Shown here: piece by piece, positions 1 through 64,000 of the stretch | How the letters are laid out: the number at the start of each line of letters is the position of its first letter | How positions within the stretch are numbered: position 1 is the stretch's first letter | Source of the DNA: Gammaproteobacteria bacterium | Lineage (GTDB): Bacteria; Pseudomonadota; Gammaproteobacteria; Ga0077536 | Assembly (NCBI GenBank): GCA_020849475.1 | Contig: JADLGE010000022.1 | Coordinates: forward strand, 1 to 64,000 | Direction of reading: 5' to 3' | DNA: 64,000 nucleotides | Made by a program: the position numbers and the translations under genes | The notes under the pieces: model-generated | Database searches by the model: none | Seen by the model: the letters and a program-made list of their open reading frames with translations, nothing else | What the model was told of the DNA's origin: nothing

Positions 1-109
1 CCTCAAGATGCAAGGCCACCTTGGCCAGATGATGCGCATCGTGGCCTTGCTCGCGGAGCCGCTGCGCTTCATTCAAGGCCATTTCGATTTCAAGACTGCT
101 CGGTTTCAT
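1..109 (-). CDS. Small conserved protein of unknown function (N-terminal part, runs off the window)
   Basis: Only the first 36 codons are present; the gene continues beyond base 1. It begins ATG at 109 behind a textbook Shine-Dalgarno (GGAGGTGAGC then ATG on the minus strand), so the start is secure. The visible peptide (MKPSSLEIEMALNEAQRLRE...) is predicted helical and charged, with a Glu/Arg-rich first helix followed by a His-Ala-Lys segment. I have a vague memory of short helical proteins of this type beside rsgA in gammaproteobacteria, but I assign no function. It is divergent from rsgA, so the roughly 100 bases between them must carry both promoters. Confidence 0.6.
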   Translation of the reverse strand, partial: MKPSSLEIEMALNEAQRLREQGHDAHHLAKVALHLE

Positions 110-208
110 GCTCACCTCCACCCTGATTAAGCGTCGCGCCGCCGGACCCGCATTACAATACCCCGTGGCGCAGCGCCACCTGTCCAGCCACCCCGAGAGG
201 ATCGCCTC

Positions 209-1120
209 ATCGTCAAGCCGACCCCAAATTCAAACACCCGCACCGGCACCGTCGTCGCCGTATTCGGACGACGCTTCGAAGTCGAAACCGCCGACGGTCA
301 ACGCCTCGATTGCGTGACGCGCGGCAAAAAGCAGCTTGCGGTATGTGGTGACGAGGTGAGTGTGAGCATGACCGGCGCCGCCAGCGCGGTCATCGAAGCC
401 TTGCTGCCGCGACGCAATTATCTCGAACGCTCCGATGCCTATAAACGCAAAGGCATCGCCGCCAATATCGACCAGGTGCTGGTGCTGGCCGCCGTCGAGC
501 CGCGTGCCTCGGAAGAATTCCTGAGCCGCATTCTGCTGATTGCCGACGCCGCCGGTGTGAACACCCTGCTGGCCCTCAACAAAATCGATTTGCCGGGCGC
601 CGACGAGGCACGCGCGCGGCTCATGCTGCTGGTCGGCGCGGGCCATGAACTCATCGAATTCTCGGCGCGGCCAGAGCATGACGCGGCGCCGAGTGCACCG
701 GCCATATTGCGCGCCAAGCTGGCCGGGCGTCGCACCGTGCTGTGCGGTCAATCGGGCATGGGTAAGTCGAGCCTGGTCAACGCCCTGGTGCCGAACGCCA
801 GCGCGGTGACGGGCGAACTGTCGAGCGCACTCGGCAGCGGACGCCACACCACCACTTTCTCGCGGCTCTATCACATCGACAGCGACACCACGCTCATCGA
901 TTGCCCGGGCATGCAGGAAGTCGGCATTCATCATCTGACGCACGCCGACCTCGCGCGCGGCTTTCGCGAATTCGCGCCCTACCTCGGGCACTGCCGCTTT
1001 GCCAATTGCCGGCATGTGCATGAACCTGATTGCGCGCTGCGTAACGAGGTCGCCAAGGGCGGCGTCGCGCCCGAGCGCTTGCGCCTGTTCCAGAAACTCA
1101 TCGCCGAGATTGGCGTTTGA
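209..1120 (+). CDS. rsgA: RsgA, small ribosomal subunit biogenesis GTPase
   Basis: Circularly permuted GTPase that acts in late 30S maturation in the cytoplasm and is stimulated by the ribosome. Counting from the GTG at 314, the permuted order is visible: G4 NKID (89-92), then the P-loop GQSGMGKS (145-152), then G3 DCPG (196-199). A C-terminal zinc knuckle follows (C227, C232, H234, C240 region). An OB-fold strand set is expected before residue 40. The first conventional start is the GTG at 314, but the frame stays open upstream and encodes GTVVAVFGRRFEVE, the normal first OB strands, so 314 is too late. Between the in-frame stop at 128 and 314 there is no ATG, GTG, TTG or CTG. I place the start at ATC 209, eight bases after a GAGAGG ribosome-binding site, giving 303 residues. 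A base error in the assembly (ATG read as ATC) would give the same start. Family certain, start uncertain. Confidence 0.9.
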   Translation: MVKPTPNSNTRTGTVVAVFGRRFEVETADGQRLDCVTRGKKQLAVCGDEVSVSMTGAASAVIEALLPRRNYLERSDAYKRKGIAANIDQVLVLAAVEPRASEEFLSRILLIADAAGVNTLLALNKIDLPGADEARARLMLLVGAGHELIEFSARPEHDAAPSAPAILRAKLAGRRTVLCGQSGMGKSSLVNALVPNASAVTGELSSALGSGRHTTTFSRLYHIDSDTTLIDCPGMQEVGIHHLTHADLARGFREFAPYLGHCRFANCRHVHEPDCALRNEVAKGGVAPERLRLFQKLIAEIGV

Positions 1121-1130
1121 AACTGCCGTA

Positions 1131-2522
1131 ATGAGCGGACGCCACCAGCCGCCGGGGGTCTCACCCCATCGTCTCGCCGCCATCCACAAGAAGGCGCAAC
1201 ACCTGGCGCGTGCGCGCCGCGAGAAAGCCGGCTCGCCTCCCCATGGCCTCACCCATGCGCGGCGCGGCATCGCCCTGCGCTTCGAACGCATGCGCCGTGC
1301 AGGTCTCGGTGCGGTGGCATCGTTCCTCGCGGTACTCGGCCCGGGCCTGTTGGCCGGCCTGTCGGATGATGACCCGGCCGGCATCACCACCTACTCGGTG
1401 CTCGGCACCGACTACGGCTATCAGCTGTTGTGGGTCATCCCGCTGTCGACCGTGCTGCTGATCCAGTTCCATCTCATCGCGGTGCGCATCGGCGCCGCCA
1501 CCGGCAAAGGTTTCGTCGCCGCCATTCGTCATCGCTACGGCCATGGATGGGGGTACTTCGCGGTCATCGCACTGCTGCTCACCAACTTCGGCACCATCTG
1601 CGCGGAGTACGCCGGCATCTCGGCCGCCGGCTCATTGATAGGTATCCCGAGCTGGGTGAGCGCCCCGCTCGCCGGTGTGTTGATCTCGATGGTGGTGGTG
1701 CTCGGTTCATTTCATCGCGTCGAACGCATCCTGCTCGTGATCTCGGCGACGCTGGCCTTGTATCTCGTCGATGGTGTGCTGGCGGGCCCGGACTGGTCGT
1801 CGGTGGCGCGTCATTCCTTGATACCCAGCCTGCCGACCGGTGCAGGCGCGTGGGTGGCGGTAGCAGCAACGCTCGGCACCACGCTCGCGCCGTGGGGCCT
1901 GGCCTTCATCCAGTCCTACGCGGTCGACAAGAAAATCACCGTCGCCAATCTGCGCTGGGAACGGCTCGATGTAGTGGTGGGCTCGCTGTTGACCGGCGTC
2001 ATCGGCCTCGCCATTGCCGTGGCCTGCGCGGCGACCCTGCATCGCGCCGGCGTGCATATCGAAAATGCCGCCGACGCGGCCGCCGCGCTCGAACCACTGG
2101 CGGGCTCATTCGCGAAACTGCTGTTCGGCATGGGCCTGCTCGGCGCGTCCTTGCTGGCGGCCGCCATCGTGCCGCTCGCCACCGCCTATTCCATCGCCGA
2201 AGGCATAGGTGCACAGGCCTCGCTCGATCTCGACTCGCGGCACTTCCAGCTGTTCTATGCCGCCTTCATAGGCGTGACCGTGGCAGCGGTCAGCGTGGTG
2301 TCGATTCCCGGCCTGCCGCTGATTCCCTTGATTTATTCCAGTCAGGTCATCAACGCCGTGCTGCTGCCGCTGCACGCGCTGGCGCTGCATCTGTTGGCAC
2401 GGGATGTGAGCTTGATGGGTGAGGCATGCTCATCGCGCAGTGCGATGCTGGCCGAGTGGCTGGGCATCGCCATCATCATTTCCTGCGTGCTGGCGCTGGC
2501 GGTGAATTGGGTGGCCCTGTAG
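1131..2522 (+). CDS. Nramp/SLC11-like metal ion transporter, divergent
   Basis: Polytopic inner-membrane protein of 463 residues with about 11 hydrophobic segments. The first helix after a basic cytoplasmic tail carries DDDPAGITTYSVLGTDYG, which corresponds to the DPGN metal-binding turn of Nramp helix 1. The sixth-helix motif that is normally A/M-P-H is here TTLAPWGLAFIQS, so the metal-coordinating methionine and histidine are missing. Family members move Mn2+, Fe2+ or, in Nramp-related clades that lack the methionine, Mg2+; the substrate here is open. I start at ATG 1131, ten bases after the rsgA stop, but no good ribosome-binding site precedes it and the ATG at 1290, just before the first helix, is an alternative. 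The stop codon TAG lies inside the first base pairs of a REP-like palindrome (2519-2600). Confidence 0.75.
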   Translation: MSGRHQPPGVSPHRLAAIHKKAQHLARARREKAGSPPHGLTHARRGIALRFERMRRAGLGAVASFLAVLGPGLLAGLSDDDPAGITTYSVLGTDYGYQLLWVIPLSTVLLIQFHLIAVRIGAATGKGFVAAIRHRYGHGWGYFAVIALLLTNFGTICAEYAGISAAGSLIGIPSWVSAPLAGVLISMVVVLGSFHRVERILLVISATLALYLVDGVLAGPDWSSVARHSLIPSLPTGAGAWVAVAATLGTTLAPWGLAFIQSYAVDKKITVANLRWERLDVVVGSLLTGVIGLAIAVACAATLHRAGVHIENAADAAAALEPLAGSFAKLLFGMGLLGASLLAAAIVPLATAYSIAEGIGAQASLDLDSRHFQLFYAAFIGVTVAAVSVVSIPGLPLIPLIYSSQVINAVLLPLHALALHLLARDVSLMGEACSSRSAMLAEWLGIAIIISCVLALAVNWVAL

Positions 2523-2600
2523 GTGCGATTTTATTCGCACACTAGAGCCGATGCTCGGCGCCTCGTAACGGATTCAAGGTGCGAATGAATTCGCACCTAC
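2519..2600. repeat. REP-like palindrome doublet, family B (two inverted units)
   Basis: Unit 1 (2519-2542) reads GTAGGTGCGATTTTATTCGC on the plus strand. Unit 2 (2577-2600) is its inverse; 2577-2598 is a perfect palindrome with arms AGGTGCGAAT and ATTCGCACCT around a GA centre. Each unit carries a 5' GTAG foot on its own strand, the hallmark of REP sequences in Pseudomonas and relatives, and two facing units make a BIME-like doublet. It sits between the convergent ends of the Nramp-like gene and the binding-protein gene and overlaps the stop codon of the former. Related units recur at 45450-45607. Confidence 0.8.
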
Positions 2601-2618
2601 GGCTGACACTGCCGACTC

Positions 2619-3479
2619 TCAGCGCCCCTGCTGCAGATCATTCAGTGCGCGCAGGCTGTAGGTCTCGCCGAAAGGCGCATGTATCGGCACGCCGTAGCGC
2701 GCGGCGATGGCCTTGAGTTCGCCGCTGTTCTTCAGGGCCATCAAGGCCGCATCGATTTCACCACGCAAGCCCTCATCATCCTTGCGCGTCGCGAACGACA
2801 GGTTCCAGCGCACCGCCGCCGGCGGTTCATAGCCGGCCACGAAGCCGCAGGTTTTATCCTTGTCGTTATTCAAACGCCAGCCGGTGGTCGGCCCCCATAG
2901 CAACGCCGCTTCGGTGTCGTGTTTGCGTAAACCTTCGAGCGCCGCATCCAGGGAAAAATAATTACTGGGCGTGGCCTTCACCGACAGCGCCGCGAAGTGG
3001 GCGACGGTCTGCGACTGGATGGCCACAGTCTTGCCGCGCAGCGAGCGCAGACGATTGGGAGCCGCGGCATCACAGCTCAACAGTTCAAAGGCCGCCCCGT
3101 AGTAGTTCTCTCCGAGGGCCAGCTTGGGACTGTCGCGCAGCGTATCGCTGGCCGGCCCCGGCATGCTCAGGATCACATCGCAGGCGCCCTTGGCGAGCTT
3201 GTGCACGGGAAAATCACTGTCGTCGATTTCGTCGATGTGTGGATTGTTGTCCGTCCACACCAGCACCAGCGGCCGCTTGAGCGCGGCGGCGACGGCCTTG
3301 GCGGTATCGAGATCAAAGCCGCGTTCATCGTCACGCGTGGAATAAGGCGCGTTGTGCGAGAGCAGGCAGACCTTGAGCGCCGCGGGTTCGGCGGCTTGGG
3401 TGGCGCCGCCCGCAAGCACCGCGCACGCGGTGAGCGCCGCACCCAGGCATTTGCGACCGGCCACGAGGCCGGTCGCCAT
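2619..3479 (-). CDS. Periplasmic solute-binding protein, MxaJ/XoxJ-like, partner of the PQQ dehydrogenase
   Basis: 286 residues with a signal peptide (basic start, hydrophobic core to about residue 27, cleavage near TQAAEP). The mature part is a family-3 extracellular binding fold: a first lobe starting LKVCLLSHNAPYS, then GFDLDTAKAVAAAL, and a second-lobe stretch around LRGKTVAIQSQTVAHF. MxaJ/XoxJ proteins of this fold are encoded beside methanol and other PQQ alcohol dehydrogenases and are thought to help activate or chaperone them rather than import solutes. This gene lies 17 bases downstream of the PQQ dehydrogenase on the same strand, which supports that role. I chose ATG 3479 because it precedes the signal peptide. 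The specific partnership is inferred from context. Confidence 0.75.
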   Translation of the reverse strand: MATGLVAGRKCLGAALTACAVLAGGATQAAEPAALKVCLLSHNAPYSTRDDERGFDLDTAKAVAAALKRPLVLVWTDNNPHIDEIDDSDFPVHKLAKGACDVILSMPGPASDTLRDSPKLALGENYYGAAFELLSCDAAAPNRLRSLRGKTVAIQSQTVAHFAALSVKATPSNYFSLDAALEGLRKHDTEAALLWGPTTGWRLNNDKDKTCGFVAGYEPPAAVRWNLSFATRKDDEGLRGEIDAALMALKNSGELKAIAARYGVPIHAPFGETYSLRALNDLQQGR

Positions 3480-3496
3480 CACTTGCCAGCGCACGC

Positions 3497-5212
3497 TTAC
3501 TTGGTCGCCGGCAGGGCAAACACCACCAGCGCGCTGCCGGGCGTGTCGAGCACCGGCTGGCCGATGATCGAGACCGCGATGCCGCCGCCACCGCTGGTCA
3601 GCGCGACATACTGACGCCCGTCCATCTTCCAGGTCACCGGCTGACCACGCACCGCCGAGCCGGTCTGGAATTTCCACAACACCTCGCCGCTCGTTTCATC
3701 CAGCGCCAGGGCGTAGCCGGTCTGGTTGCCGGTGAACACCAGGCCGCCGCCCGTCACCAGCGCACCGCCGACCATCGGGTACTCGTCCTTGTAACGCCAT
3801 TTGATCTTGCCGGTGATCGGCTCGATGGCGGTGACCGTGCCCCACGAAGATTGATCCTCGCCTTCCGTCACACCCGGACCACCGCCCCAGAACGGCGTGC
3901 CGTTCACGAACACCGAGGTTTCCTTTTCCATCTTGCCGCAGGACTCGACGAGCGGAATGAACAGGGTGCGGCTTTGCGGGCTGTAGGCGTAGGTGTAAGA
4001 GCCATTGTTGCCGCCGACATTGCCGGGGCAGATGAACTCGGGGTTGCCACCGGCCATCGGCACGTATTTCTCATCGACCTGCGGGCGACCGTTGGCATCA
4101 AGGCCCTTGGACCAGTTCAAGCGCTCGGTGTACTGGCTGCCCTTGAGGAACTTGCCGGTCGCGGCGTCGAGCACATACACATAGCCGTTGCGATTGGCCT
4201 GCATGACCACGTGCTGCGACTTGCCGTCTATGTCGATGTCGCCGACCACCACGCCGTTGGTGGCGTCGTAGTCCCACACGTCATGGGGCGTGAACTGGAA
4301 ATGCCATTTCAATTCACCGCTGGCCGGATCGAGCGCCAGCAGCGAATTGGTGTAGAGGTTGTCGCCAAGGCGCGAGTCGCCGTTCCAGTCGGGCGACGGA
4401 TTGCCGGTCGGCCACAGCAGGAGGTTGGTCTTGGCGTCATAGGTGCCGGTGTTCCACGGCGGGCCGCCGCCGGTCTTCCACGAATCACCGGCCCAGGTCT
4501 CGACGCCCTTCTCGCCCGCGGACGGCACCGTGTAACGACGCCACACGCGCTTGCCGGTCTTGAGGTCATAAGCATCGATGAAACCGCGTGCGCCATATTC
4601 GCCGCCGGCGCTGCCGATGATCACGACATCCTTCACCACCAGCGGCGCGCCGGTCGCGCTGTGACCGTTCTTGTAATCGTCCAGCACCACGTTCCACAGC
4701 ACTTTGCCGTCGGCGCGATTGAGCGCCACCAGGCGCGCGTCCAAGGTCGCCATGTAAAGGGTGTTGCCGGAGATCGCCACGCCGCGATTGGTCGGGCCGC
4801 AGCAAATGCGCAAGTCACTCGGCATCTGGTGCTCGTAATGCCACAGCGTTTCACCGCTCTTGGCATCGAGCGCATAGACGTTGTTGAAGGCGGCGGTCAG
4901 ATACAGCACGCCATCGGCAACGATGGGCGCCGCTTCCAGCTGGCCGGCGATACCGGTCTGGAAAATCCAGGCCGGTGCGAGGTTCTTGACGTTGGCCTTG
5001 TTGATGTCGGCCAGCGGGCTGTAGCGACCGTTGTCATAACTGCCGCCGTACATCACCCAGCCACTGTCGTCGGCGGTGCCCTTGGCGAGGCGCTCCGGCG
5101 TGACGGCGGTCAACGGACGGGCGGCGGGCTTGGCGTCGTCGGCCAGCGCCGGGCCGGCCAGCAGCGCGAGCGAAATGGCCAGCGCGAGTGCGTGGTGTTT
5201 GTGGTTCAACAT
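3497..5212 (-). CDS. PQQ-dependent alcohol dehydrogenase of the lanthanide-binding type
   Basis: 571-residue periplasmic quinoprotein; signal peptide to about residue 25 (LLAGPALADDA). It oxidises primary alcohols to aldehydes with PQQ and passes electrons to a cytochrome c. The eight-bladed propeller is shown by repeated W-docking strands such as GETLWHYE, GKVLWNVV and GELKWHFQF. The vicinal disulphide that caps PQQ is C137-C138 (ICCGPTNRG). Predicted metal ligands are Glu205 (GGEYGARG), Asn271 (TGNPSPDWN) and the catalytic Asp314 in VWDYDATN. Asp316, two residues after the catalytic Asp, is the extra ligand that marks lanthanide-dependent XoxF/PedH-type enzymes; calcium enzymes have Ala or Ser there. 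No cytochrome c or PQQ biosynthesis gene lies next to it. Whether methanol or a longer alcohol is the substrate cannot be read from sequence. Confidence 0.88.
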   Translation of the reverse strand: MLNHKHHALALAISLALLAGPALADDAKPAARPLTAVTPERLAKGTADDSGWVMYGGSYDNGRYSPLADINKANVKNLAPAWIFQTGIAGQLEAAPIVADGVLYLTAAFNNVYALDAKSGETLWHYEHQMPSDLRICCGPTNRGVAISGNTLYMATLDARLVALNRADGKVLWNVVLDDYKNGHSATGAPLVVKDVVIIGSAGGEYGARGFIDAYDLKTGKRVWRRYTVPSAGEKGVETWAGDSWKTGGGPPWNTGTYDAKTNLLLWPTGNPSPDWNGDSRLGDNLYTNSLLALDPASGELKWHFQFTPHDVWDYDATNGVVVGDIDIDGKSQHVVMQANRNGYVYVLDAATGKFLKGSQYTERLNWSKGLDANGRPQVDEKYVPMAGGNPEFICPGNVGGNNGSYTYAYSPQSRTLFIPLVESCGKMEKETSVFVNGTPFWGGGPGVTEGEDQSSWGTVTAIEPITGKIKWRYKDEYPMVGGALVTGGGLVFTGNQTGYALALDETSGEVLWKFQTGSAVRGQPVTWKMDGRQYVALTSGGGGIAVSIIGQPVLDTPGSALVVFALPATK

Positions 5213-5278
5213 GGAACTCCCCTTGTGTCGAAAAATCTTGTTTTGATGTTAGCGGACCATTCCGTCACGCATTTCCCT

Positions 5279-5304
5279 GTGGGTCAGACTGAAGTCTTAC
5301 CCAC
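5279..5304. repeat. Palindromic intergenic repeat, family A
   Basis: A 26-base near-palindrome, GTGGGTCAGACT / GA / AGTCTTACCCAC, with one mismatch between the arms. It lies just beyond the 3' end of the crotonase gene (minus strand, 5318-6127) and upstream of the PQQ dehydrogenase. The same core recurs at 30317, 39849, 39891, 45485, 45545 and 59629. Confidence 0.75.
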
Positions 5305-5317
5305 AAAAGGAGATTCG

Positions 5318-6127
5318 CTACAACGGCGAATCCAGATCGAACTTCGGCGCGCGCTTTTCACGGTGTGACTTCACGCCTTCCACTGCTTCGGGGGTGGTGA
5401 AGCCCAGCATCTCCAGTGCGGTCGAGGCGTCGAATGACGGGCCGGCCATGCGGTACCAGTTGTTGAGCGCGTACTTGGTCCAGCGGGTCGCGGCCGGCGC
5501 GCTGTCACGCAGCTTCTCGGCGATGGCGAGCGCGCGGTCCTGCAGTTCTTCATCGGCCACGCACAGCGACACCATGCCGATGCGCTCGGCTTCTTCGCCG
5601 TTCATCGGCTCGCACAGCAGAAGATGGTACTTGGCCTTGGCCATGCCGCACAGCAACGGCCAGTTGATGACGGCCGAGTCGCCGGCCGCCACGCCGAGAC
5701 GGGTATGTCCATCGACGATACGCGCGGACTTGCCGGCGATGGAGATATCGGCCAACAGGCCCGCCACCAGGCCGGCGCCGACCGCCGCGCCATTGATGGC
5801 CGATACGATGGGCTTGGAACAGTTGATGATGTTGTAGACCAGATCGCGCGCTTCCTTCCAGGTGCGTGCACGGACCTTATGGTCATCGATCATTTTCTCG
5901 ATCATGCCGAAGTCGCCACCGGCCGAGAAGGCGCGGCCCTTGCCGGTCAGAATCGCGACGCTGACCTCGGGGTCTTCGTCGATGTCGCGCCAGATGTAGG
6001 TCAGTTCGCGATGACCGTCCTCGTCCAGCGAATTGAGCGTGGCCGGCTTGTTGAAGGTGATGCGCAATACGCGCGGCGAGGGTGAGTCGATTTCCAGCGC
6101 CTGGTATTTCGAATAACGTTCGAGCAT
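5318..6127 (-). CDS. Crotonase-fold acyl-CoA enzyme (enoyl-CoA hydratase/isomerase family)
   Basis: 269 residues with the crotonase layout: the oxyanion-hole strand RAFSAGGDFGMI near residue 65 and the INGAAVGAGLVAGL helix near residue 112, so it binds and polarises an acyl-CoA thioester. The two glutamates used for water addition in classical hydratases are not at their usual places: the first position falls in GAGLVAGLLAD and the second in HTRLGVAAGDSAVINWP. The LGVAAGD form is known in a catabolic subfamily often annotated as enoyl-CoA hydratase, so isomerase, hydrolase or specialised hydratase activity are all possible. ATG 6127 follows an AGGATCTCCC ribosome-binding site; the frame remains open upstream but that stretch is low-complexity. 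Monocistronic. Confidence 0.8.
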   Translation of the reverse strand: MLERYSKYQALEIDSPSPRVLRITFNKPATLNSLDEDGHRELTYIWRDIDEDPEVSVAILTGKGRAFSAGGDFGMIEKMIDDHKVRARTWKEARDLVYNIINCSKPIVSAINGAAVGAGLVAGLLADISIAGKSARIVDGHTRLGVAAGDSAVINWPLLCGMAKAKYHLLLCEPMNGEEAERIGMVSLCVADEELQDRALAIAEKLRDSAPAATRWTKYALNNWYRMAGPSFDASTALEMLGFTTPEAVEGVKSHREKRAPKFDLDSPL

Positions 6128-6306
6128 GGGAGATCCTTGAGTCTTGGACTTCGATGGTGGACGGCGCGCCACACGGTGGCGCATGGCCATCGTAACCCAG
6201 GCCGCCCGATTGAGAAATTCCGCCGCGCCGCCCGACACAAGTGCACAAGCACGGCACTTGGCGCGCGCCGCGGCGCCGGCCATGATGGCGGCGGGGGGCT
6301 TCATTC

Positions 6307-7005
6307 ATGCAGGAACATCTGCGCTTCGACCTCATCGCCTGGGCGAGCGCCATCGCGGTCGGCGTGCTGATGTGGCATTGGCGCTTGCGTGCAACCCTCG
6401 TGAGCCTGCGGGCGCGGGTCGGCGCCGGCTATTTTGCGGCCCTCTCGGCCGGCAGCCTGCTGGGCGCCTACGGTTTTGGCAGTTTGAATCTTTATCTGTC
6501 GGATATCGTCATGCCGGCGCGCAGCATGCTCGGCGCCCTGGTCGGCGCCATTACCGCCGTCGAGATCTACAAGCTTCGCCATGGCATCCGCGGCTCGACC
6601 GGCGTCATCTTCGCGGCGCCCCTGGCCGCCGCCATCGCCGTCGGTCGCATCGGCTGCTACCGCGCCGGCCTCATCGACCAGACCCACGGCATTGCCACCA
6701 CGCTGCCGTGGGGTCATGACTTCGGCGACGGCATTGCTCGCCATCCGGTGCAGTTGTATGAATCGGCGAGCATGGCGTTGGTGCTGATAGCCGTGCTCAT
6801 CGGCTTTGCACGGCGCTCGCCGTGGATGCTGGCCCAGGGCTTTTACCTGATAGTGGGCGTCTACGGCGCCCAGCGCTTCGCATGGGAATTCCTGAAACCC
6901 TATGCGCGCGTGCTCGGCCCCTTCAATGTCTTTCACCTGTTGGCGGCGCTACTGTGCGCCTACGCCATTTACATGGGACGCCATGCCAGCCATGCACGAA
7001 CGTAG
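6307..7005 (+). CDS. Lgt-like membrane protein (prolipoprotein diacylglyceryl transferase family)
   Basis: 232 residues, about seven hydrophobic segments. The best Lgt signatures are GRIGCYRAGLID (residues about 116-127), matching the Lgt GRIGNF-x-NGE motif, and RHPVQLYES (about 144-152), matching Lgt RHPSQLYE. True Lgt moves diacylglycerol from phosphatidylglycerol to a lipobox cysteine. This protein is about 60 residues shorter than E. coli Lgt, and the catalytic-loop Asn is Cys. It is therefore probably not the housekeeping enzyme but a paralogue acting on a lipid or lipidated substrate. Its last 23 bases overlap the radical SAM gene, which in turn overlaps a small membrane protein gene, so the three products very likely work together. 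Confidence 0.75.
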   Translation: MQEHLRFDLIAWASAIAVGVLMWHWRLRATLVSLRARVGAGYFAALSAGSLLGAYGFGSLNLYLSDIVMPARSMLGALVGAITAVEIYKLRHGIRGSTGVIFAAPLAAAIAVGRIGCYRAGLIDQTHGIATTLPWGHDFGDGIARHPVQLYESASMALVLIAVLIGFARRSPWMLAQGFYLIVGVYGAQRFAWEFLKPYARVLGPFNVFHLLAALLCAYAIYMGRHASHART

Positions 7006-8431
7006 CGCCAATCCGCATCTGTTCTACGGCCAGACCACTTCATTGTGCGAGACCTGCCTGCAACTGGTGCCGACCAAGATCCTGATCGAGGACAACGCGG
7101 TCTGGTACCAGAAGCGCTGCGCCGAACACGGCGTGCAGAAGACCTTGATCTCGAGCGACGTCAGCTACTACCGCCACACCCACGACTATCTCAAACCGGG
7201 CGAACGTCCCCATCAACGTCAGACCGTCACCGAACGCGGCTGCCCATGGGATTGCGGCCTGTGCCCTGACCATGAACAACACAGCTGTGTGGGCATCGTC
7301 GAGATCACCGAGCAATGCAATCTGCGTTGCCCGGTCTGCTTCGCCGATTCAGCGCCCGCCCATGGCAGCCATCGCTCGCTCGCGCAGATAGAATTCATGC
7401 TCGACGCATTGGTCGCTTCGGAAGGCACGCCCGACGTGGTGCAGATCTCGGGCGGTGAGCCGAGCATCCATCCCGACATCCTCAGCGTTCTGCGCATGGC
7501 GCGCGCCAAGCCCATCAAGCATCTCATGCTGAACACCAACGGCGTGCGCATCGCGCGTGAAGCGGATTTCGTCGCGGCGCTCACGGAGTTCGCGCCAGGC
7601 TTCGAGGTCTATCTGCAGTTCGATGCCCTGGATGACAATGCCTTGCAGGACATCCGCGGCGCCGATCTGGCGGCAACCCGCTTGAAAGCGCTGGAACATC
7701 TGGAAGCGCACCAGCTCTCGACGACGCTGGTGGTGACGGTCAAGGCCGGCGTCAACGACGCCCACCTGTGGCGCGTGGTCGAGACCGCGCTCACCTACCG
7801 CTGCGTGCGTGGCGTGACCTTTCAGCCGGTGCAGGACGCCGGTCGCAATCCGCGCTTCGACAAGCGCCAACACCGCAGTCTGCTGAGTGACATCCGCCGG
7901 CAGTTGATCAAGGACTCCGGTGTATTCGGCGAGGATGATCTGCTGCCCCTGCCCTGCAACCCGGAATACATCGCCATCGGCTACGCCCTGCGCAATCAGC
8001 AGACGCTGACGCCCATCACGCGTTTCATTCCCAAGCAGGAATTCATCGGCAACGCGCCGGCCAGCATCGCCTTCGAACGCGACCCGCAATTGAAGCAGCG
8101 CCTGTTCGAGGTGTTGTCCCTGTCGGGCGGCGCGCTCAACACCGGCGAGCGCCTGCAGCAATTGCTGTGCTGCCTGCCGGCGCTGCCGACACCGGCCGAA
8201 CTGCGCTACGAACACGTGTTCCGCATTACCATCGTGCAGTTCATGGATCGCTACAATTTTTGCGTGAGCGGCGTGAAGCGTTCGTGCATACACATCGTGC
8301 ACAGCGACGGGCGCATCATTCCATTCGACACCTACAATCTCTTCTATCGCGATCTGCCACCCGGCGCCGACCCACGTTCGCGCGTAGGCCTGGCGCACCG
8401 CGCTTCCACCACAGGGGATGTCAGGCGATGA
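6983..8431 (+). CDS. Radical SAM enzyme of the MJ0619/tetraether-synthase (Tes)-like family
   Basis: 482 residues. The order of features is that of MJ0619/Tes proteins: an N-terminal zinc-ribbon-like half (C22, C25, C46 in CxxC ... CAEHG), a second cysteine cluster GCPWDCGLCPDHEQHSC (C87, C91, C94, C102), then the radical SAM motif CNLRCPVC (C112, C116, C119) that holds the SAM-binding 4Fe-4S cluster, followed by the QISGGEPSIHPD strand. Characterised relatives either join lipid tails through sp3 carbons (archaeal GDGT synthase) or methylate methanopterin precursors. Bacterial members are mostly unassigned. The gene starts within the Lgt-like gene; ATG 6983 has GGGA upstream, ATG 6992 is the alternative. 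Its stop TGA overlaps the next ATG. The lipid role is inferred from family and neighbour, not shown. Confidence 0.78.
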   Translation: MPAMHERSANPHLFYGQTTSLCETCLQLVPTKILIEDNAVWYQKRCAEHGVQKTLISSDVSYYRHTHDYLKPGERPHQRQTVTERGCPWDCGLCPDHEQHSCVGIVEITEQCNLRCPVCFADSAPAHGSHRSLAQIEFMLDALVASEGTPDVVQISGGEPSIHPDILSVLRMARAKPIKHLMLNTNGVRIAREADFVAALTEFAPGFEVYLQFDALDDNALQDIRGADLAATRLKALEHLEAHQLSTTLVVTVKAGVNDAHLWRVVETALTYRCVRGVTFQPVQDAGRNPRFDKRQHRSLLSDIRRQLIKDSGVFGEDDLLPLPCNPEYIAIGYALRNQQTLTPITRFIPKQEFIGNAPASIAFERDPQLKQRLFEVLSLSGGALNTGERLQQLLCCLPALPTPAELRYEHVFRITIVQFMDRYNFCVSGVKRSCIHIVHSDGRIIPFDTYNLFYRDLPPGADPRSRVGLAHRASTTGDVRR

Positions 8432-8697
8432 ATGAGCAGCAAAACCAAACGCGCGGCGGCGGCTTCATGCGCGGCATGGCGATGGCCGTTGGCGTCTTGA
8501 TCATGACCGCGTCGGGCCTCTGCAGTGCCGGCTTTCTGGTCAACATGACCGTCGACTTGCTGGAAGACGGCAGCACTCACCCGCTGGCCGATTTTGGCAC
8601 CGTCCTCGGCATGATCGCCGTGTGGGGCGGCGTGCCGTTTCTGGTCGGCTGGGCTGTGTGGCGCTCATCGCGCGGCAAGCGCGATGACGGCGCCTGA
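8428..8697 (+). CDS. Small two-helix membrane protein, third gene of the Lgt-like/radical SAM operon
   Basis: 89 residues; ATG 8428 overlaps the radical SAM stop (ATGA), so it is translationally coupled. Two membrane spans are visible, about residues 14-37 (MAMAVGVLIMTASGLCSAGF) and 51-70 (GTVLGMIAVWGGVPFLVGWA), joined by a short acidic loop with VDLLEDGS, and a basic C-terminal tail (RSSRGKRDDG). I recognise no family. Position and topology suggest an accessory or anchoring subunit for the two enzymes upstream. Confidence 0.7.
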   Translation: MNEQQNQTRGGGFMRGMAMAVGVLIMTASGLCSAGFLVNMTVDLLEDGSTHPLADFGTVLGMIAVWGGVPFLVGWAVWRSSRGKRDDGA

Positions 8698-8709
8698 CGC
8701 CGCTCCGCT

Positions 8710-10029
8710 TCAGCGATACAACTCCCGCACCAGCTTGGCCTTGTATTCATAGCGCGGCAGGCTCAACTCCGGCAGCAGTTCGATGTTGGCGCGGAAGATG
8801 AGTTTGTCGCGCAGGCGCGCTTCGATGGCTTGCGCGAGGGCGGCGAGGTCGCCGGCCTCGGCGCGGACCTCGGCCTTGATGTGCACCGGCGGTTCCCAGC
8901 CCTTGGGTGGTGCGTGGTGCAACTGGATTTCAATCACGCCATTGGTGGCGGGCGCGAAGCTCGCGATGACGTCGCGCACCGCTGCCGGGTAGACATTCAC
9001 GCCGCGCACAATCAGCAAATCATCGGTGCGACCGATGATGCGGATGCCGAAGCCCGTGCGGCCACAGGCGCATTCGGTGTGGGTCACTTCAACGTGGTCG
9101 CGGGTGCGGAAGCGCACCAGCGGCATGCATTCGCGATCCAGTGAAGTACACACCAGTTCGCCGCGCACGCCCTTCTCCTTCGGCAAGACCTCGCCACTGT
9201 CAGGGTCGATGATTTCGGGATGGATGATGCCTTGCGCGCAGAAATGCATGCCCTGGCGTTCTTCGCATTCAGCCCACGCCATCGCGCAGTAGTCGCCGTT
9301 GCCGGAACATTCCATCAAGCGCGCATTGAACAGGGTTTCAATCTGGCGTCGCACTTCGGGTATCGACGCGCCTGGCTCGCCGCCGGCCAGGATCAGTTTC
9401 AATCCGAGGCTCGCCGGCTCGATGTCGCGTTCCTGCAAGGCGCGCGCGAAATGCAGCGGATAGGACGCCGTGCACAACAGGGCGCTCGCGCCGCCAAAGC
9501 GGAAGGCGTCGATGAGCCTGTCGGTCATGTTCACGCCGATGGGCATGGAGGTGCCAATCTGCTCGAAGGCATCGGCATAGGAGGCCGCCACCACGAACGG
9601 CGACACCACCAGCGGAATGCGCTGACCGGGGCGCAGGCCGTTGGTCCAGAACGCACGCGTCGCCGCCTCGCGCCACACCTTCATGTCGTGTCGCGTCAAG
9701 CCGATGTAGGTCGGCCTGCCGGTCGTGCCGCTGGTCGAATACACGCGCCGCACCTCGGCCGGCGCGCAGGCGATGTGATGGCCATAGGGCGCGACGGCCA
9801 ACTGGCTTTCGCGCAGTTCGCTCTTCTCGGTGAAGGGCAAGGCCGCAAGATCGGCGGTGCTTTTTATGGCGCCGACATCGATGCCGGCCGCCACGAACTT
9901 GCGCTGGTAGAACGACGAGTGCGCGGCGACATAGGCGAGTTGCGTGCGCAGCTTGTCGTCATGCAGACGCGCGGTGTCGGCCGCGCTCATGCATTCGGCC
10001 TGCCCATTCCAGTACGGCGAGTGATTCAT
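8710..10029 (-). CDS. PaaK-like AMP-forming acyl-CoA ligase, last gene of the carboxylase operon
   Basis: 439 residues, adenylate-forming enzyme close to phenylacetate-CoA ligase in length and motifs. The ATP loop is YSTSGTTGRPTY (about residues 95-106); the adenylation hinge is IIGRTDDLLIVRGVNVYP (about residues 330-347). It would activate a carboxylic acid to its CoA thioester with ATP to AMP. ATG 10029 overlaps the stop of the preceding UROD-like gene (ATGA). In the acetophenone pathway of Aromatoleum aromaticum the carboxylase genes are likewise followed by a ligase that activates the 3-keto acid product (benzoylacetate), so the likely substrate here is the beta-keto acid made by the upstream carboxylase. 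The exact acid is inferred. Confidence 0.8.
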   Translation of the reverse strand: MNHSPYWNGQAECMSAADTARLHDDKLRTQLAYVAAHSSFYQRKFVAAGIDVGAIKSTADLAALPFTEKSELRESQLAVAPYGHHIACAPAEVRRVYSTSGTTGRPTYIGLTRHDMKVWREAATRAFWTNGLRPGQRIPLVVSPFVVAASYADAFEQIGTSMPIGVNMTDRLIDAFRFGGASALLCTASYPLHFARALQERDIEPASLGLKLILAGGEPGASIPEVRRQIETLFNARLMECSGNGDYCAMAWAECEERQGMHFCAQGIIHPEIIDPDSGEVLPKEKGVRGELVCTSLDRECMPLVRFRTRDHVEVTHTECACGRTGFGIRIIGRTDDLLIVRGVNVYPAAVRDVIASFAPATNGVIEIQLHHAPPKGWEPPVHIKAEVRAEAGDLAALAQAIEARLRDKLIFRANIELLPELSLPRYEYKAKLVRELYR

Positions 10030-10751
10030 GCGTCCGTACCCTTGACGGTGTTGACCCAGGCGCGCAGCAATTCGATGTCGGCATCGGCCGGCACCACCTC
10101 GGCGGTGGTAATGATGCCGAGGCCGCTGGCGGCCGGCGCGGCGAGTGGTAGTGCGTAGGGCGCGGCCAGTCCGCCCATGCCGTTCCACGCGAGCAATGAA
10201 GCCTGGTGGAAGCGCGCGATGTTGGCGGCGGTCTTGACGCCGTCCTGCCACGCTTCACTGCTGCATTCGCTGTCAGTGTCTTCCAGCAGCACGATGACAT
10301 CGGCGCCGGCGGCACAGAAGGCTTTCACCAGCGCGCCGAATGCAATGCAGGCGGCGTTCACATCCACCGCGAATTGCGCGGCCAAGGTCGCCGGACCGGT
10401 CAGGCCGGCGAGCAAGGCGAGATTGTCACCGTGCACCTCACGCAGCCGTCGACATGCCTCGAGGCTCGCCGCCACCGCGCCGTGGGCGACGATGTGATCG
10501 ACATCGAGGCCGGCGCCGGCGGCCGACTCCCATTCCATGCGCGAGGCCAGCGCACATACCACGCCGTCGGCCTGCAGCGCCTGCTGCAACTCACCCAGGC
10601 CATTGGCGAGCTGCGTGGCGTCGTTGCGAAACTCGGCCAGCGGCCGCGCCGAGATGCGCGCCGCGACTTCGAAAGCGAGCGCAATGACCACCCGCTCGCT
10701 GCGCCCGCGTCCCTGCGCGATCGCCTGCGCGCGCTTGCGTGCCGGCTTCAC
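10026..10751 (-). CDS. UROD/MtaA-fold protein, probable fifth component of the carboxylase (ApcE-position)
   Basis: 241 residues from GTG 10751, whose GTGA overlaps the stop of the HyuB-like gene. The sequence looks like a reduced uroporphyrinogen-decarboxylase/MtaA-type barrel: NLALLAGLTGPATLAAQF matches the GGITGPFTLA strand of that family and CAAGADVIVLLED matches the conserved GADxIxIxD strand. It is about 100 residues shorter than typical UROD and I see no HxCG zinc motif, so neither decarboxylase nor methyltransferase activity is assured. Its place between the HyuB-like subunit and the ligase is that of apcE in acetophenone carboxylase operons. An assembly, activation or regulatory subunit is the most economical reading. 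Confidence 0.6.
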   Translation of the reverse strand: MKPARKRAQAIAQGRGRSERVVIALAFEVAARISARPLAEFRNDATQLANGLGELQQALQADGVVCALASRMEWESAAGAGLDVDHIVAHGAVAASLEACRRLREVHGDNLALLAGLTGPATLAAQFAVDVNAACIAFGALVKAFCAAGADVIVLLEDTDSECSSEAWQDGVKTAANIARFHQASLLAWNGMGGLAAPYALPLAAPAASGLGIITTAEVVPADADIELLRAWVNTVKGTDA

Positions 10752-12799
10752 GGCCGGAACGCCGGGGCCAGCGGCTTCGCGTCGGGCCACGAGCCGTAGA
10801 GACTCAGGATTTCCTGCGGCGGCTTGCGCTTGAGCCATTCCTTCTCGAACTCATCGAACGGCACACCGCGCGCGATGCGCTCCTTGCGCGCTTCGTGGCG
10901 CATGGTCGCGGTCGCTTCCAGGTCGACGCGCTGCTTCTTCGCATCCCACTCCACGCGATAGACATGGCGCGCGCTCCAGTTCGATACGAGGCCCGCTTTC
11001 AGATCCCGTTCGACGCCGGCCGGGTCGCGCTCCATCGGGTCGCCAAAGCCGGCGCCGCCGGTGGACAAACCAATGGTGACGGTCTCATCGCCGTTGATGA
11101 CGCGCGTGCTGCGCCCGAACGGCTCTGCCACCAGCTTGCCGAACTTGCCGTTGACGAGGCTTTCGAAGTCGAGCTTCTTGTCGGCGAGCGCACCCAACAG
11201 TTCGCTGACCTTGGTGCCCTGCAAGGACAGGCCCGGCACGGTCGGCGGCGCGTAGCCGCCGAAGATCGGCTGCGGCGTCTGGATGGTGCTGTTGTCGGCG
11301 ATGGCCATGAAGTACAGCGCCGGCACGTGATGGGCGGCCCAGAACTGCGCGGTGCCACAGCCGCCGCGGTATTTGCCGTGGCCGCCGGAATCCGGCCAGT
11401 GCTGCGAAAACGGAATGATCATCGGGAATTCGTTCTCGATGGATTCGACGTCCGGCGCACGGCCAAATGCGCACCACGGAAAGCCATAGGCATCCATGCC
11501 GTCACAACACGAGCGCGCACCCTGCCCTTCGGTGTTGATGGGGTAGGCAATCATGTCGGCGAAGGGCTGCTGCCATTGCGAAAGACCGGCGATGACGGTG
11601 GCGTTGCCACCGTTGCCCATGGAGGCCGTCGACTGCTTCCACTCATAGGTCGGATAGCGTGCGCGCGAAATGCAGTTCGCCACCGCACTCATGGCGCCAG
11701 TGCAGATCATCACCGAGTTGCTGGTCGCGGCGCGGTCGGTCGGCGACAGGCAGCTCGCCTCTGGAAACACGAAGTCGATGGGCGCGAAGGTCGCGCTCGA
11801 GATCGGCAGGTCGTGGAACACGTACTCGTAGATGTAATTGGCGAGGTGGCCGATCACCGCCTGCGGATGGGCGTTGTAGCTGGAAAGATTCTCGGGGCTG
11901 GTGCCGGTGAAATCTATGAGCAAGCCATCGCCTTTCTTGGTCATGGTCATGCAGCAGTTGCGCATGAGTCCGCGCAGGTTGCCGGCGGCGTCGGAGAACG
12001 TCACGCAGCGATAGATGCCATCGGGCCAGCCCAGCAAACGCTTGCGCGAACCGGCCTCGGCTTCGTCCAGCATGCGCCGGAACAGGCCGGTCACGAAGTC
12101 CACGCCTTCACGTGCGCACATCTCGACAATGCGCGTGCGCACACGGTCGGCGGTGGTCACACGCGCTTTCAGATCCACCGTCACGTTGGCCTCGGCGCGA
12201 ATGCCGAAAGCGCGGAACAGTTCGATGATGTCGTTGTTGATACGGAAGTTCTGACCGATTTTCATCGGCGGCAGGTTCATGCCTTCCTCGAAGCGCGAAG
12301 TGGCCGATACCGGCATGCCACCCGGCTCCTTGGCGCCGGTCTCGGTGGTATGGGACAGCGCCGCCGTCCATGCCACCAGCTTGCCGTCGAAGAATACCGG
12401 CGTGATGGCCACCTGGTCCGGATTGTGGATGCCGCCGTAGAGCGCGTCGTTGGTGTAGAAGATGTCGCCGTCGAAGATGCCGGGGTTTTCCTGGTAGCGC
12501 GACAGGATGTACTTGATGATGATGGGCGGAATGATGGCATGCAGATAGGTGCCCGCCGAGGCGTTCACCAGATCGCCCGCCGCATTGAACATGGCGACGA
12601 TGGAATCGCCCGCCACGCCCATCGAGCTGCGCGACGAACGCATGAAAATCTCATAGCCTTCATCGAGGATGTCGGCAGTGCGTTGCACGGCGATTTCGTA
12701 GGCGCCGCGCGTGACCTTGTCAGCGCAGTCGCGCTCATAGGCGCTGGCGGTGGTGACCTTCAGCGCTTGCAGCTTTTCCGCGAGTGTCGGGATGCTCAT
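10748..12799 (-). CDS. HyuB-like subunit of an ATP-dependent ketone carboxylase (ApcD-like)
   Basis: 683 residues across the whole Hydantoinase_B domain. Recognisable blocks are GDIFYTNDALYGGIHNPDQV (about residues 110-129), then LSHTTETGAKEPGGMP, MTKKGDGLLIDFTGTSPENL, and the glycine-rich HWPDSGGHGKYRGGCG stretch. In acetone and acetophenone carboxylases this subunit carries out carboxylation of the activated (phosphorylated) enol with carboxyphosphate/CO2 and binds a metal. It starts at ATG 12799, overlapping the stop of the second HyuA-like gene by ATGA. N-methylhydantoinase or oxoprolinase is the alternative for a lone HyuB, but the presence of a zinc-ribbon gamma subunit and two HyuA-like subunits in one operon argues for a carboxylase. 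Confidence 0.82.
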   Translation of the reverse strand: MSIPTLAEKLQALKVTTASAYERDCADKVTRGAYEIAVQRTADILDEGYEIFMRSSRSSMGVAGDSIVAMFNAAGDLVNASAGTYLHAIIPPIIIKYILSRYQENPGIFDGDIFYTNDALYGGIHNPDQVAITPVFFDGKLVAWTAALSHTTETGAKEPGGMPVSATSRFEEGMNLPPMKIGQNFRINNDIIELFRAFGIRAEANVTVDLKARVTTADRVRTRIVEMCAREGVDFVTGLFRRMLDEAEAGSRKRLLGWPDGIYRCVTFSDAAGNLRGLMRNCCMTMTKKGDGLLIDFTGTSPENLSSYNAHPQAVIGHLANYIYEYVFHDLPISSATFAPIDFVFPEASCLSPTDRAATSNSVMICTGAMSAVANCISRARYPTYEWKQSTASMGNGGNATVIAGLSQWQQPFADMIAYPINTEGQGARSCCDGMDAYGFPWCAFGRAPDVESIENEFPMIIPFSQHWPDSGGHGKYRGGCGTAQFWAAHHVPALYFMAIADNSTIQTPQPIFGGYAPPTVPGLSLQGTKVSELLGALADKKLDFESLVNGKFGKLVAEPFGRSTRVINGDETVTIGLSTGGAGFGDPMERDPAGVERDLKAGLVSNWSARHVYRVEWDAKKQRVDLEATATMRHEARKERIARGVPFDEFEKEWLKRKPPQEILSLYGSWPDAKPLAPAFRP

Positions 12800-14934
12800 G
12801 CCTGTGCTCCTCCCTTCGTATATTCAAGAATGCCCAAACCACGGCTGTCGATGTGGAACACCTGCCCCGGTGGCACCACCAGCGTGGTGAATTCCGCCTC
12901 GACCAGCGACGGCCCCTCGATGCGATGGCCGGGCTGCATGGCTTCGAATTTGTAGACGGTGGTCATCACCCGCTGGCGCAGCTCCGGCCAGTAGGCCTCA
13001 CGCTCACCGGTGCGCGCGGCGCTGGCGTCGGGCGCCTGCAAGGGATATTCCGGCATCGCCATCTTCTCGGTCGGCACCGTGGCCTTGAGCACGATGTTGT
13101 CGAGATACACGCCGCCCGGCTTGTTCACCACGTGCGGACTGAAGGCGGCCGAGAATTCCGCTTCGAAGGCGTCATAGATGTCCTGCATCTGCGCCGCGTT
13201 CTCAACCTGCACATGGGGCGAGGACACGCGTTTCACGTGCACCTGGCCACCGTAGAGCATGTCGAGTTCGACCTGGAAAATGATGCTGTCGAGGGCAAAG
13301 CCTTCGGCCGCGATGTCGATGCGCGCCTGCTCCATCAAGCCCTGCACCGCTTCGTTGAAGCCTGCGTAGTCGCTCGACAAGGCTTCCGTGGCCGGCGCCA
13401 TGAACACCATGCGCTTGGATACCTCGTAGACATGCATGATGTCCATCACCGACGAACCGAGTGCACAGAACACCGGCGCCTGCGGGAAGATCACCGCCAC
13501 TGGCACGTCGGCGCGATAGCCCGCCACGTGGGTCGGGCCGCCGCCGCCGAAGGCGAAGATGGCGAAGTCTTCGGGGTGATAACCACGCAGATGCACTTCG
13601 CGCTTGATGGCCGAGGCCATGTTCTCTTCGACGATGTTGCGGATCATGGCCGCCGCTTCATCGACCGAGATGGCCAGCGGCTGTGCAATCTTCTCCTCTA
13701 TCGCCGCACGCGCTTTTTTTGCATTGAGCGGCATGCGCCCGGAGAAGTAGTTGTCGGGCGAGATATAGCCCAACACCACATCGGCATCGGTCACCGTCGG
13801 TTCGACGCCGCCCAGGTCATAGCACACCGGCCCTGGCATGGCGCCGGCGCTGCGCGGTCCGACTTCGAGGCGATTCAGGAGCGCGTTGATGGATGCAATC
13901 GAGCCGCCGCCGGCGCCCATGGTGGTGGTCTGCAGCATGGTGATGCCGACCATCCAGCGATCGATGACCGGGCGGAATTCGTAGGAGCGCACGCCGGCAT
14001 CGACCACCATGCCGACGTCGAAGCTGGTGCCGCCGACGTCGGACGCGATCACGTTCTTGTAGCCGAGCGCTCGACCCAGGTGATACGAGCCCATGAGGCC
14101 CGAGATCGGCCCGCCGTTATAGGTGCGCGAGGCGGTGGTCTTGAACATCTCGGCGCTGCCGCCGGTGTTGTGGGTCAAAAGGAAAGTGCCCTTGTAGCCC
14201 TTCTCGCGCAGCTGATCCCAGGTCGCTTCCATTTCGAGCTTGATGGAACGCTGCAGGTAGGCGTCGAGGATGGCGGTCATGGTGCGTTCGTATTCACCGA
14301 CCTTGCCCACCACTTCATGGGACAGCACCACCGGCAGGTAGCCGACGTGGTAGCCCTTGTATTCCTCGCGGATGATTTCGCGCACGCGCTTTTCGTGCGC
14401 CGGATTGGCGAACGACCACAGCAGCGACACCGCGATGGCGCGCGCGCCGTTGTCGATGAGACGTCGCAACTTGACGCGCACGTCGTCTTCATCGAGCGCG
14501 CGCATGATGCGGCCATTGGAATCGACGCGCTCCTTGATGCCGGCGATAAGTTCCGGTGAGACCAATGGCGTGGGCTTGTGCTGCACGGCGAGGTTGCGTC
14601 GCTCGCTGATACGCAGGCCGTCGCACCATTGCGCGCCACGGCCGATGAGAATGGCGTCTTCATGGCCTTCGGTGGTCATGAGCCCCAGGCGCGGACCGCG
14701 TCGCTCGATGAGGCGATTCATGGCCACCGTGGTCGAGTAGCGCACCACTTCGATTTGCGGCAGCAGTTGCTCGACATCCATCTCGAGCTGATCGGCGCCG
14801 TCTTCCAGCACGTTCAGAAAGCACACCGAGAGGTCATAAGGCGTGGTCGGCGATTTCGCGATCACGCGTTTCTCGTCAAAGGTCAGCACCAGGTCAGTGA
14901 AGGTGCCGCCGACGTCGATATCCACGCTTCTCAT
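12796..14934 (-). CDS. HyuA-like ATP-binding subunit of a ketone carboxylase, second copy (ApcC-like)
   Basis: 712 residues. The protein opens with VDIDVGGTFTDLVLTFDE, the phosphate-1 loop of the ASKHA-type fold, and has a second loop NVIASDVGGTSFDVG near residue 300. In the carboxylase family this subunit uses ATP to phosphorylate the ketone enol and/or bicarbonate. Unlike the first copy, its nucleotide loops match the canonical DxGGTxTD form exactly, so it is the better candidate for the catalytic ATPase. ATG 14934 overlaps the stop of the gamma gene and its own stop overlaps the HyuB start, so stoichiometric expression is likely. Acetophenone carboxylase has two unequal HyuA-like subunits, which matches this operon; acetone carboxylase has one. 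Confidence 0.82.
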   Translation of the reverse strand: MRSVDIDVGGTFTDLVLTFDEKRVIAKSPTTPYDLSVCFLNVLEDGADQLEMDVEQLLPQIEVVRYSTTVAMNRLIERRGPRLGLMTTEGHEDAILIGRGAQWCDGLRISERRNLAVQHKPTPLVSPELIAGIKERVDSNGRIMRALDEDDVRVKLRRLIDNGARAIAVSLLWSFANPAHEKRVREIIREEYKGYHVGYLPVVLSHEVVGKVGEYERTMTAILDAYLQRSIKLEMEATWDQLREKGYKGTFLLTHNTGGSAEMFKTTASRTYNGGPISGLMGSYHLGRALGYKNVIASDVGGTSFDVGMVVDAGVRSYEFRPVIDRWMVGITMLQTTTMGAGGGSIASINALLNRLEVGPRSAGAMPGPVCYDLGGVEPTVTDADVVLGYISPDNYFSGRMPLNAKKARAAIEEKIAQPLAISVDEAAAMIRNIVEENMASAIKREVHLRGYHPEDFAIFAFGGGGPTHVAGYRADVPVAVIFPQAPVFCALGSSVMDIMHVYEVSKRMVFMAPATEALSSDYAGFNEAVQGLMEQARIDIAAEGFALDSIIFQVELDMLYGGQVHVKRVSSPHVQVENAAQMQDIYDAFEAEFSAAFSPHVVNKPGGVYLDNIVLKATVPTEKMAMPEYPLQAPDASAARTGEREAYWPELRQRVMTTVYKFEAMQPGHRIEGPSLVEAEFTTLVVPPGQVFHIDSRGLGILEYTKGGAQA

Positions 14935-15317
14935 GCCTTGACCTCCTCTGCCGGCAGCAGATGGCCGTCGACCACCACTACCTCACCGGCGGCGAGGCGC
15001 GCCTTCAAGGCATCGAGATCTATCTCGGTGGTGTGAGTGATGGGATGACCGGGCGGCAGATACTCGGTCTCGAGCTGCGTGCCGCAGCCGGGGCAGTAGA
15101 ACTCGAGAATGCGTATCCACGCCGGGTTGGGCGAGAAAGTGTAGTTGCCCTTGATCAAGGGCCGATGAATCTCGGCCGGGTCGCGTTCGCCGACCAACAG
15201 CCCGCGCTTGACGTTGTCGCGCGCCGAGCCGATGTCGTGGCCGCATTTGCCACACATCCAGCGTTCGCTTTCGATGGCGAGCGTCAGGTTGTCGCCTATG
15301 TGCAGTAGCGTGCTCAT
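14931..15317 (-). CDS. Zinc-ribbon gamma subunit of the ketone carboxylase (ApcB/AcxC-like)
   Basis: 128 residues, acetone-carboxylase gamma type. Two cysteine pairs, MCGKCGHD (about residues 21-28) and CPGCGTQLE (about residues 82-90), form a probable zinc site, and the intervening KGNYTFSPNPAWIRILEFY segment is typical of the family. The gamma subunit bridges the large subunits and binds metal in acetone carboxylase structures. ATG 15317 overlaps the stop of the first HyuA-like gene and its stop overlaps the second HyuA-like ATG. The presence of this small protein is what separates a carboxylase operon from ordinary hydantoinase genes. The length (about 14 kDa) fits the small subunit reported for acetophenone carboxylase. 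Confidence 0.82.
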   Translation of the reverse strand: MSTLLHIGDNLTLAIESERWMCGKCGHDIGSARDNVKRGLLVGERDPAEIHRPLIKGNYTFSPNPAWIRILEFYCPGCGTQLETEYLPPGHPITHTTEIDLDALKARLAAGEVVVVDGHLLPAEEVKA

Positions 15318-17242
15318 GCCTTGGTCCCCCGCGTCGCCACGGCATCGCCGTGTTTGTCGATGGCCAATGTCCAGCCGGCTTCGATGAGCCAGGTGAAGGT
15401 GCCGCCGTCCACCACGCACGGCCCGCTGACGGCATGGCCGGCGAGACTCTCGTGCTGATAGACCGGCAGGCCCGGCGCCGCCGCCAGTGGCGAAGCGCGA
15501 TGTTCCGCCGCGTGCGGCGCAGGTGTCTCTGGGTATTCGGGCAGCGCCACTTCGCCCAAGGCAAAGCGTGCGTCCAGCTTGAGCAAGCTCGCGTCGGGCA
15601 GACGCGCGGCGAGCTTGTCGAGGGCCGCGGCGCTGGTGCCACGACCGCTCACCTGCTTGCGTGCAGCGTTTTCCAGCGTCCACTCGTAGCGCGCGGCGGC
15701 AGCGTCGAAGCCTTCACCGGCCAGATCGCGGCGCGCCTGGGCAAGCAGTTCAAGACCGGCATCGCGCACGTTCGCCGCGCCGCCACTGATCGCGCACTCG
15801 TAGACATGCAACACATCGGAGATGGCGGAGCCGAAAGCGCTGAACACCGTGCCGAGCGCGAACAGATGCACACGTTCCACACCGAGGGCCTCGGCCACCG
15901 CCGTGCCGAACAGCGGGCCGTTGCCGCCGTAGGCAAAGAGCTCTACGCCCTTGTGATTCTTCCAGCCCGCTTCGGCCGCCGTATCGCGGGCCAGGGTCGC
16001 CATCATCTCGACGGCGGTGGCGCGCACGCGGCGCGCCGCTTCGACCACATCGACGGCCAGCGGCTCGGCGACATGACGGGTGATGGCGGCGCGCGCCTTG
16101 TCGACGTCGAGCACGCGGCGACCGTTCAGGAAGGCGGTCGGCGACAGCACGCCGAGCACCACGAGGGCGTCGGTCAGGGTCGCGTTGTTGCCGCCCAGGC
16201 CATAGCAGGCCGGCCCCGGCGCCGCGCCCATGCTTTCCGGCCCGAGCGTCACCTGACCGCCACTGGCCTTGGCCACGCTGCCACCGCCGAGGGCGTTGGA
16301 GCGCAGGATGGGCATGGCGGTGCGCACCGGAATGCCGAAGATGTTGCCCTCAGGCCGCATCTCGATGCGGCCGTTGGTGATCGCGCTGGCCTTGCCGGTG
16401 GTGCCGCCGATGTCCATGGCCAGCACTTTCTTGAGCTTGGCGCGCGACGCCACATGGGCCGAGGCATGGGTGCCGAACAAGGGGCCGGACTCGATGGTGT
16501 CGACCGCCTTGGTCTTGCCGATGCGCGCCACACCGCCGTTCAGATGACCGACCAGGATGTCGCCCTTCCACTGGTGCTCGACCTTGACCTGGTCTTCGGC
16601 CTTGAACAGCGAATTGGCCAGCGCGTTATGCACGTAGGCATTGATCAGCGCGTAGTAGGTGCGCGACATGTCGTCGGGCCGCATCAGCATTTCACTGCCG
16701 GCCAGCGCCGGCACCGAGCCCAGGAAGTGATCGGGAAACTGCTCGCCGATGATGCGTATGACTTCCTGCTCGCGCGCACCATTCGGAAACGCGCCCTTGA
16801 GCGAAATGTTCACGCGCCGTATGCCTTGGTCGATGAGCGACTTCAGGGTCGCGACGATCTCGGCGCGACCGGCGCTGTCCGGCAGGCTGCTGACGAATTC
16901 GCGTTTGATCAGCGACGGCATGACCGCGGCGGTGGCCTGCGGGTCGTCGGCATAGAGGCTGTCCTCGTAGCCCGGCGACACGATGAGGCCAAGCTTGGGG
17001 CCCTTGCGCTGCGCGAGCACGTTGGAGGTCAGGGTCGAGGTCCAGCGGATGAGCCTGACCTCGTCGAGAAAACTTGTCAGGTCGCGAAAGCCGGCGGCCG
17101 CCGCCGCGGCTTCCAGACTCTGCATGAAGGATACGGTGACATCATGCGGCGTCGACTCGACCTTGATCAGCAGCGGCGCGGCGCCGCCACTCACCAAGGT
17201 ATCGGTCATGGTGCCGCCAGTATCGACATCGATACACAACAC
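15314..17242 (-). CDS. HyuA-like subunit of a ketone carboxylase, first copy (ApcA-like)
   Basis: 642 residues from GTG 17242, which follows a GGGGAG ribosome-binding site. This start is required because the nucleotide loop VLCIDVDTGGTMTDTL begins at once; the next ATG (within MTDTL) would cut the loop. Other blocks are LIRWTSTLTSNVLAQRKGPK, VLAMDIGGTTGKASAI (second phosphate loop), and VELFAYGGNGPLFG. It is first in a six-gene operon in which every junction is a 4-base overlap. The loop reads DTGGTMTD instead of the family's usual D-x-GGT-F-TD and the protein is 70 residues shorter than the second copy, so the two HyuA-like subunits probably have different jobs, as in acetophenone carboxylase. 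Confidence 0.82.
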   Translation of the reverse strand: MLCIDVDTGGTMTDTLVSGGAAPLLIKVESTPHDVTVSFMQSLEAAAAAAGFRDLTSFLDEVRLIRWTSTLTSNVLAQRKGPKLGLIVSPGYEDSLYADDPQATAAVMPSLIKREFVSSLPDSAGRAEIVATLKSLIDQGIRRVNISLKGAFPNGAREQEVIRIIGEQFPDHFLGSVPALAGSEMLMRPDDMSRTYYALINAYVHNALANSLFKAEDQVKVEHQWKGDILVGHLNGGVARIGKTKAVDTIESGPLFGTHASAHVASRAKLKKVLAMDIGGTTGKASAITNGRIEMRPEGNIFGIPVRTAMPILRSNALGGGSVAKASGGQVTLGPESMGAAPGPACYGLGGNNATLTDALVVLGVLSPTAFLNGRRVLDVDKARAAITRHVAEPLAVDVVEAARRVRATAVEMMATLARDTAAEAGWKNHKGVELFAYGGNGPLFGTAVAEALGVERVHLFALGTVFSAFGSAISDVLHVYECAISGGAANVRDAGLELLAQARRDLAGEGFDAAAARYEWTLENAARKQVSGRGTSAAALDKLAARLPDASLLKLDARFALGEVALPEYPETPAPHAAEHRASPLAAAPGLPVYQHESLAGHAVSGPCVVDGGTFTWLIEAGWTLAIDKHGDAVATRGTKA

Positions 17243-17413
17243 AGGCCTATCTCCCCTTTGGGGCGCCGCGTGGCGCCGGACTCGTCCCCCGCGGTGCTTG
17301 GCCGCGCGAGGTGTTGGGCGCAAAGGTAGAAGCTCGCCAGTCGCGAAACCATGTCCGATTCGGACAAAGCCGTGGTTAAATTGCTGTCCGATTATCCGTA
17401 ATTTCACCCCGTC
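17243..17413. promoter_or_regulatory. Divergent promoter region between the carboxylase operon and its probable regulator
   Basis: 171 bases separate the first HyuA-like start (minus, 17242) from the GAF/PucR-type regulator (plus, 17414). The half near the regulator is locally less GC-rich, with TTAAATTGCTGTCCGATTATCCGTAATTTC (17375-17404), the natural place for the regulator's own promoter. Within it CCGATTCGGACAA and TGTCCGATTATC (17352-17396) share a TGTCCGA/TCGGACA half-site in opposite orientation, a plausible operator. No confident -35/-10 pair can be named. Confidence 0.45.
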
Positions 17414-19213
17414 ATGGCCAAAGCCGCGCCCTCACGCCGCCGCCCTGCCGCTGTCGCCCGCCCTGCCACGACTAGCGGTGAACGCGCCGCCGCCGCGCTT
17501 GCTGCGATTGGCGCGGCGCTGGCCACGGCCGGCGAACACACCCAATGGCTGGGCGCGGTCATCGAACACGCCTGCGCCGCCATCGACGCCAGTGGCGGCG
17601 GCTTCATGCGTTTCGATGCCGACAGTGATGAGCTGGTGCTGCAGGCGCCGGCTTTCGGCGTGCAGGCCGAGGAAGTGGTGTCGCGCTATCGCGTGCGCGT
17701 GGCCGACGGCGGCAATGCCGCGCGCGTCTTTAAGTCGCGCCAACCGAGCATCGCCAACGATGCACAGCACGACCCGCGCTTCATTCAACGCTTCGTGCGC
17801 CTGTTCGATACCCACAACACGCTGACCGTGCCGCTGGTGCTGCGTGACCGCACACTCGGTATCTTCCATGCCATCAACAAGCGCAGCGGCGACTTCAGCG
17901 ACGACGATTGCGCGCTGCTGACGCGGCTCGCGCCGCTGTTGGCGGCCACCCTGGAACTGGTCAACCTCGAACGCAGTGTGGCGCGCAAGCGCCAGCACCT
18001 GGCGCGCGGTCAGGATCTGCACGAACGACTGCTGGCCGCGCAGCAACGCGCGGCCGGTGTCGAAGCGCTGTGCGCGGTATTGCACGGCGCCCTCAATCGG
18101 CCCCTGCTGCTGCTCGACAACCTGCGTCGCCCGCTCGCGTCCCACGCCTGGCCGCTGGATCCGGCGCAGGTCGCCCATGGTCTGGGCGAGCATGCCTTGC
18201 GTGATGGTCGCGCGGTGCAGCTGACGCTGCCGGCCGCGCCACCGCTGGCGGTGGCGGCGATCGCCATCACGCTCGCCGCCGAGCGCACCGGCACACTGCT
18301 GCTGGCGCTCGACGGTGCGCCGCTGGACGACGTGGAAACGCGCGCCGCCGAACAGGGCGCGAGCCTGCTGGCGCTGGAATTTCTCCATCAACGCGCGCTG
18401 GCGGCGGTCGCCAACCAGGTTGCCAACGCCGCACTGCTGGAACTGTTCGACGCGGCGGTGAGCAGTGAACACGCGCAACGTCTGCTTGCGCGGCTCGATA
18501 TCACGGGGCGCGGACCATGGCGGGTGCTGCTGCTGGAATTGCGCGCGACGCCGGCCACTGACGTGGCGCCGGCCTTGAGTCACGGCACGCTGTTGCGCGA
18601 AGCCCTGGAGCGCAGCCTCGGCAGCCTGCGCTCACGGCTGCGCCTGCTGCATTGGCGCGAGCACCTGGTGATCATTGCCGACGAAAGCAGCACCGAGCGC
18701 GTCACGGAGCGCAGCCAGGTGCGGCGCCTGCAGCAGGCGCTCGACAGCATCGAGGGTTTGCCGGCGCCGGTGCGTGTGCGCATCGGCATCGGTCGCGCGG
18801 AAAGCGACGCCGCGCAACTCGCTCTGTCATTGAAGAGCGCCGAACAGGCATTGCGCGCGCTGGAGCGTCTGCCGCAGAAGAATGCGACTTTGAAATTCGA
18901 GGAGCTGGGCGTCTACCGCCTGCTGCTCGGCGGCAACCAGCCGCGCGACCACACGGCCTTCGTCAATGAGGTGCTGGGTCCGGTGCTGCGCGCCGACAGT
19001 CGTGGTGGCGGTCGTGGCGCGCTGCTGGAAACCTTGGCCGCGCTGCTCGGCCACAACTTCAACCTGGCGGCGGTGGCGCGCCAGCTCGGCGTGCATCAGA
19101 ACACCGTCAAGTATCGCGTGCAGCAGTTGCGTGAAGCGTTTGGCCGCGACCCGAGTCGCGGCGATCTGCGTCTTGAGATTGAGCTCGCGCTCAAGATTCG
19201 ACTCATGCAATGA
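17414..19213 (+). CDS. GAF-domain transcriptional regulator with PucR/CdaR-type C-terminal helix-turn-helix
   Basis: 599 residues. An N-terminal GAF sensor spans about residues 40-185 (SGGGFMRFDADSDELVLQAP ... VPLVLRDRTLGIFHAIN), then a middle region with a predicted coiled/linker segment (residues 190-220), and a C-terminal block ending in the PucR-type HTH: LLETLAALLGHNFNLAAVAR followed by QLGVHQNTVKYRVQQLREAF (about residues 535-575). Regulators of this build usually activate catabolic operons in response to a small aromatic or organic acid. It is transcribed away from the ketone-carboxylase operon and shares its promoter region, so it most likely senses the ketone or its product. It is not the sigma-54 AcxR/AcoR type that controls several acetone carboxylase operons. 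Confidence 0.8.
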   Translation: MAKAAPSRRRPAAVARPATTSGERAAAALAAIGAALATAGEHTQWLGAVIEHACAAIDASGGGFMRFDADSDELVLQAPAFGVQAEEVVSRYRVRVADGGNAARVFKSRQPSIANDAQHDPRFIQRFVRLFDTHNTLTVPLVLRDRTLGIFHAINKRSGDFSDDDCALLTRLAPLLAATLELVNLERSVARKRQHLARGQDLHERLLAAQQRAAGVEALCAVLHGALNRPLLLLDNLRRPLASHAWPLDPAQVAHGLGEHALRDGRAVQLTLPAAPPLAVAAIAITLAAERTGTLLLALDGAPLDDVETRAAEQGASLLALEFLHQRALAAVANQVANAALLELFDAAVSSEHAQRLLARLDITGRGPWRVLLLELRATPATDVAPALSHGTLLREALERSLGSLRSRLRLLHWREHLVIIADESSTERVTERSQVRRLQQALDSIEGLPAPVRVRIGIGRAESDAAQLALSLKSAEQALRALERLPQKNATLKFEELGVYRLLLGGNQPRDHTAFVNEVLGPVLRADSRGGGRGALLETLAALLGHNFNLAAVARQLGVHQNTVKYRVQQLREAFGRDPSRGDLRLEIELALKIRLMQ

Positions 19214-19234
19214 CGGCGGCGGCGCGCCGCCGTT

Positions 19235-19828
19235 TCAGCCGCGACGCGCGCGACGCTTGAGCAGCGGCAGTGCCGCCAGGGCCAGCGTTGCCAGTGACAG
19301 CGCGTTCGGCTCCGGCACCAGCGTCAGGCGCGGCGACTGGCCGACGCACAGATTGGCGCCGCAGGGTGAGCCGGCGGCGCGAATGCGGGTGCGCGCTTCA
19401 GCGCCCGGCGCGCTGGCGCCGGGCACCGGCATCTGCACAGTCGTGAAGCAGGTCACGCAGGCCACGCCGCGGTCGCTCAAGGCCGAAGGTTTCAGCACAA
19501 AACCTAAAGACACCCAGCCGCTGTTGTTGGGCATCGCGCCGAGCAGCGGGCTCCAGTTGCTGAAACTGAAAGTCTTGAGATCGGCGAGATCGAATACACC
19601 AACGCCACTCACGTTCCAGCGGAAGGCGCTGAGCTCGGTGACGTCGACCACGGACGCGCTGGCGTTGTACTTGATGGTGAATTCGCCGGCGCCGGCGCTG
19701 CCGAGATCAAAGCGGTAATGCACGGGCGTGGCCTGCGCGATGCCGGTGCCTATTACCAGCGCCAGCAAGAGCAGCAGGCGCGGCACGGTGGTCGTGAGGC
19801 TGCTCGGGTAAGAATGCGTGGTGGCCAT
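19235..19828 (-). CDS. PEP-CTERM sorting-domain protein
   Basis: 197 residues. N-terminal signal peptide with a long hydrophobic core (LLLLLALVIGTGIAQA). The C-terminus shows the full PEP-CTERM tripartite signal: VPEP, a hydrophobic helix (NALSLATLALAALPLL) and a basic tail (KRRARRG). Such proteins are exported, held by the helix and processed by an exosortase, usually in exopolysaccharide-producing Gram-negatives. The mature part is beta-rich with two Cys pairs (CVTC and CGANLC) and no domain I recognise. ATG 19828 is preceded by an AGGAA-type ribosome-binding site. No exosortase or polysaccharide gene is in the window. Confidence 0.75.
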   Translation of the reverse strand: MATTHSYPSSLTTTVPRLLLLLALVIGTGIAQATPVHYRFDLGSAGAGEFTIKYNASASVVDVTELSAFRWNVSGVGVFDLADLKTFSFSNWSPLLGAMPNNSGWVSLGFVLKPSALSDRGVACVTCFTTVQMPVPGASAPGAEARTRIRAAGSPCGANLCVGQSPRLTLVPEPNALSLATLALAALPLLKRRARRG

Positions 19829-20144
19829 GGCTCGTCGGTTCCTGTGTTGACCTGACGCGGCGAAGCTTGAGTCAGCTTCGCGGTCGTCGCGGGCACGGCG
19901 TGTGCTCGTGGAGTGGATTGTCGACAGCGCGCCGCAAGGCAACAGGGCCAAGGCTGCGCTTACACCGTTCTTAACGATCAGCACGCGACTTTTGCGAGCC
20001 ACACCACATTCTGTTGCCCGCCCCCACGCGGCCGACGCACTTTTTTTCAATTCACGGGAACTCTCGCCGGCCACGCGACGAATAGTTCGCAAGCCAGCGC
20101 CCAGGCGCCGGACCAGAACAAGAAGCGAACACTTGGGGGTAGGC
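19829..20144. other. 316-base intergenic region between divergent PEP-CTERM and AraC genes
   Basis: The stretch must carry promoters for both flanking genes. It is less GC-rich in parts (TTCTTAACGATCAGCACGCG near 19970; ACTTTTTTTCAATTCACGGG near 20039), and the second is a likely leader or promoter for the AraC-type gene. I see no RNA gene, repeat or strong terminator. An in-frame extension of the AraC gene to 19902 exists but its encoded peptide is Arg-rich and unlike the family. Confidence 0.4.
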
Positions 20145-21065
20145 TTGAACGCAAGCGCAAGACAGCGTCGTGCGGCGCGCCTGGAATACGTGCTGGAGTA
20201 CATCGACGCCCATCCCGGCGACACCAGCGACGTCGAATTCCTGTCGGCGCTGGCGAGCATCTCGCCATTCCATTTTCATCGCGTGATGTCGAGTTATCTC
20301 GGCGAGTCAGTGTCGGCTTACGTGCGCAGACGCACGCTCGAGCGCGCCGCGCTGCGCATGCTGCTGGACGGCGCCTCGGTGACGGCCTCGAGCGTGATGT
20401 CGGGCTATTCCAGTTCGTCGGCATTTGCACGCGCGTTTCGCCGCCAGTTCGGTCACAGTCCACGCGACCTGGCTCAACGCCTTAACGCCCGCCGCACGCA
20501 TTGCGCGAGCTACATGCCCGCTGATCTCCAATACCGCACGCTGCCCGCGCAGGACCTGCTGGCCCTGCGCCGTTACGGCGCCCAGCACAGCGCCGCGCCG
20601 GCGGCGTGGGCGGCCGTGCGTGAGCTGCTGCGCGACAACGCCGGTGGCGCGCCGCGCACCCTCATCGGCATCCCCTGCGACAGCCCGGAACTGACGCCGA
20701 GCGAAAGACGCCGCTACGACGCCTGCGTCGACATCACCCTGCCGCCGCATGGCGAACTGGTGCGCAAGCGTCTGGCCGCCGGTGACTACGCCGTGTTCCA
20801 GTTTCGCGGCACGCTCGCCGCGCTCGAGCAAGCCCATGGCGCGGTGCGCTGGCACTGGTATCCGCAGTCCGGCACACGCATGCGCGACGTGCCGGCCTTC
20901 CACCGCCTTGGCGAGCTCCGTGACGATGGTGAACTGACGGCGGAGATTTTCTTTCCAGTGGAAAACGTTGCCGCGCGGGCGCGCCTGTTCGGCGCCAGCA
21001 GCAAAGCCGGCGACGGCCTGCCGATCAGCAATTGCGGGATGGCGGTGCAGACGCCCGCTCCGTAG
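20145..21065 (+). CDS. AraC-family regulator with GyrI-like effector-binding domain
   Basis: 306 residues. The N-terminal half is an AraC-type double HTH (LEYVLEYIDAHPGDTSDVEF ... SPFHFHRVMSSYLGESV ... SGYSSSSAFARAFRRQFGHS, about residues 12-110). The C-terminal half, from about residue 125 (YRTLPAQDLLALRRYG), is a GyrI/effector-binding fold with GIPCDSPEL and YAVFQFRGTL blocks. Proteins of this build (Rob, SoxS-like, DNA gyrase inhibitor-like) bind small hydrophobic ligands and activate efflux or stress genes. I place the start at TTG 20145 behind GGGGGTAGGC; no ATG or GTG gives a sensible N-terminus. The target is unknown. Confidence 0.75.
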   Translation: MNASARQRRAARLEYVLEYIDAHPGDTSDVEFLSALASISPFHFHRVMSSYLGESVSAYVRRRTLERAALRMLLDGASVTASSVMSGYSSSSAFARAFRRQFGHSPRDLAQRLNARRTHCASYMPADLQYRTLPAQDLLALRRYGAQHSAAPAAWAAVRELLRDNAGGAPRTLIGIPCDSPELTPSERRRYDACVDITLPPHGELVRKRLAAGDYAVFQFRGTLAALEQAHGAVRWHWYPQSGTRMRDVPAFHRLGELRDDGELTAEIFFPVENVAARARLFGASSKAGDGLPISNCGMAVQTPAP

Positions 21066-21168
21066 TCTTTCCAGCGCGAGCACTGTCCGGCGCCCTCGAC
21101 AAACCCACAGCATGTCGAGGCCGGCCGCGGGTGATGATTCGCGAAACCATGCAAGAGGGTTGAGAGAA

Positions 21169-21801
21169 ATGAACAAGGATGCTTTTAATTTGCGTTGCGC
21201 GGCGCTGGCCACTGCGCTGGCGCTGGTGTTCGGCACAACGTCGAGCTTCGCCGACGAAGCGGTGGCGGAAGCGCCGGTGGTGCAGCCGGCGGCCGAGGTT
21301 GACGCGCTTGCGACCGATGTGTCGGTGGTCGGCGTGGCAGGCGATGGCGTCGGCGAGGTGACGGTGGCGGAAGAACCGGCGGCGGTGGATGAACCTGCGC
21401 CAGTGGACGAGCCGCGCACCATCGACACCCCGCCAGCCGCTGACGAACCGCTGGCCGTCGATGAGCCGGTGGCCGAACCGGTGGCGGTCGAAGATCCGGC
21501 GCCGGTCGACGAGTGCGGCATGATGTGCTGGAACGTGGCAGACATGCCGCCCGGCGCCGTGCAGAAGGGTGGCGAGGAAGTCGATCCGCGCATCATGGAG
21601 TTCGGCGCCCCCGAGCCGACCATGAATGTCAGCGCCGAGTTGAGCGGCGCCATCGGCGTGTCCGAGCAGTTGGGCGCCACCGAGGCCGAACTCAATGATG
21701 ACGATGCCGTGCAGCCGCTGACGGCAAGCGCCGAGCCGGCGGTGGTCACCACCGCCAATGCCGGTGCTGTCAACGTGATCCGGGACGGTCACCTGCGCTG
21801 A
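21169..21801 (+). CDS. Exported acidic repeat protein, unknown function
   Basis: 210 residues with a clear signal peptide (MNKDAFNLRCAALATALALV, cleavage near SSFADEA). Residues about 65-115 are a degenerate Val-Asp-Glu-Pro repeat (EEPAAVDEPAPVDEP ... VDEPVAEPVAVEDPAPVDE), which is extended and acidic. A short Cys pair follows (DECGMMCWNVADMPPG) and then a Gly/Ala/Val-rich tail. Composition suggests a periplasmic or surface-spanning linker protein. A GAGGGTTGAGAG leader precedes ATG 21169, and a strong hairpin terminator follows at 21853. It lies immediately upstream of a TpsB-type porin but is separated from it by that terminator. Confidence 0.65.
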   Translation: MNKDAFNLRCAALATALALVFGTTSSFADEAVAEAPVVQPAAEVDALATDVSVVGVAGDGVGEVTVAEEPAAVDEPAPVDEPRTIDTPPAADEPLAVDEPVAEPVAVEDPAPVDECGMMCWNVADMPPGAVQKGGEEVDPRIMEFGAPEPTMNVSAELSGAIGVSEQLGATEAELNDDDAVQPLTASAEPAVVTTANAGAVNVIRDGHLR

Positions 21802-21852
21802 GTCCGGTGGCCTGCGCGCACGCGCAGGCCGCTTGAAAGCGGGCATACTGCA

Positions 21853-21886
21853 CGCCCCACCCCACTGCGGGGTGGGGCGTTTGCGT
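21853..21886 (+). terminator. Rho-independent-type terminator after the acidic repeat protein
   Basis: A perfect 11-bp stem, CGCCCCACCCC (21853-21863) with GGGGTGGGGCG (21869-21879), around a five-base loop ACTGC, followed by TTTGCGTTT. It separates the acidic repeat protein gene from the TpsB-like gene 38 bases further on. Confidence 0.75.
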
Positions 21887-21923
21887 TTAGAGCGGGTCCA
21901 AACCCTTCAGCCTCCATGTCCCG

Positions 21924-23570
21924 ATGATCCTTGTCGTCAGCTCCACCGTCCGCACCGCGTGGCGCGCCTGGCTGTGGGCGACGCTGCTGACGCTGGGCGG
22001 CGCGCAGAGTGTGCTTGCCGCACCGCCGGCCGACACCGGCACGCACAGCCACGCACGCCTGCTGCTGCGCGAACTTGAGTTCGCCGGCAACAGCGTGTTC
22101 TCCGACGCGCAACTGCTGAGCGTCGCCGCGCCCTTCATCGGCCAGCACCTGGCGGACGCCGATCTGCAGGCGCTGCTGCAACGATTGACCCAGGTCTATC
22201 TGCAGGCCGGCTACTCGACCTCGCGCGTGAGTCTGCCGGATCAGGATCTCGATGCCGGCCGGCTGCGGGTCGAAGTGGTGGAAGGCACGCTGGAAAAAAT
22301 CGTGGTCAACGGCGCCCATGCGCTCGACCCGGCCTATATCGCGCAGCGCCTGCAGGTCGGACTCACCACACCGCTCAACGTCGCCCTGCTCAATGCCAAC
22401 CTGCGTCTATTGATGCAGGAGCGCGGCATCGCCAACCTCAGCGCCGAATTGACGCCGGGCACGCGGGCCGGCGGCGCGGTGCTGGTGGTGACAGTCGAGG
22501 AAGGCACGCGCTACACCGCCGGCGTGCGCGTCGCCAATGATCGCGCACCCGCCGTCGGCGGAACGCGCGGTGCGATTGACGGCAGCGCGCACAATATTTT
22601 TGGTCACGGTGACACCGTCGACTTCACGCTTGGCCTCGCCAGCGGCCTGAACGATCTCGACTTTCGCATCAACCTGCCGTGGTCAGCGCGCGGCCCGGAA
22701 CTGTCGCTGCGCTATTTCCGCGCCGAGTCGCAACTTGTGGAAGAGCAGTTCGACGTGCTGGGCGCCCAAACCCGTAGCAGCGCGCTCGACCTGGGTGTGA
22801 ACCAGACCCTGTGGCGTGACCCACGGCGCCAGTTGCAGTTGGGTTTCAACCTGGTCGGCAAGCACAGCGAATCAACCCTGCTCGGTCTGCCGTTTTCCTT
22901 CAGCCCCGGCGTCAGCAATGGCAAGGCCGATGTGCGTGTCGCGCGTCTCGGTCTGACCTGGCGGCAAAGCTTTGCCAGGGATTCGTTCAGCGCACGCGCG
23001 GTGTGGTCGGCCGGCATCGGCGCGCTCGGCGCGACCGTGCATGGCAGTGCGCTGCCGGATTCGCAATTTCACAGTGGCTACCTGTCCATGCAATGGCTGC
23101 ACAGCTTCGGCCCGCGCGCCGGTTCTCTGTATGCGCGCGGCGAAGCGCAGCTCAGCAACGACGGCCTGTTGCCGCTGGAAAAATTTTCCTTAGGGGGCGT
23201 CAATTCCGTGCGCGGCTATCGCCGTTCACGCTTCGTGCGCGACGAAGGCTGGTCAAGCAGTGTGGAATATCGCTGGCCGCTGACGCGGCTGGCGGTGCCC
23301 GGCCTTGCGCGGCGCGCGGATGACGGGCAACTCAGCCTGGTGTTATTCGTCGACGCGGGACGCGCCTGGAATCTCGGTGACGACCGTCTCGATGAATTCG
23401 ACAGGCCCCGCACCCTGCTGGCGGCGGGCCCCGGCCTACGCTGGGAGATGGGCGCCGATACCCGCGCCGAGATCATGTGGGGCGGCGTGCGACGTCACGT
23501 GGCCGATACCGGCAGCGATCTGCAGGATGCCGGCCTGCACTTCCTGCTGAGCGCGCACCAGCAGTTCTGA
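21924..23570 (+). CDS. Two-partner-secretion outer-membrane translocator (TpsB; ShlB/FhaC/HecB family)
   Basis: 548 residues with a signal peptide (to about residue 33, VLAAPPADTG). POTRA domains follow: LLLRELEFAGNSVFSDAQLL (about 46-65) and LRVEVVEGTLEKIVVNGAH (about 114-132). From residue 200 the protein is a 16-strand beta barrel with alternating strands, the conserved loop-6 NSVRGYRRSRF motif (about residues 430-440) and a terminal strand ending in phenylalanine (FLLSAHQQF) for BAM insertion. It should export a large TpsA exoprotein carrying a TPS domain. No TpsA gene is adjacent, which is unusual for this family. ATG 21924 precedes the signal peptide directly. Confidence 0.85.
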   Translation: MILVVSSTVRTAWRAWLWATLLTLGGAQSVLAAPPADTGTHSHARLLLRELEFAGNSVFSDAQLLSVAAPFIGQHLADADLQALLQRLTQVYLQAGYSTSRVSLPDQDLDAGRLRVEVVEGTLEKIVVNGAHALDPAYIAQRLQVGLTTPLNVALLNANLRLLMQERGIANLSAELTPGTRAGGAVLVVTVEEGTRYTAGVRVANDRAPAVGGTRGAIDGSAHNIFGHGDTVDFTLGLASGLNDLDFRINLPWSARGPELSLRYFRAESQLVEEQFDVLGAQTRSSALDLGVNQTLWRDPRRQLQLGFNLVGKHSESTLLGLPFSFSPGVSNGKADVRVARLGLTWRQSFARDSFSARAVWSAGIGALGATVHGSALPDSQFHSGYLSMQWLHSFGPRAGSLYARGEAQLSNDGLLPLEKFSLGGVNSVRGYRRSRFVRDEGWSSSVEYRWPLTRLAVPGLARRADDGQLSLVLFVDAGRAWNLGDDRLDEFDRPRTLLAAGPGLRWEMGADTRAEIMWGGVRRHVADTGSDLQDAGLHFLLSAHQQF

Positions 23571-23585
23571 TGCGTGGCGCCGGGA

Positions 23586-24560
23586 TCAGCGCGGCAGTGC
23601 CGGCCCGCCGTCGCTGACCGTATAGCCCTCAGGCACGCGGAACAGTGCGGCGTCGGGCGCGCTGCGCGAAATGTCATGCAGACGGTAACGGGTTTCGCCG
23701 AGGCGCGGATCGCGGTGCTCGCTCAGCATCACCACATTGAGCTCCGGGCTGAACCATTGCTCGGTAACGATTTCTATCGGCGCACGATTGCCGATGGCGG
23801 CAGCCGGAATCACGACCGTGGTGCGGGTGCCGGTGACGCGCACCCCTTCGATGGTCTTTTCGCCCAGGCCGACGCTGTGCGGATCGCCGGGGAAAGGCAG
23901 CTTGATGGGCGTGTCCGCGGAGAAATTCGCAGCCGCGGCCGGATGCAGCGCGGCATCCAGCGGCACGGGTTTGTCGGTGGCGAGCGGCGACGGCAGGTTC
24001 ACATCGAAACTGCTGCTGGCGCCACGCGGGGTGATGTTGACGTCCTGCGCGAAAGCCACCTGCGCGCCGCGCGGTGCGGCCTGCGGCAAACGCTGCGCGA
24101 TACGGCGTGCCGGATCGAGTGTGAAGCTGGCGCCGGCCACCGGGTCGGCAATCAACACGCTGTGCTGCACCACACCACCAATACCCAACTCATCGTCGCG
24201 GCGCGTGCGCCCTTCGGCATCACGATAAACGCGTGAATGATGCTCGACGGTGATGCTGTTGCCGTCGACCAGCGGCTGCACGACTTCAACCGTGAGCCTG
24301 GCCGCGTAGGGCTTGCCGGCCACCACTTCGGCGGGGCCGGCCATTTCGAACTGCATGAAGCTCATGGTGTCGCCACCCGCCAGCGGCAAGGGTGGCGGCG
24401 CCGCCATCATCATCGCCGGCTCGGCCATTTTCTCGCTGCCGACGGCCATCGCATCGAGGCGGTCGGCGCCGATGGTCATGACGTCCTGCGCCTGTACCGC
24501 CGTGACCATCGCCATGGTCATCACCGTGGCCATGAGTGCGGTCGGGATGGAATTGTTCAT
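23586..24560 (-). CDS. Exported protein of unknown function downstream of an ECF sigma/anti-sigma pair
   Basis: 324 residues, signal peptide to about residue 24 (TAVQAQD). After a Met/Ala/Pro-rich linker (AEPAMMMAAPPPLPLAGG) comes a beta-rich region: LTVEVVQPLVDGNSITVEHH, then RVYRDAEGRTRRDDE, SFTLDPARRIAQRLP, and a C-terminal EQWFSPELNVVMLSEHRDPR. The lines resemble a duplicated periplasmic fold found with ECF anti-sigma loci and annotated only as hypothetical. A strong AGGAGAG ribosome-binding site precedes ATG 24560. It lies 28 bases downstream of the anti-sigma gene, so it is probably in the same operon and part of its sensing or output. Confidence 0.65.
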   Translation of the reverse strand: MNNSIPTALMATVMTMAMVTAVQAQDVMTIGADRLDAMAVGSEKMAEPAMMMAAPPPLPLAGGDTMSFMQFEMAGPAEVVAGKPYAARLTVEVVQPLVDGNSITVEHHSRVYRDAEGRTRRDDELGIGGVVQHSVLIADPVAGASFTLDPARRIAQRLPQAAPRGAQVAFAQDVNITPRGASSSFDVNLPSPLATDKPVPLDAALHPAAAANFSADTPIKLPFPGDPHSVGLGEKTIEGVRVTGTRTTVVIPAAAIGNRAPIEIVTEQWFSPELNVVMLSEHRDPRLGETRYRLHDISRSAPDAALFRVPEGYTVSDGGPALPR

Positions 24561-24588
24561 CGTTGTCTCTCCTGTACGCCGGACCGCG

Positions 24589-25185
24589 CTACTGCACGAA
24601 GCGCAGCGCGGTGACCATGCCACCGTTGTCGACCACCAGGTCGGCGCTGATCGGATCGGTCGCGCGCCGCGGGTTATAGGGCAGGCCGAACACCGCGAGG
24701 GTCGCGCGCGGCACGCGCACCCGCACCACGCCGCGTGCGCCGGCCACCGCCGCGCCGCTCATATAGACCGGATAAAACGGCGTTGCAACCTCGGGATGCG
24801 CCATGCGCGCAAGTGGCGCACCGCCGTGCAGCACGCCGTCACGCGCCGCGTGCATGAGCACCACGCCCAGCAGCGCCAGCACCGACGCGGCCATCGCGAG
24901 CGGCGCAATGCGTTGCTGCCAGCGCTGCCGCAGCGGCATCGGCGCAGCGCTCGTTGCGCCTTGCGCGCGCAAGCGCGCCAGCAGGGCCTGTTCCACCGCG
25001 GCCGGCGCCGTCAGTGCCGACACCGCGATCTTGATGTCGCGCAGACCGGCAGTCAGACGCCGCTCGGCATTGAGCCGCGTGCGGCAACGCTCGCAACGCG
25101 CCAGATGAGCACGCGCATCGGCGCCCGCGTCGACGCGGCCGGCCGCGATATCCACCACCCGCCATTCAAACTGCGCGCAGTTCAT
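24589..25185 (-). CDS. Membrane-anchored anti-sigma factor with zinc-binding ZAS motif
   Basis: 198 residues. The N-terminal cytoplasmic domain has the ZAS signature HLARCERC (His-x3-Cys-x2-Cys, about residues 28-35), which clamps the cognate ECF sigma factor. One transmembrane helix follows at about residues 92-112 (IAPLAMAASVLALLGVVLMH), then a periplasmic domain with PFYPVYMSGAAVAG and a beta-rich end. ATG 25185 lies 20 bases inside the end of the sigma gene, so the two are translated together. The usual logic is that a periplasmic signal releases or degrades the anti-sigma factor; the signal here is unknown. Confidence 0.82.
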   Translation of the reverse strand: MNCAQFEWRVVDIAAGRVDAGADARAHLARCERCRTRLNAERRLTAGLRDIKIAVSALTAPAAVEQALLARLRAQGATSAAPMPLRQRWQQRIAPLAMAASVLALLGVVLMHAARDGVLHGGAPLARMAHPEVATPFYPVYMSGAAVAGARGVVRVRVPRATLAVFGLPYNPRRATDPISADLVVDNGGMVTALRFVQ

Positions 25186-25771
25186 AACTTTCACCTCTGT
25201 CACTGACGGGCGCATTGGCCGTCGCCTTCGCCCCCATGGCCACGCACAGCGCCTTGCGCGCGCGATTGAGCCGCGAACGCACCGTGCCTATCGGCACTTC
25301 GAGAATGCGCGCGGCTTCCAGATAATCCAACTCTTCCAATTCACACAGGATCATGACTTCACGGTAGTACGACGGCAGCGCGAAGATGGCGGCGCGCAGG
25401 CCGCCATGCTGCTGCGCACGGCACACCAGCATCGAGGGCTCGAGATGCTCGACCAGCGACTCGCGCAGCGGCCCTTCATCCTCCTCGGGCAAGGCTTCGA
25501 AGCGCTGCGCGTCGCGCCAATGGCGACGCAGCAGGTTGCGCGCCATGCCGAGCAGGTAGGCGCGCAGCTCACCCTGGGCGGGGTCGAAGCTGTGGTTGTC
25601 GATGAGGTGCATGAACACCTCCTGGGTGATGTCTGCAGCCACCCCATCGACGCCGCTATAGAGACTCGCGAATCGATACACCCGCTGCTGGTGGCGCTGA
25701 TACAGCGCGCTGAAGGCCTCGCCGTCGCCGCGTTGCATGCGCTGAAGCAGTTCGGCATCGGTCGGGGACAT
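25166..25771 (-). CDS. ECF-type RNA polymerase sigma factor
   Basis: 201 residues with region 2 (FSALYQRHQQRVYRFASLYS ... VAADITQEVFMHLI) and region 4 (LPSYYREVMILCELEELDYL, then AARILEVPIGTVRSRLNRAR) and nothing between, the standard extracytoplasmic-function layout. It directs polymerase to envelope-stress or similar promoters. It starts at ATG 25771 and overlaps the anti-sigma gene at its 3' end. The exported protein (23586-24560) completes the locus. The promoter of this operon would be in 25772-25955, shared with the divergent crotonase; I cannot identify an autoregulatory AAC-type -35 box there with confidence. Confidence 0.88.
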   Translation of the reverse strand: MSPTDAELLQRMQRGDGEAFSALYQRHQQRVYRFASLYSGVDGVAADITQEVFMHLIDNHSFDPAQGELRAYLLGMARNLLRRHWRDAQRFEALPEEDEGPLRESLVEHLEPSMLVCRAQQHGGLRAAIFALPSYYREVMILCELEELDYLEAARILEVPIGTVRSRLNRARKALCVAMGAKATANAPVSDRGESYELRAV

Positions 25772-25955
25772 GGACTCGGCGGTTCACACGGGATGTTGAT
25801 GGGGGTTGCACCGGCGGCACGGCAAAGTTCCCGTCCGGCGCGCAGCTTGCCACGCAGCGCGGCGCCGCGCGATGCGGCCCGGCCGCGCGCACAATCTTTG
25901 ACGCACGGGAGGATTTCGCATACATGTCCCCCTTCCCTGAATCGAGGACACCACC

Positions 25956-26750
25956 GTGCCGGACTTGCTTGTAGACATCAAAGACTCCATCGCCACCCTG
26001 ACCTTCAACCGCCCCGAGGCGCGCAATGCGCTCAGCCTCGAACTGCGCGCCATGCTGCGCGACGCCCTGCAGGCCGTCGAATACGACCCGACCGTCCGCT
26101 GTGTGGTGATGCAGGGCGCCGGCGACAACTTCATGGCCGGTGGCGACGTCAAGAACATGGCGACCAAAATCGACCAGCCGACCGACAAGCTGCGCGCCGA
26201 GTTCATGAACCGCATCCATGACCTGCATCCGATCATGTACACCATGCGGCGCATGAATAAACCGATCATCGCCAGCGTGGCGGGCGCCGCCGCCGGCGCC
26301 GGGGTCAGCATGGCGCTGGCCGCCGACCTCGTGATCGCCGCCGACAACGCCTTCTTCACCCTCGCCTATTGCCACATCGGCACCAGCCCGGACGGCTCGG
26401 CGAGCTTTCACCTGCCGCGCGCGGTGGGCATCAAGAAGGCCATGGAAATCGCCCTGCTCGGCGATCGTTTCGGCGCCCAGGCGGCGGCCGACATGGGCAT
26501 GATCAACTTCGTGGTGCCGGCCGCCGAGCTCGCCGCCGAGACGAGCAAGCTCGCCCAGCGCCTCGCCAACGGCCCGACCCACGTCTACGGCAATACCAAG
26601 CGCCTGCTCTATCGCTCGCTGGAAAACGAATTCGAGGCGCAGCTGCAGCTCGAAGCCGAGACCTTTGCCGACTGCGCCACGCGCGCCGACTTCCGTGAAG
26701 GCGTGACGGCGTTCGTCGAGAAGCGCAAGACCCGCTTCACCGGCCAGTAA
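25956..26750 (+). CDS. Enoyl-CoA hydratase/isomerase family protein, PaaG-like active site
   Basis: 264 residues from GTG 25956, behind AGGAC. Crotonase features are GDNFMAGGDVKNM (oxyanion strand, about 64-76) and VAGAAAGAGVSMALAADLVI (about 110-129). The acid/base position reads GTSPDGSAS: an Asp as in PaaG-type isomerases rather than the glutamate pair of hydratases. An isomerase (cis-trans or delta3/delta2) acting on an unsaturated acyl-CoA is therefore more likely than classical hydration. It is divergent from the sigma operon and has no partner downstream. Confidence 0.8.
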   Translation: MPDLLVDIKDSIATLTFNRPEARNALSLELRAMLRDALQAVEYDPTVRCVVMQGAGDNFMAGGDVKNMATKIDQPTDKLRAEFMNRIHDLHPIMYTMRRMNKPIIASVAGAAAGAGVSMALAADLVIAADNAFFTLAYCHIGTSPDGSASFHLPRAVGIKKAMEIALLGDRFGAQAAADMGMINFVVPAAELAAETSKLAQRLANGPTHVYGNTKRLLYRSLENEFEAQLQLEAETFADCATRADFREGVTAFVEKRKTRFTGQ

Positions 26751-26900
26751 GCGCGCCGTCGGCGGCCGTTGTCGGCACGGCAACGGCCGCTGCGCGCGCA
26801 TCTATTCCCTCCATGCGCGGCGCCCTGCCGCGCCGCTAACCCGTATCCCCTCGCCACGCACAAGCCGTCGGTCAGCGACAGAGGGACTTGCGCGCGTCAT

Positions 26901-26943
26901 ATTTGCGATTTATTCTCATTTGCGAATTATTCTCATTTATAAT
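26901..26943 (+). promoter_or_regulatory. Tandem Fur-box-like direct repeat upstream of the dihaem peroxidase
   Basis: A 17-base unit is repeated directly with one mismatch: 26901-26917 and 26918-26934, each ATTTGCGA(T/A)TTATTCTC, followed by ATTTATAAT whose TATAAT (26938-26943) is a good -10. Read on the other strand the unit is GAGAATAA(A/T)TCGCAAAT, which shares the AATGAGAATAATT core of Fur operators. This AT-rich island is conspicuous in GC-rich DNA. Iron-dependent repression of the downstream gene (start 27037) is the natural reading. Confidence 0.55.
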
Positions 26944-27036
26944 CTTCGATGCCAGGGCTGCTGACATCGTGCTTGTGTTTGCTCGCGCCGCGCGCCAGGA
27001 CGCCACACGCCGCGACTCCGACCTCGGGACTTATCC

Positions 27037-28419
27037 ATGCTGCATTTCAAGCCGGCGCTCGCTTTCGCGGTTGGCGCACTGCTCATGTCTGCAACGGCGC
27101 CGGTCACGGCACGTGACACACTGGCGCGCGACGAACGTCTGGCGCGACTGGCCCTGGCGCAAACGCGCCTGCAAATGGTCAAGGCCGCCACCGCCACCGT
27201 CATTCCACCCAAGCGTGAAGAGCAGTTGGGCGCACTCCTGTATGCAGACCCCAATCTGTCGCTGAATCGCAACCAGTCCTGCGCTAGCTGTCACGCCCTC
27301 ACCCCGCCCCGCATCAAGGCGACGCCGAGCCGGCCGACGGTGGCGGCCTTCATCGACCCGCGCAACACCCTGACCGGCAGCGCGGTATCGGCCGGCTCGG
27401 TGAAGAACCGCCAAGGCGTCCTCAACGCGCCCAGTGTCGGCTACGCGGCCTTCAGTCCGCCCTTTCATTGGAACGCCGTCGACGGCCTGTACATGGGCGG
27501 GCAATTCTGGAACGGACGCGCCACCAACCTCGCCGCGCAGGCCGCCGAGCCGTTTCTCAATCCACACGAGATGGCGATGCCGGACAAGGCCAGCGTGGTC
27601 GCCCGCCTGCAGGAGTCCAAGGAATACCAACGCCTGTTTCTGCAGGCCTTCGACTTGAGCCTTGCCCAGATCCTCACGCGCAAGCCCTACCCGCGCTCGG
27701 GCGCCATCGACGCCGCCTACGACGCCATGACGCGCGCCATCGCCGCATTCGAGAAATCTCGGATGTTCAATCGTTTCACGTCGAAATTCGACTACAGCCT
27801 GGCGGGCCTGACAACGCTGTCAGCTGCGGAGCAGCGCGGTCTCGAGGTCTTCAACGGCCAGGGCAATTGTGCGGCCTGCCATCCCGCCACGCCGACCTTC
27901 GCGCCCGACGGCAGTGTGATGCCGCCGTTGTTCACCGATTTCAGCTACGACAACATCGGATTGCCGCGCAACATCGACATTCCCGGCAACCCCGCGCCCA
28001 ATCGCGGCCTGGGCGGACGCGCCGATATCGGCGCACGCGACGCCAGTGGTGCCGATATCGGCAAACACAAGGTCATGAGCCTGCGCAACGTCGCGCTGAC
28101 CGCGCCCTATGGGCACAACGGCGTACTGCACACACTCGCCGAGGTGGTGCATTTCTATAACACCCGCGACGTGCTGCCGCGCATCGCCGATATCCATGCC
28201 AAGGGGTTTGCCGTCAGCGCGTGGCCGGCGCCCGAGATCGCGCGCAACGTCAACCGCGACGAACTGGGCGCGCTCGGCTTGAGCGCCGCGCAGGAAGCTG
28301 ACCTCGTCAGCTTCCTCGTTACCCTGACCGACGGCTATGCCGAGTGGGGACGCGACCCGCGTGTGCCGCGCGGCACGCCATCGCCGTACGCAACCATGCC
28401 GTTTCCGCCCATGCCGTGA
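27037..28419 (+). CDS. Dihaem cytochrome c peroxidase / MauG-family protein
   Basis: 460 residues, signal peptide to about residue 25. Two covalent haem sites are visible: CASCH (82-86) and CAACH (278-282), with a CcpA/MauG-like spacing. Between them are GLYMGGQFWNGRA (about 150-161) and LNPHEMAMPDKASV (about 174-187). After the second haem come PLFTDFSYDNIGLPRN and LTAPYGHNGVLHTLAEVV, blocks typical of the family. Members reduce hydrogen peroxide in the periplasm or, like MauG, oxidise a protein or small substrate. It is longer than bacterial CcpA (about 330) and closer to the cytochrome c peroxidase-like proteins of 400-460 residues. A Fur-like site lies 100 bases upstream. Confidence 0.85.
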   Translation: MLHFKPALAFAVGALLMSATAPVTARDTLARDERLARLALAQTRLQMVKAATATVIPPKREEQLGALLYADPNLSLNRNQSCASCHALTPPRIKATPSRPTVAAFIDPRNTLTGSAVSAGSVKNRQGVLNAPSVGYAAFSPPFHWNAVDGLYMGGQFWNGRATNLAAQAAEPFLNPHEMAMPDKASVVARLQESKEYQRLFLQAFDLSLAQILTRKPYPRSGAIDAAYDAMTRAIAAFEKSRMFNRFTSKFDYSLAGLTTLSAAEQRGLEVFNGQGNCAACHPATPTFAPDGSVMPPLFTDFSYDNIGLPRNIDIPGNPAPNRGLGGRADIGARDASGADIGKHKVMSLRNVALTAPYGHNGVLHTLAEVVHFYNTRDVLPRIADIHAKGFAVSAWPAPEIARNVNRDELGALGLSAAQEADLVSFLVTLTDGYAEWGRDPRVPRGTPSPYATMPFPPMP

Positions 28420-28422
28420 GCG

Positions 28423-29286
28423 TTACAACTTGCGCACTTCCGCCGCTTCACCGGTCGAGCCCTTGGTGATGCCGACCACGCCGGCGCCGCGTCCGGAGTT
28501 CTGCTTGAAGCGCTTGGACAGCTCCGGGCCGGCGGCGGTCAGGCCGCCGTCGACCACCAGCGATTCGCCCGTCACGAAGCGCGCGTCGTCGGTCGCCAGG
28601 AACAAGGCCGCGCCGGCAATGTGATCGCCCACGCCCATTTCCGGCCACGGCTGGCCAGTGGTGAAGATGTGTTCGAACTTCTCGGCCTTGCCGCCGTGCG
28701 CGAGCGGCGTGAAGATGAGGCCGGGCAGAATGGCGTTGACGCGAATGCGGTCCTGCGCGAGTTCCACCGCCGCGCCCTTGGTGAGACTGATGACGGCAGC
28801 CTTGGCGGCGGCATAGATGATCGGGCCGGCATCGCCCGACAGGCCCGCGATCGACGCAGTGTTGATGATGCAGCCACCGTCGCCTTGCTTCTGGAAAATG
28901 CGCGCGCCGTGTTTCATGCCGAGAAACACGCTCTTGGCCAGTACGTCGAAGGTGTAATCAAAAGCTTCGACCGTGATCTCGGTGATGGGGCCGATGGCGC
29001 CGCCGACGCCGGCATTGTTGAACAGGATGTCGAGCCGTCCGAAATTGTCGAGCGCGCATTTCAGCATCGCTTCGATGTCGGCTTCCCTGGCAACGTCGGT
29101 CTTGATGAAGCGCGCGCGGTCGGCATGACCCTGCGCCTGCGCCATCTCCATGGTCTCGGCGCCGGTCTGCGCGTTGAAGTCGGCGATCACGACATTCGCG
29201 CCTTCGGCGAGGAACCGCAGCACGGTCGCGCGCCCCATGCCACTTGCGCCGCCGGTGATGACCGCTGTCTTGCCTTCGAGTCTCAT
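28423..29286 (-). CDS. Short-chain dehydrogenase/reductase (SDR)
   Basis: 287 residues, classical SDR. The nucleotide-binding motif is TGGASGMG (about 11-18), an acidic residue in VIADFN suggests NAD(H) preference, NNAG is at about 88-91, and the catalytic set is Ser in NTASIAGLSG and YAAAK. A C-terminal extension of about 30 residues after VVDGGLTAAG (KRFKQNSGRGAGVVGITKGS...) is longer than usual. The enzyme would oxidise a secondary alcohol or reduce a ketone; the substrate is unknown. ATG 29286 is taken from the family N-terminus. It is convergent with the peroxidase gene, four bases away. Confidence 0.82.
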   Translation of the reverse strand: MRLEGKTAVITGGASGMGRATVLRFLAEGANVVIADFNAQTGAETMEMAQAQGHADRARFIKTDVAREADIEAMLKCALDNFGRLDILFNNAGVGGAIGPITEITVEAFDYTFDVLAKSVFLGMKHGARIFQKQGDGGCIINTASIAGLSGDAGPIIYAAAKAAVISLTKGAAVELAQDRIRVNAILPGLIFTPLAHGGKAEKFEHIFTTGQPWPEMGVGDHIAGAALFLATDDARFVTGESLVVDGGLTAAGPELSKRFKQNSGRGAGVVGITKGSTGEAAEVRKL

Positions 29287-29400
29287 GTTTGGCTCCCCTT
29301 GCAATGAATGATTGAACGATGAAAACCCACTGTGCCTTGCACGCGTGTGGGTCGCTGGTGACAATCCAGGCGTGGTCGAGCATACATCGCGAGGTTCTTC

Positions 29401-30294
29401 ATGTCAGACATGCGCATTGGGTTCATCGGCCTCGGGGCGCTTGGCGGCGCCATCGCCACGCGCTTGCAGAGCGCCGGCCATGATTTGCACATCTGGGGCC
29501 GCGACGCACGCAAGCTCACACGCTGGCGCGATGCCGGCGCGGTGCTGCTGTCATCACCGGCAGAACTCGCCGCGAGCTGCGATTGTGTGCTGCTGTGTGT
29601 GACCGACACTGTCGCGGTCGAACAAGTGGTGCTCGGTGCGCAAGGCATCGCCAGCACGGCGCGTAGCGACACGGTGCTGCTCGATCACTCCACCATTCAC
29701 CCGCTCGCGACGCGGCGTTTTGCCATGCAACTTCACGCGGCTTGCGGCATGCAGTGGCTGGATGCGCCGGTCAGCGGTGGCGTGACAGGCGCCGAACAAG
29801 GGCGGCTGGTGGTGATGGCCGGTGGCGATGAGGCGGTGCTGGATCGCGTGCGGCCGCTGCTCGCCCACTACAGCCAGCGCGTGACGCTGATGGGCGGCCA
29901 CGGCGCCGGGCAAGCCACCAAGATTGCCAACCAGATGATGATCGGCGGCAACATCGCGGTGGCAGCCGAAGCCTTGAACTACGCCGCCAATTTCGGCGTC
30001 GCCGCCGCGCGCCTGCCCGATGCCCTGGCCGGCGGCTGGGCCGATTCCGCGGTGCTGCAACATCACGCGCGGCGCATGGCGGCCGCCGACTACGTCAATG
30101 AAGTCAACGCCACCATCATGGTCAAGGATGTCGATATCGCCTGCGATCTTGGCCGAGAAACCCTGTCACCGATGCCGGTCACGGCGCTCGTGCAGCAGAT
30201 GTACCGTCAACTCATCGCGCAGGGCGATGCCGACAAGGGCCAGAGCGGCTTGATGTGGTTGTACAAGCAACGCGCGCTGGATAACGATGAGTGA
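29401..30294 (+). CDS. 3-Hydroxyisobutyrate-dehydrogenase-like (beta-hydroxyacid dehydrogenase) oxidoreductase
   Basis: 297 residues. N-terminal Rossmann fold GFIGLGALGGAIATRL (about 6-21), then the family signature DAPVSGGVTGAEQGRLVVMA (about 120-139) and the catalytic-lysine helix GHGAGQATKIANQMMIGG (about 165-182). These enzymes oxidise 3-hydroxy acids (3-hydroxyisobutyrate, tartronate semialdehyde, 6-phosphogluconate relatives) with NAD(P). Starting ATG 29401 gives the expected length. It is divergent from the SDR with 114 bases between starts, so the two may be co-regulated. Confidence 0.85.
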   Translation: MSDMRIGFIGLGALGGAIATRLQSAGHDLHIWGRDARKLTRWRDAGAVLLSSPAELAASCDCVLLCVTDTVAVEQVVLGAQGIASTARSDTVLLDHSTIHPLATRRFAMQLHAACGMQWLDAPVSGGVTGAEQGRLVVMAGGDEAVLDRVRPLLAHYSQRVTLMGGHGAGQATKIANQMMIGGNIAVAAEALNYAANFGVAAARLPDALAGGWADSAVLQHHARRMAAADYVNEVNATIMVKDVDIACDLGRETLSPMPVTALVQQMYRQLIAQGDADKGQSGLMWLYKQRALDNDE

Positions 30295-30316
30295 CAAATT
30301 GGGTCGCGTGATTTTT

Positions 30317-30342
30317 GTGGGTCGGACTTCAGTCTGACATTC
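30317..30342. repeat. Palindromic intergenic repeat, family A
   Basis: GTGGGTCGGACTTCAGTCTG followed by ACATTC, the family A unit with foot GTGGG and a near-palindromic core TCGGACT/TC/AGTCTGA. It sits between the convergent dehydrogenase (ends 30294) and Nudix genes (ends 30367), a position where a bidirectional transcription terminator would be expected. Confidence 0.75.
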
Positions 30343-30366
30343 GAGTATTCGCGCTGGGCAGCGCAC

Positions 30367-31026
30367 TCAGCGCCAGGCGAAGGCCGGCTGTTCGTAATGG
30401 GCGACACGCGTGGCGCGGCCGCACAGACACACTTCACGGAACTGGTAGAGAATCGCGGCGGTTGGCGCGGCTATCCATGAATCGCCTACCGGCATGCGCA
30501 GCACCGGTGTTTGTGCTTCCGGCAAGTGCTCGAGCATGGGCGCGTCGTCGCGCATGAATTCAACGACCGGAATACGGTGAATGGAATCGACTTCGTCGGG
30601 ATTCGGCGAGAGGTGGCGCTGCGGCCCGGCCCAGATCACGACCGGCGTCATGGCGAAGCCCGAGCGCGTGACGAAATCATCGAGACGCCCGATCACCGCC
30701 GAGTGATCGAGCGCCAGCCCGACTTCCTCGCGCATCTCGCGCAGCGCCGTGTCCTCGGGACTTTCACCGGCATCGACGCGGCCGCCGGGCAAGGCCCATT
30801 GGCCGGCATGATTGCGCAGCTTCGACGAGCGGCGCGTCAGGATCAGCGCGGCGCGCGACTGCCAGTCATCGTGGTTGGGCATGCCCGACATATCGGCGCC
30901 ATAACCTTCATCGATCACTGCCAGCGCCACGGCCGCGGCCTTGGCGGCGCCGACACCCGGCACCACTTCGAACGCGGCGAGATGGCGCGCGATGCGGGCG
31001 CGCAGGCTGTCGTCACACTGGGGCAT
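30367..31026 (-). CDS. Nudix hydrolase, probably CoA/nucleoside-diphosphate pyrophosphatase-like
   Basis: 219 residues from ATG 31026. The Nudix box is complete: [20 protein letters not shown] then VGL (G-x5-E-x7-REVxEExGU), about residues 80-102, preceded by [12 protein letters not shown]. The core hydrolyses a nucleoside diphosphate linked to another moiety and binds Mg2+ through the REMREE glutamates. The N-terminal 40 residues and C-terminal 70 ([20 protein letters not shown]) are outside the core, and the general shape resembles coenzyme A pyrophosphatases. An earlier ATG at 31065 is possible. The promoter region 31027-31234 is shared with the divergent amidohydrolase; I see nothing else in it. 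Confidence 0.8.
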
Positions 31027-31234
31027 GGCGCACAGCATACTGAGCGCGCGCGTCAGCGTCAGCACCTACTCCTTCAGTCAGGATTGAAAAGCCGCGGACC
31101 TTGGGCCACAGTCCGGTAGCCCGTCGCCGCCTCAACGCACCCGATCAGCGCCGCGGGCCCGTTCGAACCTCACGTTCGAGTACACCAATCGCAGGCAGTG
31201 GGCGGTGCATGTCGCCGTCCGGGGAGACGCAGGC

Positions 31235-32968
31235 ATGGCAAGTTTCGATACCCTCATTCAAGGTGGCACGGTGGTCGATGGCAGTGGCGCGGCCGCGCAT
31301 ACCGCCGACGTCGCCATCAAGGACGGCATGATTGCCGCCATCGGCCGCAATCTCGGCAGCGCCACCGACACCGTCAACGCCGATGGCCTGTTGGTCACGC
31401 CCGGCTGGGTCGACATCCACACCCACTACGACGGCCAGGCAACCTGGGACCCGGTGCTCACGCAATCGGTCAGCCACGGCGTCACCACCCTCATGATGGG
31501 CAACTGCGGTGTCGGTTTCGCACCCGCCAAGCCCGACCGCCATGATTTCCTCATCGAACTCATGGAAGGCGTGGAAGACATTCCGGGTGTGTCGCTGCGC
31601 GCCGGTCTGCCGTGGGCCTGGGAATCTTTTCCTGAATACATGAACGTACTCGATGGCACGCCGCGCACCATCGATATCGCCACGCAGCTCAGCCACGGCG
31701 CCCTGCGCGCCTATGTGATGGACAAGCGCGGCGCCGACAACGAAAACGCCACCGCCGCCGACATCGAGCACATGGCGCGCCTCACGCGCGAAGCGATGGA
31801 CGCCGGCGCGTTTGGTTTTTCGAGCTCACGCACGCCGGTGCACATCGCGCTCGACGGTCGCCCGGTGCCCGGCACCTACGCGGCCGACGATGAACTCATC
31901 GCGCTGGCGCGCGCGGTCAAGAGCAGCGGCCGCGGCCTGGTTGAGATCGTGCTGGCCGGCGTCGCCGGTGAAGACAGCGACGGCCTCGATCGCGAAATGG
32001 CGATGCTGCGGCGGGTGGCGGAGCATTCCGGCGCGGCGGTCATGTTCCTGCTGGTGCAGCAGCTGGGTGATTCGACCCAATGGCGACGTCAGCTCGCCGC
32101 CTGTGACGATGCCGCGCAAGCCGGCCTCACGCTCATTCCGCAGGTCGCGGGCCGGCCGATCTCGATTCTGTTCTGCTTCGAAGGCGAGCATCCGTGGAAA
32201 TTCATGCCGAGCTATCAGGAGATAGCCGACCTGCCGTTCGACGCGCGCTACGCACGACTGCGCGATCCTGCTTTTCGCGCGCGTCTGCTCGCCGAACAGG
32301 ATCCGAACGACCAGGGTTTCTCGCTGCTGTACAAGAACCCGGCGCTGTGGGACTTCACCTATCCGGCCGGCAGCCCCATCAATTACACCCCCGACCCCAC
32401 CAACAGCGTGGCGAAGATTGCCGCGCGCGAAGGCCGCTCGCCGTGGGAAGTGGCCTATGACCTGTTGCTCGCCGATAACGGCCAGTCCTTTCTCATGTAC
32501 GCCCTGACCGGCTATGCCGACGGCAACACCGACGCCGTGCAGGCCATGGTGCGCCACCCGCGCAGCGTGCTGGGTTTGTCCGATGCCGGCGCGCACGTGC
32601 GCTTCATCGCCGACTATGGCGTGCATTCCTACATGCTCAGTCACTGGGTGCGCGATCATCAAAAGGACGACCCCAGGCACATGCCGCTGGAATTCGTGGT
32701 CAAGAAAATGACCAGCGACAACGCCGCGGTGTACGGCATGAAGGACAGAGGTCGACTCGCCGCCGGTCTGCGCGCCGACATCAACCTCATCGATATGGCG
32801 CGCCTCGGCAGCGGCCGGCCGCGCATGGTGTATGACCTGCCGGCCGCGCAGGCGCGGCTCGATCAAAGCGTCACAGGCTACGTGGCGACCTATGTGCAAG
32901 GCCAGGCGGTGCTGCGCGCGGGGGTCGACACCGGTGCGCGGCCTGGGCGCTTGGTGCGCAGCCGCTGA
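31235..32968 (+). CDS. N-acyl-D-amino-acid deacylase-like amidohydrolase
   Basis: 577 residues of the amidohydrolase superfamily. The N-terminal beta-sandwich strand ends in VTPGWVDIHTHYDGQATWDP (metal-binding HxH, about residues 58-77), followed by GVTTLMMGNCGVGFAP, both characteristic of D-aminoacylases and related dihydropyrimidinase-like hydrolases. Late blocks are LGLSDAGAHV (catalytic Asp) and GRLAAGLRADINLID. It probably cleaves an N-acyl amide or a cyclic imide. At 577 residues it is longer than typical D-aminoacylases (about 480-500). ATG 31235 follows a GGGGAGACGC ribosome-binding site; the earlier GTG at 31205 is less likely. Confidence 0.78.
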   Translation: MASFDTLIQGGTVVDGSGAAAHTADVAIKDGMIAAIGRNLGSATDTVNADGLLVTPGWVDIHTHYDGQATWDPVLTQSVSHGVTTLMMGNCGVGFAPAKPDRHDFLIELMEGVEDIPGVSLRAGLPWAWESFPEYMNVLDGTPRTIDIATQLSHGALRAYVMDKRGADNENATAADIEHMARLTREAMDAGAFGFSSSRTPVHIALDGRPVPGTYAADDELIALARAVKSSGRGLVEIVLAGVAGEDSDGLDREMAMLRRVAEHSGAAVMFLLVQQLGDSTQWRRQLAACDDAAQAGLTLIPQVAGRPISILFCFEGEHPWKFMPSYQEIADLPFDARYARLRDPAFRARLLAEQDPNDQGFSLLYKNPALWDFTYPAGSPINYTPDPTNSVAKIAAREGRSPWEVAYDLLLADNGQSFLMYALTGYADGNTDAVQAMVRHPRSVLGLSDAGAHVRFIADYGVHSYMLSHWVRDHQKDDPRHMPLEFVVKKMTSDNAAVYGMKDRGRLAAGLRADINLIDMARLGSGRPRMVYDLPAAQARLDQSVTGYVATYVQGQAVLRAGVDTGARPGRLVRSR

Positions 32969-33067
32969 TGGGCTAATCACGCATCTGTGCCGAGGCGCGT
33001 TCCGCGCGCGCCTCGGCATCGGCATTCTCCGCTTCCCTGTACCTCGTGACGGGGATAAATTACCGCG

Positions 33068-36000
33068 ATGGGGAATGGAAAGGATGCCGGCACGGAGGTC
33101 ACGTCTGGCAAGACGACAACGACCGACGATGAACACAGCACCCGTGCCGAGCGTCTGCTCGCCAGCCTTCAAAACGTGGTGTGGGAAGCCGAACTGGATT
33201 TAGGCCAGTTCATCTACGTCAGTCCCCAGGCCGAGCACCTGCTCGGCTATCCGCGCACCGCATGGCTGGCCCCCCATTTCTGGGCCGACCACATCCATCC
33301 CGACGACCGCGCCGCTACCGTCGACTACTGCGCGCGGGCCGTCGGCGATCTGCGCAGCCATTATTTCGAGTACCGCATGCTGGCCGTCGACGGCCGTGTG
33401 GTATGGATAGGCGACAGTGTGACGGTGGTGACCGAAGACGGCCGCGCGCAACGCTTGTGCGGTGTGATGACGGAGATTCCTGCGCGCCACGTCGGCGCCG
33501 CCAGGCTCGCACCGGCGACGCTCAGTCCGGCCGCGCGCCTCGCCGACATCGCGCGCCTCGAGCGCCTGCATTTGCTCGAATGCATGGAGCGCATCAACAG
33601 TGTCGTGCAGCGTGGCGCCGGCGACATCAACCTGGTGATGCGTGGACTGCTCGACGCGCTGCTCGAGATCTTCGATTGCGATCGTGCGCGCCTTGTTACG
33701 CGCCGCGAAATCGAACCGCCGCGCTGGATGCAGCGCCTCGCCCGTCAACGTGACGACGTGCCGGCGGTCGCCGAAACATGGATCACCGACGAAGTGCTCG
33801 AAGACATGCTGCGCAAAGTGATGGCCGCGCCCGGCGCGCTGCGCTTCGATGGCGACGCAGGTCTCGCCATCGCGCCGCGTGTGCGCGACAGCCAGCATTT
33901 GCAGTCGCTGCTGGCGGTGCGCATCGATCCCGACATCGGCGGACCGTGCATCCTCGAACTGCACCAGTGCCGCTTTGCGCGGGTGTGGACCGCCACCGAA
34001 GTGCGCTTGTTCGAACAGCTGGCGCTGCGCGTCGCCGACGCCTTGAGCGCGCTCATCGCCCACCGCGCGCTGCAGTTGAGTGAAAGCCGCCTGGTCGACG
34101 CACAGCGCCTGGCGCGCATCGGCTATTGGGAGCGGGATCTCGATGCCGGCGTCATCACGCTGTCGGAACAGACCTGTCACATCCTCGGCGTGCCGCCCTT
34201 CAACGGGCCGCAGAGCCTCGAGGAATGCAACCAGCTCTGGCTGTCGCACATTCATGCCGATGACCGCGAGCGCGTGGCGCAGGCCATGGACAACACCATC
34301 CGCCTCGGCCTGCCCTACGACGTCGAATACCGCCTGATCAATCTCGCAGGCGAGACGCTGTTCCTGCGCAGCATCGGTCGCGACATTCCACGCGGACCGA
34401 ACGAAGCGCGGCGCTGGTTCGGCACCCTGCAGGACAACACGCCGCTGCGGCGCATGGAGCAGGAGCTGCGCCACAGCGAGGCACGCTTCCAGGCCTACAT
34501 GAATCACACCACCGACTCGATCACGGTGCACGACGAGATCGGCCGCATCGTCGAGGTCAACCAGCAGATCTGTGACAGCCTGGGTTACCGTCGGGAAGAG
34601 TTTCTCGGGCGGTTCCCTTATTTCTACGACCCCAGCCTCACCGCCCTGCACCTGTTTTCCATCGGCCGTCGCATGGACGCTGGCGAAGTTGTCAGTTTCC
34701 GCACCCGCCACCGCCGCAAGGACGGCAGTGAGTTTCCGACCGAGGTGCGCATTCGACGCTTCAGCATCGACGGCCAGACGCGCGGCGTGGCGGTCACGCG
34801 CGACATCAGCGAACAGGTCAAGGCCGAACAGGCCTTGCAGGAAAATCACGCGCTGTTGCAGGCGATCGTTGAAGGCAGCGCCGACGCCATCAGCGTCAAG
34901 GACAAGGACGGCCGCTACCTGCTCATCAACGCCGCGGGCGCCTGGCGTCTCGGCCATCCGGTCGATGAAATCATCGGTCACAGCGACGCCGAGCTCGCGC
35001 CCGACAAGCAGGCCACCGTCACCCGCCGCCGCGCCTTGAGCGCGCCGCAGTTGCTGGATGGCGGAATGTTCGAGGAAGCGGTGACGCTCGGCAGCGCCAC
35101 GCGCCATTACCTCTCCACCACCCACAGCTTCCGCGATGCCGCCCATGACGGTGGTGGCGTGGTGAGCATCTCGCGCGACATCACCGAGTTGCGGCGCCTG
35201 GAAGAGCAATTGCGCCACGCCCAGAAAATGGACGCCATCGGACGTCTGGCCGGCGGCGTCGCCCACGACTTCAATAATCTGCTGACGGTGATCCTCGGCT
35301 ATGGCTCGGTGGTGCGCAGTCGCTTGGCTGCCGATGACGTCAACCTGCACGCGCTGGACGAGATGCTGAAATGCGGGGAGCGCGCCGCCAATCTCATCCG
35401 TCAGCTGCTGGCCTTCAGTCGCAAACAGACGCTGCATCCGGCGCGCGTGCGCCTGCAGGACCTGCTCGATGACTGGCGGCAACTGATTCGCCCGCTGCTG
35501 ACCGAGGACGTCGAGCTCGGACTCAGCATCGACCCCGACGTCGGGCCGGTCGCGGTCGACCCGGTGTATCTCGAGCAGGCCTTGACCAATCTCGCCATCA
35601 ATGCGCGCGACGCGATGCCCGACGGCGGCCACCTCGGTGTCCAACTGGGCGCCACCACGCTCGGCGCCGACGACTGCGCGCGACTCGGGCTTGCCACCCC
35701 CGGCCCCTATGCGCTTCTGCGCGTCAGCGATACCGGCATCGGCATGGATGCCGACACCCTGGCCCAGATCTTCGAACCGTTCTTCACCACCAAGGCGGTC
35801 GACAAAGGCACCGGCCTCGGCCTCGCCATGGTCTATGGCTTCGTCGCGCAGTCTGCCGGTCACCTGGATGTCAGCAGCACGCCCGGCGCGGGCTCGGTGT
35901 TCAGCCTGCTGCTGCCGTGCGTGTCGCAGGGCGCGCGATGGTCGACACCGCAGGTCACGGCCATCGGCGCGCCGCCGGCGCGCGGCGACGAAACCGTGTT

Positions 36001-36343
36001 ACTGGTCGAAGACGAACCGGCGGTGCGCAAGTTGACCCGCGAATTGCTCGAACACGACGGCTACCGGGTCATCGAAGCGGCGGACGGCGTGGCGGCACTG
36101 GATGTCGCGGCACAACATGCGGGCGCCATCGATCTATTGCTCACCGACGTGGTGATGCCGCGCATGAAAGGCCCGGAGCTCGCCGTCAAGTTATGCAGCG
36201 CACGGCCAGGCCTGCGCGTACTGTTCATGTCAGGCCATTCGGAACGGGGCGGTACGCCCTTGCCCGAGGTCATGATCAAACCCTTCCGTCCCGAAACGCT
36301 CGCCCAGCGCGTGCGCGACGCACTCGACAAACACGCGCCCTGA
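33068..36343 (+). CDS. Hybrid sensor histidine kinase with four PAS domains, GAF domain and receiver
   Basis: 1091 residues, no membrane segment. Order: PAS with PAC (about 25-140; [20 protein letters not shown]), GAF (about 180-335; [20 protein letters not shown]), PAS (345-460; [20 protein letters not shown]), PAS (470-590; [20 protein letters not shown]), PAS (595-710; [20 protein letters not shown]), HisKA (phospho-acceptor His in VAHDFNNLL, about residue 733), HATPase ([33 protein letters not shown]) and a C-terminal receiver (about 955-1085) with the phospho-acceptor Asp in LLLTDVVMP and Lys in MIKPF. A soluble cytoplasmic sensor of several inputs. No response regulator is adjacent, so it either hands phosphate to a distant partner or is read out internally. 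ATG 33068 is preceded by GGGGATAAATTACC. Confidence 0.88.
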
Positions 36344-36418
36344 CAGCGGGCGGCGATTGACGCTGCACGCGCACTTGGTAAGACTGCGGGCGGGTTCTTC
36401 AGTAGCGCAGTTCGAGTC

Positions 36419-36808
36419 ATGACCGCCAGCAATTCCGAAACCGTCCGCCGCTTCTGCCACAGTCTCGTGAGTGGCGACATGGCGCTCGCCGTGCGTCATC
36501 TGAGCAATGACGTTTACTATCAGAACATGCCGTGGGAGCCGATGCGCGGCGCGCGCACCGTGCAGGAATTCCTGCAGCCCTTCGTCGATGGCACCCACTC
36601 GACCCTGACCTCCCTCGACATTCATCATCAGGTGGCCGAAGGCGACACCGTCATGAACGCCCGCACCGAGGTATGGGAACGGCGCAACTTGCGCGTGGTG
36701 TTGCCGGTGGCCGGCGTGTTCGTGCTGCGTGAGGGGCTGATCGTGCGCTGGTGCGACTACTGGGATCTGGCGACCTTCAAGCCTCTGCTGGACGCCATCA
36801 GTCAATAG
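36419..36808 (+). CDS. NTF2-like / limonene-epoxide-hydrolase-fold protein
   Basis: 129 residues, one SnoaL/LEH-type alpha+beta cone. The residues that form the Asp-Arg-Asp site of limonene-1,2-epoxide hydrolase have counterparts here: MPWEPMRGARTVQEFL, the NARTEVWERRNLRV strand and FVLREGLIVRWCDYWDL. This hints at hydration or isomerisation of a hydrophobic substrate, but many members are ligand-binding only. It stands alone between the kinase and an acyl-CoA dehydrogenase pair and may belong with the latter. ATG 36419 is the only start that fits. Confidence 0.72.
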   Translation: MTASNSETVRRFCHSLVSGDMALAVRHLSNDVYYQNMPWEPMRGARTVQEFLQPFVDGTHSTLTSLDIHHQVAEGDTVMNARTEVWERRNLRVVLPVAGVFVLREGLIVRWCDYWDLATFKPLLDAISQ

Positions 36809-36883
36809 CGCGGCCCGGCGCGGGTGGCCTTTTGAGGCCTGCTGCGGCACTATTCCGGCTCGCTTATCTTGGCCGCAATCCCC

Positions 36884-38041
36884 ATGCATGTCGCGCTCAC
36901 TGAAGAACAGGCACTCATTCAAGACACCGCCCAGCGCTTTGCCGCAAGCGAGCTGGCGCCGGTCGCGGCGCAGGTCGAACTGCCCGAATTTCGCGCTACC
37001 TATCTCGCCAATCTGAAGCGCCTCGCCGAGCTCGGCTTCATGGGCTTGAACGTCGACCCGGCCCATGGCGGTAGCGGTGCGGGCGTGGTCGCGTTCAGCG
37101 TGGCCGTGACCGAAGTCGCGCGCGCCTGTGCCTCGACGGCGGTGGCGATGTCGGTCAACAACTTGGTCGCGGAAGTGATCCAGGCCATTGGCAACGACGA
37201 GCAGAAAGCGCGTTACATCGAACGCATCTGCAATGGAGAATACCCGGCGGCGGGCTTTTGCCTGTCCGAAGCCGGCGCCGGCTCCGACCCTTCTTCCATG
37301 AACACCCGCGCGCGGCGCGATGGCGATCACTTCGTGCTGAACGGCACCAAGATGTGGATCTCGAACGCCGAGTACGCGGGCGTGTTCGTGGTGTGGGCGG
37401 TGACCGACGCCAACGCAGCCCAAGGCAAGGGCATTTCGTGCTTTCTGGTCGAAGCCGGCACGCCTGGCCTCACCATCGGCCCCCATGAACACAAGATGGG
37501 CCAGCGCGGCTCCAGCACCAATCCGGTCATCTTCGAAGACGTGCGCGTGCCGGCCAGCGCCATGCTCGGCCGCGAGAACGATGGCTTTCGCATCGCGGTC
37601 GGTGAACTGACCGGCGGCCGTATCGGCATCGGCTCGCTGGCGCTCGGCATCGGCAACGCGGCCATCGACATCGCGCGCAAGTACATCACCGAGCGCGAGC
37701 AGTTCGGCAAGCGCATCGGTGATTTCCAGGGCATCCAGTGGATGCTGGCCGACACCTATACCGAACTCGAAGCGGCGCGCCTGCTGCTCATGAGCGCGGC
37801 TTACCAGAAAGAAAGCGGCCAGGCCTATGCCAAGGCCGCCTCGATGGCCAAGCTGTTCGCGACCGAGAGCGCCAACAAGGCCTGCTACACGGCGCTGCAG
37901 TTGATGGGCGGCGTCGGTTACACCGAAGCGATGCCGCTTGAGCGTCTCGCGCGCGACGCGCGCGTCACCACCATTTATGAAGGCACCAGCGAAATCCAGC
38001 GCGTCATCATCGCGCGTGAACTGTTGAGGGAAGTGGCGTGA
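36884..38041 (+). CDS. Acyl-CoA dehydrogenase (SCAD/BCAD-like)
   Basis: 385 residues; FAD-dependent alpha,beta-dehydrogenation of an acyl-CoA, electrons going to ETF. The full domain set is visible: N-terminal helices (LTEEQALIQDTAQRFAASEL), FAD-binding FCLSEAGAGSDPSSM (about 125-139) and MWISNAEYAGVFVVWA, and the C-terminal bundle ending VTTIYEGTSEIQRVI, where Glu in YEGTSE is the catalytic base at the short-chain/branched-chain position. I start at ATG 36884; a TTG at 36869 in the same frame is possible. The next gene overlaps by GTGA. Confidence 0.88.
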   Translation: MHVALTEEQALIQDTAQRFAASELAPVAAQVELPEFRATYLANLKRLAELGFMGLNVDPAHGGSGAGVVAFSVAVTEVARACASTAVAMSVNNLVAEVIQAIGNDEQKARYIERICNGEYPAAGFCLSEAGAGSDPSSMNTRARRDGDHFVLNGTKMWISNAEYAGVFVVWAVTDANAAQGKGISCFLVEAGTPGLTIGPHEHKMGQRGSSTNPVIFEDVRVPASAMLGRENDGFRIAVGELTGGRIGIGSLALGIGNAAIDIARKYITEREQFGKRIGDFQGIQWMLADTYTELEAARLLLMSAAYQKESGQAYAKAASMAKLFATESANKACYTALQLMGGVGYTEAMPLERLARDARVTTIYEGTSEIQRVIIARELLREVA

Positions 38042-39306
38042 ATTTCGAACTACCGGAACAATTGCAGGCCTATCTCGCGGAACTCGACCAGTTCATCGAG
38101 CGCGAAATCAAACCGCTGGAAGAACAGGACGACAACATCCGTTTCTTCGATCATCGCCGCGAACATTCACGCACCGACTGGGACAATGGCGGCATTCCGC
38201 GCCACGACTGGGAAGCGCTGCTGGCCGAGGCACGGCGCCGCGCCGACGCCGCCGGTCATTATCGCTATGCGTTTCCCAAAGAATTCGGCGGCCGCGACGG
38301 CACCAATCTCGGCATGGCGGTGATTCGCGAGCATCTCGCTGCCAAGGGCCTCGGCCTGCATTGCGATCTGCAGAACGAGCACGCCATCGTCGCCAACAAC
38401 ATCGGCCTGTTGCTGATGCTCCATTACGGCAGTGAAGAACAGAAGCGCGAGTGGGTGGAACCGCTCGCCAACGGCACTGGCTTCATCGCCTTCGGCATCA
38501 CCGAGCCCAAGCACGGCTCCGACGCCACACACATGGAAACCACCGCCGTGCGCACCGCTAATGGCTGGCGCATCAACGGCGAGAAGACCTGGAACACCGG
38601 CATTCATACCGCGCCCTGCGACATGATTTTCGCGCGCACCGCCGGCAAGGCCGGCGATGGCGACGGCATCACCGCCTTCCTGGTGCCGACCAACGCGAAA
38701 GGCTTCAAGGTCGAGGAGATGCTGTGGACCTTCAACATGCCGACCGACCACGGCCGCATCAGCATGACGGATGTGGAAGTGCCGGATTCGGCCATCCTCG
38801 GCAAGGAAGGCCGGGGCTTGCAAATCGTGCAGCACTTCTTCAACGAGAACCGCATTCGACAGGCAGCTTCGAGCCTCGGCGCCGCGCAGTTCTGTGTGAA
38901 TGAATCGGTGGCCTATGCGCTCGAGCGCAAACCCTTCGGCAAACCGCTGGCCTCGAACCAGGGCATCCAGTTTCCGCTGGTCGAACTGCAGACTCAGTGC
39001 GAGATGGTGCGCGCCCTCATCCACAAGACCGCCTGGATGATGGACCAGTACGGCGCGTTCTCGGTGTCGGACAAAGTCTCGATGTGCAATTTCTGGTCGA
39101 ACCGCCTGTGCTGTGAAGCGGCCGACCGCGCCATGCAGGTGCATGGCGGCATGGGCTATTCACGGCACAAGCCGTTCGAACACATTTACCGTCATCATCG
39201 CCGCTATCGCATCACCGAAGGCGCGGAAGAGATCCAGATGCGCCGCGTGGCGGGCTACATGTTCGGCTTCATGAAGCAGCGTGCGCCCAAGGGCGTGGTC
39301 GAATAG
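38038..39306 (+). CDS. Second acyl-CoA dehydrogenase, divergent subfamily, coupled to the first
   Basis: 422 residues from GTG 38038, overlapping the stop of the first dehydrogenase (GTGA). It keeps the flavin site (GITEPKHGSDATHM about 157-170; GEKTWNTGIHTAP about 183-195) and the C-terminal RYRITEGAEEIQMRR, where Glu in TEG is at the catalytic-base position. It is larger than the first and has an N-terminal DQFIEREIKPLEEQDDNIRF stretch and a conserved HDWEALLAEARRRADAAGHY segment typical of subfamilies acting on bulky or cyclic acyl-CoAs. Two unlike acyl-CoA dehydrogenases in one transcript may form a heteromeric enzyme, as in actinobacterial steroid side-chain enzymes, though those are of a different subfamily. 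Confidence 0.85.
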   Translation: MNFELPEQLQAYLAELDQFIEREIKPLEEQDDNIRFFDHRREHSRTDWDNGGIPRHDWEALLAEARRRADAAGHYRYAFPKEFGGRDGTNLGMAVIREHLAAKGLGLHCDLQNEHAIVANNIGLLLMLHYGSEEQKREWVEPLANGTGFIAFGITEPKHGSDATHMETTAVRTANGWRINGEKTWNTGIHTAPCDMIFARTAGKAGDGDGITAFLVPTNAKGFKVEEMLWTFNMPTDHGRISMTDVEVPDSAILGKEGRGLQIVQHFFNENRIRQAASSLGAAQFCVNESVAYALERKPFGKPLASNQGIQFPLVELQTQCEMVRALIHKTAWMMDQYGAFSVSDKVSMCNFWSNRLCCEAADRAMQVHGGMGYSRHKPFEHIYRHHRRYRITEGAEEIQMRRVAGYMFGFMKQRAPKGVVE

Positions 39307-39363
39307 CGCGCTGCCCGCAAGCATCATCCCTGCGAATCACCCCACAGATTGATTGGAGTCGCC

Positions 39364-39819
39364 ATGAAACTCGTGCCCTTGATGACCTATTACGCCACGC
39401 TCACCAATGCCCTGCCGGTCGGCCCCGGCATGTACGGCAATCGTCTCATCGTCGAAGTGGACGGCGGCGAATTCGAAGGGCCACGCCTGAAGGGCGTGAT
39501 CCGCAAAGCGGGCTGCGCCGACTGGCTGACCATGACCGAAGATTTCGGCCATCTCGATGTACGCGCCACCCTCGAAACCCACGACGGCGCGTTCATCTAC
39601 CTCGAATACATCGGCAAACTCGAACTGACGCCCAAGGTACAGGCCGCCCTCGCCGGCAATGGCACCACCGAATTCGGCGAAAGCTATTTCGTCACCGCGC
39701 CGCGCATGCAGACCGGCGACCCGCGCTATGCCTGGGTCAACAACATGGTCTGCGTGGCACAGGGCAAGATAGGCGCGGGGCGGGTGGACTACCGGGTGTT
39801 TCAGGTGGTGAATGATTGA
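39364..39819 (+). CDS. DUF3237-family protein
   Basis: 151 residues; a compact beta-barrel protein with GPGMYGNRLIVEVDGGEFEG (about 20-39), the LTMTEDFGHLDVRATLETHD block (about 56-75) and YFVTAPRMQTGDPRYAWVNN (about 118-137), which are the conserved parts of DUF3237. Function is unknown; members often sit beside acyl-CoA or aromatic catabolism genes. It is 57 bases downstream of the acyl-CoA dehydrogenase pair on the same strand and is likely co-transcribed with them. A family A repeat pair follows it. Confidence 0.75.
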   Translation: MKLVPLMTYYATLTNALPVGPGMYGNRLIVEVDGGEFEGPRLKGVIRKAGCADWLTMTEDFGHLDVRATLETHDGAFIYLEYIGKLELTPKVQAALAGNGTTEFGESYFVTAPRMQTGDPRYAWVNNMVCVAQGKIGAGRVDYRVFQVVND

Positions 39820-39848
39820 GAGAAATCGGGGACCGCTTGTAGTCATCC

Positions 39849-39914
39849 GTGGGTCCGATTTCTGTCGGACATCCCGTGGCGCCACTGAAGTGTCAGACTG
39901 AAGTCTGACCCACA
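39849..39914. repeat. Family A palindrome doublet (two inverted units)
   Basis: Left unit 39849-39873 (GTGGGTCCGATTTCTGTCGG then ACATC) and right unit 39891-39914 (TGTCAGACTGAAGTCTGACC then CACA), each with its own partial palindrome and the GTGGG/CCCAC feet facing outward. Together they make a 66-base inverted structure between the convergent DUF3237 and GCS2-type genes. Compensated arm changes in the left unit (CCGA with TCGG) suggest that the hairpin, not the primary sequence, is conserved. Confidence 0.8.
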
Positions 39915-39925
39915 CAGGGACAGTG

Positions 39926-41155
39926 CTAGGCGTACAAGCGGTTTTCTGCCAAGGCCCCACACAAACCGCGGTACAAGTTGCGTAGCTGATCCCGCGTCGG
40001 CGCCTGCCCACCCACTGCCAGCAGACGCCGCGCCAGCGGCGCGCGCTTCAACAGGGCGGCGACGTGTTCACCGCCCGGCCCTTCCAGCACGCCGTTGCCC
40101 GCGCAGAGCGCCTGCCACGCAGCGCCCATGGTGCAAGGCTGCGTGCCGAGACCGAGCGCATTCAACACACTGGCGTCGTCCAGCACCACCTGCTCGCCAT
40201 CTCTCAAGCTGCGCTCGAACAGCGTGGCGAGCACTTCCGTGGATACCGCCACCTGCGCATCGCGCGCACTGTGCCGCTCTTCGTACAGCGCCTTGACCAA
40301 GGCCACCACCGCGCGCGCCACGGCGAGATCCGCGCGCGGACTTTCCTGCGCATCGAGAATGCGGATTTCAATCGCGCCGCGCTCAAAACGCGCAATCGCG
40401 CCGCGCGAGTTCAGCCACTCGCCGTCCAGCACTTTGTCGGTATCGAAAGGCGCGATGGCTTCGAACATCGGCGCCAGAATGCGGCTGTGGTACTCATCGA
40501 TACTCGCCACGCGGTCCGGGATCACGCGACCGGTGATCTCGGGCACGCGCTTCTGATTCAGACGATAGGTTTCGAGGCGTGTATCGAGCAGGCCGCTGGC
40601 CTTGCCGTCGACATAGGGCGAGGCCGCCGCCAGCGCCGGCAGCAGCGGCAGGGCAATGCGGATCGCATCATGCAGCCGCACGAACTCGGCGTCGTTGGCG
40701 AACGGCAGGTTGATATGCATGCTCTGCAGATTGGCCCAGCCATGACCGCGACAGTTGAAGATGCGGTCGTAGGCGGCGTAGATCTCGTTCTGCTCGTGGG
40801 GCCACAGGCGCTGCTCGGTCAAGGGGTCCATCCACGGATGCATGGGCCCGGGCAGCACGCGCGCATTGTGCTTGGTCAGCAGCGCGTCGATGCGCGCGAC
40901 TTCGGCGCTGAACAACTCATCCAGACCATCAAGGCTGGCGGCCGGCCCATTGGTCTTGAGTTCGATGACGTGCAGTGACAATTCGTTGGACCAGCCGATG
41001 GGGCCGTCGGCGAATTCGTTGACTTCGGCGCCCGCCACCTCGGCCAGCAGGCGGTCGGCGATGGCGCGCACGTCGAGCGTGTCGCGGTCGACGATGGCGT
41101 ATTCAATCTCGATGCCGTAGGCGGCAAAGGCACTCAAAGGCGCGCGCTTGTTCAT
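39926..41155 (-). CDS. GCS2-type carboxylate-amine ligase (glutamate-cysteine-ligase-like)
   Basis: 409 residues. The N-terminal AYGIEIEYAIVDRDTLDVR is the GCS2 nucleotide/metal-binding strand (YGIEIEY, glutamates at about 15-17), followed by GWSNELSLHVIELKTNGPAA, ANLQSMHINLPFANDAEFVR and ARFERGAIEIRILDAQESPR, all at the positions of the GCS2 active site. The family forms amide bonds between a glutamate carboxylate and an amine using ATP; plant-type GshA and YbdK are examples. It is the last gene of a three-gene overlapping operon (ATGA with the ATP-grasp gene). Its substrate is presumably the product or substrate of that ligase rather than cysteine, but this is inferred. Confidence 0.78.
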   Translation of the reverse strand: MNKRAPLSAFAAYGIEIEYAIVDRDTLDVRAIADRLLAEVAGAEVNEFADGPIGWSNELSLHVIELKTNGPAASLDGLDELFSAEVARIDALLTKHNARVLPGPMHPWMDPLTEQRLWPHEQNEIYAAYDRIFNCRGHGWANLQSMHINLPFANDAEFVRLHDAIRIALPLLPALAAASPYVDGKASGLLDTRLETYRLNQKRVPEITGRVIPDRVASIDEYHSRILAPMFEAIAPFDTDKVLDGEWLNSRGAIARFERGAIEIRILDAQESPRADLAVARAVVALVKALYEERHSARDAQVAVSTEVLATLFERSLRDGEQVVLDDASVLNALGLGTQPCTMGAAWQALCAGNGVLEGPGGEHVAALLKRAPLARRLLAVGGQAPTRDQLRNLYRGLCGALAENRLYA

Positions 41156-42630
41156 GCGATGTCGAACTCCAGGCGCTTGCGCGCGATGATGCGGCGGAGC
41201 ATGAGCCCCATGATTTCGCGATACAGCGCGTCTTTCAGAACCTTGTCTTCGTTGCCGGCGTCGACGTTGGGATTGTCGTTGACCTCAATGACCACCGCGC
41301 GGCGACCGATGCGCTTCAAGTCCACACCATAGAAACCGTCGCCGATCAGATTGGCGGCGCGCACCGCGGCGCGCACGATGTCGGCCGGCGCCTCCGCCAC
41401 GCTCAAGGTGTCGACCGCGCCTTCAGCGGCGGTCTTGCCGCTGGCATCACGCTGGATCACCTGCCAATGACTCTTGGCCATGTGATAGCGGCACACGTAC
41501 AGCGGCCGACCATCGAGCACACCCACCCGCCAGTCGAAGTCCGTGGGGCAGAATTCCTGCGCGACCACGAGATCCGAACCATCGAAGAATTTCTCCAGCG
41601 CGCGATGCAGTTCCTCGGCATCGGCGACCTTGATGACACCCGCCGAGAACGAACTGTCGGGCGCTTTCAGCACGCACGGAAAGCCGCACACCGCTTCGAC
41701 TTCATGGGCGTTGCCGCGATGCACGATCAAGGTTTTGGGGATGGCCACATCGTAGCGATCGAGCAGCTCCGCCAGGTAGACCTTGTTGGTGCAGCGGATG
41801 ATCGAGCGCGGGTCGTCGATCACCACCAGGCCTTCCGCTTCGGCGCGGCTCGCCATGCGGAAGGTGTGATGGTTGACCGAGGTCGTCTCGCGGATGAACA
41901 GCGCGTCGAACTCGGCCAGGCGCCCGACGTCGTCGCGCGTGATGAATTCACAGGCCATGCCGACCGCATCGGCGGCGCGCTCGAATTTCTTCAACGCCCG
42001 CGCATCGGACGGCGGGGTCTTTTCATTGGGGTCGACGAGGATAGCGACATCGAAGCGCGATGCCGCGCGTTTGCGCCGGACCGGATGGCTGCGCTGGAAA
42101 TGGCCAGCGGCGGCCTGCGCGACGAACGCCCGGTGCTTTTCCGGTATGTCATTGGCGCCGACCAGCACCACCGAGCGCAATTCCCAGCGATTGCCACTGC
42201 GTTCCAGGCGCGCGCGCAGCAGCGGCGCCGGAAAGAGATCGAACAAGGCCTTGGCCAGGGCATCGTAGCGGCTCGCCATGTTCTGTCCGAAGTAAATCGA
42301 CAATTCGAAGCTCTTCGAGCGCAGCGGCTTCAGCATGCGCTGGATGCGCTCGTCGAGGTCTTCCGACAGCGCGCGCACCACGCTGCGCGAGCGTAAATCC
42401 TGCAGGGTGCTGATGCTCGGCATGGGCCGATGGCCACGGGCTTCCGCCAGCAGCGAGACGTAGTAACCGCCGGTCTGGTAGCGATAGGAGCGGCACAGAT
42501 TGAAGACCTTGGCGGCGCGCATGTCGCTGTAACGCCTGTCGGTCAGGTAATCACCGGACGAAATCACTTCCACGCCGGGAATGGTCAGCGGCCAGCGCTT
42601 GGGATTGTCGACCACCAGCAAAGCACTCAT
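41152..42630 (-). CDS. RimK-like ATP-grasp ligase with N-terminal RLAN domain
   Basis: 492 residues in two halves. Residues 1 to about 150 form the RLAN (RimK-like ATP-grasp N-terminal) domain: LLVVDNPKRWPLTIPGVEVI, then SDMRAAKVFNLCRSYRYQTG and GYYVSLLAEARGHRPMPS. From about residue 205 the ATP-grasp follows: NKVYLAELLDRYDVAIPKTL (about 285-304), FPCVLKAPDSSFSAGVIKV, AQEFCPTDFDWRVGVLDG and the Mg-binding RAVVIEVNDNPNVDAGNED (about 453-471). RimK-type ligases form acyl phosphates and add amino acids to a carboxylate, often glutamates to a protein or peptide. It overlaps the C39-like peptidase gene upstream and the GCS2-type gene downstream by 4 bases each. No carrier peptide gene is evident. 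Confidence 0.82.
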   Translation of the reverse strand: MSALLVVDNPKRWPLTIPGVEVISSGDYLTDRRYSDMRAAKVFNLCRSYRYQTGGYYVSLLAEARGHRPMPSISTLQDLRSRSVVRALSEDLDERIQRMLKPLRSKSFELSIYFGQNMASRYDALAKALFDLFPAPLLRARLERSGNRWELRSVVLVGANDIPEKHRAFVAQAAAGHFQRSHPVRRKRAASRFDVAILVDPNEKTPPSDARALKKFERAADAVGMACEFITRDDVGRLAEFDALFIRETTSVNHHTFRMASRAEAEGLVVIDDPRSIIRCTNKVYLAELLDRYDVAIPKTLIVHRGNAHEVEAVCGFPCVLKAPDSSFSAGVIKVADAEELHRALEKFFDGSDLVVAQEFCPTDFDWRVGVLDGRPLYVCRYHMAKSHWQVIQRDASGKTAAEGAVDTLSVAEAPADIVRAAVRAANLIGDGFYGVDLKRIGRRAVVIEVNDNPNVDAGNEDKVLKDALYREIMGLMLRRIIARKRLEFDIA

Positions 42631-43340
42631 GAATCACGCTCCAGAATGAGCAGGCTGGCGTCGTAAGTCATGACGCCAAGCAGGATGGCACCGATCACGC
42701 GATCGATGTGTACCCAGTATTTCTGGCCGGCGCCGACCGGATTGGGTACGTAAGGGTCGGCCACCGCGATGCTGCGGTCGTCGCGGTTGTAACCGGCCAG
42801 CACCACGAAATGGCCACAGGATTCGCCATGCACGTCGTCCGGATCGTCATGTGGGCCCGAGACCCGCGCCTGGCGATACAGATAAGTCAGATTGAGACCG
42901 GCGATGACCGGCACACCACGGCGAAACATGCCGCGTAGTTCACCACGGGTGAGATCGGTAAAACGCAGACGTCCGCCACGTTCCAGGAATTCACAATAGC
43001 CGTCGACCGCGAATTTGAACTTGGCGCTGCGTTTGCGCGCCGCGCGTTCGCGCAGCTTGGCGGCAATGTCGGTGGATGAGTCTTCGAACCAGGTCGGGTC
43101 GAAGAGATTCAGATTGAAGGTGTAGATGGTGGCGTCGAAGCCGCGCTTCAGGGCGTCGCAGGCGAGGTGCACTTCGAGCGTGCCGCCCTCGGCCAGCGGC
43201 GTGACCGAATCGATGACCTTGCCGAGACGGATATCCAGGCCGTGATAACGATACAGCGCATGCAGGCAGGTCGGTCCGCAGGTAATGCCGTCCGGCTGCG
43301 GCTCGATGTCTACCGGCAGTTCAAGAACGTCTACGGGCAT
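42627..43340 (-). CDS. C39-like cysteine peptidase (DUF3335-like), first gene of the ligase operon
   Basis: 237 residues, no signal peptide. The papain/C39-type triad is visible: Cys21 in GITCGPTCLHALYRYHG, His177 in GESCGHFVVLAGY and Asp195 in IAVADPY. The C39 relative PF11814 (DUF3335) is found next to RLAN-type RimK ligases, sometimes fused to a GNAT domain; here no GNAT is fused. It is the first gene (ATG 43340) and overlaps the ligase by ATGA. The role could be cleavage of a leader or conjugated peptide, or transpeptidation to the next amine. Which of these applies is unknown. Confidence 0.75.
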   Translation of the reverse strand: MPVDVLELPVDIEPQPDGITCGPTCLHALYRYHGLDIRLGKVIDSVTPLAEGGTLEVHLACDALKRGFDATIYTFNLNLFDPTWFEDSSTDIAAKLRERAARKRSAKFKFAVDGYCEFLERGGRLRFTDLTRGELRGMFRRGVPVIAGLNLTYLYRQARVSGPHDDPDDVHGESCGHFVVLAGYNRDDRSIAVADPYVPNPVGAGQKYWVHIDRVIGAILLGVMTYDASLLILERDS

Positions 43341-43563
43341 GGTCGCGGTGCGGCGCGGTCGAGTGGCGGATGCTCAGAGCGGTCCCCTCCGGGGTGACGA
43401 TTTTTCCCTCATGTCGAGCCACATGGTAACCAGATTTAGCGCCTAGGACGGCTGGCGATTTTCAGGTTTAATGCGGCGCAAGGGAAGAGCAAACGACCCC
43501 GCGCCCGACACCGCCGCGCTGAAGCGTGCTCCCCAACGCATTATGTCGCGAGGATCCGCAACG

Positions 43564-44670
43564 ATGAAATTCGGCCTGATTTACGAACTGTCCACGCCGC
43601 GGCCGTTTACCGCCGCCACCCAGCGCGAAGTGTTCGAGAACGCACTCGAGCAGATTCGCGTCGTCGACGAACTCGGCTTCGCCAGCGTGTGGTGCGTCGA
43701 GCATCACTTCCTCGAGGAATACAGCCACGCCAGCTGCCCTGACATGTTCCTGACCGCCGCCGCGCGCGAGACCAAACAGATTCGTCTCGGCTTCGGCATC
43801 GGCACCTGCGTGCCGTCCATGCATTCGCCGATACGCTGGGCCGAGAAAGCCGCGTTTCTCGATCACCTGTCCAATGGCCGCGTCGAGTTCGGCACTGGCC
43901 GCTCCTCGACCTGGAACGAACTCGGCGGTTTCAATTCCATCATCGACGACACCAAGCGCACCTGGGATGAATTCTGCCGCGTGATTCCGAAGATGTGGAC
44001 CGAGGAACGCTTCTCCTACAACGGCACCTACTTCAGCATGCCGGAGCGCTGCGTGCTGCCCAAGCCCATGCAGGACCCGCATCCGCCGCTGTGGGTGGCG
44101 GTAACCGCGCCGGGCACCGAATTCGATGCCGCCGATCGCGGCATGGGCGCGCTGATTCTTTCCATCTCCGATGTCGAACGCAATATTCCGCGCATCAAGG
44201 AATACCGCGAGCGCATCAAGCGTTGCCAGCCGGTCGGCTCCTTCGTCAACGACCAGGTAGCGATTGCGAACTGGCTGTACTGCCACCCCGATGACGATTA
44301 CGCCAAGCGTAAAGGCGATGAACTCATCGGCACTTTTGGCTACATGGCCGGCCAGACCATTGAAGTGTCGGAAGCCTATCCGGCCAACAACTACACCGCC
44401 ATCGGTCTCTTGGGTTCGCTGCGACCCGACCCGAATGCGCCGGGGGACCAGAAGAAGCCGCCGGCCAGTGGCCTGTGCTTCGGCAATCCCAAAACCCTCG
44501 TCGAAACCATCAAGCGCTGGGAAGCGGCGGGCGCCGACCATCTCGTTTTCATGATCCAGGCCCGCGAACATCTGGCGCAGCAGGACGTGCTCGATTCCCT
44601 GCGCCTGTTCGCCAAGGAAGTCATGCCGCACTTCAGCGGCGCGCGCATGAGCGCGGCGGTGAACGCATGA
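43564..44670 (+). CDS. Luciferase-like monooxygenase (LLM class flavin-dependent oxidoreductase)
   Basis: 368 residues from ATG 43564 (alternative ATG 43543 in frame). The TIM-barrel start MKFGLIYELSTPRPFTAATQ and FASVWCVEHHFLEEYSHASC (about 44-63), then RLGFGIGTCVPSMHSPIRWA and the GRVEFGTGRSSTWNE block (about 107-121), are standard bacterial-luciferase-family motifs. It would use reduced flavin from a separate reductase to oxygenate or oxidise a small substrate. Its stop overlaps the next gene's ATG (ATGA), so it works with the acetoacetate-decarboxylase-like protein that follows. Confidence 0.82.
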   Translation: MKFGLIYELSTPRPFTAATQREVFENALEQIRVVDELGFASVWCVEHHFLEEYSHASCPDMFLTAAARETKQIRLGFGIGTCVPSMHSPIRWAEKAAFLDHLSNGRVEFGTGRSSTWNELGGFNSIIDDTKRTWDEFCRVIPKMWTEERFSYNGTYFSMPERCVLPKPMQDPHPPLWVAVTAPGTEFDAADRGMGALILSISDVERNIPRIKEYRERIKRCQPVGSFVNDQVAIANWLYCHPDDDYAKRKGDELIGTFGYMAGQTIEVSEAYPANNYTAIGLLGSLRPDPNAPGDQKKPPASGLCFGNPKTLVETIKRWEAAGADHLVFMIQAREHLAQQDVLDSLRLFAKEVMPHFSGARMSAAVNA

Positions 44671-45431
44671 ACGCGCCGGTCCTGCTTTACGGTCATCGTG
44701 AGCCGGCCACCGTGCCGCTGGCGTCCATGGCCCTCGACGTCTCGCCGCAGGAGACCTTGGTCCTGGCCGACGTGCAGATTCTCTACGTGCTGCACGAAAT
44801 GCCGATGCAGGCGGCGCTGGCGCGTTTGCCGGTGGCGCTGCATCCGAGCATTCCGGCGGTGCTCGGCATCACCTTCATGCACGCCAAAGACAGCCCTTTC
44901 GGTGAATTCACGCTGGCCTATGTCGGCATTGCCTGCCGCACCGGCATCAAGCCGCGCCACTTCATCACCGGCGCGTTCTGTGGCAACGCCGCGGCCGCCA
45001 ATTATTTCGGCAGTCGCTACGGCTTCGACTGCAAGAGCGCCACGGTCAGCTATCGCGAAACCTACGACCGCATCCGCGGCGAGGTGGTGATGGACGGTCG
45101 CAGCGTGCTCGACATCGCCATCGCCGAGTGCGTGCCGCTGGTCGGCACTGGCGGCATCATCAAATATTCACCGCCCTTGACCGCCACGCGAGTGGGCGGC
45201 GAGGCAGCGCTGGTGCAGTTCGAGGCGGGTTACGACTTCAAGCGTTCGATACGCGGCCGCTCGCAGCTGGCGACCTTCGACGCCGCGGCGCTGGGCGACG
45301 CCGCACTGACGCCGACCATGGGCATCGCCGGTTCCCACGCGGTGGTGGATCTGCATTTGATGCCGGCGCGCTTCCAGGTCTCCTTGACCACCCCGGCGGA
45401 AGCAGGCGGCGCGAAGAAGATCGCACGCTGA
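44667..45431 (+). CDS. Acetoacetate-decarboxylase-fold protein, coupled to the monooxygenase
   Basis: 254 residues. The ADC cone fold is suggested by the strands LVLADVQILYVLHEMP, AVLGITFMHAKDSPFGEFTL (about 70-89) and FITGAFCGNAAAANYFGSRY (about 104-123). In characterised ADC enzymes a lysine forms a Schiff base with a beta-keto acid or aldehyde; here a Lys occurs in YGFDCKSATVSYRETYD, but I cannot confirm it is the catalytic one. Overlap with the LLM gene argues that the two act in sequence on one substrate. A 200-base region of nested palindromes follows. Confidence 0.65.
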   Translation: MNAPVLLYGHREPATVPLASMALDVSPQETLVLADVQILYVLHEMPMQAALARLPVALHPSIPAVLGITFMHAKDSPFGEFTLAYVGIACRTGIKPRHFITGAFCGNAAAANYFGSRYGFDCKSATVSYRETYDRIRGEVVMDGRSVLDIAIAECVPLVGTGGIIKYSPPLTATRVGGEAALVQFEAGYDFKRSIRGRSQLATFDAAALGDAALTPTMGIAGSHAVVDLHLMPARFQVSLTTPAEAGGAKKIAR

Positions 45432-45449
45432 GTCGCACTTCCTACCGTT

Positions 45450-45607
45450 GTAGGTGCGAATTCATTCGCATTTTTGCTGCCCTTGTGGGTCAGACTTCAG
45501 TCTGACATTCAGGCCGAGACCGGAATGTTCACCTCGCCCTCAAGTGTCAGACTGAAGTCTGACCCACAGGAGGAGAGGCCCAGCAATGCACGAATGAATT
45601 CGCACCC
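45450..45607. repeat. Nested palindromic element: family B units flanking family A units
   Basis: From left to right: family B unit (45450-45470, GTAGGTGCGAATTCATTCGC on plus), family A unit (45485-45510, GTGGGTCAGACTTCAGTCTG), a 34-base spacer, an inverted family A unit (45545-45568, TGTCAGACTGAAGTCTGACC), and an inverted, degenerate family B unit (45587-45607, TGCACGAATGAATTCGCACC). The order B-A-spacer-A'-B' makes the whole 158 bases one large inverted repeat. It lies between two plus-strand genes and fills most of that gap. Confidence 0.8.
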
Positions 45608-45630
45608 ACACGGCTAACGAGGACCTCGAT

Positions 45631-47274
45631 GTGACCGAACCCCTCACCATCGCGCGCGTGCTCATCAACGAACTCGAGGCGCGCAATGTCGGTCATGTGT
45701 TCGGCATTCCGGGCGACTATTCACTGGGCCTGTTCAAGGTCATCGAAGAATCCAGGGTGGCCTTGATCGGCACCTGCGATGAGCAGGGCGCGGGCTTTGC
45801 CGCCGACGCCTATGCGCGCATCCGCGGTCTCGGCGCGGTGGCGGTCACTTACGGTGTGGGCGGCTTGAAGCTCGTCAATTCCACGGCCCAGGCCTATGCC
45901 GAGCGCTCGCCGGTGGTGGTGATAAGCGGTGCGCCGGGTGTCGGCGAAGCGGCCAACGACGCCCTGCTCCACCATCGCGTGCGCGACTTCGGCACGCAGA
46001 TGCGGGTGTTCCGCGAAGTGACCGTCGCGCAATGCATACTTGACGATGCGCAGACCGCGCAGCGTGAAGTGCGCCGCGTGCTGGCGGCCGCCGCCCGTCA
46101 CAAGCGGCCGGTGTATATCGAACTGCCGCGCGACTGCGCGCTGGCGCGCATCGCCGACGACGGCCCCGAGACCCTCGCCAGCGTGACGCCCAGCTACGAT
46201 GCCGCCACGCTGGCCGAAGCGCTGCACGAAGCGGTGGAGATGTTGAACCGCGCCACCGCGCCGATCATCCTCGCTGGCGTCGAACTGCACCGCTTCGGTC
46301 TGCAGGACAAGCTCATTCAACTGGTGGGCAAGTCCGGCATCCGCTTCGCCACCACCATCATGGGCAAGTCGGTGGTCAATGAAGAACTACCGGGCTTTGT
46401 CGGTGTGTATGCCGGCAGCCTGTCAAATGAAATGGCGCGCGCCGCGGTCGAGAGCAGCGACTGCGTGCTGAATCTCGGCGCGATGCTGACCGATCTCGAT
46501 ACCGGCATCTTCACCGCCAATCTCGACCCCGCCCGCTTGATTGCGGCGGGCGCCGAATCGCTGAGCATCCGTCGGCATCATTTTCAAGGTATTGGACTCG
46601 CCACCTTTCTCGATGGCCTGTGTCGCGCCAATCTCGTCGCGCGCGGCGCGCTGCCGCCGAGTTGCCACGCGAGTCCGGACAGCTTCGAGCCCATGGGTGA
46701 CGACGCAGTCTCGATTGCACGCTTGTTTGAATGCCTCGACGCCGAGCTGTCGGAAAACATCGCGGTGATTGCCGACCCCGGCGATGCCTTGTTCGGCGCC
46801 ATCGATCTGACCATCCATTCGCGCAGTGAATTCGTGGCCTGCGCCTACTACGCGTCGCTGGGTTTCGCGGTGCCGGCCTGCGTGGCGCTGCAACTGGCCG
46901 AGCCGCAATGGCGGCCGCTGGTGCTGGTGGGCGACGGGGCGTTTCAAATGACCGGCATGGAGTTGTCGACCGCCGCTCGTTACGGCCTGACACCCATCGT
47001 GGTGGTGCTGGACAACAATGGCTACGGCACCGAGAGACCGATGCTGGACGGCGTTTTCAACGACGTGCACGCATGGGCGGTGAGCCGCATTCCGGACGTC
47101 ATCCGCTGCGGGCGTGGCTATGAGGTCACGAGTGAGGCTGAGTTTGTCAGCGCCTTGAAAGCGGCACTCGCCGATACCGACCATCTCGCCATCATTCATG
47201 TGCACATCGCAAAGGGCGATATTTCACCGGCACTGGAGCGTTTGACCAAGGAATTGGGGCGGCGTGTTTCCTGA
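45631..47274 (+). CDS. ThDP-dependent 2-keto acid decarboxylase (indolepyruvate/phenylpyruvate type)
   Basis: 547 residues from GTG 45631. Thiamine-diphosphate enzyme with the three-domain PDC/IPDC fold: VFGIPGDYSLGLFKVIEESR (about 24-43), the activating Glu in GTCDEQGAGFAADAYARI (about 47-64), and the cofactor motif GDGAFQMTGM ... VVLDNNGYGTER (about 435-470). It ends with HIAKGDISPALERLTKELG, as in indolepyruvate decarboxylases. It converts an aromatic or branched 2-keto acid to an aldehyde. An adjacent ATG (45629) is out of frame. It is the only gene in this strand block after the nested repeats and may be read from its own promoter. Confidence 0.85.
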   Translation: MTEPLTIARVLINELEARNVGHVFGIPGDYSLGLFKVIEESRVALIGTCDEQGAGFAADAYARIRGLGAVAVTYGVGGLKLVNSTAQAYAERSPVVVISGAPGVGEAANDALLHHRVRDFGTQMRVFREVTVAQCILDDAQTAQREVRRVLAAAARHKRPVYIELPRDCALARIADDGPETLASVTPSYDAATLAEALHEAVEMLNRATAPIILAGVELHRFGLQDKLIQLVGKSGIRFATTIMGKSVVNEELPGFVGVYAGSLSNEMARAAVESSDCVLNLGAMLTDLDTGIFTANLDPARLIAAGAESLSIRRHHFQGIGLATFLDGLCRANLVARGALPPSCHASPDSFEPMGDDAVSIARLFECLDAELSENIAVIADPGDALFGAIDLTIHSRSEFVACAYYASLGFAVPACVALQLAEPQWRPLVLVGDGAFQMTGMELSTAARYGLTPIVVVLDNNGYGTERPMLDGVFNDVHAWAVSRIPDVIRCGRGYEVTSEAEFVSALKAALADTDHLAIIHVHIAKGDISPALERLTKELGRRVS

Positions 47275-47314
47275 GCGCCTCTCCAGTGCCGGTCGAGCCG
47301 AGCATCGGCGCCAC

Positions 47315-48910
47315 TCAATGCGCCCCGCCCGCATCGGCGGCGCCGGCCGAGCTCGCGGCCTTCTGCGGCCGCGCGTGCCACACCGTCAGCATCAACGCCA
47401 GGAACAGCACCGCGCTGATGCGGAAGATGTCGGCGGCGGCCAGCATGAAGGCCTGGTTGTCGACGGTGTGATTGATGATGGCGAGCGCTTCGGCCGGCGG
47501 CGGCATGCTGCGCGTGATGGTGCCGGCGCCGGTGGCGAAGGCTGCGTTGGTAACGTTGATGTGTTCCGACAGATAGGCGTGATGCATGGACGCGCGGTTG
47601 TCCCACAGCGTGGTCGCGACCGAGGCGCCGAATGCACCGGCGGTGATGCGCATGAAATTCAGCACGCCCGACGCCGAAGCGGTCTTCTCGATGGGAATGG
47701 CGGACAAGGCGAGATTGAACCATGGAATGAAGAACAGGCCGATGGCCGCGCCCTGGATGAAAGTCGGAATGAGGATGGTGACGAAATCCGCCTGAGTGTT
47801 GAACTGCGTGCGCATCCACAGCACCACTGAGAACGTCGAGAAGCCAATGGTCGCGAGCAGGCGCGGGTCGACACGGTTGATGTTCTTGCCGACCCACGGT
47901 GTGACGATGATCGCCAGCAGCCCGACTGGCGCCATGGCAAACCCCGCGAGCGTCGGCGTATAGCCCATGTGCTGCTGCAGCCACGCCGGCAGCAGCACGA
48001 GGTTGCCGAAGAACGCGCTGTAGCCCAGGGCCACGGTGATGGTCGCAACCGCGAAATTGCGATTGGCGAACAGGCTCAAATCGACCACCGGATGATCGTC
48101 CGTCAGTTCCCAGATCAGGAATGCGACGAAGCCGACCGCCGCCACGATGGCCAGCATGATGATCTGGCCGGATTCGAACCAGTCCAGCTCCTTGCCTTTG
48201 TCGAGCATGATCTGGAACGCCCCTATCCAGATCACGAGCAAGGCAAGACCGACGAAATCCACCGGCAGACGCCGCGTCGGTGACTCGCGATCGCGATACA
48301 GCCACCACGCAATGCCGGCGGCGGCGAGACCCACCGGCACGTTGATGTAGAAGATCCACGCCCAGTAGAAATTGTCGGTGATGAGGCCACCGAGCACCGG
48401 TCCGACCACCGGCCCGACCAGCGAAGTGATGGTCCAGATGGCGAGCGCGGTGCCGGACTTCTCACGCGGATAACTGCTCAGCATGAGCGTCTGCGACATC
48501 GGGATCATGGGCCCTGCCACCGCGCCTTGAATGATGCGCATCACGATGAGCTGCGTCATGTTGGTCGCCAGGCCGCACATCCACGAGGCGATGGTGAACA
48601 GCAGCACGCTGACGGTGAACAGGCGCACCGCGCCGAAGCGCTGCGCGAGCCAGCCGGTCATGGGCAGGCCGATGCCACTCGACACCGCGAAGGACGTGAT
48701 GACCCAGGTGCCCTGGTTGGGCGCCACGCCCAGCGCGCCCGAGATGGCCGGGATGGAGACGTTGGCGATGGAGGTGTCGAGCACGTTCATGAAGGTCGCG
48801 GCCGACAGCGCGACGCTGCCGAGCAGCAGTTTCATGCCGCTCAATGGCGGTGGCGGCGCTGGCGGCGGCGCGGCGATTGCCGGTGCGCTTTCGCTGTCTG
48901 CGGCGCTCAT
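47315..48910 (-). CDS. EmrB/QacA-type (DHA2) multidrug MFS transporter
   Basis: 531 residues with 14 predicted membrane helices. Helix 1 carries the DHA2 motif FMNVLDTSIANVSIPAISGA, and further motifs are SFAVSSGIGLPMTGWLAQRF and MRIIQGAVAGPMIPMSQTLM. With the EmrA-like and NodT-like proteins upstream it forms a tripartite pump that exports hydrophobic acids, uncouplers or drugs across both membranes, driven by protons. I use ATG 48910; a TTG at 48922, whose TTGA overlaps the stop of the adaptor gene, is a possible coupled start. Confidence 0.85.
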   Translation of the reverse strand: MSAADSESAPAIAAPPPAPPPPLSGMKLLLGSVALSAATFMNVLDTSIANVSIPAISGALGVAPNQGTWVITSFAVSSGIGLPMTGWLAQRFGAVRLFTVSVLLFTIASWMCGLATNMTQLIVMRIIQGAVAGPMIPMSQTLMLSSYPREKSGTALAIWTITSLVGPVVGPVLGGLITDNFYWAWIFYINVPVGLAAAGIAWWLYRDRESPTRRLPVDFVGLALLVIWIGAFQIMLDKGKELDWFESGQIIMLAIVAAVGFVAFLIWELTDDHPVVDLSLFANRNFAVATITVALGYSAFFGNLVLLPAWLQQHMGYTPTLAGFAMAPVGLLAIIVTPWVGKNINRVDPRLLATIGFSTFSVVLWMRTQFNTQADFVTILIPTFIQGAAIGLFFIPWFNLALSAIPIEKTASASGVLNFMRITAGAFGASVATTLWDNRASMHHAYLSEHINVTNAAFATGAGTITRSMPPPAEALAIINHTVDNQAFMLAAADIFRISAVLFLALMLTVWHARPQKAASSAGAADAGGAH

Positions 48911-48918
48911 GGCTGTGC

Positions 48919-50154
48919 TCAAGGCCGCGCGGCGGCGACCCCGTCGTTGCGCAGCTTGCCGCTGTTGCGCGCAATGATGTCGGCAATGCGCAGATCGGCA
49001 GCCTTGGTCATGTCCTCGAAGATGTGCGTGCGACTGCGCTCGGCGTCGGATGCCGCCACTTCGCGCAGCTGCGGGCCGCTGGCGTCACGCACCTCGACCT
49101 GCACTTCCATCGACAGGCCGACACGCAGCGGATGGGCTTTGACTTGTTCGCCGTCGAGTTCGATGCGCACCGGCACGCGCTGGACTATCTTGATCCAGTT
49201 GCCGGTGGCGTTCTGCGCCGGCAGCAGCGCGAAGGCCGCGCCCGTGCCGGCGCCGAAGCCGACCACGTGGCCGTGATACTCGATTTCATCACCGTACATG
49301 TCGGCGCTCATGGTGACCGGCTGGCCGATGCGCATATTGCGCAACTGCACTTCCTTGAAGTTGGCGTCGACCCATACATGTTCCAGCGGCACCACCGACA
49401 GCAGATTGCTGCCGGGCTGCACGCGCTGGCCGACCTGCACCGCGCGCTTGGCGATGTCGCCATCGACCGGCGCGAGGATGCGCGTGCGCGCCCAGGCGAG
49501 ATAGGCCTCGCGCACGCGCGCCGCCGCACGCATGACTTCGGGATGCTCCTCCAGCGCCACGCCATCGGTCATGGCCTGGTTGGCCGCCAGGCGCTCTTCG
49601 GCCGCGGCGATGGCAGCCGAAGCCGCGTTGCGCACCGCTTCGGCGGTCGCCAGCGCGGCCTGCGCATGCTTGAGCTCTTCCTTGCCGACCGCACCGGATT
49701 TGACCAGCGCCGCGCGCGTGTCGAGATCGCCGCGCGCCTTGTCGGCGTCGGTCAAGGCGCGCTTCAACTCGGCGCGCCGCACCGCGATGTCGGCGGCCAG
49801 CGTTTCATTGGCGGCGTACACGGTGCGCACCTGGCGCAGCGTGCGCGCGAGTTCGGCTTCGGCCTGTTGCAGGGCGATTTCGGTGTCGGCCGGGTCGAGC
49901 TGCACCAGCAGTTGACCAGCGCTCACCCGGTCGGTGTCGCGCACCGACACCGACACCACGGTGCCCGTCACCTGCGGCGTCACTTCAACCACATTGGCTG
50001 ACACGTAAGCGTCGTCGGTGTGCTCGAAGAAGCGCGCCACCAGCCAGTAATACGCGCCGCCGGCCGCGCCTGTGGCAAGACACAGCAGCAGCAACAGCAC
50101 CAGCAGGGGTTTGCGCTTGCCACGGGGAATGGGCGTCGACGGAGCTGTGGACAT
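48919..50154 (-). CDS. HlyD/EmrA-type membrane-fusion protein (periplasmic adaptor)
   Basis: 411 residues, one N-terminal membrane helix (LLVLLLLLCLATGAAGGAYY, about 17-36), then the biotinyl-lipoyl half-motif SANVVEVTPQVTGTVVSVSV (about 53-72), a long alpha-hairpin (about 90-205, heptad-like AELARTLRQVRTVYAANETL ... AAEERLAANQAM), the second lipoyl half ILAPVDGDIAKRAVQVGQRV, and a beta-barrel (FKEVQLRNMRIGQPVTM). It bridges the inner-membrane MFS pump and the outer-membrane channel. It lies between the NodT-like gene (18 bases upstream) and the MFS gene. Confidence 0.88.
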   Translation of the reverse strand: MSTAPSTPIPRGKRKPLLVLLLLLCLATGAAGGAYYWLVARFFEHTDDAYVSANVVEVTPQVTGTVVSVSVRDTDRVSAGQLLVQLDPADTEIALQQAEAELARTLRQVRTVYAANETLAADIAVRRAELKRALTDADKARGDLDTRAALVKSGAVGKEELKHAQAALATAEAVRNAASAAIAAAEERLAANQAMTDGVALEEHPEVMRAAARVREAYLAWARTRILAPVDGDIAKRAVQVGQRVQPGSNLLSVVPLEHVWVDANFKEVQLRNMRIGQPVTMSADMYGDEIEYHGHVVGFGAGTGAAFALLPAQNATGNWIKIVQRVPVRIELDGEQVKAHPLRVGLSMEVQVEVRDASGPQLREVAASDAERSRTHIFEDMTKAADLRIADIIARNSGKLRNDGVAAARP

Positions 50155-50171
50155 GGCGATGGATTCCGGAA

Positions 50172-51599
50172 TTAGTTGCTGGCGGTGACGGTGGCGGCAT
50201 CGAAGCCACCGCCGAGCGCACGGTTGAGCGTGACGTTGAGATCGAGCGCGCGGGCTTTGAGTTCGGTGGCGGCGCGGCGCTGACTCAAGACTTCGGTCTC
50301 GGTGGCGAGCACGGTGAGATAGCCGGTCAGGCCGGCCTTGTAACGTTGCAGCGCGAGGTCGTAGGCGCTCTCGGCCGAGGCCTGCGCGGCGCGCTGCGCG
50401 GCCTGGCGATGTTCGAGGGCGCGCAAGGACGTGACTGCATGCACCACATCGCGCATCGCCTCGAGCAAGGTGCCGTTGTATTCGGCGATGGCGCGATCGA
50501 CTTCCGCATCGGCGAATTTCAGCTTCGAGCGCAGACGATCGCCGTCGAAAATGGGCAGCGTCAGCGTCGGGTTGACGCCCAGCGCACCAGAGCCCGCTTC
50601 GAACAGGGATGACAAGCCGAGCGAGGCGATGCCGGCGAAGGCGGTCAGGTTGACGCTCGGATAGAACTCGGCTTTGACCATGTCGGTGCCGCGCAGGGTC
50701 GCTTCTATCTCCCAACGCGCGGCGGTGATGTCGGCGCGGCGCGCGAGAAGATCGGAAGGAATACTGTCCGGCAGCGCGGGCGCCGCGACTTCCTTCAAAA
50801 CAGGCGCGAGCTGCGCGGTCTGCGCCGGCGGCACCACCGCCAGTTGCGCCAGGCGACTGCGCATCAAGGCGATGTTCTCGTCGAGCAGCGCGAGTTGGCC
50901 GTCGATATCCGGCAGCGCGCCTTCGGCCTGGCGCAGTTCGACATTCGAATCGATGCCTTCGGCGACGCGCGCCTGCACGAGCTTCAAAATTCGTTCGCGC
51001 TGCTGGCGCATGTCGGCCACCACTTGGCGCTCCGCGACCAGCCGCGCGAGCACGAAATAGGCCTGCGCGACGGTGCTTGCCAGCGACACCTTCACCGCCT
51101 GTTGCGCGGCCGCGCTGGCGCGCGCATTGGACGTCGCCGCGGCCAGCGCGGCCTGGTTGCGGCCGAAGAAATCGAGTTCGTAGGTGCCGTGGAATTCGAC
51201 GGCATTGTCCGAGCCACCCTCACCGCCGAGATTGGGATTCTGGCCGTGCTCGGGATAGCGCTGATAGGTGCTGTCGACGCCGAACGTGACCTGCGGCAAC
51301 AGACGGCTGTGGGTGAAGCCGATGGCGGCCTGCGCCATTTCAATGCGCGCACGCGCTTTTTCGACGCTGGGGCTCGCGGCCAGCGCATGCTCGATGAGTG
51401 CGTTCAAGGCGGCGTCGCCATACACCGTCCACCAGTGCTCGTGGGGCCAGGCACTGAAAGCAGTGTCGGTGGTGGTGGCCGAGACATCGAGCGGCGCGCC
51501 GCTCGGCGCCAGGCCCTTGGAACTCACACAGCCCGCCAGCCACAGGCCACACAGGACGGCGACGCTGGCCGCGCGCAGATATTGGAGCGACTGCGTCAC
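50172..51599 (-). CDS. NodT/OprM-type outer-membrane efflux lipoprotein
   Basis: 475 residues starting GTG 51599, whose GTGA overlaps the MarR stop. Signal peptide ends in the lipobox LAGC (Cys24), so the N-terminus is acylated. The TolC-type repeat shows as paired alpha-hairpins: LNALIEHALAASPSVEKARA (about 68-87) and DLLARRADITAARWEIEATL, with the beta-strand segments YELDFFGRNQAAL and NPTLTLPIFDGDRLRSKLKF. It provides the outer-membrane duct of the pump. Confidence 0.88.
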   Translation of the reverse strand: MTQSLQYLRAASVAVLCGLWLAGCVSSKGLAPSGAPLDVSATTTDTAFSAWPHEHWWTVYGDAALNALIEHALAASPSVEKARARIEMAQAAIGFTHSRLLPQVTFGVDSTYQRYPEHGQNPNLGGEGGSDNAVEFHGTYELDFFGRNQAALAAATSNARASAAAQQAVKVSLASTVAQAYFVLARLVAERQVVADMRQQRERILKLVQARVAEGIDSNVELRQAEGALPDIDGQLALLDENIALMRSRLAQLAVVPPAQTAQLAPVLKEVAAPALPDSIPSDLLARRADITAARWEIEATLRGTDMVKAEFYPSVNLTAFAGIASLGLSSLFEAGSGALGVNPTLTLPIFDGDRLRSKLKFADAEVDRAIAEYNGTLLEAMRDVVHAVTSLRALEHRQAAQRAAQASAESAYDLALQRYKAGLTGYLTVLATETEVLSQRRAATELKARALDLNVTLNRALGGGFDAATVTASN

Positions 51600-52138
51600 G
51601 AGTCGTCGTCCACGGGCGCGGCGCCGCGGGTCGCGCCATTGGCAATCATGCGTTGCAGGAAGCCCATCAACATGTGCAGTTCGTCCGTCTTGAAATCCTT
51701 GAGATGAAGATTAAGCACGTCGGCCAACTGATGCGGGATCTGGCTGGCGACCTTGAGTCCTTCGGTGGTCAGTTCGAGCTGCACCACGCGCCGGTCGCTG
51801 GCGCTGCGCGCACGCGCCACCAGGCCCTTGGCTTGGAGGCGGTCGAGCATGCGGGTCATGGCGCCGGTGTCGATGTCCATGCCGCGCGCGAGCTCGGCGG
51901 CGGTGTTGCCGCGGCCCTCGGCCATCAACAGCAAGGGCCCCCACTGGCCGGCGGTGAGATCCAGCGGCTGCATGCGTTTTTCGAAATGGCGCTGCATGGA
52001 CGCATACAGGCGTCGCAGCAGGTAGCCATAGGAATTATCGGTGGCGTAGGTACGGCCGTCGTAAAACGTCGACGCGCTGCTCTTGCGCGGCGCGCTGGCG
52101 GCGCGCGGGCGCGCGGTGCTGGGCGGTCGACTGCTCAT
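51596..52138 (-). CDS. MarR-family repressor of the efflux operon
   Basis: 180 residues; winged helix with the DNA-recognition region NTAAELARGMDIDTGAMTRM and the wing LVARARSASDRRVVQLELTT (about residues 77-125), flanked by dimerisation helices. Residues 1-25 are a basic low-complexity tail. It is the first gene of the operon MarR-NodT-EmrA-EmrB, so it most likely represses its own promoter and is released by the exported compound. The -10 element ends seven bases upstream of the ATG and there is no ribosome-binding site, so the transcript is probably leaderless. Confidence 0.85.
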   Translation of the reverse strand: MSSRPPSTARPRAASAPRKSSASTFYDGRTYATDNSYGYLLRRLYASMQRHFEKRMQPLDLTAGQWGPLLLMAEGRGNTAAELARGMDIDTGAMTRMLDRLQAKGLVARARSASDRRVVQLELTTEGLKVASQIPHQLADVLNLHLKDFKTDELHMLMGFLQRMIANGATRGAAPVDDDS

Positions 52139-52144
52139 GGCCGG

Positions 52145-52173
52145 ATATTACTGCCTATGCAGTCATTGTCCAA
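52145..52173 (-). promoter_or_regulatory. Sigma-70 promoter and overlapping MarR operator of the efflux operon
   Basis: On the minus strand: -35 TTGGAC (52173-52168), 17-base spacer, -10 TAATAT (52150-52145), ATG at 52138. The spacer edge carries a perfect dyad ACTGC-CTAT-GCAGT (52150-52163), placed so that a bound MarR dimer would block RNA polymerase. Confidence 0.65.
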
Positions 52174-52619
52174 GCATTGATTGCCGCGGCTGTGTTTGGC
52201 CGCCGGTCAGATGCGCCGCGATGGTGCGGGCTCTCGCGCGCAAACCCGGTTAGAATCGCGACGGGGTGGCTGTGGACATCGGCTTCTCCTGCGCGTGAGC
52301 CAGAATCGGTGACGCGGGTCCCATGAGGTGGACACCTGTCCAAACGCACGAACACTTGGTACATGTGTTGTAGAGAAGCGCTTTCGGCCGCAGGCCCCGC
52401 GCGCATATCGCGCGCCACCGTCAGCACTGCCAGCAGAAACCTCGGCAGCGAGCAGCCGCAAACGCATCCCGGCACCCGCCGAACACGTCGAGCCGCGACT
52501 TCAGTAACGCATCGCGTAGCCCGTGTCAGGCATTCCAACTGTTCGCAACCCCAGCGGGCCTGACGGCCCACCACCAGCGCGGCGAGCCGCCGCCGACGTC
52601 CCTCGGGAACGGAGCACTA
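52174..52619 (+). other. Long non-coding leader/intergenic region upstream of rhlB
   Basis: 446 bases without a convincing gene lie between the efflux promoter and rhlB. A possible rhlB promoter is TTAGAAT near 52250. Near 52368-52396 there is a self-complementary stretch (GTTGTAGAGAAGCGCTTTCG), and the GC-rich remainder could fold strongly. The rhlB start is GTG, preceded by GGAACGGAGCAC. A long 5' leader for an RNA helicase could allow autoregulation, but no known riboswitch or small-RNA signature is seen. Confidence 0.4.
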
Positions 52620-54290
52620 GTGACTGATAAAACTCTGACTGACATTTGTTTCGACAACTTCGAACTTCACCCCAACCTGCTCAAAGGTCTGGAAGACGCG
52701 GGCTTCATCCGCTGCACTCCCATCCAGGCCATGAGCCTGCCCCTCACCCTCGCGGGTAAGGACGTCGCCGGCCAGGCGCAGACCGGCACCGGCAAAACCG
52801 CCGCCTTCCTGGTGGCCATGTACAACCGCCTGCTGATGAACCCCGGCCCCCCTGAGCGCCGCACTGAAGACACGCGCGCCGTGATCATCGCGCCGACCCG
52901 TGAACTCGCCATTCAAATCGACAAGGACGCGCGTCAGATCGGCGCCCACACCGGGCTGCGCACCGTCCTCATCTACGGCGGCGTCGATTACGACAAGCAG
53001 CGCAAGATGCTGGAGGACGGCGTCGATGTGATCATCGCCACGCCCGGCCGCCTCATCGACTTCGTCAAGCAGCGCGCCATCGAGCTCGGCTCGGTGGAAG
53101 TGATGATCATGGACGAGGCCGATCGCATGTTCGATCTCGGCTTCATCAAGGACATCCGCTTCCTGCTGCGCAAGATGCCGGGCCCGAGCGAGCGGCAGAA
53201 CCTGTTGTTCTCGGCAACGCTCAGCCACCGCGTGCTGGAACTGGCCTACGAACACATGAACGATCCCGAGAAGCTCGTGATCGAATCGGAGTTCATCACC
53301 GCCGCCAGCGTGCGTCAGCAGGTGTTCTTCCCCGCCACCGAGGAAAAGATGCCGCTGCTGCTCGGCCTGCTGGCGCAGATGGACGCCAACCGCACCATGG
53401 TGTTCGTCAACACCAAGTACGGCTGCGAGCGCGTGGCACTGATGCTGGAGCGCGCCGGCTACAAGGTCGGCGTGCTGTCGGGCGACGTGCCGCAAAAGAA
53501 GCGCGAGACCCTGCTCGGGCGCTTCGTGAAGGGCGAGCTGTCGCTGCTGGTGGCGACCGACGTCGCCGCGCGCGGCCTGCACATTCCCGGCGTCAGCCAT
53601 GTGTTCAATTTCGATCTGCCGTTCGATGCCGAGGACTACGTGCACCGCATCGGCCGCACCGCGCGCCTCGGCGCCGAGGGCGATGCCATCAGCTTCGCCT
53701 GCGACGAATACGCCATGAGCCTGCCGGACATCGAGGCCTACATCGAGCAGAAGATCCCGGTCGCACAGGTCGACCCGGCGCTGCTGTTGCCGTTGCCGCC
53801 GCGCCGCGCACCGCGCGTCGAAGGCGGTGAGGATTCGGTGATCGAAGACGCTCTGGCCGCCGCCACCGCCGAGCGCAAACGGCGCCGTGAACGTGACGGC
53901 GGCGGTCGCAGCCGTGATGGCGGTGGCCGCAGCAGCAGCGGTGGCGCCGGTGGTGGTCGCGGACGCAGCAGTGGCACGCGTGACGGTGGTCCGCGCCGCG
54001 AGGGCGGGCCGCGTCATGACGAACCGCGCGCAGCCGCGCCTGCTGCCGAGCCCGTCGAGGCGCTGGCGGCCGAAGCCGCGGCCACGGTCGGTGACGAGGG
54101 TGCGCAACGCAAGCGTCGCCGCCGTCCGCGCAAGCCGCGCGCCGAAGGCGTGGCAACCCCGGTCGAGACCTCGGCCAGCGCCGCTGCGCCGGCCGAAGCC
54201 AAGGCCGGCGGCGAGACGCCCAAGCTGCGCACGCGGCTCAAGCAGAAAGTGAAGTCCTTCCTGAGCGTGTTCCGCGGCGGTCGCCACTAG
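52620..54290 (+). CDS. rhlB: RhlB, DEAD-box ATP-dependent RNA helicase
   Basis: 556 residues. The start [20 protein letters not shown] and the Q-motif RCTPIQ are as in RhlB. Helicase motifs in order: I AQTGTGKT (about 53-60), Ia PTRELA, II DEAD ([12 protein letters not shown], about 164-175), [38 protein letters not shown]. RhlB unwinds structured RNA for the RNA degradosome. The last 170 residues are a basic tail, alternately Gly/Arg-rich ([16 protein letters not shown]) and Arg/Lys/Pro-rich, much longer than in E. coli RhlB, and would bind RNA or partners. Start GTG 52620. No rho or trxA gene is next to it. Confidence 0.88.
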
Positions 54291-54299
54291 CCTGCTGGC

Positions 54300-54325
54300 A
54301 GCGGCGGGCAGCCTCGCCCGCCGCT
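54300..54325 (+). terminator. Hairpin after rhlB
   Basis: Perfect 10-bp stem AGCGGCGGGC (54300-54309) with GCCCGCCGCT (54316-54325), loop AGCCTC, nine bases after the rhlB stop. There is no T-tract, so it is either a weak intrinsic terminator or an RNA-stabilising 3' hairpin. Further on, TTGACG at 54390-54395 is a possible -35 for the RTX gene. Confidence 0.5.
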
Positions 54326-54496
54326 GATTCCGCCTCTCCTCCGAGTTCGTGTTTCACCTTAAGTCGGGTGAGAAAAGTTCGATATTTCATTGACGTCAGT
54401 CCAATAGCTCACCAGTATTGGCTGCTACGGGCACGGCCTCCCGTGGCCGCGCTTCATTGACCCGGCATTCATTTCCAGAGACAGCACGAGCACCCT

Positions 54497-57400
54497 ATGG
54501 CGACACGACGCGGCACCGCCCGGAACGACACCCTGACAGGCGGCGCCAGCGCCGACGTGCTGCTGGGCCTGGCCGGCAACGACACCCTGCGCGGCCTCGC
54601 CGGCAATGACCGACTCGACGGTGGCCTCGGTGTCGACATCCTCGACGGCGGCGCCGGCAATGACACTTTGCTGGGGGGCGCGGGCAACGACACGCTGGTC
54701 GGTGGCATCGGTAACGACACACTGCTGGGCGGCGACGGGGTCGACCGCCTGGTCGGTGGCGACGGCGTCGACATCCTGCGTGGTGAAGCCGGCGTCGACC
54801 GGCTGGAAGGCGGCGCCGGCATCGACACCTTGGACGGCGGCGCGGACAAGGACACGTTGCTGGGCGGTGACGGCAACGACACCCTGCTGGGCGGCACCGG
54901 CAATGACGTGCTGCTCGGCGGCGCCGGCTATGACGTGCTGCGCGGCGGCAGCGGCAACGACAGCCTGCGCGGCGAAGCCGGTAACGACCGACTCGAAGGC
55001 GGCTTTGGCGACGACACCCTGCTCGGCGGTGACGGCATCGACATCTTGCTCGGCGAGGCCGGCAATGACCGCCTCGAGGGCGGCGCCGGCAATGACACCC
55101 TGACCGCCGGCGAGGGCAATGACACTGTGCTCGGCGGCGCCGGCAATGACACCCTGCGCGGCGAAGCCGGTAATGATCGTCTCGAGGGCGAAACCGGCAA
55201 CGACCGGTTGATGGGCGGCGATGGCATCGACACCCTGCTCGGCGGCGACGGTCTCGACACGCTCGACGGCGGCGCTGGCAGCGACGCGCTGAGCGGCGGC
55301 GCCGGCAGCGACATCCTGTTCTATGACCGTGAAGACAGCAGCCAGGACGGTGGCGCCGACAGCGACACGCTGCTGGTCGCCGGCCGCGGCACGACGCTCG
55401 GCGCCGCGCGCCTGCATCACTACACCTCGCTCGAAACCGTCGACCTGCGCGGTAGCGGCGCCAACGCCATGGCGGTCGACGCCGACCTGGTCGGACAGCT
55501 GACCGACAACCTCACCGACACTTTGCGCGTGGTGGCGGGTAGCGACGACAGCGTTTATCTCAAAGGCAGCTGGACGCTCAGTGCCACGGCGGCCGGCATC
55601 GCCACTTACACCCTCGACGGCGCCACGGTGCAGGTCGATGCCAGCGCCCACCTGGTGGTCGGCGGCGCGTTCAAGCTCAGTGACCTCGACGGCGCCAACG
55701 GCGCGCGTTTCGACGGCCTCGCCGGCTCCAGGAGCGGTGCGTCGGTGGCCTCCCTCGGCGACATCAACGACGATGGTCGCGCTGATTTCGCCATCGGTGC
55801 GCCGGCCTCCGGCAGCGGCGCCGCGCACGTGGTCTTCGGTAGCAGCGATGCCTTCGGCGCGACCGTCACCCTCGCCAATCTGGCCAGCAGCGATGCTTTG
55901 CGCGTCGATGGCATCCAACTCGACGACCACACTGCTCAACAGCTGCGTGGCGTCGGTGATTTCAATGGCGACGGCATCGCCGACTTCATCATCGGCGCGC
56001 CCGGCCATGATGACGGCGGCGGCGGCGCGGGCGCCGCCTACCTGGTGCTCGGCAGCGACGCACCGTTCGACGCCACGCTCGCCCTCGGCAGCCTCGGCAC
56101 CGGCGGCGTCAAGTTCACTGGCCTCGCCATCAACGATCAACTCGGCATCACTGTCAGCGGCGCCGGTGACATCAATGGTGATGGCCGCGCCGACGTCATC
56201 ATCGGCGCGGTCGGCGCCGCCCCGCATGGCGCGTCGTCCGGCTCGAGCTACGTGGTGTTCGGCGATGATTTCAGCGGCACTTTCCCGCTCCTCGCCCTCG
56301 ACGGCAGCAATGGTTTCCGCCTTGACGGCGCCGCCGCCGGCGACAAGGCCGCGTTCGTCACCGGCTTGGGCGACGTGAACGGCGACGGCTTGGGCGACCT
56401 CCTGGTCGGTGCGCCGGGACACACCGGCAATGCCGCCACCTCCGGCTCGAGCTATGTGGTGTTCGGCAAGGCCAGCGGCTTCGCCGATCATCTCGACCTC
56501 GGCAGCTTGAGCAGCGCGGACGGCCTGCGCATCGATGGCGCGGCGCAGAACGATCAGGCCGGCTACAGCGTCAGCGCGGCCGGCGACGTCAACGGCGACG
56601 GCTTCAACGACCTCCTGATTGGCGCGCAGTACGCCGACCCGCAGGGCGCTGACAGCGGCGCGGCCTACGTGGTGTTCGGCAGCAGCGAGGGCTTTGGCGC
56701 GAGCCTGTCGCTGGCGAACCTCGCCGCGGAACGCGGCTTTCGCATCGAAGGCGCCACCGAGTTCGGTCTGGCCGGCGCCAGCCTGCGCGCGGCGGGCGAC
56801 GTCAACGGCGACGGCTTCGACGATGTGCTGGTCGGCGCACCCGGCGTCAACAGCGGCGCCGGCAGCGCTTACCTGCTGTTCGGCGGCGACAACGGCGCCG
56901 CCACCGCCTTTGCCTTGAGTGACGTCGACGGCAACACCGGACTCAGCTTCGCAGGCCTGGCGAGCGGCGACGGCCTCGGCAGCGATGTCAGCGCCGCCGG
57001 CGACATCGATGGCGATGGCTATGGCGACATTCTGCTCGGCGCCGCCGGCGCCGACGCGACCGGCAGCGACGGCGGCTCGACGTATCTCATCTACGGCCGC
57101 GACTTCAACGGCGTCGTGGCGCTCGAAGGCGGCAGCGGCGACGACGTCCTCGACGGCGCCGCCAGCGCTGAAAACCTCATTGGTGGACGCGGCAACGACA
57201 CCCTCGACGGCGGCGCCGGCATCGATGCACAGAACGGCGGCGCCGGCGACGACACCCTCACCTACGACAGCATCGACCGCCGCATCGACGGTGGCAGCGG
57301 CAGCGACACCCTGCGCATCATCAATGGCGGCGCGAGTTTCGATGGCGGCACCCATCACGTGCGCAATATCGAAACGCTGGACCTGCGGGGCGGGGCGGCC

Positions 57401-59602
57401 AGTTCGGTGTTTCTCACCCCTCTCGGCGTGCTCGACATCACCGGTGGTGCGCACAGCCTGCGCGTGCTTGGCGACAGCAATGATTTGCTGAACCTCGGTG
57501 GCACTTGGAGCAAGGGCGCGTCCGCCCTCGGCTTTACGCACTACGAATCGGGGCTCATCGATATCGAAGTGGGCGATGCGATGCACGTCACGAGCGGTGG
57601 CGTGGTGGCCTTGACTGCGCTCGACGGCATCGATGGCTTTCGTATGGACAGTCCGGCGAGCAATTCATCGAACTCGCATTTCGGCGGCAGCGTCAGCGGC
57701 GGCGTCGACATCAACGGCGACGGCTTCGACGACATCGTGCTCGGCGCCAAGGACGCGCCCTCCGCCGGCACCAAGTTTGGTCAGACTTTCGTGCTGTTCG
57801 GCACCGACGCAGCGCAGTCAGCCACGTTCAATCTTGCAACCCTCGACGGTCATAACGGCGCGCGGCTGGACGGCGTTGGCAACAACGACAACTCGGGCGT
57901 GAGTATCGCCGCGCTCGCGGACATCAACGGCGACGGCCTGGACGACGTGCTGATCGGCGCGCCGTACAACGATACGCTCGCCGCGGACGCGGGTGCCGCC
58001 TACCTGGTCCTGCACAGCGCCACGGGTGGTGCAACGCAGACCTTGAGCACGCTGAACGGCACCAATGGTCTGGTGTTGCAGGGCGGCGTCGCGGCCGACT
58101 ACAGCGGCAGTTCGGTGTCCAGCCTCGGCGACTTCAACGGCGATGGCTTCGGCGATCTGGTGATCGCGGCCGACCGCACCTATTCGACCGGCCTCGGCAG
58201 TACCTATGTCATATTGGGTGACGATGCCGCGTTCGCCGCCGCTGTGTCCCTGGAAGGCCAGGCGGGCAGCAGCGGTTTCCGTATCGATGCCGACGCCTCC
58301 TTCCAGGTGAAGACCGTCGGGCGCGCCGGCGACATCGATGGCGACGGGCTGGACGACCTCATCATCGGTGGCTTCAAAGCCGATGCCCCAGGCCGAGCGG
58401 AAGCGGGCATGAGTTACGTGGTGTTCGGCACCGACGGCGTGGCGCCCGCCACGCTCGCGGCGGCTGCGCTCGATGGCAGCACTGGTTTTCAAATCCGCGG
58501 CCTCGCCGCTGACGATCACAGTGGCACCGCGGTCTCAGGCGCCGGCGATTTTAATGGCGATGGCTTTGACGATTTCGTCATCGGCGCCAGCGATGCCGAC
58601 CCCAACGGCAGCAACTCCGGCTCGAGCTACCTGGTGTTCGGCAAGGCCAAGGGCAGTTTCGCCGCGTCGTTCGATCTCGCGACCTTGGATGGCGACAACG
58701 GCTTTCGCATCGACGGCGTGAGCGCCGACGACAACAGCGGCAAGGCGCTCGCCGCGGCCGGCGATGTCAACGGCGACGGCTATGGCGATTTGCTGATCGG
58801 CGCGCCGGGTCGCGACGCCAATGGTGTCGACGCCGGCGCCACCTATCTGCTGTTCGGCGCAGCCGATGGTTTTGGCAGCACGTTCGCGCTGTCATCCATC
58901 GACGGTTTGAATGGTCTGCGCTTCGATGGTCGCCTGACCGACGGTTCCAAGAAAGAATTCAGCGGCTCGGCATTGAGCGCGGCCGGCGATGTCAACGGTG
59001 ACGGTTACGCCGACATCCTGATAGGCGCGCCCGGCAATCAGACCAATGGCAGCGCCTATGTGTTCTTCGGCCGCGACTTCGGCGGCACCGTCGACCAGCA
59101 AGGCGACAGCGGCAACGACACCCTCTCCGGCAGCGACAAGGACGAACAACTCATCGGTGGTCTCGGCAACGACACGCTGGACGGGGTGGCGGGCGCCGAT
59201 GTGCTCATCGGCGGCGCCGGCGATGACGTGCTGGTGTGGCACAGTGGCCTGCGTCACGCCGACGGCGGCAGTGGCGCCGACACCCTGCGTGTCGATGGCG
59301 CCAACATCACCCTCGACTTCACCATCCTCGCCAATCACACCGTGACCGGCGTCGAACGCATTGATCTCTCCGGCAGCGGCAACAACAGTTTGAATCTCGA
59401 TTTCCGCGACGTGCTGGCGCTCGGCGATACGCAGACGCTACGCATCGACGGCAATGCGGGGGACACGGTGACGTCGGCTGGGCAGGGCTGGAGCCACGAC
59501 CTCGGCGGGCCGCTCACGGTCGGCAATCAACAGTACGAGAAATACACCCACCTCGGCGGCACGCTGCTGGTGGATAGCGATATCACGCAAACCATCACCT
59601 GA
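54497..59602 (+). CDS. Giant RTX protein with two integrin-alpha-like seven-blade propellers
   Basis: 1701 residues, no signal peptide. Layout: RTX calcium-binding nonapeptides GGxGxDxLx (residues 5 to about 275), an RTX-associated beta module of about 110 residues (about 290-400), then seven FG-GAP blades with DxNxDG calcium loops ([15 protein letters not shown] at about 422 to [15 protein letters not shown] at about 836); a second RTX block (about 877-940), second beta module, second set of seven blades ([15 protein letters not shown] at about 1071 to [15 protein letters not shown] at about 1498); a third RTX block (about 1535-1600) and a final beta module ending in [11 protein letters not shown] repeats and the uncleaved C-terminus suggest type I secretion and calcium-dependent folding outside the cell, with a likely adhesive or surface role. 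No ABC/HlyD secretion genes adjoin it. The gene is a tandem internal duplication. Confidence 0.88.
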
Positions 59603-59628
59603 CAGGCGTCGGGCTCATCGGCACTCCC

Positions 59629-59656
59629 TGAATGTCAGACTGAAGTCTGACATTCA
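59629..59656. repeat. Palindromic intergenic repeat, family A (perfect palindrome)
   Basis: 28 bases forming a perfect 13-bp stem: TGAATGTCAGACT (59629-59641), two central bases GA, AGTCTGACATTCA (59644-59656). It differs from other family A units in having ATTCA feet on both sides and no GTGGG. It lies between the convergent RTX and acyl-CoA synthetase genes. Confidence 0.8.
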
Positions 59657-59684
59657 ATGGCGATGCAGCGCGCATCACCGCCGC

Positions 59685-61256
59685 CTAATTCACCGCCCGG
59701 TCCGCATCCGCCCAATACTTCTGGCGGATGACTTTCTTGTCGGTCTTGCCGACCGCGGTCTTGGGAATGGCGTCCCACAGTTCAATCGACTTCGGCGCTT
59801 TCATGGCGCCGAGCTTGGCGCGACAGCGTTCCATGATCTCATCGACGCTCACGCTGTGGCCGGGCTTCAGCACCACCACCGCCTTGATTGATTCACCCCA
59901 TTTGTCATCGGGCACGCCGATCACCGCGCATTCCAGCACTTCCGGCATGGCAAGGATCGGCGCTTCGACTTCGGTGGCGAACACGTTGAAGCCACCGGTG
60001 ATGATCATGTCTTTCTTGCGATCGACGATGTAGAGATAGTTGTCCTTGTCGAGATAGCCGACGTCGCCGGTGTGGTGCCAGCCGAACTTGCGCGCTTCGA
60101 CGGTCTCTTCCGGCTTTTCGAAATAGCCCGGCGTGACCAGCGGTCCGCGACAGCAGATCTCGCCACGCTCACCAACAGGCACCTGCTTGCCGTCGTCATC
60201 GAGGATCGCGACCAGCGTGCTCGACGTCACCTTGCCGCAGCTCTTCAGGCGTTCAGGATGATCACCTTGCGCGGCCGCCGCCACCACTTCCGGTGACAAC
60301 ATCGAGACCAGCATCGGCGCTTCGGCCTGGCCATAGCACTGGCAGATCACCGGGCCGAATACTTCCACGCCGCGGCGGAACTTGTCGGGCGAGACCGGCG
60401 CCGCCGCGATCAAAATCTGGCGCAGACTGGAACAGTCGTAGTCTTTGACTTTCGGATGTTCGAGCAGCGCGTAGTAAGCGGTCGGCGGCAGGAAGATATG
60501 GGTGACGCGGTGGCTCTGGATGGCTTCCAGCACCGCGGTCGCATCGAAGCCCGGCAACACCACGGTGGTGCCGCCCACCGCCGCGAAGATCACGATGATG
60601 GCGCCGGCCGCGTGGGTGATGGGCGCGACCGCGAGATGCACGATGTCATTCTCACGGCCGGCCACGTAATGCTTGAGGCCGAGCTCGATCATGGTCACGA
60701 CCGAGGCATTGCTCATTTCCACGCCCTTGGACGGGCCGGTGGTGCCGCCGGTCGGCCAGCGCGAGAACGGCCCATTGGGCGCGCCGAAAGGATCGGACCA
60801 ATCGGGAATCTCGACGCCGGCGCCGGCCGCGCAGAAGGCTTCAAGCGTCGGCGCGCCACAGGCGTCGCTGTCGAGGCAATAGGCGCCCTTCAGCTCCGGC
60901 ATCATGGCCATCGCCTCTTTGGCGAGATCTGCCACGCTCGAATGGAAGAACAGCCAGCGCGTGCGCGTATAGGCCATGTAGGCGCCGTTGGCGCTCGCCG
61001 AGTTGCGCACGTTGACCGGCACCCAGGCGCCGCCGGCGCGCATCGAGGCGAACACGCACAGCATGGCCGTCGGATCGTTCGGTGAATAAACCGCGATGGA
61101 ATCGCCGAGCGCGAAGCCGGCGGCGAACAGGCCGCGCGCGATGTCGTCGATGAAGCGACGGGCGTGGTCGAAGGAATAACTCTGACCGTTGCCGACGAGA
61201 AAGGCGCGCGCGGGATCGATCGAGGCGCCGCGTTCGAAATAGTCTATGGGTCGCAT
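59685..61256 (-). CDS. AMP-forming acyl-CoA synthetase
   Basis: 523 residues of the ANL superfamily. ATP loop PTGGTTGPSKGVEMSN (about 167-182), A4 QCYGQAEAPMLVSML, the A8 hinge VDRKKDMIITGGFNVFATEV (about 411-430), and the catalytic lysine region KTAVGKTDKKVIRQKYW near the C-terminus (about 501-517). It activates a medium/long-chain or aromatic carboxylic acid to its CoA ester. It stands alone after the RTX gene; ATG 61256 fits the family N-terminus (MRPIDYFERGASIDPARAFL). Confidence 0.87.
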   Translation of the reverse strand: MRPIDYFERGASIDPARAFLVGNGQSYSFDHARRFIDDIARGLFAAGFALGDSIAVYSPNDPTAMLCVFASMRAGGAWVPVNVRNSASANGAYMAYTRTRWLFFHSSVADLAKEAMAMMPELKGAYCLDSDACGAPTLEAFCAAGAGVEIPDWSDPFGAPNGPFSRWPTGGTTGPSKGVEMSNASVVTMIELGLKHYVAGRENDIVHLAVAPITHAAGAIIVIFAAVGGTTVVLPGFDATAVLEAIQSHRVTHIFLPPTAYYALLEHPKVKDYDCSSLRQILIAAAPVSPDKFRRGVEVFGPVICQCYGQAEAPMLVSMLSPEVVAAAAQGDHPERLKSCGKVTSSTLVAILDDDGKQVPVGERGEICCRGPLVTPGYFEKPEETVEARKFGWHHTGDVGYLDKDNYLYIVDRKKDMIITGGFNVFATEVEAPILAMPEVLECAVIGVPDDKWGESIKAVVVLKPGHSVSVDEIMERCRAKLGAMKAPKSIELWDAIPKTAVGKTDKKVIRQKYWADADRAVN

Positions 61257-61348
61257 GCCAGGCTCTGCTGAATGTCCGTACCAAGTGTGCGGCCATGATG
61301 CCTAGTCAGGCTCGCGCTTTCAATCGCACATCACGCGCACTCGTTACC

Positions 61349-62353
61349 TCAGTCGCGCAGATCGAGCGCCGCGACGCGGCGTGGCGTGGCCGCGCACAGG
61401 CCGCTCAGCAACAGGCTCAAGGCTATCCACAGCACTTCGCGCGCGCGTCTGACCAGGGCCGTCGCGACACCCATCGATTGCGCGCCCAGCAACCAGTCGA
61501 CCATCACCAGGATGGCCGCTTCCTGCGCGCCCAGCGAGGCCGGAATGAAAAAGCTCGCGGCGCGCACGCTCTGCACGAAGGCTTCCATGATCCACACGTC
61601 GGCAAAGCTCAAATGTGCACCGAGCGCAGTCAGCACCAGCCACGCTTCGAGCGCGCCCAGCACCCATGCCAGCCACGCGGCGGCGATGGACACCAGCAGG
61701 CCACGTCGATGGGCGCGGTAGTAGTCCATGAGTTTGTGATCGATGTCTTCGACGGCGGCGATGGCGCGCACCAGGCGCGCGCCCCAACGGGTGTTGCCGG
61801 CGGCGCGCGCCAGACGCGTCGAGAGTTTGAAATACTGCGCGAGGAAGATGGCGGCGGCGCCCACCACCACCGCCAGCAAAGTGGCCGCCGCGAGGCCCTG
61901 CTGATGGCTGCTCAAGCCGGGCCTTTGCCACACCAGTGCCACGCCGATGGCGACGAAGGCAATCAGCGCGAACATGGTGCTGGTGCGCGCGATGACGATG
62001 CCGGCGCCGGTGTCGCGCCATGGCACGCCGTAGCGCCGTTTCATGAGCCAGGCCTTGACCGGTTCACCGCCGAGCGCGGCGGTCGGCGTGACGTTGTTGT
62101 AGGCATCGCCAATCATGCGCACCAGCCACAGCCGTGCGAACCAGCGCGGCGTGCGCGGCACCTGCGGCAAGGCCGCCTGCCAGTTGATGACGTCGGCGGC
62201 GAAATACAGCAGCCACAGCGCGCAGATCTGCGCGAACGTGCGCCAGCCCACCGCCTCGATATGCGCCCGCAGTTGCCCGACATCGGTGTGCCACAGCACC
62301 GCTACCAGCAGGCCGAGGCCGAGCACGGGAAACAGCAAATGGGTGATGCGCAC
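61349..62353 (-). CDS. Flippase-like membrane protein (LPG synthase transmembrane/UPF0104 family)
   Basis: 334 residues, about 8 membrane helices. Conserved UPF0104 blocks are NNVTPTAALGGEPVKAWLMK (about 86-105), which carries the GGE(P) motif, and FFIPASLGAQEAAILVMVDW (about 267-286), the SLGxxE motif. Relatives include the membrane half of MprF, HpnL (hopanoid transport) and GtrA-independent lipid flippases, so lipid movement across the inner membrane is likely. There is no lysyl-transfer domain. No hopanoid or glycan gene is next to it. Confidence 0.78.
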   Translation of the reverse strand: MRITHLLFPVLGLGLLVAVLWHTDVGQLRAHIEAVGWRTFAQICALWLLYFAADVINWQAALPQVPRTPRWFARLWLVRMIGDAYNNVTPTAALGGEPVKAWLMKRRYGVPWRDTGAGIVIARTSTMFALIAFVAIGVALVWQRPGLSSHQQGLAAATLLAVVVGAAAIFLAQYFKLSTRLARAAGNTRWGARLVRAIAAVEDIDHKLMDYYRAHRRGLLVSIAAAWLAWVLGALEAWLVLTALGAHLSFADVWIMEAFVQSVRAASFFIPASLGAQEAAILVMVDWLLGAQSMGVATALVRRAREVLWIALSLLLSGLCAATPRRVAALDLRD

Positions 62354-62503
62354 GGGGCGGGGTCCGCTGGGATGTTCGACAGAGCGCGCAGCTTAGCCGA
62401 AATGCACGGGCCGCCCCACGGGCTTGCGACGACACCCTAACGGGGCCTGTCGCGCCGCCGCCTGTTCCGCTAGGCTCGGCGCACATCAAGACGGAGACAG
62501 GCA

Positions 62504-62896
62504 ATGAGCATCGAAGACAACAAAGCCCTCGTGACCCGCTTCTGGCAAACATTCTCGGCCGGTCAATACGACGAGGCAGTGGCCATGCTGGCCGACGACG
62601 CCACCTGGTGGGTGGCCGGCGCCACCGCGCTGTCGCGCACCTACAGCAAGGCCGAGTTCGCCGAACTGTTGTCGCAGGTCACGCCGATGGCGCCGAAAGG
62701 ACTCAGTGTCACGCCCTCCGCGCTGTGCGCGGAAGGCGATCGCGTGTCGGTGGAAGCGGTGTCTTACGGTGAATTCAACAACGGCCGCGTATACAAGAAC
62801 GAATACCACTTCATGATGGTCATCCGTGACGGCAAGTTCGTGTCGGTGCGCGAATACCTCGACACCGAGCACGTTACCGCGACGTTCGCGCCCTGA
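62504..62896 (+). CDS. NTF2-like (SnoaL-type) protein
   Basis: 130 residues, cone-shaped alpha+beta fold: NKALVTRFWQTFSAGQYDEA (about 6-25), MLADDATWWVAGATALSRTY, and the C-terminal strands VYKNEYHFMMVIRDGKFVSV and REYLDTEHVTATFAP. The final REYLDTEH matches the usual end of SnoaL-like proteins. The fold binds small hydrophobic ligands and may be an isomerase, cyclase or only a binder. It lies between a divergent flippase-like gene and a convergent gene of unknown function. ATG 62504 follows GGAGACAGGC. Confidence 0.72.
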   Translation: MSIEDNKALVTRFWQTFSAGQYDEAVAMLADDATWWVAGATALSRTYSKAEFAELLSQVTPMAPKGLSVTPSALCAEGDRVSVEAVSYGEFNNGRVYKNEYHFMMVIRDGKFVSVREYLDTEHVTATFAP

Positions 62897-62908
62897 GCGC
62901 CGCGCCCT

Positions 62909-63649
62909 TCAGTTGATTATCAACAGCGGCGGCGCGCACATCTCGTCGAGTTCGGCGCTGCTGTGCGCGAGCTGCGGCACCAGTGCTGCGGCCAGCAGCA
63001 CCAGCTGCGGGTCGCGGCGCGCGAGCAGCGCCGGCACGTCGGTGATGGCGATGCCCGCGCCGCCCGACGCGCCACCCACGCTGTGAATTTCCAGCGGCGC
63101 CCCAACGGCCGCCGCCAGACGCCGCGCCACGGCCTGGCAATGCACGGCGCTGTCACTGTCATCCACCACCGCCAACAGAGGCGCGCCGCCGCGCTGGGGC
63201 GCCGCCCGGAGTGTGCCCGGCACGAACAGCGCATCGGCGCCTTCCAGCATCGCGCGCAGCGCCGCCGCCTTGCGCGCGCGCAGCACTTCGAAGCGACACT
63301 GGCGACCGAGAGCACGGGTGAGTTCGGCGATGCCGGCCGCCGCGGCCGCCGACTCCTGTTGAAAGTGCGCTTCGAGGCGCGCGCGGTCGATGGGTCGCAT
63401 GGCATTGGTCAGGCCACACAGCTCATGGGTGAAAGGCAAGGCCACTGCGTTCAAGAGATCGGCGTCTTCGATGAACACCGCACGCAGTTCGGCCGGCTCG
63501 TGATTGCCCAAGGCGCGCACCACCAGGCTCAGCAAGGGCGACGGCAGTTCGCGACGCGTGAGCCAGATGGCGAAGCGTCGCACGCGCGTGTCGGTGCGAC
63601 GATCAATGAGCGGCGGATGCTGGCCGTCGATGCCGTGTTCGCTGTTCAT
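62909..63649 (-). CDS. Conserved protein of unknown function coupled to a Lon-family protease gene
   Basis: 246 residues, no signal peptide. It starts at ATG 63649, overlapping the stop of the protease gene by ATGA. A first half ([20 protein letters not shown] ... [20 protein letters not shown]) is followed by a helical stretch and a second half with a possible Rossmann-like or USP-like pattern ([20 protein letters not shown], about 160-179, and [16 protein letters not shown], about 216-231). I recognise no family with certainty. The coupling suggests a substrate, adaptor or inhibitor of the protease. Confidence 0.55.
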
Positions 63650-64000
63650 GTCAGTGCCTCGCTGCCAGCGCCACTCTGTGCAAACTGGCGCTTGGCCTGC
63701 GCAAACGTCGCGAGCTGATCGACCACGCGGCGATTGAGCGAACCGTCGGGAAAGCTGCCGTCGGCATCGGGACTGCCGGCCTCCATGCCGGTCAGGAGCG
63801 CGATGCCTTCATCGATGGTATTGACTGCGTAGATGTGAAAGCGGCCGGCCGCGACTGCCTCAACGACGCGCGGCCGCAGCATGAGGTGCTTGACGTTGGC
63901 GGCCGGGATCAACACGCCCTGGGTGCCGGTCAGACCGCGCGCCGCGCATACATCGAAGAAGCCTTCAATCTTGTAGTTGACGCCGCCGATGGCCTGCACG
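63646..64000 (-). CDS. C-terminal part of a Lon-family ATP-dependent protease (runs off the window)
   Basis: Only the last 117 codons are in the window. They read [40 protein letters not shown] and [20 protein letters not shown], the end of the S16 Lon proteolytic domain. The Lys of the Ser-Lys dyad is expected in [10 protein letters not shown]; the Ser would be further upstream, outside the window. The sequence is closer to the LonB-like/uncharacterised Lon proteins of proteobacteria than to the housekeeping Lon (SGLPLAVVP type). Its ATGA overlap with the following gene makes a two-gene operon. Confidence 0.82.

Follow-up and report, generated by a model that had tools for sequence, protein, structure and literature searches.

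Occurrence of an Lgt-like protein with a Tes-like radical SAM enzyme

An Lgt-like membrane protein (Lgt2) and a Tes-like radical SAM enzyme form an obligate, co-inherited pair, and in the window, the 64,000-nucleotide stretch of gammaproteobacterial DNA analyzed here, their genes are followed by a gene for a small membrane protein (microprotein). The existence of this three-part module is well supported, and the trio looks to be a membrane-lipid or protein-lipidation pathway not yet described. The most telling clue to the system is the cysteine of the microprotein, which is positioned like that of a lipobox.

The Lgt2 gene (6307-7005, P0001) encodes an integral membrane protein of 232 residues. 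The radical SAM gene (6983-8431, P0002) encodes 482 residues when read from the ATG at 6983; its frame is open from 6902, and the other likely start is the ATG at 6992. The microprotein gene (8428-8697, P0003) encodes 89 residues with two transmembrane (TM) helices; its ATG start and the TGA that ends the radical SAM gene overlap in the sequence ATGA. All three genes lie on the plus strand, and these coordinates confirm the overlaps described in the first-pass annotation, which assigned no function to the small membrane protein. The flanking genes are on the minus strand and, to judge by their sequences, look like those of an enoyl-CoA hydratase, a PQQ-type dehydrogenase, an AMP-forming ligase, and hydantoinase-type subunits. 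The enoyl-CoA hydratase-like and PQQ-dehydrogenase-like genes (3497-6304) are retained in same-genus genomes (L004, L006), and clustering did not find them conserved across diverse loci. ORF-family clustering over 59 loci recovered only the two enzymes and shadow ORFs and no further conserved genes around the pair, ruling out a wider conserved operon. Viral carriage was also considered, and scans with P0001 and P0002 gave no relatives.

The Lgt-like profile and the radical SAM profile each matched 14 of 397 proteobacterial genomes. These were the same 14 genomes, from 10 genera; the two genes adjoin in all of them, and neither occurs alone in any of the 397. Under independence, we estimate the chance of this coincidence at about 1 in 1e25 before shared ancestry is considered. 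A scan of GTDB contigs using the Lgt-like alignment yielded at least 462 relatives. The best 80 are mostly from Alphaproteobacteria and include one bin labelled Planctomycetota and one labelled Polyangia. In 78 of these best 80 loci the radical SAM gene adjoins on the same strand, and in the remaining two the locus is cut by the contig end; at L044 the radical SAM gene precedes the Lgt-like gene. The distance matrices of the two proteins are strongly correlated (Mantel r of 0.93, reached in 0 of 2000 permutations), indicating that they travel together. The linkage is thus far above chance, and the co-occurrence survey that the first-pass annotation had proposed upholds its coupling of the two genes in other genomes, from Proteobacteria to the two bins just named. 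The window genome and the Bradyrhizobium-like genomes belong to the same phylum and to different classes. Literature searches within open-licence PMC papers that combined Lgt or microproteins with radical SAM enzymes, or concerned TrsS, found no description of this system.

Several loci depart from this arrangement. At L122, from a 72%-complete genome, the radical SAM gene is present and Lgt2 was not found nearby. In L184 (6018-9174, genome G212), a radical SAM gene of the family (44% identical) has no Lgt2 beside it, and after it come a gene for a 294-residue protein whose lipobox (LSAC) looks canonical and a methyltransferase-like ORF; because the G212 genome is 72% complete, Lgt2 may be absent from the assembly only. 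L185 (4634-8689, G272) has two divergent tandem radical SAM paralogues, 27-32% identical to P0002 and separated by an apparent short-chain dehydrogenase gene, and Lgt2 was not found there. One lineage (L045, L065, L068, L071, and L109) has a conserved protein of about 146 residues with four TM helices (MNRADFWCRVLGWLQ...) encoded between the two enzymes, and a 272-residue protein with a signal-like N terminus lies between them at L138 (680-1498, G451).

Lgt2 is an Lgt paralogue distinct from the housekeeping copy

Lgt2 matches the Pfam LGT family (PF01790) with 54 bits (cut-off of 24.9) and misses the three NCBIfam lgt equivalog cut-offs (30.3 versus 334, 29 versus 428, and 19.5 versus 118.9 bits). 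The best structural neighbour of its AF2 model (pLDDT of 93.6) is E. coli Lgt (5azb; Z of 12.7 over 212 residues, runner-up of 6.7); this match comes from the VIA comparison, Lgt not being significant with Foldseek alone. The genome holds a separate full-length lgt on another contig (C83; E of 1.5e-79, against 52 bits for the window copy), and Lgt2 is therefore not the housekeeping copy; the presence of such a gene elsewhere was a test set in the first-pass annotation. In a quick tree with one long branch, the Lgt2 proteins form one clade apart from 25 housekeeping Lgts (SH-aLRT of 100).

The GRxGC motif (GRIGCY in the window) is invariant in the Lgt2 family. Arg114 corresponds to E. coli R143 and is found in 87/87 relatives, as are Y186 (E. 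coli Y235) and R190 (R239); E152 (E202) and the equivalents of G142 and G145 are also invariant, and E194 (E243) is kept in 85 of 87 and replaced by Asp in the other 2. Three positions differ from E. coli: Cys117 (codon 6655-6657) stands in place of N146, and K197 in place of R246, each in all 87 relatives, and H103 is lost, with E, L, V, A, or I instead. E. coli Lgt requires R143, R239, Y235, R246, and H103; Arg143, Arg239, and Tyr235 bind phosphatidylglycerol, and H103 loss and R246K are inactivating (PMC4728403). Other Lgts naturally carry N146C, R246K, and changes at H103, and a Leptospira Lgt with N146C is partially functional (PMC13251419). Lgt2 is of the Lgt family with GRIGCY for GRIGNF, as first annotated; since N146C is found in other Lgts, loss of the Asn says little in favor of altered chemistry. 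With its key residues partly kept and partly substituted, Lgt2 is a putative diacylglyceryl transferase.

The radical SAM protein represents a distinct subfamily related to Tes

The radical SAM protein matches Pfam Radical_SAM with 75 bits and the HMPTM zinc ribbon with 62.5 bits (cut-off of 27). A PDB profile search identified Tes (7tol, E of 7e-87), and Foldseek aligned the model over its full length with 7tom (E of 4.1e-32, TM scores of 0.76/0.74, 492 columns), Tes being the sole full-length structural relative; within the C-terminal half of this model, pLDDT is low in places (358-406). Three ligand sites, numbered from the ATG at 6983, are invariant and spaced as in Tes: a rubredoxin-type site C22/C25/C46/H49 (C-x2-C-x20-C-x2-H), an N-terminal cluster C87/C91/C94/H97 (CxxxCxxC plus His), and the radical SAM catalytic cluster C112/C116/C119 (CxxxCxxC). 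In the CxxC...C..H and GCPWDCGLCPDH motifs, the ligand spacing is identical to that of Tes (PMC9433317).

The C-terminal part is different. The Tes Cys438 position is Ile or Val in the family, the Met439 position is Val in 56/80 relatives and Met in 5/80, and the Tyr459 position is Phe in 76/80; in the absence of these Tes residues, the sulfur-intermediate chemistry of Tes may not apply. The family has cysteines of its own (C102, C325, C396, and C397) and C435, which aligns with Tes Cys456; of these, C325, C396, C397, and C435 may ligate a different C-terminal cluster. The full MJ0619/Tes layout claimed in the first reading therefore stands for the N-terminal and central parts and fails for the C-terminal cluster. 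The top NCBIfam score, over nearly the whole length, is that of TrsS (NF045646; 308.9 bits, cut-off of 490), and Tes (NF045702) scores 261 bits (cut-off of 450). Since both lie far below their cut-offs, the protein represents a distinct subfamily. A possible selenocysteine in relative L119 was rejected, its TGA being a normal stop.

A microprotein with a conserved cysteine follows the pair

In 70/79 loci, the radical SAM stop is directly followed by an ORF for a small protein with two or more TM helices, and in 53 this ORF starts exactly at ATGA; the same rule applied at random positions found one in 181/3000 (6%). Selected regardless of Cys, about 68 of these 70 ORFs have a Cys at the end of TM1 (67 by script, plus L036, which carries LAGGC). 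In the window this is Cys32 (codon 8521-8523), within ASGLCSAG at the outer end of TM1, and same-genus genome G002 has a microprotein with SGLCS. Only a Gly and, two residues on, the Cys are invariant in a 32-member alignment that was partly selected for the Cys motif and has a mean identity of 27%. The numbers of Lys/Arg and Asp/Glu residues are 92/43 in the N-terminal tail, 35/101 in the loop, and 198/21 in the C-terminal tail, a pattern which predicts an N-in/C-in topology with the Cys on the outer side.

Prolipoproteins carry their acceptor thiol on an N-in helix, at its outer end, which is the place where phosphatidylglycerol is bound by Lgt. By its predicted topology, the microprotein places its Cys likewise at the outer end of such a helix. 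It lacks the small residue at -1 of a canonical lipobox: Leu occupies this position in 33/61 microproteins (SGLC in the window), and a second TM helix comes after. Because the geometry is prolipoprotein-like and the motif non-canonical, a dedicated Lgt paralogue is a natural reading.

The dN/dS values of 0.15 to 0.49 in relatives indicate purifying selection, and thus real genes, which evolve faster than the enzymes. Among the 397 genomes, every strong microprotein profile match (E of 2e-11 or better) lies next to the enzyme genes, and 9 of the 14 positive genomes have one; in the other 5, inspection revealed a small TM protein that shares a GxC- or GC-type motif of this kind and is encoded upstream of, between, or downstream of the enzyme genes, so that all 14 have a microprotein-type neighbour. 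Tandem paralogues are common. The Cys lies in the last TM helix at L096, L117, and L118, and the pair has no adjacent microprotein at L046, L076, L105, and L121. No Pfam family matched the microproteins above cut-off. At Bradyrhizobium loci (e.g., L055, L069, L080, and L095), a second conserved Cys (RxGCLTA) is found at the inner end of TM1, which thus has a Cys at both membrane faces.

Proposed mechanism and alternative explanations

For the chemistry of the module, we infer a scheme in which the microprotein Cys receives a lipid from Lgt2, and the Tes-like enzyme is responsible for making or remodelling that lipid; taken as a whole, we hold it tentatively, at somewhat below an even chance. 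The microprotein would be the client: Lgt2 would move a (di)acylglyceryl or related lipid onto its Cys, which would sit at the outer leaflet, the side on which Lgt offers phosphatidylglycerol to an acceptor thiol; this client step is nearly as likely as its opposite. The cytoplasmic radical SAM enzyme would accommodate lipid chains in a hydrophobic tunnel like that of Tes and modify an unactivated carbon by tail coupling, methylation, or sulfur insertion. That it acts on a lipid is slightly more likely than not, and tail-to-tail C-C coupling in particular is unlikely. Its product might be a special lipid for Lgt2, or the lipid might be finished on the client; since Lgt works at the outer face of the membrane, and the inner face is the site of the radical SAM enzyme, a lipid must cross. 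This need weighs against the scheme, as do the non-canonical lipobox, the H103 and R246 changes in Lgt2, the missing Tes residues, and the few loci lacking a microprotein or Lgt2. The order of steps, the identity of the lipid, and the type of reaction are provisional parts of this scheme. That the genes form one system, as put forward in the first-pass annotation, withstood the two refuting conditions tried, absence of a second lgt and lack of conserved linkage. A lipid or lipidated substrate, also suggested there, is plausible from both enzyme families.

The radical SAM enzyme might instead couple or alkylate the tails of membrane phospholipids to give an unrecognised proteobacterial lipid, with Lgt2 only passing or presenting a diacylglycerol unit to a non-protein acceptor and the microprotein serving a structural or regulatory role with its Cys unlipidated. 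The Tes fold and cofactor sites, the two integral membrane partners, and the proposal that bacterial Tes homologues make membrane-spanning lipids (PMC8941075) all favor such a pathway; it leaves unexplained why microproteins only about 27% identical retain the Cys and why tandem duplicates of them are so frequent, and we consider it fairly unlikely. Modification of the microprotein itself by the radical SAM enzyme, as a RiPP-like C-S or C-C link at the Cys with Lgt2 as a membrane receptor or lipid-binding partner, is less likely still. The order of enzyme and then small ORF, the tandem paralogues, and the fast evolution around one fixed Cys do resemble maturase-precursor pairs, but the nearest structure is Tes (7tom, E of 4e-32), with MoaA and SPASM peptide maturases at E of 1e-10 or worse; a client with two TM helices, no obvious leader, and a Cys predicted on the outer face fits poorly, and the invariant Lgt-type active site would have no explanation.

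That the enzyme methylates pterins or is of the TrsS type, with Lgt as a chance neighbour, is very improbable. TrsS gives the top NCBIfam score and the Pfam zinc ribbon is named from a pterin methyltransferase annotation, but the TrsS cut-off is not reached, the linkage to Lgt2 is absolute in the 397-genome sample, and the MJ0619 crystal structure argued against a pterin role (PMC9433317). Membership of PF01790 is what speaks for ordinary housekeeping lipoprotein lipidation by Lgt2, a reading whose probability is practically negligible given the full-length lgt elsewhere in the genome, the equivalog cut-offs missed by far, and the distinct clade.

Lipoproteins are, to our knowledge, the only proteins on which Lgt-type chemistry is known, and archaea are where radical lipid chemistry of the Tes type is established. 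The trio recurs across many Alphaproteobacteria, among them the common Bradyrhizobium, Caulobacter, Phenylobacterium, and Rhodobacter relatives. If lipidation by the Lgt2/radical SAM module is correct, part of the unassigned bacterial Tes homologues would gain a concrete substrate, and protein-bound or radical-modified lipids may have been overlooked in well-studied bacteria. In its fullest form, this would be a second, so far unrecognised protein-lipidation pathway of Proteobacteria, in which an Lgt paralogue attaches a lipid with radical-altered and possibly C-C-joined tails to a Cys of two-TM microproteins that LspA never cleaves, a proposal we regard as somewhat unlikely.

Comparison with known systems

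Mss, the bacterial membrane-spanning lipid synthase, is reported to couple two fatty acids (PMC11868695); the radical SAM family of the module was placed by the Tes match only. TrsS (NF045646) differs in its partners from the radical SAM family, which is accompanied by Lgt2 and the microprotein and in which no selenocysteine was seen. M. smegmatis MSMEG_5408 and the Leptospira Lgt have, like Lgt2, Cys for N146, and the passages of their source consulted mention no radical SAM linkage (PMC13251419).

Archaeal Tes/GDGT-MAS (MJ0619, 7tol/7tom) and the radical SAM protein share the full-length fold and the three ligand-site spacings at 27-28% identity. The labile cluster ligand Met439 and Tyr459 of Tes, completely conserved in 1000 archaeal homologues, are replaced in the radical SAM family, which has its own C325, C396/C397, and C435. 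Lgt2 and E. coli Lgt (5azb/5azc) have a common fold over 212 residues, R143, E202, Y235, and R239, and the HPxxLYE motif, and their clients would present the Cys at the same membrane depth. Unlike E. coli Lgt, Lgt2 is about 50-60 residues shorter, has lost H103, carries the N146C and R246K replacements, and is always paired with a radical SAM gene, in a genome that has a housekeeping lgt of its own.

Follow-up and report, generated by a model that had tools for sequence, protein, structure and literature searches.

A conserved gene set for a C39-like peptidase, an RLAN-ATP-grasp ligase and a GCS2-family ligase, and the amide-bond pathway that it may encode

What might a papain-fold cysteine enzyme and two ligases of different families accomplish together? 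The question is raised by three adjoining genes (Table 1) on a gammaproteobacterial contig, of which the window, i.e., the whole stretch of DNA that was analyzed, comprises 64,000 nucleotides. A first, sequence-only reading had taken them for one overlapping operon, and this holds: all three open reading frames (ORFs) lie on the minus strand, and ATGA overlaps are seen at both junctions. As the DUF3237 gene found 3' of the GCS2 gene is convergent and the luciferase-like monooxygenase gene found 5' of the C39 gene is divergent, the transcription unit appears to be limited to the C39, ATP-grasp and GCS2 genes. A scan of the locus for promoters and terminators gave no signal above shuffles. The wider flanks (36869-39819 and 43471-47274) harbor acyl-CoA dehydrogenase, DUF3237, luciferase-like monooxygenase, ADC-like and TPP-enzyme genes, and three relatives (L099, L100 and L101) show partial synteny in these surroundings of the triad.

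Table 1. Coordinates of the three genes and their overlaps in the window.
Feature	Position	Strand	Remarks
C39-like (papain-fold) cysteine peptidase or transpeptidase	42627..43340	-	237 aa; first gene; PF13529
RLAN (about residues 27-173) + RimK/LysX-like ATP-grasp ligase (193-483)	41152..42630	-	492 aa; second gene; PF14401, PF08443
GCS2-family carboxylate-amine ligase	39926..41155	-	409 aa; third gene; PF04107
ATGA overlap, C39 stop / ATP-grasp start	42627..42630	-	sequence
ATGA overlap, ATP-grasp stop / GCS2 start	41152..41155	-	sequence

None of the three window proteins reached the cut-off of an NCBIfam model, and the operon had no match among the known anti-phage systems of PADLOC. The C39 protein is assigned by Pfam to Peptidase_C39_2 (PF13529; 31.4 bits, cut-off 24) and also to PF03412. 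All 66 of its homologues match PF13529; the DUF3335 profile (PF11814) was matched by one of the 66 (E 2.2e-4) and not by the window protein. Cys21, His177, Asp195 and Gln15 are invariant in the alignment of these 66 homologues. The AF2 model (pLDDT 95) resembles the C39 domains of ComA/PCAT (Z 16.5 over about 135 residues) and, in a tie, the glutathione-bound phytochelatin synthase Alr0975 (Z 16.2 over 165 residues). A search of viral contigs and plasmids for the C39 protein gave no match.

The second protein belongs to the RLAN family by a wide margin (E 6.2e-50, 169 bits, Pfam gathering cut-off 25) and matches the Pfam RimK family (E 3.1e-06), while its score against the NCBIfam RimK equivalog model, 30.9 bits, is far under the cut-off of 331. 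Its ATP/Mg residues Lys283, Lys322, Arg368, Asp437, Glu449 and Asn451 are invariant among 61 aligned sequences, and the VIEVNDNPN string was confirmed. The D-x-R and E-x-N motifs, which are features of an amide-forming ATP-grasp assemblage (PMC4431377), align with their LysX/RimK counterparts. In the structure model (pLDDT 90), the ATP-grasp part is closest to ArgX/LysX (Z 28.3) and RimK (Z 27), with glutathione synthetase also among the fold matches (Z 22.1); this list is filled by the ATP-grasp part and says little on the RLAN domain.

The third protein matches the GCS2 family of Pfam (E 7.5e-31, 108 bits, cut-off 21) and is the host genome's only GCS2 protein. Its best-matching named NCBIfam family is YbdK (TIGR02050), at 72 bits against a cut-off of 176.4; it is far below the GshA and EgtA cut-offs and under the cut-off of every named ligase family, so that glutamate is not certain to be its substrate. 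The alignment with plant glutamate-cysteine ligase is a weak match of 54 residues, too short for mapping substrate residues. Glu15 and Glu17 of the YGIEIEY motif, Glu57, Glu64, His146 and Arg264 are invariant among 36 aligned sequences. The catalytic residues that the sequence-only reading had named for all three enzymes are thus present in the window, and the invariance of the residues listed above suggests that all three enzymes are probably active.

That reading proposed as its main test that the triad should co-occur elsewhere. When GTDB genomes were scanned with the GCS2 alignment alone, at least 549 related stretches were found, and among the best 80 loci, which were analyzed, 68 contain all three genes. 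These 68 complete triads span eleven named phyla, and every one of them has the order C39-ATP-grasp-GCS2 on a single strand; several of the remaining 12 loci are interrupted by contig ends. RLAN was detected in all 16 genomes tested. Where the operon is split, its parts are kept elsewhere in the genome, as found in the three genomes examined: Nitrosospira retains C39-GCS2-FGase at the locus and has its type II RLAN ligase at another site, and two Planctomycetota carry the C39-RLAN pair on a separate contig from GCS2. Within the triad, the protein distance matrices correlate (r 0.71-0.75). In locus L130, 1.1 kb with no recognizable gene inside separates the ATP-grasp and GCS2 genes. Across 398 Pseudomonadota genomes, the window's own copy was the only match of the GCS2 profile, indicating that this type of triad is sparse there. 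Cultured carriers include Aromatoleum, Noviherbaspirillum, Nitrosospira and Marinoscillum. Three metagenome-assembled genome records (L107, L122 and L125) are titled Klebsiella pneumoniae and are probably mislabelled; by its equal length and match, L107 lies on the same contig as L099, a genome of the window's genus.

The sequence-only reading also suggested a distinct subtype of RLAN system. RLAN was found in 72 of 398 Pseudomonadota genomes surveyed, and 67 RLAN loci from this survey, the relatives and the window were compared. A GNAT-DUF3335 peptidase partner is present at 43 of them, adjacent in all cases but L091 (1.5 kb away); the C39 triad type, window included, accounts for six, one of which breaks off ahead of GCS2; at the remaining 18, neither partner lies within about 7 kb. 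The earlier wording that GCS2 replaces the GNAT stands as a description, GNAT-DUF3335 occurring at none of the six triad loci and at 43 of the 61 others, whereas the functional equivalence of the two is something that we infer. In a single-method tree (FastTree) of 140 RLAN-ATP-grasp proteins, a branch with support 0.961 separates all 79 from C39/GCS2-type loci from the 43 of GNAT-DUF3335-type loci and the 18 unassigned proteins. A distinct subtype is thus supported, with an RLAN clade of its own and a peptidase that differs by profile from that of the GNAT-DUF3335 systems, here called type I; the type I DUF3335 and type II C39 peptidases are nonetheless homologous (hhalign probability 96.7). 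Desulfosediminicola (L180 and L197) has two RLAN ligases, one in a type II triad and another that is nearer to type I.

When the flanking ORFs around the best 80 loci were clustered, a single partner recurred strongly, an N-formylglutamate-amidohydrolase-like gene (FGase, PF05013). It comes immediately 3' of GCS2, in the same orientation, at 55 of the 80 loci, and lies anywhere in the locus at 57, six loci having less than 1 kb of downstream sequence left. FGase is thus the fourth member of the gene set in most relatives, which is new in the present analysis. It is absent beside the window operon, as it is in two same-genus relatives with downstream sequence. The interpretation given earlier therefore survives as to the operon, the residues, the triad elsewhere and the subtype, but not in calling the enzyme set self-contained, since most relatives add an FGase that is missing at the window locus. 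HutG is of the same PF05013 family as the operon FGases, but the scores are far apart (19-21 bits against a HutG cut-off of 278.75), and this identification was rejected. The host's only FGase-family gene, a divergent one at C31:13951-14574 (L187), scores 112 bits against at least 257 for nearly all operon members (the exception, L141, has 182); it was considered as the missing partner and is probably a different FGase. By eye, it adjoins ORFs resembling AdoMet decarboxylase and spermidine synthase.

Other neighbors are less regular. EgtC-like amidotransferases occur near five loci. In four of these, a class II glutamine amidotransferase gene is divergent and upstream of C39 (L122:6847-7677, L125:6808-7647, L142:1265-2125 and L172:6718-7620); the fifth copy is downstream, in L185. 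A GNAT-nitrilase fusion lies between the C39 and RLAN-ATP-grasp genes of a Pirellulaceae operon (L182:6830-8386), and its relatives are found in the operon neighborhood of L138, L144, L157 and L115. A graspetide or LysW-type pathway would be expected to have a gene for a small precursor or carrier in its cluster. A search for conserved short ORFs near the operon yielded only shadow frames of known genes, with no obvious peptide substrate and no candidate for a ribosomal precursor or a LysW-like carrier beside the operon.

The type II RLAN system may represent a conserved pathway of amide-bond formation in the cytosol, with a small glutamyl compound as its likely product, a proposal that we favor tentatively and that stops a little short of being probable. 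As predicted from its family, GCS2 would activate the gamma-carboxylate of glutamate and couple it to an amine, yielding a gamma-glutamyl amide. The RLAN-ATP-grasp ligase, by the model of RimK, LysX and glutathione synthetase, would then join an ATP-activated carboxylate to the amine of an amino acid, and this second amide bond would give a small molecule resembling a tripeptide. The C39-like enzyme might trim or transpeptidate the product, as phytochelatin synthase does with glutathione, and FGase, where present, might strip an N-acyl or gamma-glutamyl group for recycling. The gene set with its order and conservation, the invariant residues, the C39 and ATP-grasp folds as modelled and the phyletic linkage are direct results of the analysis, and from them we infer the order of the reactions, the use of glutamate, the small-molecule nature of the product and the roles of the two hydrolases; a gamma-glutamyl product is plausible. 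A small molecule is favored over a ribosomal precursor because no conserved short ORF was found nearby. Several observations count against the pathway: GCS2 reaches no named ligase-family cut-off, the nearest ATP-grasp relatives (RimK, LysX and ArgX) use a protein C-terminus or a carrier and not free dipeptides, and the C39 fold is as close to protein-cleaving C39 domains as to Alr0975. Nearly as likely as the pathway itself is a widespread and previously uncharacterized cycle of the four enzymes, with GCS2 and RLAN building and C39 and FGase taking apart, through which many phyla would sustain either a novel gamma-glutamyl metabolite or a novel, reversible tag of glutamyl units.

The main rival is the tagging of a protein or peptide, since an acceptor might be encoded elsewhere. 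GCS2 would start a gamma-linked glutamyl branch, the RimK-like ligase would extend it, and C39 and FGase would remove it, on the models of RimK/RimB acting on ribosomal protein S6 and of tubulin polyglutamylation. We consider this rather unlikely: GCS2 enzymes of known function use free amino acids as substrates, and a conserved acceptor or carrier ORF was not found beside the operon. The nearest solved ATP-grasp relatives, RimK and the LysW-carrier ligases LysX/ArgX, nevertheless speak for it, and four enzymes without a transporter or tailoring enzymes would suit a tagging cycle. RimK/RimB, moreover, likewise couples a ligase to a protease that undoes its work (PMC12239564).

A special thiol pathway, analogous to glutathione and phytochelatins and serving in metal or redox stress, would explain the part-by-part correspondence of GCS2 to GshA/EgtA, of the RLAN ligase to GshB and of C39 to phytochelatin synthase. 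The tied fold match with Alr0975, the presence of glutathione synthetase among the ATP-grasp matches and the EgtC-like amidotransferases beside five loci are consistent with it. It is improbable, however: a strong GshB match (2e-76) is already present in the host genome, as in those of many other carriers, GCS2 scores far under the cut-offs of GshA and EgtA, and there is no hint of a cysteine substrate. That the operon serves as the host's own glutathione route was rejected, given this GshB match elsewhere in the genome and given that its GCS2 is the only one there. We give an equally low probability to a compatible solute in the form of a capped dipeptide, modelled on N-acetylglutaminylglutamine amide synthesis, in which a dipeptide made by the RLAN ligase would be capped at its amine, by GCS2 in type II and by GNAT in type I. 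This would fit the alternation of GNAT-DUF3335 and C39 + GCS2 as RLAN neighbors and the GNAT-nitrilase fusion within one type II operon; the type I GNAT part also weakly matches the N-acetylglutaminylglutamine synthetase model, but over the generic GNAT domain (E 5e-4). No osmotic-stress genes were found among the conserved neighbors, and a pair of hydrolases would be unusual for a solute. That three unrelated metabolic genes became neighbors in one directon by chance, for which nothing speaks beyond the absence of a known product, is scarcely credible in view of the identical order in 68 of the best 80 loci, across eleven named phyla, and of the presence of every part in the three genomes examined that have a split operon.

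Pseudomonadota, Planctomycetota and Bacteroidota all keep the same gene order, which implies that the product is of real physiological value. Together with the definition of the clade, the addition of FGase provides a concrete enzyme set for reconstitution, and cultured carriers exist. We know of no product of the type II gene set. Neighborhoods of RLAN, DUF3335 and amidoligase genes were reportedly predicted by Iyer et al. in 2009. In two later papers, that study is cited for ATP-grasp ligases (PMC12239564) and for GNAT-DUF3335 fusions (PMC10318531). No description of the RLAN + GCS2 + FGase combination was found in the literature searched, and Iyer et al. (2009) may already list this GCS2/FGase variant.

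Several known systems resemble the window operon in part. Type I systems, reportedly predicted by Iyer et al. (2009), likewise have an RLAN-ATP-grasp ligase adjoining a papain-like peptidase, but with GNAT fused to DUF3335 and without GCS2 or FGase nearby. RimK/RimB, which glutamylates S6, and LysX/ArgX have the ATP-grasp fold and the D-x-R/E-x-N motifs in common with the window ligase, and RimK/RimB also pairs a ligase with a removing peptidase; the window set differs in its extra RLAN domain and GCS2, no link to S6 or LysW being seen, and RimB is a retropepsin, unrelated to the papain-fold peptidase. Glutathione synthesis by GshA/GshB, taken together with phytochelatin synthase, likewise combines a GCS-type ligase, an ATP-grasp ligase and a papain-fold enzyme; for phytochelatin synthase, defined by its fold and its gamma-Glu-Cys transpeptidase activity, the resemblance to the window C39 protein that is shown here is one of fold.
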